DNA of 43,997 bases from a virus. The notes beneath the pieces were generated by a model. It saw only the letters and a list, made by a program, of their open reading frames with translations. It made no database searches and was not told where the DNA came from. This document shows, one piece after another, positions 1-43,997 of the stretch. The stretch lies in the IMG/VR virus record IMGVR_UViG_3300020438_000076, positions 1-43,997 of that record; one strand, 5' to 3'. How positions within the stretch are numbered: position 1 is the stretch's first letter; the number at the start of each line of letters is the position of its first letter. The translations under genes and the position numbers were made by a program.

Positions 1-605
1 TATCTCTTACCAAACATAGTCTTCATACCTTTCTTCTCATATCCTTTCCAACATGCTTCATCAATAACTTCTACTTCAATACCAGCATACTTCATAGCTG
101 CAATCTGAGTCTCAGTGAACTCAGGAAGGTCATAGAAACCTTCAAATCCTTCTTTCTTAGTAGAATTACCCCAGTTAGCTGCACCAACTTTACGACACTT
201 CACCAATGCACCTGATGCATAAGCTGAAGGCCATACAGAATAACGAGACTTTACCTTAGTATAACAAGCATCTTTAGTCCCACTACCTTTGGTTTTCTTG
301 TCTTCTGCTTCGTTAAAGGTTTCTTCTTTCATTTTCTTCTTAGGTTTATCAGTAGAAACGTAGGTTGGTTTTGCTGCTCCAGACTTTTGTTGTTGTCCAG
401 GGTCTTGTCTTGACTTTCTTGTATCAGCTGATCGAAGTTCTTTCTTCGACATACTAGCTTTCTTAGACGAAGAATAACACTTAGGTGTTCCTTTTTCACC
501 AGGTTCATTAGCACAAGGGGAACCATCAGATTGAACCCAACCGGGTTTACCATCTTTTGATTTAGATTTACCAAACCAATCTCTAAGTCCCTCTTCGTTA
601 ATCAT
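1..605 (-). CDS. Cys-containing basic two-module protein (partial, runs off left edge)
   Basis: An open frame of 201 codons starts at ATG 605 and is still open at base 1, so the C-terminus is missing. It appears to have two modules. The N-terminal one (about residues 5-88) contains GLRDWFGKS, C31, C43, and DPGQQQKSGAAKPTYVSTD. The C-terminal one (about 110-150) contains KDACYTKVKSRY, VWPSAYASGALVKCRK and GAANWG, with C114 and C137. Lys-rich linkers join them. I recall both modules from marine phage genomes as conserved proteins of unknown role, and I do not assign a function. The paired cysteines could bind metal or form disulfides, which is inference. A perfect late-promoter octamer lies 20 nt upstream; I see no clear Shine-Dalgarno. 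In T4 the large terminase gene follows this region, so this gene probably sits just before it. Confidence 0.85.
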   Translation of the reverse strand, partial: MINEEGLRDWFGKSKSKDGKPGWVQSDGSPCANEPGEKGTPKCYSSSKKASMSKKELRSADTRKSRQDPGQQQKSGAAKPTYVSTDKPKKKMKEETFNEAEDKKTKGSGTKDACYTKVKSRYSVWPSAYASGALVKCRKVGAANWGNSTKKEGFEGFYDLPEFTETQIAAMKYAGIEVEVIDEACWKGYEKKGMKTMFGKR

Positions 606-625
606 CGCAAATAAAGAGTTTCTTT

Positions 626-633
626 TATTTATA
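626..633 (-). promoter_or_regulatory. Late promoter TATAAATA upstream of the left-edge gene
   Basis: The minus strand reads TATAAATA, identical to the T4 late consensus. It ends 20 nt before the ATG at 605 and overlaps the TAA stop of the 60-aa gene. The match is seen; use as a promoter is inferred. Confidence 0.6.
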
Positions 634-811
634 GTCCAATAATAGTCAAAGGGTTTGAGAACACAGTGGCTACACCTGTTGTGCTGTCAAACTCAATTCT
701 ATTACTTTCATAATCCAAAGTTTTCATGTCTCCCAACTCAATACCATCACTGGCAATTCCAATATTGCCACCACCACCAGAACCATTGATTTCACTGATT
801 AGTTTAGGCAT
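629..811 (-). CDS. 60-aa small probable virion protein
   Basis: This 60-residue product begins MPKLISEING, followed by a Gly-rich stretch and then a short beta-prone segment ending in NPLTIIGL. Its ATG overlaps the stop of the preceding 110-aa gene in a TGATG arrangement, which suggests translational coupling. The Gly-rich segment followed by beta strands resembles adhesin or fibre fragments that sit beside tail genes in T4-like cyanophages. The role is unknown; association with the virion is inferred from the neighbours only. Its stop codon lies inside the late promoter of the next gene. Confidence 0.7.
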   Translation of the reverse strand: MPKLISEINGSGGGGNIGIASDGIELGDMKTLDYESNRIEFDSTTGVATVFSNPLTIIGL

Positions 812-1143
812 CAGTTTGCAGTCTCCAATACTGAAAGAAGAACTTTAAGTGTGCTATTAGCTCCAGCACTTGCTTTGACAGAATCATTGGTCTGAAGAAC
901 CAATTTGCCGTCGAGAGGGATGAAAGCATCATTGACTGGTACAGTAGCACCTTTGATGATTTCAGTTGTAGTGGAACTTCTAACATGTGACATGGTCACT
1001 GTTGTAGAATCACTCGCAACATTTGTGATATGTGCATAAAGAACAATACCGGTATATCCAGTCGGTGCAGTGTAGACTGTCTGATCAGATGTGGTCAGTA
1101 CAATCGTTTCTGTCTTGAATCTATTAAGTGCTAACTGTGCCAT
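811..1143 (-). CDS. 110-aa small beta-rich probable virion protein
   Basis: This 110-residue protein starts MAQLALNRFK and is made of Thr, Ser and Val-rich strands, with YTAPTGYTGIVLYAHITN near residue 25 and LDGKLVLQTNDSVKASAG near residue 80. The pattern suggests a small beta-sandwich like those of minor phage capsid or fibre-tip proteins. No catalytic motif is visible. The ATG immediately follows the TAA stop of the 1075-aa gene, so the two are probably translated from one mRNA. It could decorate or chaperone the large fibre-like protein upstream, but that is only an inference from adjacency. Confidence 0.75.
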   Translation of the reverse strand: MAQLALNRFKTETIVLTTSDQTVYTAPTGYTGIVLYAHITNVASDSTTVTMSHVRSSTTTEIIKGATVPVNDAFIPLDGKLVLQTNDSVKASAGANSTLKVLLSVLETAN

Positions 1144-4100
1144 TTAACTAAGTGCTAGAATGAAAGGGGTCATTTCTGAGAACAGACTTTTGGAGAATGC
1201 TCTTCCACTAATCGTTCCTGTTGATTGATTAATCTGGAACTCATCACCAATTCTGAAATTACCAGACTGATCGGTACTGGTGTAAATCACACTACCTCCA
1301 TTTTGAGTTACAACTTCATTTGCTTGAATTGTAACACCACCTCTCTTGGGTGTTGCTGATGTAATATCGTTGCCGGAACCAATATACTCAAAAGTATGAG
1401 AACTGGCGATAATCTTACTCTGTTGGAAGAAGTATGTTGTAGATCCTACCCCAACAGTGTTGAGTAGATTTTCAGCAAGAGTTAATGTAGTAATCCCAGC
1501 AGTAATGGGAGTTGAGCTATTTATCGTGTAATAGGTATCTGCCATAACTGCTGTTGCAGTGGCGGTTGTACCTGTATCTGGAGCAGAGATAGTTACAGTA
1601 GCAGTTCCTGTATATTGACTTCCACTACTAATGATATCAATTTCAGTTACTGTACCATTTTCTATTGTGACGAATGCTGTTGCCACTTCTCCATTTGGAC
1701 CTGTGGGAGATGATATAGTTACAGAAGGTGTACTTGTATATCCACTACCACCAGATGTAATTGTAATGGTTTCTACAGACTTGTAAAGTTGATCAAAATA
1801 AACAATTTGACCATCGTATGGTCTAGTAGTAACACCACCTAGATTGACAACAATATTATCTTGTCCAACATTGCCACTTGAAGTTACAGTACCAATAAAC
1901 TGTTGATTACTTACACCATCCGCAACCAAACCGAAAGTGCCAAAACTACAGTTACTATTTGCCAGGTCTGCTTGACCACCTTTATGGACTGTTATAGCTT
2001 CGTTACAACAAATAGTGAATACTGAAACTAATTGTGCATATCCCTGATTAGTAATAGCAACACCAACACCACCTTGATTATATTGTGTAAAGGCATCAAC
2101 ATTCATTGACTTAGTCAAGACAGCCTTATCACCATCAACCCTGATACCAGTTCCAGTAGTGGTGTCACTAGTACAGTTCTGGATGTATGGACCTTTCCAC
2201 TTACCACCACCAACATTAGTAGCACCAGCTGTTGGGAATGCAACTGCAGATGAAGGAGCCAAGTGACCGGAGAAGGTCATATTAGCCAACTTACATCCTT
2301 TATTAACATGGAACAGATCTTGAGTTGTACTACTTGGTAAGACTTTTACAGTTCTTTGATCATCACCAACTACTGCTACAAAAGCTGGAAGTGTGATAGG
2401 ATTATTCTCAACATAATTACCAGACAAAACCTTGATAACTGAACCTGACTGAGCCACACCAACAGCTCCGGCAATAGTCAGTTTAGCGTTATCAATTGAT
2501 GTTCCATTATTGGAATCATTACCATCTTTAGCAACATAGAAAACATTGGGTGCTGAGTTGATACCAGTTGCACCAGAATTAATGGTAACATTTGGACCAA
2601 TCTCAATATTAGAATTGGAGATAGTAACAATACCAACACCAATTGTTTCATTGTTACCATCGATGGTAACTGATGCTGTACCAATAGTAAGGATTCCAGT
2701 AATTCTTGCGTCACCTCTTACCAAAAGGGCAGTGGCCGCTGTTCCTGCATTGACTTCAAGACCACTTCTGAATGTTGAAAGTCCGAGAGAATCTACATGT
2801 TTTACATCATCATATGTGATAGTTCCAGCAACATTCACATTTGTGAAGTTACCAGTTGTCATTGTGATAGCAATACCACTAATGAAACTTGTTTGAGCTA
2901 TTCCAGCACCACCAAAGGCAGTACTAGCAATACCAACCCACTTGGAGTTAGCCTGATCATAAATCAGTAGTTTGTTATCTCCTGTTGATGCATCAAACGA
3001 AACATCATCAAGATCTTTTATAAATCCTGCTCCACCACCACCCATAGTGGAGAGTTGAGTGGTGATTCTAGATAAGAACAACCTGTAATGAGTAGACAGA
3101 TCCTCCAGTGTCGCAAAGTTCTGATTAATAGGTGTCAGTGGGTCAATCTGACCACCGGCTCTTTCTTTTTCTTCTGGAGGTTCGTTGAGAAGATAGTTTT
3201 CTTTTAGTTCAGTTTGTTCAGTTTTGATTAAAGAAGCGATTTTAGATAACTCTTTCAGTTCTTTTCTAAGAGAAAGAATATCACTATCAATTCTTGAGAC
3301 ATCCTCATCGTAGTATTTTACTTCAGGGAGTGCATCAACAGTCCCCTTCAGATCAGTAAAGAACTTGAGAATAGACTCATCTGCCTTAACACTCTGTTCG
3401 TTAATCTTCTCAATCTGCCCTTCAAGGGACTGTTTGAGTTTATTCTGTTCACTAAGAACAGATTTTCTTAACTTTTTATCATCATCTTTAAATGTATTAC
3501 GAAGTTCCCAGATTCTAATAGAAGTTTCTTTTATCTCTTTATAGATTTTATCCTTAGTTTCTGTGATTCTATCGTTTGTTTGATCAAGATTGTCCCCAAG
3601 GTTTTTTACATCAACTTTAAATTCAAATTCTTTAACCTCAAGAGACTCATTTAGTTCATTAACCTCACGATTAATCTTCTCTTTGATTATATCAATATGC
3701 CCTTGTACTTTGCAGAAGTCATCATCGATGAGACTGAAAGTTTTACCAATCCAAGAGAAGTCTGGGACTTCCTGAACTTCCTGAATCCAGTCAGGGAAGG
3801 TTGGAATAGCCTCATTTACCTGTTCAATTCTTGATTTGAGAGATTCAAGATCCTCTTCATAGTATTTTACTTCTGGAAGACTTTTTATTTCTTCCTTAAT
3901 GTCGATAATTTTATCATAAATTGAGTTAATGTCATGGTCATAGTACTTGACCGTAGGAATTTTTGACTCAATTTCAAATAATTTACCCTCAAATTCTTCA
4001 CTTTGAACACTTAGGACATCAATTTTATCTGTCTTTGCATAATTTGATTGAATTTGTTCAATTTGAGCACTAATTTCCGCTAATTGCTCATCATAATACC

Positions 4101-4371
4101 TAATTTCAGGTATTTCTGGAATATCTTTTCTTACATCATTGACTAAACGGACCAATTCCGACCATTCTGGAACCTGAACAACGTCAGTTACTTCTAGAAA
4201 TGATTCTCCATCGGAATTTTCGATGGTCTGTGTCTCTTCCTCTACAGTTTTTTCAAGAAAATCTTCGACTGAGGGCAGATTTTCTTCTTTAAATTCTTCT
4301 ACTGACGGTAAATTCTCAGGATCTTCTATGAAATCCCTATAAGAAGGTAAATTATTATTATCACGCGACAT
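1144..4371 (-). CDS. 1075-aa fibre-like protein with coiled coil and pectin-lyase-like domain
   Basis: Four regions are visible. Residues 1-40 carry three copies of a short motif, NLPSYRDF, NLPSVEEF and NLPSVEDF. Residues 75-395 are strongly coiled-coil-like, with a YYD/YYE motif at about 92, 143, 170 and 353. Residues 440-600 are Gly-rich and beta-rich in fibre style. From about 608 the segment VFYVAKDGNDSNNG begins a right-handed beta-helix region (DUF1565 or pectin-lyase-like) running to about 830. Two GSGY-type repeats follow at 874-930, and the tail contains SGNFRIGDEFQINQSTGTIS. This looks like a trimeric fibre or whisker-like component. I see no enzymatic residues that would support lyase activity. 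It lies between gp16 and the expected position of gene 17, and its 5' leader holds a hairpin and a late promoter. Confidence 0.85.
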   Translation of the reverse strand: MSRDNNNLPSYRDFIEDPENLPSVEEFKEENLPSVEDFLEKTVEEETQTIENSDGESFLEVTDVVQVPEWSELVRLVNDVRKDIPEIPEIRYYDEQLAEISAQIEQIQSNYAKTDKIDVLSVQSEEFEGKLFEIESKIPTVKYYDHDINSIYDKIIDIKEEIKSLPEVKYYEEDLESLKSRIEQVNEAIPTFPDWIQEVQEVPDFSWIGKTFSLIDDDFCKVQGHIDIIKEKINREVNELNESLEVKEFEFKVDVKNLGDNLDQTNDRITETKDKIYKEIKETSIRIWELRNTFKDDDKKLRKSVLSEQNKLKQSLEGQIEKINEQSVKADESILKFFTDLKGTVDALPEVKYYDEDVSRIDSDILSLRKELKELSKIASLIKTEQTELKENYLLNEPPEEKERAGGQIDPLTPINQNFATLEDLSTHYRLFLSRITTQLSTMGGGGAGFIKDLDDVSFDASTGDNKLLIYDQANSKWVGIASTAFGGAGIAQTSFISGIAITMTTGNFTNVNVAGTITYDDVKHVDSLGLSTFRSGLEVNAGTAATALLVRGDARITGILTIGTASVTIDGNNETIGVGIVTISNSNIEIGPNVTINSGATGINSAPNVFYVAKDGNDSNNGTSIDNAKLTIAGAVGVAQSGSVIKVLSGNYVENNPITLPAFVAVVGDDQRTVKVLPSSTTQDLFHVNKGCKLANMTFSGHLAPSSAVAFPTAGATNVGGGKWKGPYIQNCTSDTTTGTGIRVDGDKAVLTKSMNVDAFTQYNQGGVGVAITNQGYAQLVSVFTICCNEAITVHKGGQADLANSNCSFGTFGLVADGVSNQQFIGTVTSSGNVGQDNIVVNLGGVTTRPYDGQIVYFDQLYKSVETITITSGGSGYTSTPSVTISSPTGPNGEVATAFVTIENGTVTEIDIISSGSQYTGTATVTISAPDTGTTATATAVMADTYYTINSSTPITAGITTLTLAENLLNTVGVGSTTYFFQQSKIIASSHTFEYIGSGNDITSATPKRGGVTIQANEVVTQNGGSVIYTSTDQSGNFRIGDEFQINQSTGTISGRAFSKSLFSEMTPFILALS

Positions 4372-4380
4372 GTCAGTTAT

Positions 4381-4419
4381 TAGTAAGAATACTTTGGGAT
4401 TTCTCTCCCGTTCTTACTA
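4381..4419 (-). repeat. Perfect 9-bp inverted repeat with inner hairpin in a gene leader
   Basis: TAGTAAGAA at 4381-4389 is repeated in inverse at 4411-4419, and GGGA/TCCC forms a second stem inside. In the minus-strand RNA the upstream arm overlaps both the gp16 stop codon and the late promoter octamer at 4418-4425. The downstream arm ends 9 nt before the ATG at 4371. No T-run follows, so it is not an ordinary terminator. Confidence 0.75.
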
Positions 4420-4839
4420 TTTATCATTAGTATTTTTCTTCAATAACTTTTGAAGTTCAGCTGTTGAACCAACAAAAAGTGCATTATTAACAGTGGTTGG
4501 ACCCTTAAGATCTTTTTCATCCTCCACATCTTTCAACTTCTGTTGTAATGTGAGAAGTTTGTCGGTAGCATCAGCTACGTTCTTGATCAATTGACCGGCA
4601 ACTTCATATGCTCTAGGCATCTCACTCTCCTGTGCCAACTCAAGAATACCATTAATAGCCTCTTGCCCCTTTTCAATGATGGAATAAAGGTTACCTCTTG
4701 TGTATTCGTAGTCTTTTCTGATATCTTCAGAGTCAGTTTTTATTTTCTCAATCTTTGAACTAGTGATATTCCTTTGAACTTCTACCTCAACAGATTCAAC
4801 GTTGAAAGTTTCATCCAGTTTTTCATACTTATCAGTCAT
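4417..4839 (-). CDS. gp16: Small terminase subunit gp16
   Basis: The 140-residue product matches the layout of T4 gp16 (about 164 aa). It has a charged N-terminus, a helical coiled-coil centre with LAQESEMPRAYEVAGQLIKN and LLTLQQKLKDV, and a C-terminal segment NNALFVGSTAELQKLLKK. That last segment aligns by eye with the NATVFMGSPTELMD region of T4 gp16. Small terminase subunits form a ring that recognises viral DNA and stimulates cutting and packaging by gp17. The gene lies directly after gp15, as in T4. The leader has a GAGGT Shine-Dalgarno-like sequence before the ATG. Its stop lies inside the next late promoter. Confidence 0.93.
   Translation of the reverse strand: MTDKYEKLDETFNVESVEVEVQRNITSSKIEKIKTDSEDIRKDYEYTRGNLYSIIEKGQEAINGILELAQESEMPRAYEVAGQLIKNVADATDKLLTLQQKLKDVEDEKDLKGPTTVNNALFVGSTAELQKLLKKNTNDK
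4418..4425 (-). promoter_or_regulatory. Late promoter-like GATAAATA before the 1075-aa gene
   Basis: GATAAATA matches the T4 late octamer at 7 of 8 positions. It overlaps the gp16 TAG stop and the upstream arm of the inverted repeat. A start site a few bases downstream would remove most of that arm from the transcript. It lies 46 nt from the ATG, farther than the other late promoters here. Confidence 0.5.
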
Positions 4840-4847
4840 ATATTACC

Positions 4848-5855
4848 TCAGAAAACCATACCATCAAAACCAAAGTCATCACCAACCTCAATGAAGTTAG
4901 CATCATTGGCTGTAATGGTCTTAATTGCAGAACCAAGAACGTGTTCTTTGACCTCAGTTCCGTCTTGACCTCTTTTGACAGTGATGTTGTTTCCACTGAC
5001 TTTCTCAATATACATCTCTTCTTTATTAATTTCAATATATGTTGCTGCTGATAGTTGAGATGCATCATCTACAGTAATCACTTTCTCTGTAGAATCTATG
5101 TTTTCTGTAGTAGTGGTGACGACACTGTCATCATAATCCTGAATAGCTCTTGGTGCAACTCTGTAGGAGATGTCTCTTTCTGGATTTCTAAGACCTGGAC
5201 TAGCGGACCCAGCAACGTAACCAACAGTAACTTTTCTGATAATATCATTTGAAACATCTGTTAGAGGTCCGAAGATGAATGTTTTAGCTGTAAATGTTAA
5301 AGTATATACAAGAGATCTTCTGGTCTCAAAATTACCCTCATAATCATCTTCCATTTGGATACCCTCAAGTTGAATGGGTATATCTCTCTTCTCTTTAAAA
5401 TCACCAAGAAAATTGATTGGAAGATTGTAAGACGGTTGAAAATGTGGAAGAATTTGTTCAACAATCTGCAACATATCATCATTCAGTTTTGTCATGATAG
5501 ACAACTGAATAGTCATGTTATATGGTACGGGAACATATCCTTTCTTTACTTCACTACCAGTCGTATTTTTGACTACAAACTGTTGTGTCTGAGTTGATTT
5601 TCTAGTAGGATCATACTGAAGATCGGTGAACTCAAATGACATCCTCGGTAAGGACATTTGAGTTGACTTATTCAGATTAGCTTGTTGTTCAATCCTAGCA
5701 AGAAACTTCTGAGTTGGTCCATATGCCAATGGGACTCTCAGAGTACTAACACTATTGTCAGATTCATTTTTATGTTGAATTTCAATCCCATTAAACATTG
5801 ATCCGAATCCGATAATTACGGATCTAAAGATCTCATTATAGAAATACTCAAACAT
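4848..5855 (-). CDS. gp15: Tail sheath stabilizer and completion protein gp15
   Basis: The protein begins MFEYFYNEIFR, which parallels MFGYFYNSSFR of T4 gp15. Residues 126-144 (DDMLQIVEQILPHFQPSYN) match the T4 segment DDMFQIVEQILPYFQPHFN almost residue for residue. T4 gp15 (272 aa) caps the tail tube and sheath and joins the tail to the head neck. Here residues 1-245 form the conserved core. Residues about 255-315 add a small module, VDDASQLSAATYIEINKEE followed by VKRGQDGT and an H..G element, that T4 lacks; related modules occur in gp7 and the 2540-aa protein. The gene is first in a gp15-gp16 unit behind a late promoter. Confidence 0.95.
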   Translation of the reverse strand: MFEYFYNEIFRSVIIGFGSMFNGIEIQHKNESDNSVSTLRVPLAYGPTQKFLARIEQQANLNKSTQMSLPRMSFEFTDLQYDPTRKSTQTQQFVVKNTTGSEVKKGYVPVPYNMTIQLSIMTKLNDDMLQIVEQILPHFQPSYNLPINFLGDFKEKRDIPIQLEGIQMEDDYEGNFETRRSLVYTLTFTAKTFIFGPLTDVSNDIIRKVTVGYVAGSASPGLRNPERDISYRVAPRAIQDYDDSVVTTTTENIDSTEKVITVDDASQLSAATYIEINKEEMYIEKVSGNNITVKRGQDGTEVKEHVLGSAIKTITANDANFIEVGDDFGFDGMVF

Positions 5856-5877
5856 CAGTCTAGTGTTTATTTGTTAC

Positions 5878-5885
5878 TATTTAGA
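5878..5885 (-). promoter_or_regulatory. Late promoter-like TCTAAATA before gp15
   Basis: TCTAAATA matches 7 of 8 positions of the T4 late octamer. It fills the 30-nt gap between gp14 and gp15 and ends 22 nt before the ATG. The same octamer followed by GTAA occurs before gp13. Confidence 0.5.
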
Positions 5886-8432
5886 TTAAGGCATCCCAAA
5901 GGGGTTCTCAGAACTAAAGTCTATGATTTTATTACCCTCAGATTGGAATGTGTCGTTCTCAGCAAATGTATCAACTAAGTCATCTTTATTGACTGCACTA
6001 ATCATATATGATGCTCCAGAATCTTGACCAACAATTCTTTCACCAACAACAAAGTTACCGGTAACAATAGAAATTTCCAAATTGTTTATTGTAGAATTCC
6101 AGTTTTTAACTCTAGCTTGAGTTCCAGATTGAGAACCAACTACAATCTCATTGAATGTGAATGATCCAGATCCACTATTAGTATTTCCAATACCACCAAT
6201 CACAACCTCTGGTGTGAGAACATATTGTGATCCACTATTGATAATGTACACTGACTCTACTGTACTCGAAGCACCAACGATGGAACCAGCTGTTGCTGTA
6301 GTTACACCAAGAACTTGATCAACATAATTTTTCTCACCAGTGTCATTAGTGATGGTGATTGTTGGCGGGAGTAGGTATCCACCACCACCATAAGTTACAT
6401 CAATACCAGTAACAATACCACAGTTCTGAATACCAACTTCAACGATAGCTGTTCTGATTCCAGTGTTAGTGGTTGTTTTACTAATTGTCAGAGTGGAAAC
6501 TCCGATACCAGTTACAAATGTGATATCTGGGAATACTTGAATATTTGGATTGTAGTACTCACTATATCCAGTTCCTATTCTGATTCTATCCCCAACAACC
6601 ATATTTGTGGTATTAATATTAGTAATTGTTGTAGTAGAAATACCAATAGTACCAGTTGTTTTGATTGAGTCAAATCTGATTGTAGAAATACCAGTTGCTG
6701 TGAACTGTGTGGTTACACCAGTTGGTGCAGTAATAGAAACGTTAGGAGTGGATTGATAACCAAATCCACTATTACCAATGGAGAGTGATGTGACTGTACC
6801 AGCGATGGATATTGTAGCTGTTGCTGTAGCTTGAACTGGTGAGGGATTACCACTAAAACTAATATTAGGTACAACAGTATAACCAGCACCAACAGTTGCT
6901 GATGTTCCAACTGCCCATGGGTCTACTGGATTGAAGGAAATTGCAGTAACAATACCTGTTATTGGGTGAATCGTAGCGATACCAACAGCTTGTACTATTG
7001 GTGCATCCATGTAACCAGAAGTGGTGATAGCAACAGTTGGTGCTGTCGTGTATGATCTTCCTGTAGTTGTAAATGCAACTGAACCTGAATCAATAGAAGA
7101 ACCAGCGATACCTATTGAAGCTGAAACAAATGAGAACCCAGGATGATTAATTGTTACTGTTGGAGGTGAAGTATAGAACTTACCTTCTGTAGTTATTGCA
7201 AGACTTTGTACCGTTCCTCCATATAGACCGAAGTCGTCAATGGTAGCGGAACCAAGAGCCCCGCTTCCAGTTCCAGTTGGGGGATCAAACGTGACAGTTG
7301 GAGCCGTCTTATAATAGACACCACCAGTTGTTCCATATGGGAACAGATAAGACGAAGATCCAATACTGATAGGTGCAGATATGACACTCACACCAGCTCC
7401 CACTTGTGACGGAGTATCTAAAATCGATGTGGCAGCTGCTCCTACATGTTTTGGTGTGGAGATACCAACTGATGGAAGATCAATGTAACCACTACCACCA
7501 AGTGTTACTGTGACAAACTGAACAGAACCTGTTGTGCTGATGCCTGATGTAGCTGCCGCACCCACGCCGGTTTCTCCATTTGGTGTTGTTAATGTGATCC
7601 AAGGTGCAACAGTGTATCCACATCCAGAATTAGTGATATAAATGCTAGAAACTTTTCCAACTGGTGTACCATTACAACCAATAAATTCATTAGTAATAGT
7701 TGCAATGCCAGTAGCGGTCACCCCACCAGATGGAGCAGAACTAAATGCCACAACAGGTGCAATACTATAATTGTTACCCATATCAATAATGGAGATGTCA
7801 TTTACAGATCCACCACTACAGAGAGTAGCTGTTGCCAAAGCAGTAGACGCGACACCGATAACAGTAAGAGTTTGAGTGTAACCAGTGTTGATATCTGTAA
7901 TTTCATCATCAATATCTTCAATACCAGTATCAATAACCTCATCCTCATATCTGAAGAGTTCAAGTTTTAATTGATAGACGTAGTTCTTTTCTAATTGATA
8001 GAATGGTTGTTCATGTTCGACATATTTGATTTCAAAAAGTTTATCACCAAGTGGAAACCATACTAGATCACCCTCTCTTGGTCTGTGTGTGACACCCTTC
8101 ATACCTGGAATATCTTTCATGAAGGGTGAAATATATTCTTGATATCTTTCCTTTGAGATAACCAATGTCAAGTCATCTTTCTCTTGAATACCAAACTTAG
8201 ATAAGAGTGTTCCCTGACCACCAAATCCTTCATAACTATCCACATATGCCTCAAGTGGATAAGCATTCTCAAATTTCGATTCAATAACCTCCTTGATTAT
8301 CGTCTTTTCAGTTGCATATTGTCTTGGGAGGTAGTATACTTCTACCCCATACATTTTGAGCTGTTCGTTTACCAGACTCTGTATTAGACTCTGTTCGTTT
8401 TTAGAACCGTTGAGAAAATATGGATTAAGCAT
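5886..8432 (-). CDS. gp14: Neck protein gp14, enlarged by a long GSGY-repeat insertion
   Basis: Residues 1-175 carry the gp14 core: YGVEVYYLPRQYATEKTI parallels RGVECYYVPREYVSPDLI of T4, REGDLVWFPLGDKLFEI parallels EGDLIYFPMDNSLFEI, and QPFYQLEKN parallels DPFYQLGQN. The extreme C-terminus, ENPFGMP, resembles the T4 SSPF end. T4 gp14 has about 256 residues and joins the head to the tail at the neck. This protein has 848, because residues about 185-800 are an insertion. The insertion holds about ten copies of a repeat of the form GxGYxxxPxVxI-xxPxG-AxAtaxI, near residues 220, 270, 317, 374, 424, 460, 517, 559, 682 and 737. The start lies 5 nt after the gp13 stop with no promoter between, so gp13 and gp14 are cotranscribed. 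Confidence 0.93.
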   Translation of the reverse strand: MLNPYFLNGSKNEQSLIQSLVNEQLKMYGVEVYYLPRQYATEKTIIKEVIESKFENAYPLEAYVDSYEGFGGQGTLLSKFGIQEKDDLTLVISKERYQEYISPFMKDIPGMKGVTHRPREGDLVWFPLGDKLFEIKYVEHEQPFYQLEKNYVYQLKLELFRYEDEVIDTGIEDIDDEITDINTGYTQTLTVIGVASTALATATLCSGGSVNDISIIDMGNNYSIAPVVAFSSAPSGGVTATGIATITNEFIGCNGTPVGKVSSIYITNSGCGYTVAPWITLTTPNGETGVGAAATSGISTTGSVQFVTVTLGGSGYIDLPSVGISTPKHVGAAATSILDTPSQVGAGVSVISAPISIGSSSYLFPYGTTGGVYYKTAPTVTFDPPTGTGSGALGSATIDDFGLYGGTVQSLAITTEGKFYTSPPTVTINHPGFSFVSASIGIAGSSIDSGSVAFTTTGRSYTTAPTVAITTSGYMDAPIVQAVGIATIHPITGIVTAISFNPVDPWAVGTSATVGAGYTVVPNISFSGNPSPVQATATATISIAGTVTSLSIGNSGFGYQSTPNVSITAPTGVTTQFTATGISTIRFDSIKTTGTIGISTTTITNINTTNMVVGDRIRIGTGYSEYYNPNIQVFPDITFVTGIGVSTLTISKTTTNTGIRTAIVEVGIQNCGIVTGIDVTYGGGGYLLPPTITITNDTGEKNYVDQVLGVTTATAGSIVGASSTVESVYIINSGSQYVLTPEVVIGGIGNTNSGSGSFTFNEIVVGSQSGTQARVKNWNSTINNLEISIVTGNFVVGERIVGQDSGASYMISAVNKDDLVDTFAENDTFQSEGNKIIDFSSENPFGMP

Positions 8433-8437
8433 TAATC

Positions 8438-9301
8438 TTACCCGATAAGATCAAGAGGTGGAATTTCATATGTAGACATCATCTTATCTTCGATCTTATC
8501 AAGTTCAGACTGAGCATCATCATAGATCTGTCTTCCATTGAACTCAATACCACCAGGTAGTTTGACACCTTGGAACTTAATCAAGTTCTGACCCCACTGT
8601 TTCTTAATCAGAGATGTTAGATACTTTTTCAAAAATACATCATTAAAAACATCAGTAGCTTCGGCTGGATTCAATGCTTTCCAACAATCAATAACCAGAT
8701 AATCACCAACATTTAGATCGCTATAAGCAACATCCAGATACATTCTATTTTGTCTTTGATTAAATCTAATCTGTTTATGAGTATTCAACAAGAAGTTCAA
8801 TGTCTCAAGATAGGACATTGACATTGAGTAGGATAGGATATCCTGTGTTCCCCAATAGTGAACATCATTCAGAAACATCTGATACTTCAAACTAAACATG
8901 TTCTTGGTATCCAGACCCATCAAGGCATCCCATTGGTACACTTTATTGATACCAATAACATCATTAGGTATTTGAATATAATTGCTATTCTCTTGATATG
9001 TAAATGTCGTTGGTGTTCCCGCCATATTAGCAGAAGCTGTTGTCACAGCCATACCGACATTACCCCTTCCACTAGGAGCACCAGTTGGTACAGCTTTAGC
9101 TCTATCTAAATCATCTTGAGTTATCTCATATTTCAGGTAAGTTTGAATTACCCCATCAAAATGTCTTTCTTGAAATAATTGAATTGCATCGTCCAATAGG
9201 TCGTGGACCTGCTCTTCGGCAACATTAATTTCAACTACAGGAGCACCCAACTGTCTCAGACAGTAGTCTATCAATTCTTGTCTAGAGGAGGGCTTCGCCA
9301 T
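8438..9301 (-). CDS. gp13: Neck protein gp13
   Basis: The 287-residue product begins MAKPSSRQELIDYCLRQLGAP, continues with VHDLLDDAIQLFQERHFDG, and ends with a helical segment QSELDKIEDKMMSTYEIPP. Length and order fit T4 gp13 (309 aa), which with gp14 completes the head and docks the tail. The position directly before gp14 and gp15 is the same as in T4. Unlike gp14, this gene has no repeat insertion. It starts at ATG 9301 behind a late promoter-like octamer. I assign it by N-terminal pattern and synteny rather than by a detailed alignment. Confidence 0.9.
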   Translation of the reverse strand: MAKPSSRQELIDYCLRQLGAPVVEINVAEEQVHDLLDDAIQLFQERHFDGVIQTYLKYEITQDDLDRAKAVPTGAPSGRGNVGMAVTTASANMAGTPTTFTYQENSNYIQIPNDVIGINKVYQWDALMGLDTKNMFSLKYQMFLNDVHYWGTQDILSYSMSMSYLETLNFLLNTHKQIRFNQRQNRMYLDVAYSDLNVGDYLVIDCWKALNPAEATDVFNDVFLKKYLTSLIKKQWGQNLIKFQGVKLPGGIEFNGRQIYDDAQSELDKIEDKMMSTYEIPPLDLIG

Positions 9302-9322
9302 TTATATACTATAACTTTTTAC

Positions 9323-9330
9323 TATTTAGA
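9323..9330 (-). promoter_or_regulatory. Late promoter-like TCTAAATA before gp13
   Basis: TCTAAATA (7 of 8 to the late consensus) lies 21 nt before the gp13 ATG. Its internal TAA is the stop codon of the 129-aa gene at 9326-9328, so promoter and stop are fused. Confidence 0.5.
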
Positions 9331-9715
9331 TAGCTGCTGAGATCCCTGACACCACAGTGACATTACCCTCAGCTAATCTATACACAGTCGTTCCAGAACC
9401 TACAAGAATATCCCAAACGTATCTACCTGGTTTTAATTTATCAGTATTAGTTTTATTCATAGAGATCTCAAATTCACCATTAATCGAACTAGTAAATCCA
9501 ACAACAAATGTACCAGCAGGAGACATACTAGATCCTATGGATACAGACTTAGCCATCTGAGATGAGGCTGTCCAACTAGTAAAGTTAAAGTTAGATTTGT
9601 CCTGATTAACAACTTTGAAAGTTGAACTAAAATCAGACCTAGTATTGATAACCAAATTGACTCCATACGCTGAAGCATTAGAGTCAGGGTTAAAAGTAAT
9701 TGTATTATTTGCCAT
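9326..9715 (-). CDS. 129-aa beta-sandwich virion protein (Ig-like, BppU-N-like pattern)
   Basis: This 129-residue protein alternates beta strands with FKVVNQDKSNFNFTSWTASSQM near residue 33, then INGEFEISMNKTNTDKL, then KPGRYVWDILVGSGTTVYRL and a final EGNVTVVSG strand. The pattern of an added gain segment, a T..L..G.Y.WD core and a closing G.V.V strand is the one seen in small N-terminal domains of baseplate upper proteins in other phages. I infer a baseplate or fibre-attachment role. It overlaps the end of the 67-aa gene by 11 nt. No signal peptide or catalytic residues are seen. Confidence 0.8.
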   Translation of the reverse strand: MANNTITFNPDSNASAYGVNLVINTRSDFSSTFKVVNQDKSNFNFTSWTASSQMAKSVSIGSSMSPAGTFVVGFTSSINGEFEISMNKTNTDKLKPGRYVWDILVGSGTTVYRLAEGNVTVVSGISAAI

Positions 9716-9908
9716 TAGTTAATACTTGTAACATACGTTTGATATCACCAATGTCTAATTCAAGTTTATCAATCCTCTCCTTTTCGGAGAGGAGTTTCTT
9801 TCGATTGTTCATATAGGTTTGATAGTCATTAGATCTATTGTTGATAATAGCTCCTGTTTCAGAATCACGATATAGACCCGGATGGCCTTCAACTGGAATA
9901 TGTGTCAT
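9705..9908 (-). CDS. 67-aa conserved small protein with GHPGLYRD motif
   Basis: The product begins MTHIPVEGHPGLYRDSETGAI, followed by N-rich residues and a C-terminal amphipathic helix, EKERIDKLELDIGDIKRML. I recall the motif V.GHPGL.RD..TGAI from many T4-like marine phages, always as a small protein among tail or neck genes; no function is known to me. The heptad-like C-terminal helix suggests a short coiled coil. Its start overlaps the stop of the 2540-aa gene by 4 nt (ATGA), and its end overlaps the 129-aa gene, which indicates translational coupling. Confidence 0.85.
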   Translation of the reverse strand: MTHIPVEGHPGLYRDSETGAIINNRSNDYQTYMNNRKKLLSEKERIDKLELDIGDIKRMLQVLTNGK

Positions 9909-12900
9909 GCTAATCCAAGGGTTCTAAAGTTCCTAATCATTGGTGGACTTGCTTGATTGGTTGATGTACCAATCAGTTTAATTCTAAATGAACCAAATGC
10001 TGGTAGATTATCTATGGAGAATTTGTACTCTCTATACATGCTGATACTAGGATCTTGATTCAATGAATCACTCTTCGTGATTGGTTGATCGGGAGCTCCG
10101 TTACTACTATTAAAGTTGATAACAGATCCATTGGATGCGAAGTTGTTGGAACCAGGGAATGGTGTGAAGATTACATCTTTAGCTGGTCCTTCCTGATCGA
10201 TAGCAAAGAATACTCTGATGTCAGAATCTTTAGTCAAGAATGCGTCAAGGTAAACTTGAATAGAAGTTCCTGGGTTTGCAAGAATGACTGGTTTTGTCAC
10301 GTACATAAACTTATTAGGATCTGTAAGAACACTGTCAACTCTAGGATCGTTAGCGTAATCAGATACTGGTTCATTTACTCTGTTTGAGATTAGAGTTACA
10401 GACATTTGATCAACATCAACTGCTGGTGAAATCCTACTATCAGAGGAATTTAGGTCAAGACTAATAGACATTGACTTATTACCAGGAAGATCATCAAGGA
10501 ACAGATTTTCATTAGTTGGCGAAGCCATCATTCTCTGAGTATCAAAGTAGTTGACCTGACCAAGAGCGATCTTTTCAAATCCTTGATCAACGAATGGTCC
10601 TTCATTACCAGAGATACTGGTAGCCGAGATTGTTCTCATTGATGGATCAATACTAGTTCCGGTTGGAGTGATAGTTTCAATCTTAGGAATTGCCTGTGAG
10701 AATGGGATATTGTAAGAACCCATTGCTTTGTTACCACCACCAGAATCAGAAGTGTCGAAGTACAATTTAGGATAAATTGAACCAGTTCTGTCTAGACCAT
10801 TCTGTGACATATCGATCTTAACTTTATAGAAGTCAGTATCGAATGCATTAGGTTCTGTGACTGCGTTCATCAGATGATCCTTATTAATTCTTCTCAGAGA
10901 TACGCCATGGAACTCATATTTCTGAACAATCTCATCAACACCATGATCAATGATGTTTGTATCATCAATACCTCTAGTAATACCAGTCAATTCATTACCA
11001 GACATGCCAGTATACTTAATGATCTCATCATTCATCAAGATATAACCAGGATTGGTAATTCCAATTCCAAGATGTTCAAATATACCAAAGTTCGATGTAT
11101 TTGCAATCGCGATGGATGTTGTAGAGTCAGATTTGTACTCTGTAGTAAGAGTTGTATGTGAAATGTTAGAACTAATATCCTTCAGAGATACGACGTTTGT
11201 ATTGGAATACATTCCATGATTTCTCTGGTCAATTCTGAGATGATCACCATTAGTCACTACACGAATTGGTGCCTCAGGAACCATACCACTTGGATTTGCG
11301 TCGTAGTTAAAGGTGGTGGTTACACCTGCGGAATTGGTGTAATCAAGAATTTGACCAACAGTTGTTCCAAATTCACCTTGGACATCATTGAGTGTTAGTT
11401 CATTGTTGCCATGAATTGTTGAGATAGAAACCTTAATACCATCACCGAGACCTGTACCAATTGTTAATGGTGCCAAGATATCACCGACCTGATACCCAAA
11501 ACCACCAGAATTAATACTAGCTCCGACTGCCACACCATTAGTGATTGTCAAATCTGCTGTGGCATTGATACCATCACCAGAGAGTGATGTCATAGCAACA
11601 CCGGTATATTTGAGAGTACCAGAACTTGGGGTATATCCAATACCAGAGTTCACGATACTTAGATTCATCTGTGAAGCAGAACCACCGTATCCTACAAATC
11701 TACCTGTAGCCCCAGTAATTCTCTGTGTGACCAGATTACCTGGTTTAAGATCAGATTCTGTAGTTGTAGTTCCAAATCCGACTTTGATGGTCCTAGAACT
11801 CGATACAACACCGTTATGGGGAATGATTCTATCATTGTCATCCAGTGATGGGTTGAAGAGTTGAATATTACCATTTGGTTGGAACTCAGCTCTGTAAAGT
11901 TCAAATGTGAGGTCTTCATATTGAGATGGTGTCCAAGTAGAAGCATTCTGTGACTTGAACAATGAACCCAGAAGTCTCTGAGTCGTAACCAGAATCTGAT
12001 CAGTCTCTGATCCAAGAGTTTGAACGTCAACCTCACCAAGTCTAGATATCCAAACTCTATACTCAGTGGAATTGGAGAGAATGATGATAGCATATTCTCT
12101 CTGACCATTCAGATATACAGGAGATTCAAAAGTGAACTTAGTTACAATACTACAATCATTTGAAACTTCAATTTCGTCTGGTGTTTTCTGAACTTCAGAG
12201 AATGGAATAATTTTCTGAGAAGGAGTACCCAGTTCAACTTCACGAATTTGAACAGTAACAGGTTCTGAAAACTCTGTTGGTTTTTCTTGGAAGTATAGAT
12301 CTAAAGATGTTACAAAGATACCTGTTTCATCATCAACAATGAATGATTGTGCAAGGGGATCTTTATACTCACCAGTCAATCTGGAAGAAGTTCCAGTGGT
12401 TACTGTTGAAGTATCAGAACCTGAACCTTCAACTGTACTTCTAGTCTCAACGAAATTATCATTATGTTCAACTCTAGCGTTTCTCAATGAGAGTGTAACT
12501 TCTTGTGTATCATCTATATCACCCTGTGAATAGAAGTTATCCTCAGCGGAAGTAGAAACCAGACCTTCAACTCTACTATTAGTTGAACTTGAGGTGATTC
12601 TGAATCTATTGTTACCAGTCTCAAATCTAGGAGATGTCGAATCTTCATTTCCTGGAACTCTAAAGGAACCAATCAATGTACCGACACGATCACTAACCAA
12701 TCTTACGTCAGTAACAGTAGCTCTAGCTCCACTATTGACACCAAGAAGAACCATTCCCTTTGCGATATACCCTTGATATTCTGGGTTAGTTTCATCAGCT
12801 AGTGATGATATATCAATGTTCAGAATAGTCGTAGACTCAGTGTATGAGGTTGGTAGTCTGTTTTCTCTATCATATGGATTTCTGTCGTACTTGGTAGATG

Positions 12901-15900
12901 GTCTATTATATGGACCATACTTATGTGTTGGGTCAGCGACTCTAGCTACAATAGCTGCGATTGATGCTGTTGGGGATGCACCTTCAAAATTTGTATTTGT
13001 ATCATCAACAGACTGTTCTGAGAGTGAAGATGGCATCAAACCACCGATGGCCTCACCAACTACGAATGTACCCGATGTCATAGTAACTTCGACCAATTTA
13101 GGCATCACATACTTGTTGACATCTACATTGTCAAAGAATGAGTACATTTGTGTAAATGGTTTCAGACTCTTAGATGTAAACTGAATGTTGCGAGATCTCA
13201 TGAAGTGAATAACTTCACGATTTACAATTCTATCACCGAGAGATTCAGTATCAATTTGTTCAGTTACACTGGTCTGAGTACCTCTTCTCTGTTGGTTGAG
13301 TTGAACACCAACTGTGAGGTCTGTTGTGACATTAGTATCAACATGCTCTTCAGTAACTTTAAAACTGGAGGGAACATCAGGGTGGGTCTCACGGGTACCA
13401 ACACCAAACACAGTACCAAACTCGTGTCTAGTGCCCTGTCTTTCAGAAGTATATGGCTTACTTTTAGATGCCCTCTGACTTAGATCTACACTAACGTTTA
13501 CTCCAGTTGTTTCCCAGGCTTTCCAGATAACAGGAGAAATACCAGATCTCTTACCATCAGAATTTGTCGTAACTTCAGCTCTCATAGCCTCAGCGACACC
13601 CCTGAAGGATCCTTCCTGAAGAACATCCTTAACGTCAAGTTCATTCACCTCAATCCAAACATCTACACTTGGTTCAAATGAGATTGTACCATTCCAGAAC
13701 TGAACAAGAAAAGGAGTAACACTTTCAGAACGAGTAGCAAATGGTTGTTTTAACCATGACTCTTCTGAATAATCAAGAGTGATTATCTGACCTGTTCTCT
13801 TGGTGTTCTCACCCAGAATATTGGCAAATTTAGAGTCTTCATTTGAGTTTGTGCCAGTACCAATTCCAGACATAGTGTCGTTACCGACCATGAGAGTCTT
13901 ATTGGTAGTGTAGTGAGAGGGTCTCAAAATACCTTCAGACCTATCAATAGAGTTCTTAGCACCAATACTGAGGTCTTGATTCCGAATATCACGGAAGTTA
14001 TCAACAAAGATACCAGATCTGAATCTATTCAGACCATTGGCGTCTGGGATGAATTGATTCATCGTTGTAGACTCAAGTTGATTCAAAGAAGTATAATATT
14101 CAAGATTCTTGATTCTCTGTTCCAACTTGGAGATATCAGTCATTTGATATCTCTTATGTTGAATAAATGCTGTTTCTACATTCTGTACACTGTGAGTGTA
14201 TGCTGGGATATACAAATTGGAAATGTTCATCGATCCAGTAATACCCATAGGTAAAACAGGATTATCAGATGGAGAACCCTGTTTTACTTGGAAAATACCA
14301 TCCTTATCAAGATAAACTCTATCAATTCTTCCCAGATAATAATCAAAACCAATAGTTGTAGATTCATCTGAAGCCAGAATATTTCTAGAACTATGTTGAC
14401 CACCATTAAACGATCTACCAAAGAACTCAAATGGTGATCTAGAACTAGATGTTGGTGTATATGGTGAAACTCTAGGTCTTGCATCAATTAGATCAGTAAG
14501 TCTGAATCCAGCAAACGTTGCGATATCTGTAGAATAATTAAACCCGTTGTATGAGTTGCAAATAGTAATGTCACCAGTATCTGCTGAATCGTACTCAGCA
14601 CTCATGAAGTAAACTTTAATCTTATTGGTTGGAATTGAAGCTCCCTCTCTTCTCTGAATTCTACTAAAATCATAAATTGTTTTTCTTTGTCCAGACTTAG
14701 AATCAAATGATGAAGTAATATTTTTACTTCCCATTGAAATCTTTGTAGCTACAGCACTTACACCAGAATCTTGGAAGTTGATGACTTCTCCAGGTTCAAA
14801 TGGTGTTTGATTCTCAAAGATGAACTCAATATTAGTATCAGTAAGTCTAGTAATATAAAGACCTCTAGCTCCACTAATAGAACCAATAACTTCCTCACCA
14901 ACAATAATGTCATTTGTGGTATTTGTTGGGCCATCCATTGAACCCAAAACCATTGATGGTGCAACTGGATCATTGGATCCTTCTCCTTGGAATATGCCAT
15001 ATACCATATTAACATCAGGTACATTCAGACAAATATTTCTATCCTGAACTCTTGTTCCATATGGGAACGAACCATAAGTAAGACCATCATTTAATGTTGT
15101 TGCACCTATACCAGAACCACTATTACTAGACTTATCAATAATTACAGTTGAGGAGACCTTCTTGATCTTAACTTTAGGTGTAACATTTGTTTTACGAAGT
15201 GTGCAGATGAGTTTAGCTGGTCCATCATTATCCAGACCACTTATTGTGATCTGATTACTACCAGCTGCAAATGTAAATCTGTCAGAAGAAAGAATTTGTA
15301 TTTGACCGGCGTCACTAATCAAACTATATCTTTCTTCATCATATGGCAAGAACACTTCACCAGGATCAGAGTTAATACTACCAGTTGAATTATCGGCTAT
15401 GACTACATCAAACTGTTTTCTGATAATCAATGTGGAATCAGTTAGATCTACGTTTGAGATAAACTTTTTAGGAAGTGCCGAGAACAAGGAATTGTTATCA
15501 GCAATATTACCACTAGATTTTGAATGCAGTTGAGTTCTTGACTCAATGACCTCCAGATCAGTTACACTCAGATCTTCAGAAGGAAGACGACCATCAACAA
15601 AACCTGTGACCGTCTGAACACCAACGATCTCAAAAGAATTGGTGGAAACATTAGTAACTCTACCAAATGACTGTACGTTGAGACCAGAATTAGAATATTT
15701 GATCAAATTTCCAGTTGTTACAATTCCAGGGAAAGGACCACCTGGACCACTAATTGTTGCAATACCTAGAGGACTTCCATCATAATGACCAGTAGAAATT
15801 GAAGCAATACCAATTACACCAGCTGTCTGAGGTATCAAATCAGCTGTAAATGTTCCAGCAGATCCAACAATACCATAAACTGACTGAACATCAGATGTTT

Positions 15901-17527
15901 CAAATTTCTTAGAGTCAATAACTGTTCTTTGACCGAAATCTTCACCATTAAACTTCAATCTTTCACCAAGAGAAAAATTACCATTGATATTATAGGCTGT
16001 GAATCCAGTTCCAACTGATACGGGGTATCTGAGATAACCTGTAGCTCCACTAGACTCACCTTCAATGAAACAAGGGATAGTGAGTGTGACATTCTCATTG
16101 ACTTCGAAGTCATTATATGTTTGAATGTCAAAAAGTGACAAATCCCACTGATTTAGTGATTTTTGAGAGATTTCATATGATCCACTTTCCAGAGCGAAGT
16201 CATAAACTCTAGCAACACCTATTTCCTTACCAGCTGAATCAGTTGTGGCAGATCCAACTCTATTACTCCTCAAACTCAGGAAATTAGTATTATTGAAACC
16301 TATAAATGGTGATCCAGTAACATTATTTACGGAAAATGACGGTCCAAACCCAAAATTAACCGACTGATTTTTCAGATTCTTTGTTGTTCTTGCTTTTGGG
16401 ACATCTAGGAAGGTTGGACCAACAATATCGATGGGATATCCTTTAACATAAGCCTTACCAGGACTAATTTTATAGACCATAAGGTCTTCAGATGGTTTTT
16501 GGCCACTAGAAGTAGTTTGATTGGGATTATAGATTCCTCTATTACCAATTCCATTATTCAAACTCTCTTTAACAGTGGTTACAAACTGTTTTACATAATA
16601 ATGACCAGATTCATCAAAAGTTCTCTTGGCTAATTCCTCTCCAAGCATATTGTAATCAGTTGAGGTATTAATTTCTCTTAAAATACCATTATTAACCTCT
16701 GCCAATTGAACAAAATTCTGATCATTGTAATCAAATCTGTCTTTTTTACCCAAAACAGCTCTAATTTCTAGTCTATCAGCCCCAGGAGCGGTGTAATTAG
16801 TAAAATTCTTAGCGTTATCGTTTAGAGATGGGTCAATATCCGAAGAAATCAAATTTTCAGTAATGACCAGACCAATTCTATATGATGGTTTGTTGGTATA
16901 CTGATCTAAAATTAGGATTTGATCTTGAACATCAACAAAACACCCTCTTAGGAAGTAAACACCCTCACCCAGAGCAAATGCAGAACCAACAGAGTTAGCA
17001 TTTTCTGTTAAAGTTCTCGCAAGACCCTCTCCAGCAGCAATAAATGTGGTCTCAAAAGTTATATTATCAGTTGTAATCAGATTTTCGTTGTCAAAGAAAG
17101 TTCTAGTTGAATTATCTGTACTACTTGAATCATGATAGTCAACATAAAGGGTAAAATTACCAGTATTTGACTCTTGGTCAGTGATATATGTGACAACTTC
17201 AGCAGTTACACCAGAATCTGCACCAGTAATCTTCTTACCAACAAGTTGATCAAGGTAAAGAGATACAGGAATACCTAAAAATTCAGATTCAATCTGAACT
17301 GCATAAAAATTAGGCAGATATGTCAACTGCCCAGGAATAACCTTAGCTCCTTCTTTGAAGAAATGAGTACCCATATCTTCAATTTGATTTTGAAGAATGG
17401 ATTGTAGATTATTTAACTCTCTAGCCTGAATTGGGTATGCTGGCTTGAAGAGAACTTTGTAGTAGTTACTCTGCGGATCAAAGTCGTCAAAATAAGGAGC
17501 AACGTTGAGGTTAGTTTCCTGTGGCAT
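9905..17527 (-). CDS. 2540-aa giant baseplate/tail structural protein (DUF4815-like)
   Basis: The N-terminus (NVAPYFDDFDPQSNYYKVLF, then AYPIQARELNNLQSILQNQIE) has the DUF4815 pattern found in large phage tail proteins. Around residue 1445, MRSRNIQFTSKSLKPFTQMY and SFFDNVDV form a motif common to such proteins. Near 1720-1870, DPLAQSFIVDDETGIFVTS and LFKSQNASTWTPSQYEDLTF form another conserved domain. GSGY-type repeats occur near 1965 and 2010, and an RG-DDT/H..G module near 2150-2200. It stands directly after gp8, where T4 has genes 9, 10, 11 and 12, so it may replace part of the T4 outer wedge and short-fibre set. That assignment rests on position. It starts 10 nt after gp8 without its own promoter. 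Confidence 0.88.
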   Translation of the reverse strand: MPQETNLNVAPYFDDFDPQSNYYKVLFKPAYPIQARELNNLQSILQNQIEDMGTHFFKEGAKVIPGQLTYLPNFYAVQIESEFLGIPVSLYLDQLVGKKITGADSGVTAEVVTYITDQESNTGNFTLYVDYHDSSSTDNSTRTFFDNENLITTDNITFETTFIAAGEGLARTLTENANSVGSAFALGEGVYFLRGCFVDVQDQILILDQYTNKPSYRIGLVITENLISSDIDPSLNDNAKNFTNYTAPGADRLEIRAVLGKKDRFDYNDQNFVQLAEVNNGILREINTSTDYNMLGEELAKRTFDESGHYYVKQFVTTVKESLNNGIGNRGIYNPNQTTSSGQKPSEDLMVYKISPGKAYVKGYPIDIVGPTFLDVPKARTTKNLKNQSVNFGFGPSFSVNNVTGSPFIGFNNTNFLSLRSNRVGSATTDSAGKEIGVARVYDFALESGSYEISQKSLNQWDLSLFDIQTYNDFEVNENVTLTIPCFIEGESSGATGYLRYPVSVGTGFTAYNINGNFSLGERLKFNGEDFGQRTVIDSKKFETSDVQSVYGIVGSAGTFTADLIPQTAGVIGIASISTGHYDGSPLGIATISGPGGPFPGIVTTGNLIKYSNSGLNVQSFGRVTNVSTNSFEIVGVQTVTGFVDGRLPSEDLSVTDLEVIESRTQLHSKSSGNIADNNSLFSALPKKFISNVDLTDSTLIIRKQFDVVIADNSTGSINSDPGEVFLPYDEERYSLISDAGQIQILSSDRFTFAAGSNQITISGLDNDGPAKLICTLRKTNVTPKVKIKKVSSTVIIDKSSNSGSGIGATTLNDGLTYGSFPYGTRVQDRNICLNVPDVNMVYGIFQGEGSNDPVAPSMVLGSMDGPTNTTNDIIVGEEVIGSISGARGLYITRLTDTNIEFIFENQTPFEPGEVINFQDSGVSAVATKISMGSKNITSSFDSKSGQRKTIYDFSRIQRREGASIPTNKIKVYFMSAEYDSADTGDITICNSYNGFNYSTDIATFAGFRLTDLIDARPRVSPYTPTSSSRSPFEFFGRSFNGGQHSSRNILASDESTTIGFDYYLGRIDRVYLDKDGIFQVKQGSPSDNPVLPMGITGSMNISNLYIPAYTHSVQNVETAFIQHKRYQMTDISKLEQRIKNLEYYTSLNQLESTTMNQFIPDANGLNRFRSGIFVDNFRDIRNQDLSIGAKNSIDRSEGILRPSHYTTNKTLMVGNDTMSGIGTGTNSNEDSKFANILGENTKRTGQIITLDYSEESWLKQPFATRSESVTPFLVQFWNGTISFEPSVDVWIEVNELDVKDVLQEGSFRGVAEAMRAEVTTNSDGKRSGISPVIWKAWETTGVNVSVDLSQRASKSKPYTSERQGTRHEFGTVFGVGTRETHPDVPSSFKVTEEHVDTNVTTDLTVGVQLNQQRRGTQTSVTEQIDTESLGDRIVNREVIHFMRSRNIQFTSKSLKPFTQMYSFFDNVDVNKYVMPKLVEVTMTSGTFVVGEAIGGLMPSSLSEQSVDDTNTNFEGASPTASIAAIVARVADPTHKYGPYNRPSTKYDRNPYDRENRLPTSYTESTTILNIDISSLADETNPEYQGYIAKGMVLLGVNSGARATVTDVRLVSDRVGTLIGSFRVPGNEDSTSPRFETGNNRFRITSSSTNSRVEGLVSTSAEDNFYSQGDIDDTQEVTLSLRNARVEHNDNFVETRSTVEGSGSDTSTVTTGTSSRLTGEYKDPLAQSFIVDDETGIFVTSLDLYFQEKPTEFSEPVTVQIREVELGTPSQKIIPFSEVQKTPDEIEVSNDCSIVTKFTFESPVYLNGQREYAIIILSNSTEYRVWISRLGEVDVQTLGSETDQILVTTQRLLGSLFKSQNASTWTPSQYEDLTFELYRAEFQPNGNIQLFNPSLDDNDRIIPHNGVVSSSRTIKVGFGTTTTESDLKPGNLVTQRITGATGRFVGYGGSASQMNLSIVNSGIGYTPSSGTLKYTGVAMTSLSGDGINATADLTITNGVAVGASINSGGFGYQVGDILAPLTIGTGLGDGIKVSISTIHGNNELTLNDVQGEFGTTVGQILDYTNSAGVTTTFNYDANPSGMVPEAPIRVVTNGDHLRIDQRNHGMYSNTNVVSLKDISSNISHTTLTTEYKSDSTTSIAIANTSNFGIFEHLGIGITNPGYILMNDEIIKYTGMSGNELTGITRGIDDTNIIDHGVDEIVQKYEFHGVSLRRINKDHLMNAVTEPNAFDTDFYKVKIDMSQNGLDRTGSIYPKLYFDTSDSGGGNKAMGSYNIPFSQAIPKIETITPTGTSIDPSMRTISATSISGNEGPFVDQGFEKIALGQVNYFDTQRMMASPTNENLFLDDLPGNKSMSISLDLNSSDSRISPAVDVDQMSVTLISNRVNEPVSDYANDPRVDSVLTDPNKFMYVTKPVILANPGTSIQVYLDAFLTKDSDIRVFFAIDQEGPAKDVIFTPFPGSNNFASNGSVINFNSSNGAPDQPITKSDSLNQDPSISMYREYKFSIDNLPAFGSFRIKLIGTSTNQASPPMIRNFRTLGLA

Positions 17528-17536
17528 GATTTCTTA

Positions 17537-19096
17537 TTAGAATTGCAAGATGATCTTTACGTCTTCTTTCTGGGATGACGACCTTATAATAGAGGGTCTA
17601 TTGTCAACAAAGATAGTATTTCCAGAATATTTTTCTACTTCTGGTTGTGCAACACCAGAAGTAAAACTTTGACCCAGGTAATATGTCCTATTATTTATTA
17701 CAGTACTTACACCCGTAAACACTGTATCAATTCCAAGATTGACTGACCCACCATTAATTGTAAGTGATCCGCCAGCCAAAACACTAGCAGTGAATCTATA
17801 TGCCTCGAATCCATAAATTGAATTCGAGTTTAAAGTTCCATCAGTATTGAATCCAGAGTTTGTTCTGTCTTGCCAAAGTTTGAGAACACCAGTGGTTTGA
17901 TCGTAAGAAACGACTCTACCAACAGCTGTATGACCCATACCAACGGTTTGAGTAACATAATCATCTGGTGTAAATGTTGCTGAACTGTATCCAATTCCAC
18001 TCAATCTTAAAGCATAGGCCGCACTTGCTTTATCAAGATTCAAATTTGTTGAAGAATTGAAAGCCAATGGGTTTTCAATCATCCCAACTCTTGCAAACTG
18101 GTTACCAGTGATAAAATCTGGATTTTCAGTATCATTTTCAAATCTAGCATATGAAAGAACGTTATATGCTCCAAGTTCTCTATAAACATCATAACCATGA
18201 CCACCATTTGGTGGGATAATGACATTAAATATTGGTTTTGTTGACCCAGATGGAACTCCACCAGATTTAAGATTAACAGTTCCGAAGGTATATCCTTCTC
18301 CACCACTTGATACGGTTACAGATTCAACTTTTGAGTCGTTATTGATGACAACTGTAGCTTCTCCACCTACACCATCACCATCAATAGGTACCCTTGTATA
18401 AGTAACATTAGCAGTACCAAGACCAATACCACGATCTCTAACAGTTACAATCTTTAATTGACCACTTGTAGAAGCGTTTTGTCTTATTACAGCATCATCA
18501 GAACTAGGGTCATACCAGTTTGATGGAACTGGAATATAGTCAGTGGAGTCAAATTTGATCGCTTGACTTGGTTTTACCGTATAAAGGTACTTCCAGATGT
18601 AACCATCACCACTTGAACCAGCTGATCTTGGTTCCAAATCAGTAAATCCAGGTTCATCAATAGACGGACCACCTTGGAAGTTATTTTCAACACTTGCATT
18701 ATTATAAAGACATACATAAACTCTATAGTCAGAGTTCATTACATAGTAGTTTGCCGAATATATATCAAAAGCACCTGATGGTAGGGATGGGTTGTCCCTA
18801 CTGATGTCATTTCTCCACATGTCATAGGTCACACCAGATGCCCAGACATTTTTCCTAACAACTTGACTAACATCAGAAGCATTAATCTTCTTCAGAGCTA
18901 ACATTGTATCCCAATAGTCATTAGAGTCATTAAGACTATCTTTGGGAGATGGCGAATTAGTATCCCAATTAGACTGATATTCCGTAGCATTAGGTAAACC
19001 AATAAAAGCATAATAAGAATTTGTGGAAGATTGAACGCCCGACACAAAGTTCTTTGCATTCAAAATACGAAGTTGATCAGTTATAATCGCAGCCAT
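17537..19096 (-). CDS. gp8: Baseplate wedge subunit gp8
   Basis: Residues 160-192 (GSSGDGYIWKYLYTVKPS then STDYIPVPSNW) align by eye with PGDGYVWEYLFEIPPD and NEYIVVPWP of T4 gp8. The C-terminus, FVDNRPSIIRSSSQKEDVKI, aligns with YMENRPPIIMAMDQTEEINI. T4 gp8 (334 aa) is a wedge subunit that binds gp7. This copy is 519 residues: the segment about 210-285 contains one GSGY-type repeat (SSGGEGYTFGTVNL), and a further beta-rich insertion covers about 375-490. The gene follows a perfect late promoter and leads a unit with the 2540-aa protein. Confidence 0.95.
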   Translation of the reverse strand: MAAIITDQLRILNAKNFVSGVQSSTNSYYAFIGLPNATEYQSNWDTNSPSPKDSLNDSNDYWDTMLALKKINASDVSQVVRKNVWASGVTYDMWRNDISRDNPSLPSGAFDIYSANYYVMNSDYRVYVCLYNNASVENNFQGGPSIDEPGFTDLEPRSAGSSGDGYIWKYLYTVKPSQAIKFDSTDYIPVPSNWYDPSSDDAVIRQNASTSGQLKIVTVRDRGIGLGTANVTYTRVPIDGDGVGGEATVVINNDSKVESVTVSSGGEGYTFGTVNLKSGGVPSGSTKPIFNVIIPPNGGHGYDVYRELGAYNVLSYARFENDTENPDFITGNQFARVGMIENPLAFNSSTNLNLDKASAAYALRLSGIGYSSATFTPDDYVTQTVGMGHTAVGRVVSYDQTTGVLKLWQDRTNSGFNTDGTLNSNSIYGFEAYRFTASVLAGGSLTINGGSVNLGIDTVFTGVSTVINNRTYYLGQSFTSGVAQPEVEKYSGNTIFVDNRPSIIRSSSQKEDVKIILQF

Positions 19097-19115
19097 TTTA
19101 TTAGGACTTTTTTCT

Positions 19116-19123
19116 TATTTATA
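19116..19123 (-). promoter_or_regulatory. Late promoter TATAAATA before gp8
   Basis: This is an exact match to the T4 late octamer in the 36-nt gap between the protease gene and gp8, ending 19 nt before the ATG. It is the strongest of the late promoters here that lie between two complete genes. Confidence 0.65.
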
Positions 19124-19132
19124 TGTGAAAAT

Positions 19133-21136
19133 TTACTTTGTATATGATCTATTTGTTCTAGGGTATTTTACCCCAGAAACATCAGGATTTCTATTACCAA
19201 ATGTAGTTTGTTGGAGAGAACCACTTTCTAGTCTTTTCCTTTTTATAAAAAGGTATCTATTGTGGCTGGTTGAACCAAAAGTCTCCTTATCATCATTTTC
19301 AGATCCACTAGAACTCCCAACTTCAGGTAATGAATTTTCTTTTAAATATTGAAGAACTTCAGGAGTAGTGATATTAGGTTGATTTTGAGCAATACATGCT
19401 ATGACACCACAAACTTGTGGACTTGACATACTGGTTCCACTAATTGAAGCAAGGTAGTAATTAGAATCCCTTGAGTCAGCAACTACAGGACTATAACCTC
19501 CTTCACTAGTAGCACTGGATTGATCATAAACAGCAGAAATGATATCACTACCAGGACCCCAGATATCTACTCTTGATCCCCAATTGCTAAAGTTGGATTT
19601 ATATTCAGCAACTTTTGAACCAATTGATCCAACACAGATAACACCATCAGCAGATCCTGGTGATGAACCTCGTGAATGGTATGTTGTAGTGCTACCGTTA
19701 AGATAAGTATTGTTATAATCAGCATCACCTGAAACAGAACAATTCCAATAACTATTTCCAGCAGATGAAATGACAATTACACCGTCATCAATAGCATCTT
19801 GAATATCAGCATCTACTGCTGTCACTCTCAATGGAACCCTATACAAGTAACTACTAGCTGGAACAGGAATACCATTACTTTCTAATATTGCTTTTTTCTC
19901 AGAAGTAGTTCCACTAACAGAAGTAGTTGTCCCCCTATAAGTTACTGATGTAATATTCGAAAGGTAAGCACTATAAGTTCCTCGACTATAACCCCAACTA
20001 TGATTAGTGATTGTGGGATTTCTTCTGCCAGTTTCTGGGTTAATTGGTTTATTTTTATGAAAATGTCTCAAATAATCCCACAACTTTTCAGCCCAATCAC
20101 TTGTTCCTGATAACGTGGAAGAGAAAGCCATATTGTAAATATTAGCATCTCTTGCCCATCCTTGTGTATTGCCAGCAGCAGTTCCTGCTACATGAGATCC
20201 ATGATTAGTATTTGGTGAAGATCCACTAGAACTGTAAGAATAAGTACCGTTAGATCCATATCCTAATACTGAATTGTATTGATACCAGTTGAACTGAACA
20301 ACTCTAGATCCACCAGTTCCATCGGGGTTAACAGCGAATTCTACATGATTTGGGTTGACGTGTCCATCGACAATTACAACATCTACATTTTTTCCCGATA
20401 CATCTGTTACTATAGATTTATTTGTTATTCCAGATGTTGAATCACTACCCCAATTGCTTGTCTGAGCATTTACAGTAATTGTTCCGATCATACCAGAGTG
20501 AGCTCCACACTGATAATAATAGGTACCAGCAACATTGGGTGTCCAAGAAACGGTGCCACTTTGGGTTCCTTGATTTGTTGCTGCAGGATTGTTTACATTT
20601 GATCCCCCATTTGATACACGTATATAAAATGGATGACCACTTGCATTAACCACAAAATTAATAGTGTCACCAACACTGAGAGTAACAGATACATTATCAC
20701 CACTTACAGATCCATTTCTATCAGAACCACTTAAAGTATAAGCAGATGCTCCAGAGTTTGATACGTTAATACCATATGTCAATACAGAAGGGTATGATGT
20801 GTCACCTTTAATTACTCTATAAAGTCCCCAATTTTTATCATCACCAGCAAATGTTGATGTTGTTTTGTTAAAATCTCCAGTCTGTTCCCATAGATATTCA
20901 GGTACAATTCCTCTATCCTCTGCTGGACGTTCACAAGCAAGCACTCTAGGGTCTTTCCTAACCTCTACTGCTTCCTCTTCAGACAATGTGTAGTGGGTGT
21001 TACGACTTATCTCCCTTCTACTGACAAGATCAACTGCCCTGTCAGGAATATAAAGGGATCCTCCAGGAGTTTCTAGATCATCATATAAACTAACCAGGTC
21101 TTCTCTGTTTTTACAAGTTACTATGTATTCGTTCAT
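19133..21136 (-). CDS. Subtilisin-family (S8) serine protease with an embedded cupredoxin domain
   Basis: Residues 1-72 resemble an I9-type propeptide (MNEYIVTCKN ... VRKDPRVLACERP). Residues about 118-224 form a plastocyanin-like cupredoxin domain: strands around VSVTLSVGDTINFVV, then SGHPF with H168, and YYYQCGAHSGMIG with C210, H213 and M216, the complete type-1 copper ligand set. Residues 250-595 are the S8 domain: D257 in VVIVDGH, H312 in NHGSHVAG, N461 in SSAGN as the oxyanion residue, and S569 in SGTSMSSP. All catalytic residues are present, so it should be an active endopeptidase. There is no signal peptide, so it probably rides in the tail and may cut host surface protein, or process fibres during assembly (inference). 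The ATG overlaps the fibre gene stop (TAATG). Confidence 0.95.
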   Translation of the reverse strand: MNEYIVTCKNREDLVSLYDDLETPGGSLYIPDRAVDLVSRREISRNTHYTLSEEEAVEVRKDPRVLACERPAEDRGIVPEYLWEQTGDFNKTTSTFAGDDKNWGLYRVIKGDTSYPSVLTYGINVSNSGASAYTLSGSDRNGSVSGDNVSVTLSVGDTINFVVNASGHPFYIRVSNGGSNVNNPAATNQGTQSGTVSWTPNVAGTYYYQCGAHSGMIGTITVNAQTSNWGSDSTSGITNKSIVTDVSGKNVDVVIVDGHVNPNHVEFAVNPDGTGGSRVVQFNWYQYNSVLGYGSNGTYSYSSSGSSPNTNHGSHVAGTAAGNTQGWARDANIYNMAFSSTLSGTSDWAEKLWDYLRHFHKNKPINPETGRRNPTITNHSWGYSRGTYSAYLSNITSVTYRGTTTSVSGTTSEKKAILESNGIPVPASSYLYRVPLRVTAVDADIQDAIDDGVIVISSAGNSYWNCSVSGDADYNNTYLNGSTTTYHSRGSSPGSADGVICVGSIGSKVAEYKSNFSNWGSRVDIWGPGSDIISAVYDQSSATSEGGYSPVVADSRDSNYYLASISGTSMSSPQVCGVIACIAQNQPNITTPEVLQYLKENSLPEVGSSSGSENDDKETFGSTSHNRYLFIKRKRLESGSLQQTTFGNRNPDVSGVKYPRTNRSYTK

Positions 21137-22509
21137 TAGTCTTCCAACTTAACTACAGTTAAATCAACAGTAATTGCTGATGATGAGGTTTCATTATTTG
21201 TTACTGATAAGTAAATTGTACTTCCAGGGGTGCTATCGTTATTCCACCCAACAATACCAGGAGTCATTATAAAATTATTTGATCCACTAGATACTGAACG
21301 AGCTTCAGCAATTAAACCTGACCCTGGAAGTGGATCTTCTAGGTAAGATCTGTTAGCATCTGAAGTTCTGGATGTATCGTCAACATATAACCTCACCCAA
21401 GAAGCAGCACTGGTGCCAATTTTAAGAAGTCCATAGGATTTAAATCCAGTTATATTTAAATTAGTCGTTGCCCCAACTGATACAGATCCTGTAGTTGCTG
21501 TTACTACAGATCTTGAACTAAGTCCACCACCACCACCAACACCAGTAAGATTAGATCCATCACCATAATAGACCGCAGCAGATCCAGTGCTTGAACCAAA
21601 TGATTGACCAGAACCAACTGTAATATTACTACTTACATTTAAATTACCATTAATGTCTACACCATTTGAAGTAGTTGTAAGTCGTGTAACTTCTGCAGCC
21701 AGACCAGTAGAATAGTATAACGAGAGTCCACCTGTAGTTACAGTATTAGTGTTTGTTTTTAATAAAATAGATCCTTGATAACTCGTGATTCTGACATCAC
21801 CAGCAGCGCGCTGAACAATTTTACCACCAGTAAATGTATTCTGGAATGTTACATCTTGTGATCCACTAGGCGAAATACTAAAGGATCTACCTTCGAGTGT
21901 TATTGAATCGCTTTTCGACTCTCCTGTGATTTTTACACCACTAGTAGTGGTTTCAAGTTTTTCTGATCCTTGACCATATAGTGTAGTATATTGAGAAGCA
22001 CCTGTACCACCAGCAAGAATTGCAGAAGTAATACCAAGATTTACTGAAAATGCACTTCCATTCGTTCGTAAATCAAGACTATTTGAAGATCTGATTGTAT
22101 TACCTACACCAGCAGCACCAGTTTCAACCTGAAGAGTCGCTGGAGTATTTGAACTTGGATTGATGAAAAAAGCGTTTTGGAAAGTAGAAATACCAGACAC
22201 ATTCAGTCCACCACCAAAAGTAAGATTAGTATTAGTGGTAGCACCTCTACCAGTTACAGATGAGAGAGTGTCTGATTCTGATGTTAGATAACTAGAAAGA
22301 TCTGGTGGTGTATAAGAGAAGGCACCGCTTGAGTTGTCATAAGAAAGTGCTGCAGTCCCTACAGCACTTTGTGTTACAGATAGATTTGTAAGTCCGATAC
22401 CAGAACTAGGAGGAAGAGATGCCCATGAAGATCCATTCCACTCCCAAGTAATGTTTGATGCAGTGTATTGTTGTCCAACTGTAGGATTGGATGGAAATGA
22501 AATAGCCAT
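21136..22509 (-). CDS. 457-aa tail-fibre-like protein
   Basis: The N-terminus (FPSNPTVGQQYTASNITWEW then NGSSW) is a common start of phage fibre proteins. The middle (residues about 90-330) is a Ser/Thr/Gly-rich beta-repeat shaft with LNVSGISTFQNAFF, IRSSNSLDLRTNGSAFS and YYGDGSNLTGVGGGGG. The last ~115 residues form a distinct domain, with LNITGFKSYGLLKIGTSAAS, WVRLYVDDTSR and TPGIVGWNND. That domain recurs at the end of the 703-aa fibre. It is probably a tail fibre or adhesin whose C-terminal domain binds the host; the role is inferred from architecture. It is cotranscribed and translationally coupled with the downstream protease. Confidence 0.88.
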   Translation of the reverse strand: MAISFPSNPTVGQQYTASNITWEWNGSSWASLPPSSGIGLTNLSVTQSAVGTAALSYDNSSGAFSYTPPDLSSYLTSESDTLSSVTGRGATTNTNLTFGGGLNVSGISTFQNAFFINPSSNTPATLQVETGAAGVGNTIRSSNSLDLRTNGSAFSVNLGITSAILAGGTGASQYTTLYGQGSEKLETTTSGVKITGESKSDSITLEGRSFSISPSGSQDVTFQNTFTGGKIVQRAAGDVRITSYQGSILLKTNTNTVTTGGLSLYYSTGLAAEVTRLTTTSNGVDINGNLNVSSNITVGSGQSFGSSTGSAAVYYGDGSNLTGVGGGGGLSSRSVVTATTGSVSVGATTNLNITGFKSYGLLKIGTSAASWVRLYVDDTSRTSDANRSYLEDPLPGSGLIAEARSVSSGSNNFIMTPGIVGWNNDSTPGSTIYLSVTNNETSSSAITVDLTVVKLED

Positions 22510-22532
22510 ATTGATAGTCTAACCCTTATAGA

Positions 22533-22799
22533 TTATTTATTATAGTAACCGCGTGGATATTGTAACCCTTTATGTGGTCTTCTACCTAGTAAGAAACCAC
22601 GTTTAGTGGAATGATCTCCGGTAGCACCATTAGATAAATGACTAATTAAATAATTTGATGGGTTTGTTACTGTACTTTGAGATCTGGAAGTTCCTGAATA
22701 TGTTGGTGATATAAAACCAGTATTTGTATTTGCAATTAATTCTGTAGTTAAAGATACAGATACCGAACTAGTTAGATTTGAAAAAGTAAAATTTGCCAT
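22533..22799 (-). CDS. 88-aa small structural protein
   Basis: This 88-residue protein has a Ser/Thr/Asn-rich N-terminal two-thirds (FTFSNLTSSVSVSLTTELIA) and a basic C-terminus, KRGFLLGRRPHKGLQYPRGY. I recall similar small proteins with a GRRP...G..PRG..NK end in cyanophage tail-fibre clusters, with no assigned function. It could be a fibre connector or assembly helper (inference from context). Its ATG overlaps the TGA stop of the 799-aa gene by one base. Its 3' end overlaps the promoter of the 457-aa fibre. Confidence 0.8.
   Translation of the reverse strand: MANFTFSNLTSSVSVSLTTELIANTNTGFISPTYSGTSRSQSTVTNPSNYLISHLSNGATGDHSTKRGFLLGRRPHKGLQYPRGYYNK
22534..22541 (-). promoter_or_regulatory. 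Late promoter-like AATAAATA before the 457-aa fibre gene
   Basis: AATAAATA matches 7 of 8 positions of the late octamer, ends 24 nt before the ATG at 22509 and overlaps the stop of the 88-aa gene. Confidence 0.45.
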
Positions 22800-25198
22800 C
22801 AGGTAGTCCTCGCTAGGAATAGCATACCTTCACTAGAATTATTAGACACTCCATCTAAACCAGTTTGTTGTGATTGATATGATGCTTGGATAATCTCATA
22901 AATTTCAGATCCACTTATTGTAACTGTATCACCTGGTCTAAATTCTGTTAGTCCTGGAGTTGTTGCTACTTGTAGTAATACGAAATCATCTGGTATATAA
23001 TAAGGGCAAGGAATCATTTTATTTGAAATTGGAATAGTTTTGATAGGCTTGTAGTAATCTGCAGAAGAACTAACTGGCATATCGTGATACTTATCATATG
23101 TACTATTTCTATAATACACAACAACCTCATTTTGATCCGCGTCTTTGATATTATTTTTGTAATCATCATATGATCGATGAGGAGAATCCTTGCCGTATTG
23201 ATACCCTCTCAAATATCCATAATAAGCAGTTCTTGCCTGGGTATACCTGTCTACAGGTTCACCCACTGGATTAAAATACTGAGAATAACCACTGGCATAT
23301 CCAGGCATGTATGTTTCTATTCTCAATCCTTGCGTAATATTAGTTTTATATTCAGTAATTCCTGCTAAAAATACATCATCTAAATCAAATACACCATTAC
23401 CATATCCATCACCTAGATGAAAATTAAATGCCGCAAAAGGTTCAATTTTTTCATTGATTGTTTGAGTAAATTGAATAACTGCAAAATTTGGATCTTGAGG
23501 TGCTTGAGCTCTAAATGTTCTAATCTGCATTGGATATGCAGTTGGAGTTGAAGATGTACTTAAAACGTAACTATAATTAGTCGAAACTAGACCATTAAGA
23601 TCCTGTCTATCTAATCCCATATAACCAGTAAATTCTCCCCATTCGATGTTGTTTGTTTCGATGGTTGAAGATGTTCCTCTGTGGTTTAAAAACTCCCATC
23701 CGTTACCACATTGAACTTTTAACTCCCATTGGGTGCTGGCAGTACCCTCTAGGTATAACGAGTAAAATGTATTTGAATATTTTTTAGTGGAGTTGTTTTC
23801 TACATTGAGAACAGCAAAAGAACCTGTATCAGCTTTTTGATAGAGATTAGATCCACCACCCAATGTAGTTACCTTAATACCAGCAGTACCATCATATGCA
23901 TTGGTAGATGTTTCTGGTGTTGGGACACCAAATCTAATATCACCAGTCGTGGCAGTACCACCAACTAGTTCTCCTGGAATTGTAAATACATCATTATCAG
24001 ACCATCCAGTTCCAATACTATGGATGGTGATATTTCTTAAATGACCACTACTATATCCATATCTTTCAACTCTCAACTTAAGTTCTGATCTTCCACCAGA
24101 AGCAGGTACAGTATATTTCCAGTATGGATAATTGTTTATTTGAGATGCATAACTTTGTGTTACATTACCGGGAATAAGATTGATTACCCCTTTTGCATTT
24201 GCATTAGTTTCACTACAATAAATATATTTTACTGTACCATCTCCTCCAGGAATATCTGTAAGCGATGGATTGGTTATTGATGTAGGATAAAGAGGTTCTG
24301 ATTCTGATTGTGGATATGATTGAGTGTCCCATGTTAAATTAGTACCAGGAGCACAACTAATATTAGTAGTATTAGATCTGTAAGATATGGTATTGGTGGT
24401 AGATGTGTCTCTAGCTCCCTTAAGATGGGACTTGGGAGTAAATCCATATGTAGAATCATTATAAACAATTCTTTGATTAGTATTAAATGAATCTACATCT
24501 CGACACAGAGTAAAATTGGTTGCATTTCCTGCATCATTTTGAAATTCAATGTGATCACCTGTGTAAAGATTAATGTTAGCATTGACGTAATCAGTGCCTT
24601 GATCTTCTTGAGTGAAGCATTCAAATGTACCAGTGTATGTTGTATAACCATCAATATCAATCTTGACTCCATTGTTAGCATTTGATAATGTTGTGGCTAA
24701 ACTAAATCTATCTTTGTTTACTTTAATAATATAATATATCGTATTTTTAGTAATAGTCGTACCTAGATCATATGATGCATCTGTTTGTCCTTTTGCATAA
24801 CGTACAGCATCGCCCGTTGAAAATCCATGACGATCCGATCTGATCTCATCATTGGTTGTATCAACAAAAGTAGTGTTGTATAGATACTCTTCAACGTAGT
24901 GTTGAACGCGATAATTATTACCAGAAGCATCCGTTACACGATATTTTTGTATTTTATATGCACCCCAGTTAATCACTCCGGTATCGCCACCATTAGCCTG
25001 TTTAAGAGAACTTAATGACCCACCTATCTGGGTGGTGCCGCCCTGTGGAGACATAACAACTTGAGGAACTCCAGTTACAGATGATCCTGCATTCATTCCT
25101 AAATTACTCAATGCAGTTTCAAAGGCATCCATTAAATTTTGTTTTGTCCATCCAGAATTGCCATTGTTTACATCAATAACTGATTTTAAAACTGACAT
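22799..25198 (-). CDS. 799-aa virion structural protein of the fibre block
   Basis: The N-terminus (SVIDVNNGNSGWTKQNLMDA then FETAL) precedes a beta-rich body. Residues 124-182 hold an HGF-TGD module (HGFSTGDAVRYAKGQTD, then TIYYIIKVNKDRFSLATT), which also occurs three times in gp7. A GSGY-like element, GTGWSDNDVFTIPGE, lies near residue 410. The C-terminal third has FHLGDGYGNGVFDLDDVF and a Tyr-rich segment around YYGYLRGYQYGKDSPHRSYD. There is no recognised catalytic motif. It sits between two fibre genes and is probably a baseplate-proximal fibre or adaptor. I do not recognise a T4 counterpart. The start lies 4 nt after the 703-aa gene stop, with GGAG upstream. Confidence 0.85.
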   Translation of the reverse strand: MSVLKSVIDVNNGNSGWTKQNLMDAFETALSNLGMNAGSSVTGVPQVVMSPQGGTTQIGGSLSSLKQANGGDTGVINWGAYKIQKYRVTDASGNNYRVQHYVEEYLYNTTFVDTTNDEIRSDRHGFSTGDAVRYAKGQTDASYDLGTTITKNTIYYIIKVNKDRFSLATTLSNANNGVKIDIDGYTTYTGTFECFTQEDQGTDYVNANINLYTGDHIEFQNDAGNATNFTLCRDVDSFNTNQRIVYNDSTYGFTPKSHLKGARDTSTTNTISYRSNTTNISCAPGTNLTWDTQSYPQSESEPLYPTSITNPSLTDIPGGDGTVKYIYCSETNANAKGVINLIPGNVTQSYASQINNYPYWKYTVPASGGRSELKLRVERYGYSSGHLRNITIHSIGTGWSDNDVFTIPGELVGGTATTGDIRFGVPTPETSTNAYDGTAGIKVTTLGGGSNLYQKADTGSFAVLNVENNSTKKYSNTFYSLYLEGTASTQWELKVQCGNGWEFLNHRGTSSTIETNNIEWGEFTGYMGLDRQDLNGLVSTNYSYVLSTSSTPTAYPMQIRTFRAQAPQDPNFAVIQFTQTINEKIEPFAAFNFHLGDGYGNGVFDLDDVFLAGITEYKTNITQGLRIETYMPGYASGYSQYFNPVGEPVDRYTQARTAYYGYLRGYQYGKDSPHRSYDDYKNNIKDADQNEVVVYYRNSTYDKYHDMPVSSSADYYKPIKTIPISNKMIPCPYYIPDDFVLLQVATTPGLTEFRPGDTVTISGSEIYEIIQASYQSQQTGLDGVSNNSSEGMLFLARTT

Positions 25199-25202
25199 TT
25201 AA

Positions 25203-27314
25203 TTATTCTCCGATCTGTAGTGCTGTTAGTGTTACGGTAACTGTGGATGTTGACCCACTTCTATTTGTTACTGAAAGATAAATTGTAGTTGTTCTAGGAC
25301 TATCATTATTGAATCCCATAATACCAGGAGTAATTAATATAGATTCTGCTGTAGTAGTTCTTACTTCAGCAATAACACCACTACCAGGAGAAGGATCTGC
25401 TCCTTCACTTCTAGTTTGATCGGCATCTCTGGAAGTATCATCGGTGTATACTCTGACCCATGCCGCTGCGTCAGTTTCAATCTTAAATAATGAATACGCT
25501 TTATACCCTGTAATATTTAGTTCTGCGGTTGCGTCATCAGCGAGTGATGATGTAGTACCTGTAAGATCTTGAATCTGTGGTACACTAGAGCCTCCTGTAG
25601 CAGTAAGAACACCATTACCATCAATAGATAACCCAGAACCAATTTTAATGCCACCCAGAGTTCCTGATGATGCAATTGGTAGTGAATATCCACCGGGAGC
25701 AGCAGTGATATTACCATTAGCATCTAGTGTGATTGTAGTACCATCAGGAATTACACCACCAAGTGTAGATGTTGTAGCAGCAGGTAATGTATATGCAGAT
25801 GGAATAGATGGTTTGTTTAGGATTTGTGCTAATCCAGTAGTAGCATTCCAATCTGAGTTAACTGGATTAGTACTATTAATTGTAACTCTTTTATTAGAAC
25901 CATCCCAACTAATATCAGTTCCGTTGCTTCCTGTAAATTCAATAGTATCATCATTATTTGAAGCATCACGCAATGTAAGAATTGCATTGTTACTAGTTGT
26001 GTTTGAACCAAGTAAATCGTATGTAGTGCCTCCACCACCACCGCCACCACCAGTTACTACAGCGTCAATACTGTTATTGCTGTCATTATATGTAAAATTA
26101 ATGCCTGTATGAGTTCCATTAGCGAATAGTTGAGCCGTGGCATCTTGTGAATCTTCACCTGTAAAAGATCCTCCTCCACCACCAGAAGGTGCTCTAAATG
26201 TGAGAGTATTGTCATCGGTATATTCTACCGTAAGACCATCTGCACCAGCAAACGTAATCTCATCAGTAGTTCCAGCATTATCAGTTAATACTAATTTTGA
26301 ATTTGCATTTCCACTAGTACTCCCTGCAGAAATTGTATATGTAGAGTTTGCAATGTTCGCAGTCAAATCAAATTGAATCTCATCACCAGAATCACTAATT
26401 GCTAGTCCATTTCCTGCAACTAAAACAATTTGATCTGTAGTGCCGCCAGAATCTTCAAGTCTAATTATTTTTCTTGCATTATTCTCTGACGAAGTCCCTG
26501 CAGTGTAATCAAGAGCATTAATATTATAAGTAAGTTGACTATTACCTAAAAGTGTTGCAAAATCTGAAGACGTGGTACTATTTGTAGTTACCAATCTTTG
26601 ACTGGTCCAACTTACTCCATTGGAGTAATACATTACTCCAGTATCATCTGCATATGCAAATTTACTTTTTGAATTTGATACTATTGGGAATGACGATACA
26701 TCAGTATACAAAATTGATGAACCAGAACCAACTCCACCAGCGACAGTAATTGTTTTAGTTGATCCATTTCCTGATGCAACTACACCATCACCAACAAAAT
26801 TTAGTGAAGTTGCATTTGTAGGTAATGAAACACCTTCATCTCGAATATCGATTCCAGAAATACCTCCACCTCCACCTCCAGAGGTTCCACCAGCAGGGTT
26901 AGAATCTACCCAGACATTGGAGTAATAAACCTTCAACCTACCAGCATCACTCTCCCACCATAGATCACCTGAGTTGGGACTTGATGGTGGATTATCAGAA
27001 ATTGTTACATTAGCACCAGATGCTTGTCCAGTAATGGTTACATTACCAGTTGAACCACTCAATGATATATTGTCGCCAGCAGTTAGAGAAGTAACAACAC
27101 CAGAAACGGATATGGTTGCATTATCAGCTGAACCACTCAATGATATATTGTCGCCAGCAGTTAAAGAAGTAACAACACCAGAAAGGGTTGTTCCATCTCC
27201 AAGAAGATTATACAACTCATCAAAGTTGCTATTGATTTTAGTTGCTCCTGAGAGCAAACTATCCCCAGTACCATCATTAGGAGTTGTTCCTGTAGATATT
27301 CCTAGTCTAGACAT
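25203..27314 (-). CDS. 703-aa tail-fibre-like protein
   Basis: The N-terminus, TPNDGTGDSLLSGATKINSN followed by FDELY, is a common phage fibre attachment motif. Residues 45-70 and 71-96 are two nearly identical copies of a 26-residue unit, SGVVTSLTAGDNISLSGS plus a variable end. A Gly-rich linker near 150 and several beta repeats such as GTTDEITFAGADGLTVEYT form the shaft. The last ~115 residues (ITGYKAYSLFKIETDAAAWV, YTDDTSR, TPGIMGFNND) are paralogous to the end of the 457-aa fibre. It is probably a tail fibre with a C-terminal receptor-binding or trimer-tip domain (inference). It is the first gene after gp7, behind its own late promoter. Confidence 0.88.
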   Translation of the reverse strand: MSRLGISTGTTPNDGTGDSLLSGATKINSNFDELYNLLGDGTTLSGVVTSLTAGDNISLSGSADNATISVSGVVTSLTAGDNISLSGSTGNVTITGQASGANVTISDNPPSSPNSGDLWWESDAGRLKVYYSNVWVDSNPAGGTSGGGGGGISGIDIRDEGVSLPTNATSLNFVGDGVVASGNGSTKTITVAGGVGSGSSILYTDVSSFPIVSNSKSKFAYADDTGVMYYSNGVSWTSQRLVTTNSTTSSDFATLLGNSQLTYNINALDYTAGTSSENNARKIIRLEDSGGTTDQIVLVAGNGLAISDSGDEIQFDLTANIANSTYTISAGSTSGNANSKLVLTDNAGTTDEITFAGADGLTVEYTDDNTLTFRAPSGGGGGSFTGEDSQDATAQLFANGTHTGINFTYNDSNNSIDAVVTGGGGGGGGTTYDLLGSNTTSNNAILTLRDASNNDDTIEFTGSNGTDISWDGSNKRVTINSTNPVNSDWNATTGLAQILNKPSIPSAYTLPAATTSTLGGVIPDGTTITLDANGNITAAPGGYSLPIASSGTLGGIKIGSGLSIDGNGVLTATGGSSVPQIQDLTGTTSSLADDATAELNITGYKAYSLFKIETDAAAWVRVYTDDTSRDADQTRSEGADPSPGSGVIAEVRTTTAESILITPGIMGFNNDSPRTTTIYLSVTNRSGSTSTVTVTLTALQIGE
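27051..27184 (-). repeat. 56-bp tandem direct repeat inside the 703-aa fibre gene
   Basis: Bases 27051-27106 and 27129-27184 match at 55 of 56 positions, with a period of 78 bp (26 codons). They encode two SGVVTSLTAGDNISLSGS units. Identity at the DNA level points to recent duplication or gene conversion. Confidence 0.9.
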
Positions 27315-27335
27315 TTTTCTTTGATTACCTTTTTA

Positions 27336-27343
27336 TATTTAGA
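27336..27343 (-). promoter_or_regulatory. Late promoter-like TCTAAATA before the 703-aa fibre gene
   Basis: TCTAAATA (7 of 8) ends 21 nt before the ATG at 27314. Its TAA is the stop codon of gp7 at 27339-27341, the same promoter-stop fusion seen before gp13. Confidence 0.5.
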
Positions 27344-30300
27344 TGTAATTGACAAATTTCAATGGATTAGTTCTTTGAACGAGACCAGCTGACGAAATAC
27401 CAACATAACCATTATTATTATAAGAATTAAACTCCCTACTTGATATTCTAGGTTCAAAATTAATTTTACCCCAGCTAAACTTACCAAAACTAAAGGAAGA
27501 TGAAATACCACCAGTGAACACTTCAACCTCCTGCGTATCATATGTAAAGAGTGTTGAATCAAATGTTAGGAAAGTGGATGAGAATGAAGCTGTACTTAGA
27601 CCAGAGATGTTGCAGAATACTCTCCTCACTACTGTGTTACCAATACCAATGACATTAGTTGTTAATGTTTGAGCATCTTTGACACACCAGATACCATCAA
27701 TGTTAATGGTTGTAATGCCAACAATTGTTGTGTTATCATTAGACATTGAAACAAATGTATCATCTCCAATGTTACTATTGTATATGGTGAAGAAGTCACC
27801 AGTTGAGATTCCACTGACTGTGATAGCCGTACCAACATATTTTGTATCTCTCAAGAATGATTGTGAATCGATGAAAAAGTCAAAAATCACTCTAGTATCA
27901 TTACCAACAGTTGTGGTACCAAAACCAACAAGGGTTCCATAATCACCCTCATAAGAAGAAACATTTATCTTCTCTTGAATGAGTTTTGGTTGTTCAAAGA
28001 GAACAACTGGAACATCAGAGTATCCACTACCACCATCGGTAATAGTAACTGATGTTACTTGACCACCTGAAATGGCAGCCGTTGCTGTCGATTCAGAAAC
28101 ACCACTATAAGAACCAATAGTCACCGAAGGTGCTACAGTATAACCAACACCAGAGTTAGTTATTGAAATACTGGTAATTATACCAGATGTAGATACAATA
28201 GCTGTTCCAGAAGCCCCCACAATATTATCTTGTGAAGTGAGTGTAATTTCTCTCTGGAAACTTCTAATTTGACTTTCATTATTTGAATCAAACAGAGGTC
28301 TGACATTATCAACATAGGCTTCTGTAGAACCTAAACCAACTGGTTGAATTAAGTAAGAAGTTGGTTGAACAAATGGTTCATACTTAACCCTATTCTTACC
28401 AATAGGTTGACCATTAATAATCTTGTCCGAAGTCTGTTTACACCATGTTACTGGTCTAAGAACACTTCTATCACTAGTAATACCAGGATTTAGATAGGTG
28501 ACCGTCTGAACAGAATCTAGAGTATTGATACCAGTTACTGTTCTTGGTTCCTGGTCAAAGATGATTGTTTGATCAGGTGGGAAATTGTTAATATCAAGAG
28601 TGTCACCTACTTTCACCGTCTCAAGTACATTAGTAAAGATAACATCAACGTCTCCACTACCTTTATAGAACAAAACTTTAGAAGTATCACCAACCTTGGG
28701 TGATTCTGCAAACTTAATAGTTGATCCACCGTTAAAGATATAAGATTTACCGGGTTCCTGAAGAATATCATTGAGGAAAATCAAAAGTGTCTGGTCAACT
28801 TCAATGTTTGAACCTTTAGCCGATTGAATGGAAACAGGTTCTCCATCAATAAGAAGTCTAAAGTCCTTATCTGAGCCGTTAAATAGGTTATCAAACTTAT
28901 CAAGAACTTGAAGTTGTCCAATAGATATTCCATTAAACTTATCAGTAAAGACCTCATCGATAGTAATTTGGAATTCTTCAAATGCAAGTGATGGATCTGT
29001 GGGGATACCTGTAGGTCCACCAACTGGTACAGTAAGAACTTCACCCTCGCCATAACCATATCCACCATATCTAAATTCAAAGTCAATAACACTAGACCCT
29101 TGACCAACAACAATATTAACTGTTGCACTATTTCCAGCTCCAGCATTACCACTGTACTCTACAGGAATATTGGAGTACGAAAGTGGTTCGTCAAACACTA
29201 CAGATGGTGGGTTAGTAGAAGTGTAACCACTACCAGGATTTGTAATATTAACACTAACAATATTGCCACCACTAATAGCTGCTGTTCCGATAAACTGAAG
29301 ATTTGGTTCTCCGTCAGTTTGAACACCAACATTAACTACCGTTTGGATACCAGCTCTGTAACCAGAACCACTATTGGCGATACTAACGTTAGTGATTGAA
29401 CCAGTTGCAGAAACTGTAACTGTTCCACCAGCTGATACGAGAGGTTGATAACCAAATCCAGATTCAGACCCAACAGAGATGATTAATCCACCAATAGGGA
29501 CATCACCAGAGTTTGGATCATAACCATTTGTTGCGGCAATACCTACACCAGTGAATGAAATAGAGGTAACACCTACACTCTCTTCCATTTGATACGTTCC
29601 ATCACCAACTTGTGATCCTTTTGGAACCTGGAAGATATTATTCAGAAGGATAATACCGTTATCAGTAGAATATCCAGTAGTATTGTTACCATTATTTTGA
29701 AGAGTGAATACTGTACCAATACCATTAAACTTATTTGAGATATCATCAAAGACATAGTTATTTGAGTAGGTATCTTCAGTTCTACCAGCACCAGATCTTC
29801 TCATGAAAGTTCTGCCCTGGAAACTAGAGCTAGTAGTGATACCAGTCCAATCTCTAGAGTCTGGATCAGCTGTAGCCGTTGTACTCAGTGGTGTTTTACC
29901 ATATGGAGATGAAGAGAAGTTGACAGTACTACCAGTGATATTGTAACTACCAGTGATCTTGGTAATTGTTGCTCCCGTTGTGTGAAGACCAATTCCAGTA
30001 CCGAGTTGTGCTCTTCTAACACCAAATCTAGTTGAACCAGCAATACCAACAGCATCTGCAATCATATATTCGTCATCGACTCTAACAATATCACCACTTG
30101 CAAACGATGTGATACCAGTAACATCGAAGATCGTATCAAAGATTATATCCTGATTCAAATCCGTTGTAATAGATGTCTCTGTAATAGGTGATTGAATCAT
30201 GTTGTCAACAGCAATCAAAGCTTTAGCATTTTGATTGGTAGATGTAAAGACATGTGAATTCCCAATACCAACTCCAGTAATATCAAAAGATGTTGGTGTT

Positions 30301-33300
30301 AATGACAGTGCATTTTCTGCAGTAGCAGCGAACCTTACTCTACCCTCATCAACCTTTATAACATATAGTGTTTCAGGTAACTTATCAGTAGTTACACCAG
30401 AGATTGAGGTAGGTGCGATACTAATTGCTTGAGATGTACCAGATCCAACATGGGAATATTGAAGCTTTTCACCAGTAACAAAGAAATGGTTTGGAATAGT
30501 AACTGTGTCAGCTGTAGTACTAACAGTACTAGTATCACTACCATCAATTACTCTTCTGAAGATCTCAAGTCCTTTATGTTTGAGACCAAATTGAGATTTA
30601 AGATCAAGTTTAGTTCCACGATAACTACCAGCACCTGTTGTAATCTCAAGGTTGTTCATCTTAAGTTCGGTATCATTAATGAGACCGGGGTAGAGCATCA
30701 AATCAATACCAAAGGTTCTGACTTTAACATCTATACCTGGATTCGGGGTGAATGTGATGTTCTTAGTTGTTGATGTTGATGTTACACCAACCTGTCCAAG
30801 AGTACCAGAAGTCCTAGTGTAAGCCCAATCGGTGAGAACCTCATTCCATGTCGAGTTACACATACCCAACTCAAACATCTCAAGGTCATTATTTGTAGTG
30901 TCTTCTACAACTACAATACTATAGTTTGCTGAGTATGGATCATTGTAAGAGGAGATTACGACTGGTAATGGTGATCCAGAAGATGCGATAGAAGTATAAG
31001 AAGATTTTATTCTACCAGTTCTCAATGTATGATCACCGGTACTCGTACCAACTCCAGAGAACACTGTCATCTGAGACTGATGTTCAATGCTGCCAGAAGA
31101 ACTTGGATGATAATCAATCTTGACAAGACCACCGTCAATATAAGAACTATATGTTCCAAAACCAATGTTCAAGTTGTTAAAACTAGTCTGTATATCACCA
31201 TACTCAACCATTGATACAGTAGTACCATCATGGACAATATTAATATCTGATGAATGATATTGACCAGAATGAATTCCAGATGTACCCTTTGCCAAAACAC
31301 AAAGTTTAGCTGCTTTGTTAGATGTTGGGAAGGAAGCGATTGTTGTGGTAGATCCAAAATTAATATTTACTTGATCACTCTCTATACTTAAAACATCACC
31401 AAGAGAAGTAGATCCCACACCAGCCACACCATCGAGGAGACTGATAGCCACTGTTGCAGTTTGATATGCGTTATATTGGAATTTAATTGGATTAAATGTC
31501 AGACTCCAACCAGTACCAGATTGAATATAACCATAGAAACCAAGTGGTGGATAAGTTGAAATTGTACCATATTCATTAGAGTAACCAATAATACCATTAT
31601 GAAGCATATTGACAACAGAGAATTGTCTCTCATTTGTAAATACGTCATCCTTAACAAAAGTAAAAATCTTATTCAGAATGTAGTTTGATTCAAAATCATC
31701 AACCTTAGAAAATTTCTCAGCTCTTTCATTGCTATTGAACTGATCACTAACATCATCGATTGAAAGAACTCTGTTACCGACTGACTGGAAGTAATCTGTA
31801 AGGAGTCTATTCTCAAAGAAAATTTCATTAGATGCAAGAACACCATTAATATGCTGTGTTCCTTCTGATACAAAATCAAAGTTATAATAACAATTCAGAT
31901 CACCTTCTCCGATGATATCAATAACAACCTCAACATTTGCATCTTCTGATTGAATGATACCTTTACCTGGATTAGTTTCTTTACTTACTAATTGATAATC
32001 AGCAAACTTAGCAAAACCGGCAGTATGACCTAGGTTACTTACTGGATCATTCCACTGATCATACGGAACTTTACTTGATAGTGAATATGAGAAGTTCTGA
32101 TAGTATTCGTTATTAGGAATAACCTGTAGATTATCATTTAAGAAACCAACGTTATCTTGCCAACCATGAATAATAGTAGCACCGACACCCGTTGTAATTT
32201 CTGCATTAAACTCATACTTCCTCATAACAACGGATTGAGTATTAGAACTCTCACCTCTTATAATCGTACCCACTTTAAAGTCCTTAGGGGTATCTACTTT
32301 CAATTGATCGAGACTTGATGTCCAAGATTCAACGATACCGGTGTTTTCTCCATTGACTACTTTTTCACCATCGAAGTAGTCATTAGTGGTCAGTTTAGCA
32401 GTAAAGGTTGGGAAATCATTTTCAGCAACAACCTGACCAAGTGTGGTCAGTGGTTCTACTTTTCCTGGAAACTCACCATCTTTAAGATGATCTTTGAGAC
32501 TATACTCAATGTAAGCTCCAGTTCCCCCATACTGTGGAAATATCGTAGTTACTGGGAACAAAGTATATTCATATACCGAAGAGTTATATCCCTTTGATGC
32601 AGTATTGAGACCAACACTTATATTCTCAATAAGGATGTTACTACCAACATCAAATGGAAAGTCTCTTTCATCCTGGAATGATTGATTGAGAAGAAGTCTT
32701 ACAATCTTAGTTGTTGAATCAAATATGATTGATGAGATACCAACACCATTTGTGTTCAGTGTTGGGATAATTCTTGGCATAACATCATACATTCCTGTAG
32801 TGTTATTCAAAATCTTAACTGTTGTGTCACCGATCTGATATCTCAGATCTACCTCAGGAATAACTTTATTAGTGTATCCGTCAATAACTACTAGTTTTGC
32901 TGGGTGAAGGTAGTTTCTACCAAACGAAGTGATACCAATAGATTCAAAGGATGTTAGCGACTCCATTTCCAAAATTTCTGGAAGATTAGCCACAGGTCTT
33001 AATGTTTCGTCAGTTGGATAATCAAAACCAATATTGTCAGAATCAAAACGATGATTCAGAATCTTACCAATATCTTTAGTTTGAGCATCTAAAATTGCAT
33101 TAGTTCCAATACCACTATTAACTCCTTTGACATAAGGAAGTTTTGTATATCCACTACCATTACTGATCATCTCAATATTAGAGATTGATCCGAAGACTGA
33201 TTTGGAATCAGTATCATACGTGGGGATTGAATTTTTACTATTGTATAACAGAGACTCTGGAACAGAATCTAATTCATATGTGAATGAAGTTCCACTAGCA

Positions 33301-36300
33301 CCAGTTAGTCTTTGGATACCATCATATCCACTCTTCTCAATATTGATTTGATTATATGGCGAAACCTCAGTATCAAGGATAAGACCCCTCTGATCAATAC
33401 TAATAATGTCGATATTGATTGCATCAAACTTATAATAAAGTCTGAAAGGTACATCGTCAGTAATTTCAATGGTCAGGTTAGCATCAGATGTGATACCAAC
33501 TGACCCACTACGAGACACTTCAAATTTATTATCTGTCTTAGTTCCAGTAGTGACAAACTCTTTATTGAACTCTTGATCAAGATATACAAACATCTTGAAT
33601 GCTGGATACTTCACACCATTCGAAAGGAATGAGAGTGAAGGATCCGAAAGATCAAACTTAAGATTATTATTTTTTCTAGTCTTAGTAAGGGGGTTTATCT
33701 TGGAGATAGTGCCGCCAAGACCTGTACTTGTAATACCTACAAAGATTGGTTCCTCTTCATTGATCTGGTACTTATCTTCTACCAGTCTGATTTCATCTCT
33801 ACTATAAGGAATCACATAGTACATCTTCTCGTTCACCAAACCCCCTGCAGGAGATGAAGATTGGTGAACTACTTTATCACCAAGAGAGAACTCATGGTTA
33901 GAGATATACAATGTATTGAGTGTAGTGTCAACATTTTCAGAAGTAAAACCAATAGGATTGAATACAATTCTTCTATTGAATTGATTAAATCTTACATCAA
34001 TTGTTTGGATATCAGTTGGTTTGATATTGACTCTTACATTATTATTTGGTCTCAGTCCATGTGTAGTTGCAGTTGAAACAGTAACAATGTTGCGACTTAC
34101 CTGAGTTCTTAGAATATCAGATCTTACCGTCTTGAAACTATGATGATCACCTGTTCCTGTATCTCTGAAAAATAAGAGACCGGTTGTAGTTCCGATACCA
34201 ACATAGGTACCAGTGGTTGTCATACCAACTTTGTGCGACGAGATACCGATGAAATTATTAGTTAATGGAGCTACATATAGTTCACTATAATCGGTAAGGT
34301 TGGCATCAGAGATACCATTATAAACACCGATTGATGTTCCACCATTCAATGAATAGACAACCTTGTCATTCAGTTTCAGACCATGATTTTTGTAGTAGAT
34401 TGACTGAGGTTCAATGAATAGGGTAGTTGCCCCTATACCTGGGTTTCTGAACGTTACAGGGGTTCCTACACCGTTGCCAGTGGTCGTTCCGATACCGACT
34501 GCCTCTGGAGGATCAAAGTACAATTCTTCATTTACTCTAAATGACTTATCTGTCGTTAGAGTGCCAACATTGATAGTGAACTTTCTTGGATCACCAATCA
34601 GAACTTGACCTGTTGAATAGGCAAGACCTACTGTCGATTCCTGTTCCCTGAGGACACGAATTCTCTGACTTTCTTCTTCAATATTGAGAACTTTGACTTT
34701 TTCTGTTCCAATACCCAGAATGTCATTTGGTCTAATAAATGGAAACTTTAAAGCCCCACCAACATATAAGTATGTGGCAATACCAGTTGCAGATGCTGTC
34801 CCAATGCCAAGAATGGTAACAAAAGTTTCTGATCTTACTCCAACATTATATGGTCCATCAAAACCTTTGTAGTAGTTGGAGAGACCACTGACATTGACTA
34901 ATTCTTGGTCCTGATAGTTGTGTGGTTGTGAGCTGAAACCAATAAACTGTTGGAGACCAAAGTATTTGATAAACTCAACATTTGGAGTTAGAGTAGTAGC
35001 GATACTTACAGTGTTTATTTCTTTACCATTAACATAACTGACTCTTGCCTGAGCACCTTTACCATCTGATTGTTTATTATCAAAGATAACTCTTTCACCA
35101 ACCTGATAGTTTCTGCCACCAGTAAAGATACCAACTCCACTGATAGATCCAGGATTAGTACCCGTTACTTCTATGGTTTGTCTTTTAATTTTGTTAGAAT
35201 TAAAGATGTAATCATATCCACTATAGAGGTTATTAGTATTATATGACCTTGTATTTCTGAACCACTCATTTTTTTGAATGTCATAGTCTGTTTGGTTTGA
35301 TTCTACACTATAGTTAAACTCAATTCTCTTGGAATGAAATGTATCTCCAATAATATATGGGAACTGTGGTTTTTTATAGTTCCTAAATGGACCTTGAGCC
35401 TCAACATTTGGTTCTAACGTCGTAAAGTACGCATAGACCCCTTCAGGATAGTCTGGAGTGACACAGAACCTACCATTATGAACATCTAGGTCACCAACAC
35501 CAGTAAACTGAAAATCTTCAATAAAGAATCCTTGTGGGTATATACTGGGAGAAGGTCTATTGGTAAGGTTGACATTCAACTCATAACCACTTCTCATCTG
35601 TTTGATTACACCACCCTCAGGAGTGGAATACCCATAAGGACCGTAGATTGGAGTTCCATCATATGCCCAACCAATAATTGGTGAGTGATGACTGTTAGAT
35701 ATCTCAATACCATTAGATTTCTCTAAGTCGGCAATACCATAGAATGAATCACCATTGTTCTTTAGAACATAAGTTGACTCTCTAAGTTCTCTCGGTGTGT
35801 ATAGGTGACAGTATTCTGTTTTATCACCAGCAAGATTCTCATCAACAAATCCGTCGTCATTATTGACAAACTCATTGTTTCTTTCAAAAAGGTTAATACT
35901 CCACTCATTGATCTTTGATTCTACGTCGCATCCTTTACCAGGATTGGCAATTGCAATAGAAGTTTGACCATCGACATAACCAATACCAGGGTTTATGATA
36001 TTTACATCTACAAGTTTTCCATTTTCAATAATGGGAGTGAGTTTCGCATACTTACCATTTCCAATGATTATCAGATCTGGTGGAGAAATATATTCTCTTC
36101 CTGAATTATCAATGATGATATCGACAAACCGGCCGTTGTTAATGACAGGTTTGATTTGAGCTTGTTGTCCACCCTCAAATAAAATTTCAGGTTCTCTGTT
36201 CAGATTGATAATTTCTGAAGAACCATACTGAGAACCACGATTGGTAATGTCAATAGAATCAATAGAACCTCTGAAGGCAGGTTGTATTTTACATTGGAAG

Positions 36301-39300
36301 TCTTGACCATTGCGTTCGGTAATTCTAGTTATACCATTAATATTAACAGTAATTGGTTCATAATTGAAAGTGCCATCACCCACTCCTTTAATATCAACAT
36401 AGACACCATTATTAAATTCAGATTTGGAATCACTGAGACGGAAATTGTCTGAATCAATCTTGATTACAAAGTAATTTGTATTCTCTAAAATCCCTTGCAC
36501 TGCAGTTGATCCTGAGGTATACTGAATTATTTCACCCGTCTCAAAACCATGATTATCAATCTTGAATGAATCTGTAGCAGTAACTACACCAACAATTAAT
36601 CTCTTTTTATTCTTATATCCTTCACCAGAATCAGTTACAACAATATTACTTACAATCTTTTTAGTTTTTGCCGAATACAAAGATTGAGTTCCCTGTCCAA
36701 ATGTATTATTGAAGGTAATCGTATTGATACCTAACTGAGAATCTTTTTCATTAGTGTGGAGGGATATCCTAAAGTTATCAATTACGTTAGCAAAGTAAGT
36801 TGTATTAGTGGACAGTCCACCAATAGATCTCATTTCTTTTGAATCATAAACGATTTCCTCGTTCTGTGAAAACTTATGAAATGATGAGAATCCAATAGTA
36901 TTGTTTCCAATGTTTACATTACCATTGAATTCAGTATTAATATTGACAGAATATGAAATCTCAACCAATGAAGTTTCAGCCTTTGCAGGTCTAATTGGAT
37001 TGCCACCGGTAATTGATATTGTAGGAGTTTCCAAGAAGTCAAAACCTTGATCTACAATATCAATTCTTTCTAATGAACCTTCAACAGCAACAACACCTGT
37101 AGCTCCTATGCCAATATTATCCCTAATAGTAAGTCTAGGTGGGTTGACAACATCATAACCAGAACCACCGGCAGTCACAATTAGATTTTTAATTGGTCCA
37201 TAGAAGATGGTATCTTCTGACTTATAGTTCAGAAGTTCAACACCATTAAGGAATATTCCATTATAACCTGGAAGAGTTTTGAACTGACCAGCTTCTCTGA
37301 TTGGTTCAATGATCTTTCTGTAGATCCCTTGTGGTGCAATGGTTTTGTTGTAGAAACTAAAGTAAGTGAAGACGTTATTGTTGACAGATCCACCTAGATT
37401 TGCAAATACATTCCTGAATAAATCTGATCTACTTCTTGAAAGTTTGACAGAAGTATTATTAATTTTCTTAATATAGAAAACACCTGATTCTGTTCCCTCA
37501 AATTTACTTTCAGTTGTTGTTGTGATGGGGATTCCATCAGCATTAATCGTTGTATTTGTTATTACACCTGGTTGATAATAAACCGCATCACCAGTATAGA
37601 AACCATGAGGTAAACCAAAGTTGATTATGTTATCTGTGGCAAAACCACTAAAATTCAGAGTCTTATCATATGGATCAAGACCTAGATCACCATAAGATGG
37701 GAGTGAGTTGGTTGCAATCAGTAAATCAGTATTGAAGTTTGAATAAGTATTCTGAACGTTAGCAGTGTACTTTTCAAGGAAACTATACTTTGGAGAGAAA
37801 ACTTTAAGTAGTTGATTCTCAAAACTATAAACCTTGTTCAGATCAATTGATGAATTTGCCTTTATAGTAAATGATTTCTTACTTCCAATATCAATAATTG
37901 AAGCATCGAGATTGCCACCAGTATTGTCACTTAATATTATTTTATATCCTACCTTCAATGTGTGATCGTCGAATGTCGTCACATCATACTTAAGTTCAGA
38001 AATGTCAGTAATAATGATGCTGGAGACATCATACCTTGACTTATTGTTGACTAACCAATCAGATCCTCTTATTGACTCATCTTCAATACCAAATGACTTG
38101 ATATTAATGGTGTCTCTCTTATTGTAGAAACCACTATCCTGAATCTTAAGATCTTTCAGTGTGGAAGTGATCCTTACTCTGACTTCGTTATCAGTACCTA
38201 AACCAACATAAGAATGAGAATAATCATCGAGATCTACATCGGTCTTCTCACTGAGTATAGCATTAACTCCACTCACATTTAAGAACTGAGTGACAGACTT
38301 TCCTGTGTATACTATCGATACTATATTGCTATCACTATCAAGTATCTCTAACTTTCCTGATTCAGGGAAACTTACAGTAGAGTCAACATCCATGATTGTT
38401 GCACCAACTGCAACAGTGTTCAGGAGTTTTGTTTTAGGATTTGGTTTGAACTTACCGTAAGTTGTACCAGTTACATTAACATCTCTATCATATCCAGAGT
38501 CAATACTCAGTTGATAGTAGTCACCATCATTATATTGAATTTTACGGACATTGTTGACTGTACCACGAGCTTGTGTTGAATTCTGAAATAATGTAAGGTT
38601 TTTGAGTTGCAGTGGATCACCAATATAACTCTTTACAACAATATCTTCTGTTACATTATAGTTTGAGCTAGATGGTTTGAGCAGGAATCTACTTGGGCGA
38701 ATGATATCAACAGTCTCACCAAATAGAGCCTTAAACAGAATCTTATATGATAAGTCTGTTCCTTTCGACTTATAAAAACTATTACTATTGATAATAAAAT
38801 TCTTTGGATTCGTCTTCAGTGTTCTATCACCGAACCCAGGGCTTACTTGTGCCTTTAACTTTCTAAAAAACTCCTGAAGAAACAAGACATTCAGGTTTTG
38901 AATTATAGCACCTTTCTTGTGATTGGTGGGTGTAGTTTGACTTGAGAAGGATAGTCTGTCTGGTGTATTGGCAGAAGTATGTGAAGTGGTGCCACTAAAT
39001 CCTCTCTGGCATCCTTCAAAGTTAAGATTAGTCTTTGAATTATATGCAATAATTTCATCATCAATTTTAATCAGTCCATTATTATCAACAAATCCTTCAG
39101 TAAAATTACCATCGACACCAGTAACAATTGTATCATCTACACTACTAATATCAACCTGAAGAACGGTAGAAGATTTTAGACCAGTAAGCTGATCAATATT
39201 GACATATTTGTCAATATTTTGAAGAAGATCTAATGTCGCACCTTGAGTTTCCTGTGAAACATAATACTGTTCCAGAAACTCTGATAGGAGAGGAAAATCA

Positions 39301-39365
39301 TCTCTGATAAAAGAAGGAAGTTGGCTGGCAACTATATCCTGGAATTTTACTCTATCTACTGACAT
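27339..39365 (-). CDS. gp7: Giant baseplate wedge protein gp7 (4008 aa) with a YHYH-like domain
   Basis: Near residue 195, FYKSKGTDLSYKILFKALFG parallels FYSTKGIEASYKFLFKVLYN of T4 gp7. The start, PSFIRDDFPLLSEFLEQYY, parallels SYLLQDSNFEAFCEAYIQYL. T4 gp7 (1032 aa) is the wedge backbone. This one is nearly four times longer. It carries HGF-TGD modules near residues 585, 938 and 2962, and GSGY repeats near 733, 775, 1088, 1125, 2070, 3338, 3380, 3435, 3745 and 3782. A YHYH-like domain lies at about 1225-1320 (HSPIIGWAYDGTPIYGPYG, DLDVHNGRF, DYPEGVYAYF). An RG-SGT module lies near 130. It ends with FSFGKFSWGKINFEPR. The gene follows gp6 directly, as in T4. Its bulk suggests an elaborated wedge or fibre-bearing periphery. 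Confidence 0.92.
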   Translation of the reverse strand: MSVDRVKFQDIVASQLPSFIRDDFPLLSEFLEQYYVSQETQGATLDLLQNIDKYVNIDQLTGLKSSTVLQVDISSVDDTIVTGVDGNFTEGFVDNNGLIKIDDEIIAYNSKTNLNFEGCQRGFSGTTSHTSANTPDRLSFSSQTTPTNHKKGAIIQNLNVLFLQEFFRKLKAQVSPGFGDRTLKTNPKNFIINSNSFYKSKGTDLSYKILFKALFGETVDIIRPSRFLLKPSSSNYNVTEDIVVKSYIGDPLQLKNLTLFQNSTQARGTVNNVRKIQYNDGDYYQLSIDSGYDRDVNVTGTTYGKFKPNPKTKLLNTVAVGATIMDVDSTVSFPESGKLEILDSDSNIVSIVYTGKSVTQFLNVSGVNAILSEKTDVDLDDYSHSYVGLGTDNEVRVRITSTLKDLKIQDSGFYNKRDTINIKSFGIEDESIRGSDWLVNNKSRYDVSSIIITDISELKYDVTTFDDHTLKVGYKIILSDNTGGNLDASIIDIGSKKSFTIKANSSIDLNKVYSFENQLLKVFSPKYSFLEKYTANVQNTYSNFNTDLLIATNSLPSYGDLGLDPYDKTLNFSGFATDNIINFGLPHGFYTGDAVYYQPGVITNTTINADGIPITTTTESKFEGTESGVFYIKKINNTSVKLSRSRSDLFRNVFANLGGSVNNNVFTYFSFYNKTIAPQGIYRKIIEPIREAGQFKTLPGYNGIFLNGVELLNYKSEDTIFYGPIKNLIVTAGGSGYDVVNPPRLTIRDNIGIGATGVVAVEGSLERIDIVDQGFDFLETPTISITGGNPIRPAKAETSLVEISYSVNINTEFNGNVNIGNNTIGFSSFHKFSQNEEIVYDSKEMRSIGGLSTNTTYFANVIDNFRISLHTNEKDSQLGINTITFNNTFGQGTQSLYSAKTKKIVSNIVVTDSGEGYKNKKRLIVGVVTATDSFKIDNHGFETGEIIQYTSGSTAVQGILENTNYFVIKIDSDNFRLSDSKSEFNNGVYVDIKGVGDGTFNYEPITVNINGITRITERNGQDFQCKIQPAFRGSIDSIDITNRGSQYGSSEIINLNREPEILFEGGQQAQIKPVINNGRFVDIIIDNSGREYISPPDLIIIGNGKYAKLTPIIENGKLVDVNIINPGIGYVDGQTSIAIANPGKGCDVESKINEWSINLFERNNEFVNNDDGFVDENLAGDKTEYCHLYTPRELRESTYVLKNNGDSFYGIADLEKSNGIEISNSHHSPIIGWAYDGTPIYGPYGYSTPEGGVIKQMRSGYELNVNLTNRPSPSIYPQGFFIEDFQFTGVGDLDVHNGRFCVTPDYPEGVYAYFTTLEPNVEAQGPFRNYKKPQFPYIIGDTFHSKRIEFNYSVESNQTDYDIQKNEWFRNTRSYNTNNLYSGYDYIFNSNKIKRQTIEVTGTNPGSISGVGIFTGGRNYQVGERVIFDNKQSDGKGAQARVSYVNGKEINTVSIATTLTPNVEFIKYFGLQQFIGFSSQPHNYQDQELVNVSGLSNYYKGFDGPYNVGVRSETFVTILGIGTASATGIATYLYVGGALKFPFIRPNDILGIGTEKVKVLNIEEESQRIRVLREQESTVGLAYSTGQVLIGDPRKFTINVGTLTTDKSFRVNEELYFDPPEAVGIGTTTGNGVGTPVTFRNPGIGATTLFIEPQSIYYKNHGLKLNDKVVYSLNGGTSIGVYNGISDANLTDYSELYVAPLTNNFIGISSHKVGMTTTGTYVGIGTTTGLLFFRDTGTGDHHSFKTVRSDILRTQVSRNIVTVSTATTHGLRPNNNVRVNIKPTDIQTIDVRFNQFNRRIVFNPIGFTSENVDTTLNTLYISNHEFSLGDKVVHQSSSPAGGLVNEKMYYVIPYSRDEIRLVEDKYQINEEEPIFVGITSTGLGGTISKINPLTKTRKNNNLKFDLSDPSLSFLSNGVKYPAFKMFVYLDQEFNKEFVTTGTKTDNKFEVSRSGSVGITSDANLTIEITDDVPFRLYYKFDAINIDIISIDQRGLILDTEVSPYNQINIEKSGYDGIQRLTGASGTSFTYELDSVPESLLYNSKNSIPTYDTDSKSVFGSISNIEMISNGSGYTKLPYVKGVNSGIGTNAILDAQTKDIGKILNHRFDSDNIGFDYPTDETLRPVANLPEILEMESLTSFESIGITSFGRNYLHPAKLVVIDGYTNKVIPEVDLRYQIGDTTVKILNNTTGMYDVMPRIIPTLNTNGVGISSIIFDSTTKIVRLLLNQSFQDERDFPFDVGSNILIENISVGLNTASKGYNSSVYEYTLFPVTTIFPQYGGTGAYIEYSLKDHLKDGEFPGKVEPLTTLGQVVAENDFPTFTAKLTTNDYFDGEKVVNGENTGIVESWTSSLDQLKVDTPKDFKVGTIIRGESSNTQSVVMRKYEFNAEITTGVGATIIHGWQDNVGFLNDNLQVIPNNEYYQNFSYSLSSKVPYDQWNDPVSNLGHTAGFAKFADYQLVSKETNPGKGIIQSEDANVEVVIDIIGEGDLNCYYNFDFVSEGTQHINGVLASNEIFFENRLLTDYFQSVGNRVLSIDDVSDQFNSNERAEKFSKVDDFESNYILNKIFTFVKDDVFTNERQFSVVNMLHNGIIGYSNEYGTISTYPPLGFYGYIQSGTGWSLTFNPIKFQYNAYQTATVAISLLDGVAGVGSTSLGDVLSIESDQVNINFGSTTTIASFPTSNKAAKLCVLAKGTSGIHSGQYHSSDINIVHDGTTVSMVEYGDIQTSFNNLNIGFGTYSSYIDGGLVKIDYHPSSSGSIEHQSQMTVFSGVGTSTGDHTLRTGRIKSSYTSIASSGSPLPVVISSYNDPYSANYSIVVVEDTTNNDLEMFELGMCNSTWNEVLTDWAYTRTSGTLGQVGVTSTSTTKNITFTPNPGIDVKVRTFGIDLMLYPGLINDTELKMNNLEITTGAGSYRGTKLDLKSQFGLKHKGLEIFRRVIDGSDTSTVSTTADTVTIPNHFFVTGEKLQYSHVGSGTSQAISIAPTSISGVTTDKLPETLYVIKVDEGRVRFAATAENALSLTPTSFDITGVGIGNSHVFTSTNQNAKALIAVDNMIQSPITETSITTDLNQDIIFDTIFDVTGITSFASGDIVRVDDEYMIADAVGIAGSTRFGVRRAQLGTGIGLHTTGATITKITGSYNITGSTVNFSSSPYGKTPLSTTATADPDSRDWTGITTSSSFQGRTFMRRSGAGRTEDTYSNNYVFDDISNKFNGIGTVFTLQNNGNNTTGYSTDNGIILLNNIFQVPKGSQVGDGTYQMEESVGVTSISFTGVGIAATNGYDPNSGDVPIGGLIISVGSESGFGYQPLVSAGGTVTVSATGSITNVSIANSGSGYRAGIQTVVNVGVQTDGEPNLQFIGTAAISGGNIVSVNITNPGSGYTSTNPPSVVFDEPLSYSNIPVEYSGNAGAGNSATVNIVVGQGSSVIDFEFRYGGYGYGEGEVLTVPVGGPTGIPTDPSLAFEEFQITIDEVFTDKFNGISIGQLQVLDKFDNLFNGSDKDFRLLIDGEPVSIQSAKGSNIEVDQTLLIFLNDILQEPGKSYIFNGGSTIKFAESPKVGDTSKVLFYKGSGDVDVIFTNVLETVKVGDTLDINNFPPDQTIIFDQEPRTVTGINTLDSVQTVTYLNPGITSDRSVLRPVTWCKQTSDKIINGQPIGKNRVKYEPFVQPTSYLIQPVGLGSTEAYVDNVRPLFDSNNESQIRSFQREITLTSQDNIVGASGTAIVSTSGIITSISITNSGVGYTVAPSVTIGSYSGVSESTATAAISGGQVTSVTITDGGSGYSDVPVVLFEQPKLIQEKINVSSYEGDYGTLVGFGTTTVGNDTRVIFDFFIDSQSFLRDTKYVGTAITVSGISTGDFFTIYNSNIGDDTFVSMSNDNTTIVGITTINIDGIWCVKDAQTLTTNVIGIGNTVVRRVFCNISGLSTASFSSTFLTFDSTLFTYDTQEVEVFTGGISSSFSFGKFSWGKINFEPRISSREFNSYNNNGYVGISSAGLVQRTNPLKFVNYI

Positions 39366-39371
39366 TATTTT

Positions 39372-41288
39372 TTATCGTGTGAGTGATCCGTTTGAATAGC
39401 TTGAAGTTACTGTATATGATCCACCTGATATATCACTACCTGAGGAAACCTGATCAGGAACCATGTTCACTGTCAAATTTGAGGTATCCATCTGTAGATA
39501 GAGATCACGAAGACCAAGAACATCATTAGAGTATGGACAGGATGAAACTTCAATGAGAGAAGTTCCACGAGTTACTTCAGTTGAAATAACATTAAGTGGG
39601 TTGAGTTTAATTAATCCTGTTATGTAATCAATCGTTCCAATGTTTCTTTTCAGAATCACTGGTTCAGTTGGTGAATCCAACTTAAACATAAAGATTGTTC
39701 CAGTGGTGAGATTTGCATTAGGTGCATCACTCATGTATACTGTTCCAGCTATACCACTTACTGAGAAACCAGAAGTTTTAATGTTAAATCCAAGTTCACT
39801 TTTTACATGAATGCGATTACCAAATGTTAGACTATATTCAATAAATTGATTTAGTATAGCCTGTAGGTCTCTCCTCATCTTCACAGTAGTAATATTTGAG
39901 GTAATTGAATCATGACTATCGTCAATGATCTTACCAAACTTACTATACTTGAACCTTGCCCCAAACTTATTTAACTGAGTAGAATCAGAGTACTTTATGA
40001 TATTATTTGTTACTACGTTCCTGACTTGGGAAGGACCAGGTGCTAGGTTTGAATTATAATATACGTTAGTATCGATCTCAATAAACAGATAATTGAGATC
40101 GATAATCTCAGTAATGATACCAGCTACCGAATACTTAGCAAGTTCTAGTTTGAGGTTCCTTTTAATTTCCTCAGATAAGAATACACCATTGAATGGTTTA
40201 ATACTGACAAATACCTTACCATACTGTGGGGGATTCAGTTCTTCACCACCATATGCCGCAACTGATTCTGCTTCAGTATAGATTCTGGGGACAAGTGACT
40301 CAAAATCAGTTGATGTTACAGCTCTGTCTTGAGATGCATAGATGTTAGGTGCTAGTTTCTTAATTGACTCAACACTCTCGATCTCATCACCACCAAGAGC
40401 CGATTCATTGATTGTGAGACCAGAAACACCACTAGCTAGTGGGCTTCCGTTATTATCTTCTATTCTACCAATAAATGTCAGATTGGAGATACCGTTTGGT
40501 GATGATCCACTACATGTCAGATATTGAACTACAACTTGATTTGGTTCTTGTAACTTAGTTCCAAATATACCATCACCAAACAATAATTCATATCTCTCAC
40601 CTTCTGTTTCTCTTAGGAAGAATAGTGGTGTATCCTTATCTGCATTGATAAGACTAGTATATTGACTATATTTTCTCGATACTGTTGAGTTAGAATTAAC
40701 CTTTACTGATACTCTAATAGAGTCTGTATCAATACCTGTATTTGGTAAGATGTATTTTTGATTTGGTAATCTTGATTGAACATCATATGTTTGATTCAGG
40801 AACGAACCCTCATATACATCAACGTTATCAAATACAGCAAATCCTGTTGAATCTACCGGTACAGTGATATCCTCCATTATACAAAATGTAAATGAAGAAT
40901 TATTGAACGTGGAACCAGATAGTGCCACAGCCCCAGCTTTCAGTGTTACTGATACAACACTAGTCTTAGTATCACCCGATCCTCTTAGGTCAACCTCAAA
41001 GGAGATGTTTGATCTTGACGACTTCCTTGAACGAGGAAGGTAACCAATGTTTCGTGCGATTGATACAACATTCTCTCTTAATGTTGCACTGTCAAGGAAC
41101 ACCTCATTCGATACCATGTTGGCATTGTATGAGGAGATATAACTGTTATATGCTAACGTGTCTATTATTGTCGATAGATTTGATCCCTCAAAATCATAAT
41201 CCGTAAAGTTGGAATTTGATCTGAGATAATCTTTGATGGATTGTTTAATCTCATCAAAATCGACATTGCTGAAGTTTACTAAGGGCAT
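39372..41288 (-). CDS. gp6: Baseplate wedge subunit gp6
   Basis: The 638-residue length is close to T4 gp6 (660). The N-terminal region has FEGSNLSTIIDTLAYNSYIS, then NMVSNEVFLDSATLRENVVS and ARNIGYLPRS, typical of gp6 and related GpJ-type wedge proteins. Near residue 350, EELNPPQYGKVFVSIKPFNG is the conserved PP.YGKVF segment. gp6 dimers form the ring that ties wedges together around the hub. The gene starts 2 nt before the gp25 stop boundary and is followed within 6 nt by gp7. No repeat insertions are visible, in contrast to gp7, gp8 and gp14. Confidence 0.93.
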   Translation of the reverse strand: MPLVNFSNVDFDEIKQSIKDYLRSNSNFTDYDFEGSNLSTIIDTLAYNSYISSYNANMVSNEVFLDSATLRENVVSIARNIGYLPRSRKSSRSNISFEVDLRGSGDTKTSVVSVTLKAGAVALSGSTFNNSSFTFCIMEDITVPVDSTGFAVFDNVDVYEGSFLNQTYDVQSRLPNQKYILPNTGIDTDSIRVSVKVNSNSTVSRKYSQYTSLINADKDTPLFFLRETEGERYELLFGDGIFGTKLQEPNQVVVQYLTCSGSSPNGISNLTFIGRIEDNNGSPLASGVSGLTINESALGGDEIESVESIKKLAPNIYASQDRAVTSTDFESLVPRIYTEAESVAAYGGEELNPPQYGKVFVSIKPFNGVFLSEEIKRNLKLELAKYSVAGIITEIIDLNYLFIEIDTNVYYNSNLAPGPSQVRNVVTNNIIKYSDSTQLNKFGARFKYSKFGKIIDDSHDSITSNITTVKMRRDLQAILNQFIEYSLTFGNRIHVKSELGFNIKTSGFSVSGIAGTVYMSDAPNANLTTGTIFMFKLDSPTEPVILKRNIGTIDYITGLIKLNPLNVISTEVTRGTSLIEVSSCPYSNDVLGLRDLYLQMDTSNLTVNMVPDQVSSGSDISGGSYTVTSSYSNGSLTR

Positions 41289-41289
41289 C

Positions 41290-41691
41290 TTACCTAGTGG
41301 GCTCTAATGCAAATGATAGTGACTGTGGTAGAGCATCAATACCAACAATCTTATAACGAATGACTACATCAAACTCATAATTATCTTCATTAGCAGAAAC
41401 CTGAACTTCAGTTAAGTTAACTCTAGGTTCGAAGTTTCTTATTGATGTTTCAATTTCGGTTTTGATAGCGTATGATGTTTGATTATCAAAGTTCTCAAAC
41501 AATAACCGATAAACATTTGAACCCAATTCTGAGTTAAAAGGTCTCTCACCAGGTGCAGTCATAACGAGATTACGAATAGATCTCGCAATTGCATTTTCGT
41601 TTCTGAGAGCAACTAGGTCCATATTCAGGGGATTAGCCTGAAATGTAGCACTCACGTCTCGAAAAGCTTTAGTGATCCTTTCTGCTGGCAC
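41290..41691 (-). CDS. gp25: Baseplate wedge subunit gp25 (GPW/gp25 family)
   Basis: The 133-residue product has the family core: ARSIRNLVMTAPGERPFNSE followed by LGSNVYRLLFENFD, and the EPR motif at residues 88-90. T4 gp25 has 132 residues and contacts the sheath and the gp6-gp7 core. The start is GTG at 41691, because the next Met is at residue 24 inside the conserved region. No clear Shine-Dalgarno is visible before it. It leads the gp25-gp6-gp7 unit, with a late promoter-like octamer 25 nt upstream. Confidence 0.96.
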   Translation of the reverse strand: MPAERITKAFRDVSATFQANPLNMDLVALRNENAIARSIRNLVMTAPGERPFNSELGSNVYRLLFENFDNQTSYAIKTEIETSIRNFEPRVNLTEVQVSANEDNYEFDVVIRYKIVGIDALPQSLSFALEPTR

Positions 41692-41716
41692 CTGAACAGA
41701 TTATATAAGTGTGCTT

Positions 41717-41724
41717 TATTTAGG
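41717..41724 (-). promoter_or_regulatory. Weak late promoter-like CCTAAATA before gp25
   Basis: CCTAAATA matches 6 of 8 positions of the late octamer. It includes the TAA stop of the 52-aa gene and lies 25 nt before the gp25 GTG. The call rests largely on the same placement as the other late promoters here. Confidence 0.35.
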
Positions 41725-41878
41725 TGTGTTCTGACAGGGTTTGTTGTCCACACTTACATACATGATTTGGATCATCACAATCTTCGGACTCAAACAATCC
41801 ATCTTCGTTTACAATTCTTTTATTTTTAGGTGTAATCTTATCATTTGCTATCTCCCGAAGTAGATTGTCTTCCATCAT
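41720..41878 (-). CDS. 52-aa Cys-rich small protein overlapping the 235-aa gene
   Basis: This short frame begins MMEDNLLREIANDKITPKNK and ends in a Cys/His cluster, DCDDPNHVCKCG. It starts inside the 235-aa gene, overlapping it by 38 nt in a different frame. AGGA stands 3-4 nt before the tandem ATGs. The spacing C..H..C.CG could bind one zinc, but no known family is recognised. The Shine-Dalgarno, the exact fit into the gap before gp25 and the promoter-stop fusion at its end support a real gene. Use of the first or second ATG cannot be decided. Confidence 0.7.
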   Translation of the reverse strand: MMEDNLLREIANDKITPKNKRIVNEDGLFESEDCDDPNHVCKCGQQTLSEHT

Positions 41879-42548
41879 TATCCTGTGTAGTATTAGTATC
41901 TAGTCTTTCTTTAGCAGTCTTCCAAAAATAAGAATCCTGATCACCAAGTCCATCTTTCTCATAACCACACTCTACCTGATAGATTTGAGTGGATACTTTG
42001 AAATCTGGCATCTTTGGTTTCTCAGGTGTTAAACTATTATCATAGATACGAGTTCTATTGTTTGGATACAATGCATATTGTCCATTGTCAAGTTCAATCA
42101 AGTTATGAGACTTATGTTCAGAAGGGTTCTCTGAACAACTGTAATCAATGATATCAGGATCTTGATGGTAGTTGTCAAGAGTACACACATAAGACCCCTT
42201 CATGGTCCCATGGTTCCTTGTATAGACCTCATAGTTCATACTACCAATGAATTGTTTATTAACAGCAACAACACCATAATCCATACAATTCCAAAACTGT
42301 AGGTTTTGTAAATTCATATCAGGGTCAGGTGTCTTTGGTTCTGATACAAAGGCACTGATCGGTAGTTTATCATACATTGCCCCATACTCTGGTAAGTATG
42401 TCTCAAAGTAAAAGGCTCGACCAGGGATACTCTTAGCAGATACCCATACACCTTTCTCAAACTCCCCATGACCTGACTGGTGGTCTGTTAGATATTCTTT
42501 TCGAACCCATACTTCAACAGATGGTAAGTTAGCAATCAAACATGCCAT
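41841..42548 (-). CDS. 235-aa protein of unknown function
   Basis: I do not recognise a family with confidence. The product is soluble, acidic and Tyr/Cys-containing, starting MACLIANLPSVEVWVRKEYL. Notable stretches are IPGRAFYFETYLPEYGAMYD, WNCMDYGVVAVNKQFIGSMN and LIELDNGQYALYPNNRTRIY. The second half, starting near VECGYEKDGLGDQDSYFWK, is charged. There is no signal peptide, membrane span or catalytic signature. It is the first gene after a strong terminator and has its own late promoter-like octamer, so it is probably expressed late. It lies just upstream of the wedge genes, and a virion or assembly role is possible but not shown. Confidence 0.8.
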   Translation of the reverse strand: MACLIANLPSVEVWVRKEYLTDHQSGHGEFEKGVWVSAKSIPGRAFYFETYLPEYGAMYDKLPISAFVSEPKTPDPDMNLQNLQFWNCMDYGVVAVNKQFIGSMNYEVYTRNHGTMKGSYVCTLDNYHQDPDIIDYSCSENPSEHKSHNLIELDNGQYALYPNNRTRIYDNSLTPEKPKMPDFKVSTQIYQVECGYEKDGLGDQDSYFWKTAKERLDTNTTQDNDGRQSTSGDSK

Positions 42549-42568
42549 ATTAATATCTTCAGTTAATA

Positions 42569-42576
42569 TATCTATA
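42569..42576 (-). promoter_or_regulatory. Late promoter-like TATAGATA before the 235-aa gene
   Basis: TATAGATA matches 7 of 8 positions and ends 20 nt before the ATG at 42548. It starts 4 nt after the T-run of the upstream terminator, so one unit ends and the next begins here. Confidence 0.5.
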
Positions 42577-42580
42577 CATT

Positions 42581-42604
42581 AAAAAGGAATCCCGAAGGAT
42601 TCCC
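42581..42604 (-). terminator. Rho-independent terminator with cUUCGg loop
   Basis: On the minus strand, GGAATCC and GGATTCC pair as a perfect 7-bp stem around TTCG, giving the very stable C(UUCG)G tetraloop, followed by TTTTT. It lies 7 nt after the stop of the 48-aa gene and would end the glycosyltransferase transcript. Confidence 0.9.
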
Positions 42605-42610
42605 ATAATA

Positions 42611-42757
42611 CTATCGACCTTGACCTTTATACCTCTTCTTTGCCTTGTTAGAACTCGTAGACGCATACTTTGTATGTTGGCCTGATCCTTGTCGCGATTT
42701 TTTGGGTTGTGTCTCAATAAACACATTACCCATTAGACTCTTCTTAACTTTTGCCAT
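42611..42757 (-). CDS. 48-aa strongly basic small protein
   Basis: The frame encodes MAKVKKSLMGNVFIETQPKK followed by a basic tail with SRQGSGQHTKYAST and ending KKRYKGQGR. About a quarter of the residues are Lys or Arg. A perfect AGGAGG sits 5 nt before the ATG, the best ribosome binding site in the window. I recall small proteins ending TKY..TS.N.A.KRY.GQGR in T4-like cyanophages, without a known role. The charge suggests binding to nucleic acid, which is inference. It starts 12 nt after the glycosyltransferase-like gene and is followed at once by the terminator. Confidence 0.9.
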   Translation of the reverse strand: MAKVKKSLMGNVFIETQPKKSRQGSGQHTKYASTSSNKAKKRYKGQGR

Positions 42758-42769
42758 AATGACCTCCTA

Positions 42770-43582
42770 TCAAATAACTCGCATTTTTTCGTGACCCACA
42801 CGAATACGAGGATCACACCAAATCTCATAACCAGCTTCGATAGCATCTAAACAGAATGAGACATCCTCTCCACACATATCTTGAACAGCTCCTGATTCAA
42901 ACACCTGCATCTTCGGTGCAAACCATGGATATGTCATCTTCTTATCCTCAAACACACCCTTCTTAATCATCACCCATCCGAAACCTGTGTAATCTACAGT
43001 GAAAGGCTTCTTACGATTCTGAATCGAGTCTACCATCTCATGATTCATCACACCACCGTTGTTACGGAAGTCATCCTCTTCTAACCAATGTGCAACTGAG
43101 GTAGTCTTCCCGTCTTCTGTGGAATACCAACCAGCAGAGATCGGATGATCTTCTCCTTCAATCTCATTACCTTCTTCATCAATTGCAGAAGCTGGTAGTG
43201 CTACATCACACAATTGCCAAAACTTCTCTGTATTGAATACAATGTCACTATCAATCCACAACTGATAGTCATAGTTCAACTTACCATCCCAGGGAATCTG
43301 ATCTGGTCCACGAAGTACATTGGCACCCAAACACTTACAACGTGCAAAGTTTACCATACTACTATAGTCTTGACTGATCTGAATGGACATACCATTCTGT
43401 ACCATATCAAAACATAATTGTACGAAGTTCTTCATAAACGTATATGAACATCCTCTTCCAGGTAGACAGAATACAATTGTCTTACCTCTCATCCGAGCCT
43501 TGATATCATCAATATCCCACTCAGGTGCTTTTGTCCTTAGAGTTTTGGGCTTTGCTGCCTTCACCGTAAATCCTTTAGCCAT
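42770..43582 (-). CDS. GT-A-type glycosyltransferase-like protein
   Basis: The 270-residue product has the hallmarks of a GT-A fold sugar transferase. A first strand TIVFCLPGRG (35-44) leads to a helix. A DxD motif lies in YQLWIDSDIVF (D111, D113) for metal and nucleotide-sugar binding. A GED (238-240) comes late in the domain, and a final VGH (262-264) could supply a metal ligand. T4-like phages use such enzymes to modify DNA, virion proteins or host glycans; the substrate here cannot be read from sequence. An insertion around 133-147 is rich in acid residues. It has a separate sigma70-type promoter and could therefore be made earlier than its structural neighbours. Confidence 0.75.
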   Translation of the reverse strand: MAKGFTVKAAKPKTLRTKAPEWDIDDIKARMRGKTIVFCLPGRGCSYTFMKNFVQLCFDMVQNGMSIQISQDYSSMVNFARCKCLGANVLRGPDQIPWDGKLNYDYQLWIDSDIVFNTEKFWQLCDVALPASAIDEEGNEIEGEDHPISAGWYSTEDGKTTSVAHWLEEDDFRNNGGVMNHEMVDSIQNRKKPFTVDYTGFGWVMIKKGVFEDKKMTYPWFAPKMQVFESGAVQDMCGEDVSFCLDAIEAGYEIWCDPRIRVGHEKMRVI

Positions 43583-43605
43583 AAGTCTTAGTAACTACAC
43601 TTCAA

Positions 43606-43634
43606 ATTATATCAGAGTATCTAGGGAGAGTCAA
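43606..43634 (-). promoter_or_regulatory. Sigma70-type promoter with extended -10 before the glycosyltransferase-like gene
   Basis: The minus strand carries TTGACT (43629-43634), a 17-nt spacer and TATAAT (43606-43611), with TGA in front of the -10 as an extended element. This is near the ideal bacterial promoter. It lies 24-52 nt before the ATG at 43582, and the -35 overlaps the stop of the upstream 67-aa gene. Confidence 0.8.
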
Positions 43635-43834
43635 TAGGAGCTTTCCTCTTCCTCTGGTATTGTTTTCACTACCTCATATGAGAGGTCCTCCTCTTCATAC
43701 TCAGTTTTCATCAGTCCTACCATTGCTTTCAATGATGTCCAAGTATGGTCGAAGTTTTCTTCACTTATCATCGGAACTACACACTTGTCTCTCAAGTATA
43801 TGTGATAATAATTTTCAGGGGTAAAATTTTTCAT
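43631..43834 (-). CDS. 67-aa acidic small protein of unknown function
   Basis: The product starts MKNFTPENYYHIYLRDKCVV and ends in a very acidic tail, IPEEEESSY. I choose ATG 43834: GGAGG stands 3 nt before it, whereas the TTG at 43837 that would add one residue abuts the GGAGG directly. The middle, NFDHTWTSLKAMVGLMKTEY, looks helical. No family is recognised. It precedes the glycosyltransferase-like gene by 48 nt, but that gene has its own promoter, so the two need not be functionally linked. Confidence 0.75.
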   Translation of the reverse strand: MKNFTPENYYHIYLRDKCVVPMISEENFDHTWTSLKAMVGLMKTEYEEEDLSYEVVKTIPEEEESSY

Positions 43835-43854
43835 CAACCTCCAATAGGGTTTCG

Positions 43855-43862
43855 TTTTTATA
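43855..43862 (-). promoter_or_regulatory. Late promoter-like TATAAAAA before the 67-aa gene
   Basis: TATAAAAA matches 7 of 8 positions of the late octamer and ends 20 nt before the ATG at 43834, the usual distance in this window. Confidence 0.4.
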
Positions 43863-43870
43863 TATGGGAA

Positions 43871-43911
43871 CCCCCTATATGCTGGGCATAGCTGGGAAAA
43901 AAAATAGGGGG
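43871..43911. repeat. Inverted repeat CCCCCTAT/ATAGGGGG in the right-end leader
   Basis: CCCCCTAT at 43871-43878 pairs with ATAGGGGG at 43904-43911. A competing small hairpin TATGC-TGG-GCATA lies at 43878-43890. There is no T-run after either stem on either strand. The rest of 43835-43997 holds G-tracts, including eight G near 43971, and no gene that I can support. Confidence 0.7.
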
Positions 43912-43997
43912 AATTATTTCGAAAGAGGGTATATACTTTTGTAGGTTAGGGTTAGGTACTTTTTTAGAACGGGGGGGGTCGGATCGGCTTTATACCC

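Follow-up and report, generated by a model that had tools for sequence, protein, structure and literature searches.

A subtilase with an inserted cupredoxin domain in a T4-like tail block

The window (the whole 43,997-nt stretch of viral DNA analysed here) contains a T4-like tail block with the gene order 703-aa gp9/10-like gene, 799-aa gene, 88-aa gene, 457-aa fibre-like gene, subtilase and gp8-like wedge gene. The subtilase reading frame, to which a first-pass annotation had drawn attention without giving its strand, is real. It encodes 667 aa on the minus strand, from position 21136 down to 19133, and its start codon overlaps the stop codon of the upstream gene (22509-21136) in the sequence TAATG, as that annotation had noted. 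The features referred to below are listed here with the evidence for each.

19133..21136, minus strand: structural-region subtilase with inserted cupredoxin, 667 aa (open reading frame list)
20912..21136, minus strand: propeptide-like N-terminal domain, residues ~1-75 (beta-alpha-beta-beta-alpha-beta order; pLDDT 72-86 over residues 1-70)
20465..20800, minus strand: cupredoxin (type-1 copper) domain, residues ~113-224, an in-frame 336-nt segment (AlphaFold2, Foldseek, sister alleles)
20633..20635, minus strand: H168, first copper ligand, in an H-P-F motif (alignments, residue check)
20489..20509, minus strand: copper ligand loop C210-x2-H213-x2-M216 (alignments, residue check)
19217..20461, minus strand: peptidase S8 catalytic region, residues 226-640, with D257/H312/N461/S569 (Pfam, residue check)
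21136..22509, minus strand: coupled upstream fibre-like gene, 457 aa, without cupredoxin (PHROGs, relatives' operons)
25203..27314, minus strand: gene with gp9/10-like N-terminus, 703 aa, without cupredoxin (Pfam, relatives' operons)
17537..19096, minus strand: gp8-like baseplate wedge gene, 519 aa, downstream of the subtilase (Pfam, PHROGs)

Residues D257, H312, N461 and S569 of the S8 domain and the putative copper ligands H168, C210, H213 and M216 are present in the window translation at the positions first proposed. The Asp/His/Ser triad of peptidase S8 and the oxyanion Asn were all found, and Pfam matched the S8 family at 247-602 (E 5.7e-24; 85.4 bits against a cut-off of 21.8; the query began at residue 2, and one must be added to Pfam match numbers for protein numbering). 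By its residues and Pfam score the protein is a peptidase S8 with predicted proteolytic activity. The N-terminal ~75 residues, whose order of strands and helices resembles that of I9 propeptides, gave no Pfam match. An AlphaFold2 model of residues 1-647 (12 alignment rows) was poor (pLDDT 53.3, pTM 0.58), and only its first ~75 residues were used. Among PHROGs the subtilase matched phrog_9158, a family of unknown function, through its S8 part (E 2.1e-126). The C-terminal part of the phrog_9158 profile is itself a cupredoxin, and a Prochlorococcus cupredoxin matches positions 584-695 of its 696.

The two fibre-like genes of the window (21136-22509 and 25203-27314) have a C-terminal part of ~120 aa in common at about 51% identity (phrog_15343/9627), as if it had been copied between them.

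The inserted domain has a cupredoxin fold and a complete type-1 ligand set

Three routes were used to classify the inserted domain. As a single sequence, it matched PF00127 (Copper-bind) at 147-222 of the query from residue 2 with E 0.0017; at 19.1 bits the match stays under the gathering score (21.2), and Pfam by itself would miss the cupredoxin. Relatives pass that score, including the P-SSM2 tail spike (23.3 bits) and locus L239 (34.4 bits). A phmmer search of the PDB with the domain alone found plastocyanin 1b3i (E 3.9e-5) and pseudoazurin 3tu6 (E 3.4e-4), and in these alignments the Cys, the second His and the Met fall on copper ligands. A profile of 80 family members matched 28 PDB sequences at E<=0.001, all of them named plastocyanin, amicyanin, pseudoazurin or Cu nitrite reductase, and the best alignment placed 4/4 copper ligands.

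The structure prediction that the first-pass annotation had suggested gave a confident model (AlphaFold2, 80-row alignment: pLDDT 95.3, pTM 0.88, nine strands), which matches cupredoxins in Foldseek and VIA-align. The top VIA-align match was the N-terminal part of Hyphomicrobium nitrite reductase 2dv6 (Z 11.6, rmsd 1.9, 95 residues). Rusticyanin 2cal and small laccases came next, tied at Z 9.5-9.9. Foldseek TM-scores by query length were moderate (0.43-0.58 among the 50 matches listed). The VIA-align list is a re-scoring of Foldseek matches; plastocyanins are absent from the 50 VIA-align rows listed yet present in the Foldseek list, so their absence excludes nothing. In a viral structure library, ranks 1-17 had the same fold at 25-64% identity, and the matches include ACG-2014e and ACG-2014h proteins named 'Peptidase S8/S53', gp9-type connectors and tail fibres. 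Against PHROGs, the cupredoxin part matched phrog_27200, two tail families and, weakly, PetE (phrog_515, E 2.2e-4). By single sequence, profile and model alike, the domain is a cupredoxin, and copper binding is predicted. The initial description, of a cupredoxin fold (here a modelled one) with its type-1 ligands intact, fused to a complete S8 domain within a T4-like tail operon, therefore stands.

The ligand loop has the spacing C-x2-H-x2-M, which is that of amicyanin, and PDB amicyanins match the family profile. The first ligand is followed by P-F in the window (H-P-F), whereas the best-aligned plastocyanin has H-N. An identification as plastocyanin (PetE) was rejected; the loop is not C-x2-H-x4-M, and the domain is fused rather than a stand-alone soluble carrier.

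Two weak matches are recorded here in their own right. Giant-virus entries named 'beta-sandwich' or 'Blue type 1 copper protein' (Marseillevirus, Pithovirus, Fadolivirus) weakly match the domain model. Residues 345-392 of a gp9-type module protein (L004:3421-4998) gave a weak match to PF25489, At5g54830-like (E 0.018, under the cut-off).

Sister alleles of the subtilase lack exactly this domain

Eight IMG/VR loci (L001-L008) covered the window subtilase end to end. L001 and L002 (99.5 and 99.7% nucleotide identity to the window) have the cupredoxin domain. The other six, L003-L008 (96.3, 90.2, 95.8, 95.8, 86.0 and 91.7%), are without it, with flanks and frame intact. The segment absent from them is exactly 336 nt, in frame, with a GC content of 0.386, compared with 0.393 before it and 0.370 after it. 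In the alignment, 9 nt of the short alleles fall inside the gap, at its middle; an insert in one piece is the simpler reading. Presence and absence alone do not separate gain from loss, and gain of the module is the simpler reading, since the majority of close relatives lack it.

The insert is seated after K-N-W-G-L-Y-R-V-I-x-G-D and before S-N-W-G-S-D, near the pro/mature boundary. The first motif resembles the mature N-terminus of proteinase K-type enzymes; a profile alignment matched the second W-G (SNWGSD), and not KNWGLYRVIxGD, as the mature N-terminus. The module would accordingly belong either to the propeptide linker or to the mature enzyme. The protease of L175 is 60% identical to that of the window in the S8 part and 89% in the module. 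Its dS from the window is 0.55 in the module (residues 113-225), 1.40 in S8 and 2.2 in the propeptide, values above 1 being only rough. The lower module dS suggests that the module there has its own, more recent history, by exchange or conversion.

The module occupies other genes in related operons

The window has a single module copy, seated in the subtilase as in L001 and L002. In L004 and L007, the gene directly upstream of the subtilase contains the last 128 aa of the window 457-aa gene (72% identity) and a cupredoxin. This gene encodes 526 aa in L004, where it is the sole gene between the homologue of the window 4,008-aa gene and the subtilase, and it starts like the window 703-aa gene and ends like the 457-aa gene; in L007 the end of this gene, the part visible there, also has the module. 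L005 and L006 bear it in a 993-aa gene two genes upstream of the subtilase, which starts with the first ~198 aa of the window 703-aa gene (77%). No module was found in the genes seen in L008. These upstream-gene copies are diverged gp9- or fibre-type modules and not the window copy relocated.

Whole-record searches of ten close-relative records found one copy each in L001 (35.5 kb), L004 (77.6 kb), L005 (8.3 kb), L007 (17.4 kb) and L287 (64.8 kb) and two each in L006 (89.3 kb) and L176 (24.2 kb); three of the ten, all fragments, had none (L003, 6.0 kb; L008, 16.3 kb; L290, 18.3 kb). A wider survey covered the best 80 of 598 confirmed subtilase candidates, so that its rates concern close relatives (L175 and L176 lie outside the 80). 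Eight of these 80 loci, which were found with the subtilase alone, have the module in the protease gene, at the N-terminal side in 2 (both of the window lineage), the C-terminal side in 5 and overlapping the end of the catalytic part in 1. Another 11/80 have it only in a neighbouring gene, and 61/80 are without it in the gene or the fetched flanks.

The module recurs on cyanophage tail proteins

A tblastn search with the domain (E<=0.01) picked out 139 phage records in a set of 50,697. To go by the names, almost all are cyanophages (Synechococcus 110, Prochlorococcus 17, Cyanophage 7, Marine 3, Actinomycetia 1, Phage 1). A gp9-like connector carries the module at its C-terminus in S-RIM2, P-SSM4, P-RSM6, P-TIM68, Syn30 and S-RIM8. 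A second, more diverged copy lies in the wedge gene after gp9 in S-RIM2, P-SSM4, Syn30 and S-RIM8; it was found with an iterated profile (38-52 bits) and missed the E<=0.001 threshold when whole records were searched. P-SSM2 has the module in its tail spike (two copies) and a fibre, and S-CAM1 in a fibre. Further carriers are the podoviruses P-SCSP2 and P-GSP1 and one actinophage. Carriers were named tail proteins from annotation, PHROG similarity and gene order, and their virion status rests on operon context and PHROG tail categories.

Among subtilases, the module is at the C-terminus in S-H9-1, ACG-2014e and AG-345-P14 and inside the stretch matched by Pfam S8 in L015. A 1,842-aa protein of P-HM1 has it on each side of the S8 domain (Pfam E 5.7e-28). 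P-HM2 and MED4-213 encode relatives of this protein, their S8 assignment resting on jackhmmer and likeness to P-HM1, and these ~1,850-aa S8 proteins hold two or three copies. A further copy with the ligands HCHQ occurs in eight contigs. We also observed ~1,970-aa phage proteins (L194, L207, L232, L240, L247) with an S8-like region between cupredoxins and a further Gln-axial copy (W-C-H-x-H-T-G-Q-G). Since jackhmmer S8 matches can drift in Ser/Thr/Gly-rich proteins, Pfam was used for L201, L189, L015, L239, L013 and S-H9-1. The jackhmmer label of L012 as an S8 protein was dropped, there being no Pfam S8 match, and a Pfam scan of six of the other tail-protein carriers gave no S8 match.

At E<=0.001 the module was absent from S-PM2, P-SSP7, S-H38, S-CREM1 and S-T4, 5 of 22 whole records; this is no rate, because most of the 22 were chosen for having matches. 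A search of S8 proteins in other phages, as first suggested, thus did find the fusion, at other positions of the same subtilase family. On these sequences the module is best described as a portable part of cyanophage tail proteins and not as part of the protease machinery. The cupredoxin-protease fusion first described is real but not protease-specific, since six sister alleles are without the domain and it is also on other tail proteins. PHROGs and the viral structure library already contain such fusions, filed under S8 or tail names or as families without a known function.

The copper ligands are among the most constant residues

To limit circularity, copies were sorted by way of discovery, three of the sets not being selected on the ligands. 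Hits that did not span model positions 30-98 were dropped (1/100, 44/81, 2/19 and 8/33 in sets A-D), and near-duplicates were then removed by shared 4-mers. Where the search motif lay 21-29 residues before the first ligand, all 52 of the 52 non-redundant copies were HCHM. Bystander copies in the same loci were HCHM in 15/22 and HCHQ in 5/22, with one HSSV and one DSRM. Loci found by the protease alone gave 13/14 HCHM and one AGIL, again non-redundant, and bystanders in loci found by the ligand motif gave 22/23 HCHM and 1/23 HCHE. The ligand-loss copies (HSSV, DSRM, AGIL) make up 3/88 non-redundant copies of sets A-C, a count that may be too low because the profile used for detection had been built from copies with ligands, and loci were accepted on their similarity to the window domain. 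The losses are real, several being in proteins with other intact copies, and HNTM and AAGM copies are further cases. When partial and redundant sequences were kept, 109 distinct copies comprised 92 HCHM, 8 HCHQ, 1 HCHL, 3 HNTM and 5 others or fragments.

Ranked by entropy among 107 columns in the 86 combined non-redundant copies of sets A-C, H168 was 2nd, C210 4th (tied with P169), H213 5th and M216 9th. The 80-row alignment (28-90% identity to the window), part of whose rows were found through the ligand motif, has six invariant columns: H, P, Y, C, H and M. Free loss of the ligands with the fold kept, named in the first-pass annotation as what would speak against it, is not the pattern found. 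By these counts the ligands are under selection, and their conservation is strong whatever the carrier. A Gln axial ligand is that of stellacyanin and Leu that of some laccases; replacement of the axial Met by Gln, Leu or Glu suggests tuning.

Kinship with bacterial and host cupredoxins

The module has cellular relatives of two kinds: domains at the C-terminus of marine Flavobacteriaceae/Bacteroidetes proteins, and a small Prochlorococcus cupredoxin that looks secreted and is 46-50% identical in this domain. The latter occurs in Prochlorococcus single-cell genomes (L271-L280, e.g. L274:3938-4333) as a ~140-aa protein with a signal peptide-like start and the loop C-x2-H-x4-M, and it is distinct from plastocyanin. 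Some 'genome' matches look like phage, among them a 189-kb Prochlorococcus contig, equal in size to an IMG/VR virus record, and Gammaproteobacteria contigs. Of the 97 inner branches in a quick tree of 100 domains (107 columns), 40 stayed open. In this tree the gp9-type copies and their kin form a group (support 97). A phage subtilase-fused copy, L026, is sister to the Prochlorococcus cupredoxin (SH-aLRT 99) and has the same C-x2-H-x4-M loop, and the window copy clusters with L176 and L087 (support 82), apart from the host protein.

A probable portable copper module in the host-contact apparatus

We think it probable that the domain is a portable type-1 copper module of cyanophage peripheral baseplate and tail-fibre proteins, inserted here in a structural subtilase. 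What the sequences themselves provide is the fold, as a model, together with the ligand set, its conservation, the in-frame presence or absence and the recurrence on many carriers. Such a module would bind copper, would sit in the virion, displayed on the tail, and may act, without involving the protease, on the cell surface or in the periplasm of the host while the phage attaches or enters; one example of a route would be contact with some component of the host envelope that depends on redox state or copper. The recurrence of a copper-type domain on many tail proteins of cyanobacterial viruses suggests that the particles of these viruses may carry copper. A bolder version, which we put forward as a rather doubtful possibility, is that cyanophages are blue-copper particles, with redox sites of tuned axial ligand (Met, Gln, Leu) in exchangeable seats at the tail tip. 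These sites would take part in contact with oxygen-producing hosts, or in triggering of the tail on them, at a step that depends on redox state or copper.

The module could instead be a passive building block, a stable beta-sandwich spacer or decoration in which the metal is irrelevant or a structural staple. Modular insertion at many places is typical of tail decoration domains and is seen here, along with a few copies that have lost the ligands. However, even copies with as little as 28% identity keep the ligands, the Met among them, and axial changes are mostly to Gln, with single cases of Leu and Glu, while the Cys and both His stay; Gln, Leu and Glu are known or engineered type-1 axial residues. 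An inert spacer, one of the roles first suggested, is disfavoured by ligand conservation; a copper site serving as a structural staple would still fit, and we regard the passive reading as a whole as unlikely.

Similarly unlikely is a Trojan horse or mimic, the latter also among the roles first suggested, in which the module, by analogy, would resemble host periplasmic or surface copper proteins and dock on their partner or uptake receptor. We know of no receptor for such a module. The Prochlorococcus cupredoxin resembles the module, and L026 is its sister, which fits this reading; the window copy, however, falls among other phage copies. As a parallel, the part of PMC11705849 consulted takes up HxH motifs that bind iron in the tail fibres of phages.

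Copper gating of the protease, also first suggested, would have the cupredoxin by the propeptide control activation or activity, for example after a copper or redox change in the host periplasm. The seat near the pro/mature boundary, the intact S8 residues and the occurrence of modules before, after and inside the S8 domain of the family, on both sides in P-HM1-type proteins, are consistent with it. Yet six alleles (86-96% DNA identity) have the same propeptide and catalytic parts without the module, their activity being judged from open frames and active-site residues. The protease gene has a module in only 8 of the best 80 of 598 relatives, its position relative to the active site varies, and the six scanned carriers are without an S8 match. 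Module-less alleles, other carriers and other positions therefore speak against gating, which we consider improbable.

Finally, a redox trigger for light-dependent adsorption, with the copper site sensing or accepting electrons from the illuminated host, is very improbable and the link is not supported, because S-PM2, whose adsorption is reportedly light-dependent (Jia et al. 2010), has no module match at E<=0.001. P-HM2 adsorption was estimated lower in the dark and P-SSP7 gave no evidence of light dependence in the part of PMC7112961 consulted, and P-HM2 has three module matches and P-SSP7 none (whole-record search, E<=0.001), but two phages that differ in everything else make no correlation. 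Both the mimic and the light trigger are special cases of a portable copper module.

Cyanophages are among the most abundant ocean viruses, and copper is toxic to picocyanobacteria. If the sites hold copper, virions would be copper carriers, and redox state or copper could influence attachment. The question can be put to the test through a natural experiment, the sister alleles that have or lack the module.

Comparison with known systems

Each ingredient of the cupredoxin-tail-protein fusion is a known domain. We found no report of a blue-copper module recurrent on tail proteins in the open-access literature, searched by titles and starts of abstracts (supplementary virion proteomes lie outside). 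Two candidate reports of copper in tail fibres were set aside: in the consulted parts, the copper of PMC10665884 is that of an EM grid, and the metal of PMC11705849 is iron. A metal-redox domain normally of photosynthesis or respiration appears here as a recurrent, mobile part of what is probably the host-contact apparatus of cyanophages.

The window domain has the fold and the full His/Cys/His/Met set of plastocyanin, pseudoazurin, amicyanin, rusticyanin and the N-terminal domain of three-domain Cu nitrite reductase (2dv6, 6tfo). These cupredoxins are soluble electron carriers or oxidase domains, whereas this one belongs to a tail-region protease, and to tail proteins, of phages. The marine Flavobacteriaceae/Bacteroidetes multidomain proteins likewise have a C-terminal cupredoxin, 45-62% identical in the domain, but they are cellular and lipoprotein-like, and the window protein is a phage protein. 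Among the cyanophage structural-region subtilases (phrog_9158), the module precedes the catalytic core in the window lineage and lies C-terminal to it in S-H9-1 and ACG-2014e.

Plastocyanin is already known as a cyanophage metabolic gene (PMC3037559). This petE likewise gives cyanophages a blue-copper protein, described in the consulted part of that paper as an electron transport gene and not as a part of the virion. It is a separate small gene (324 nt, with C-x2-H-x4-M, in S-T4), to which the window module is only weakly similar. Iron HxH 'Trojan horse' tail fibres, as far as described in the part of PMC11705849 consulted, likewise place metal sites in phage tail proteins, in an octahedral His site; the window module differs in predicted metal and fold, and its site is of the redox type.
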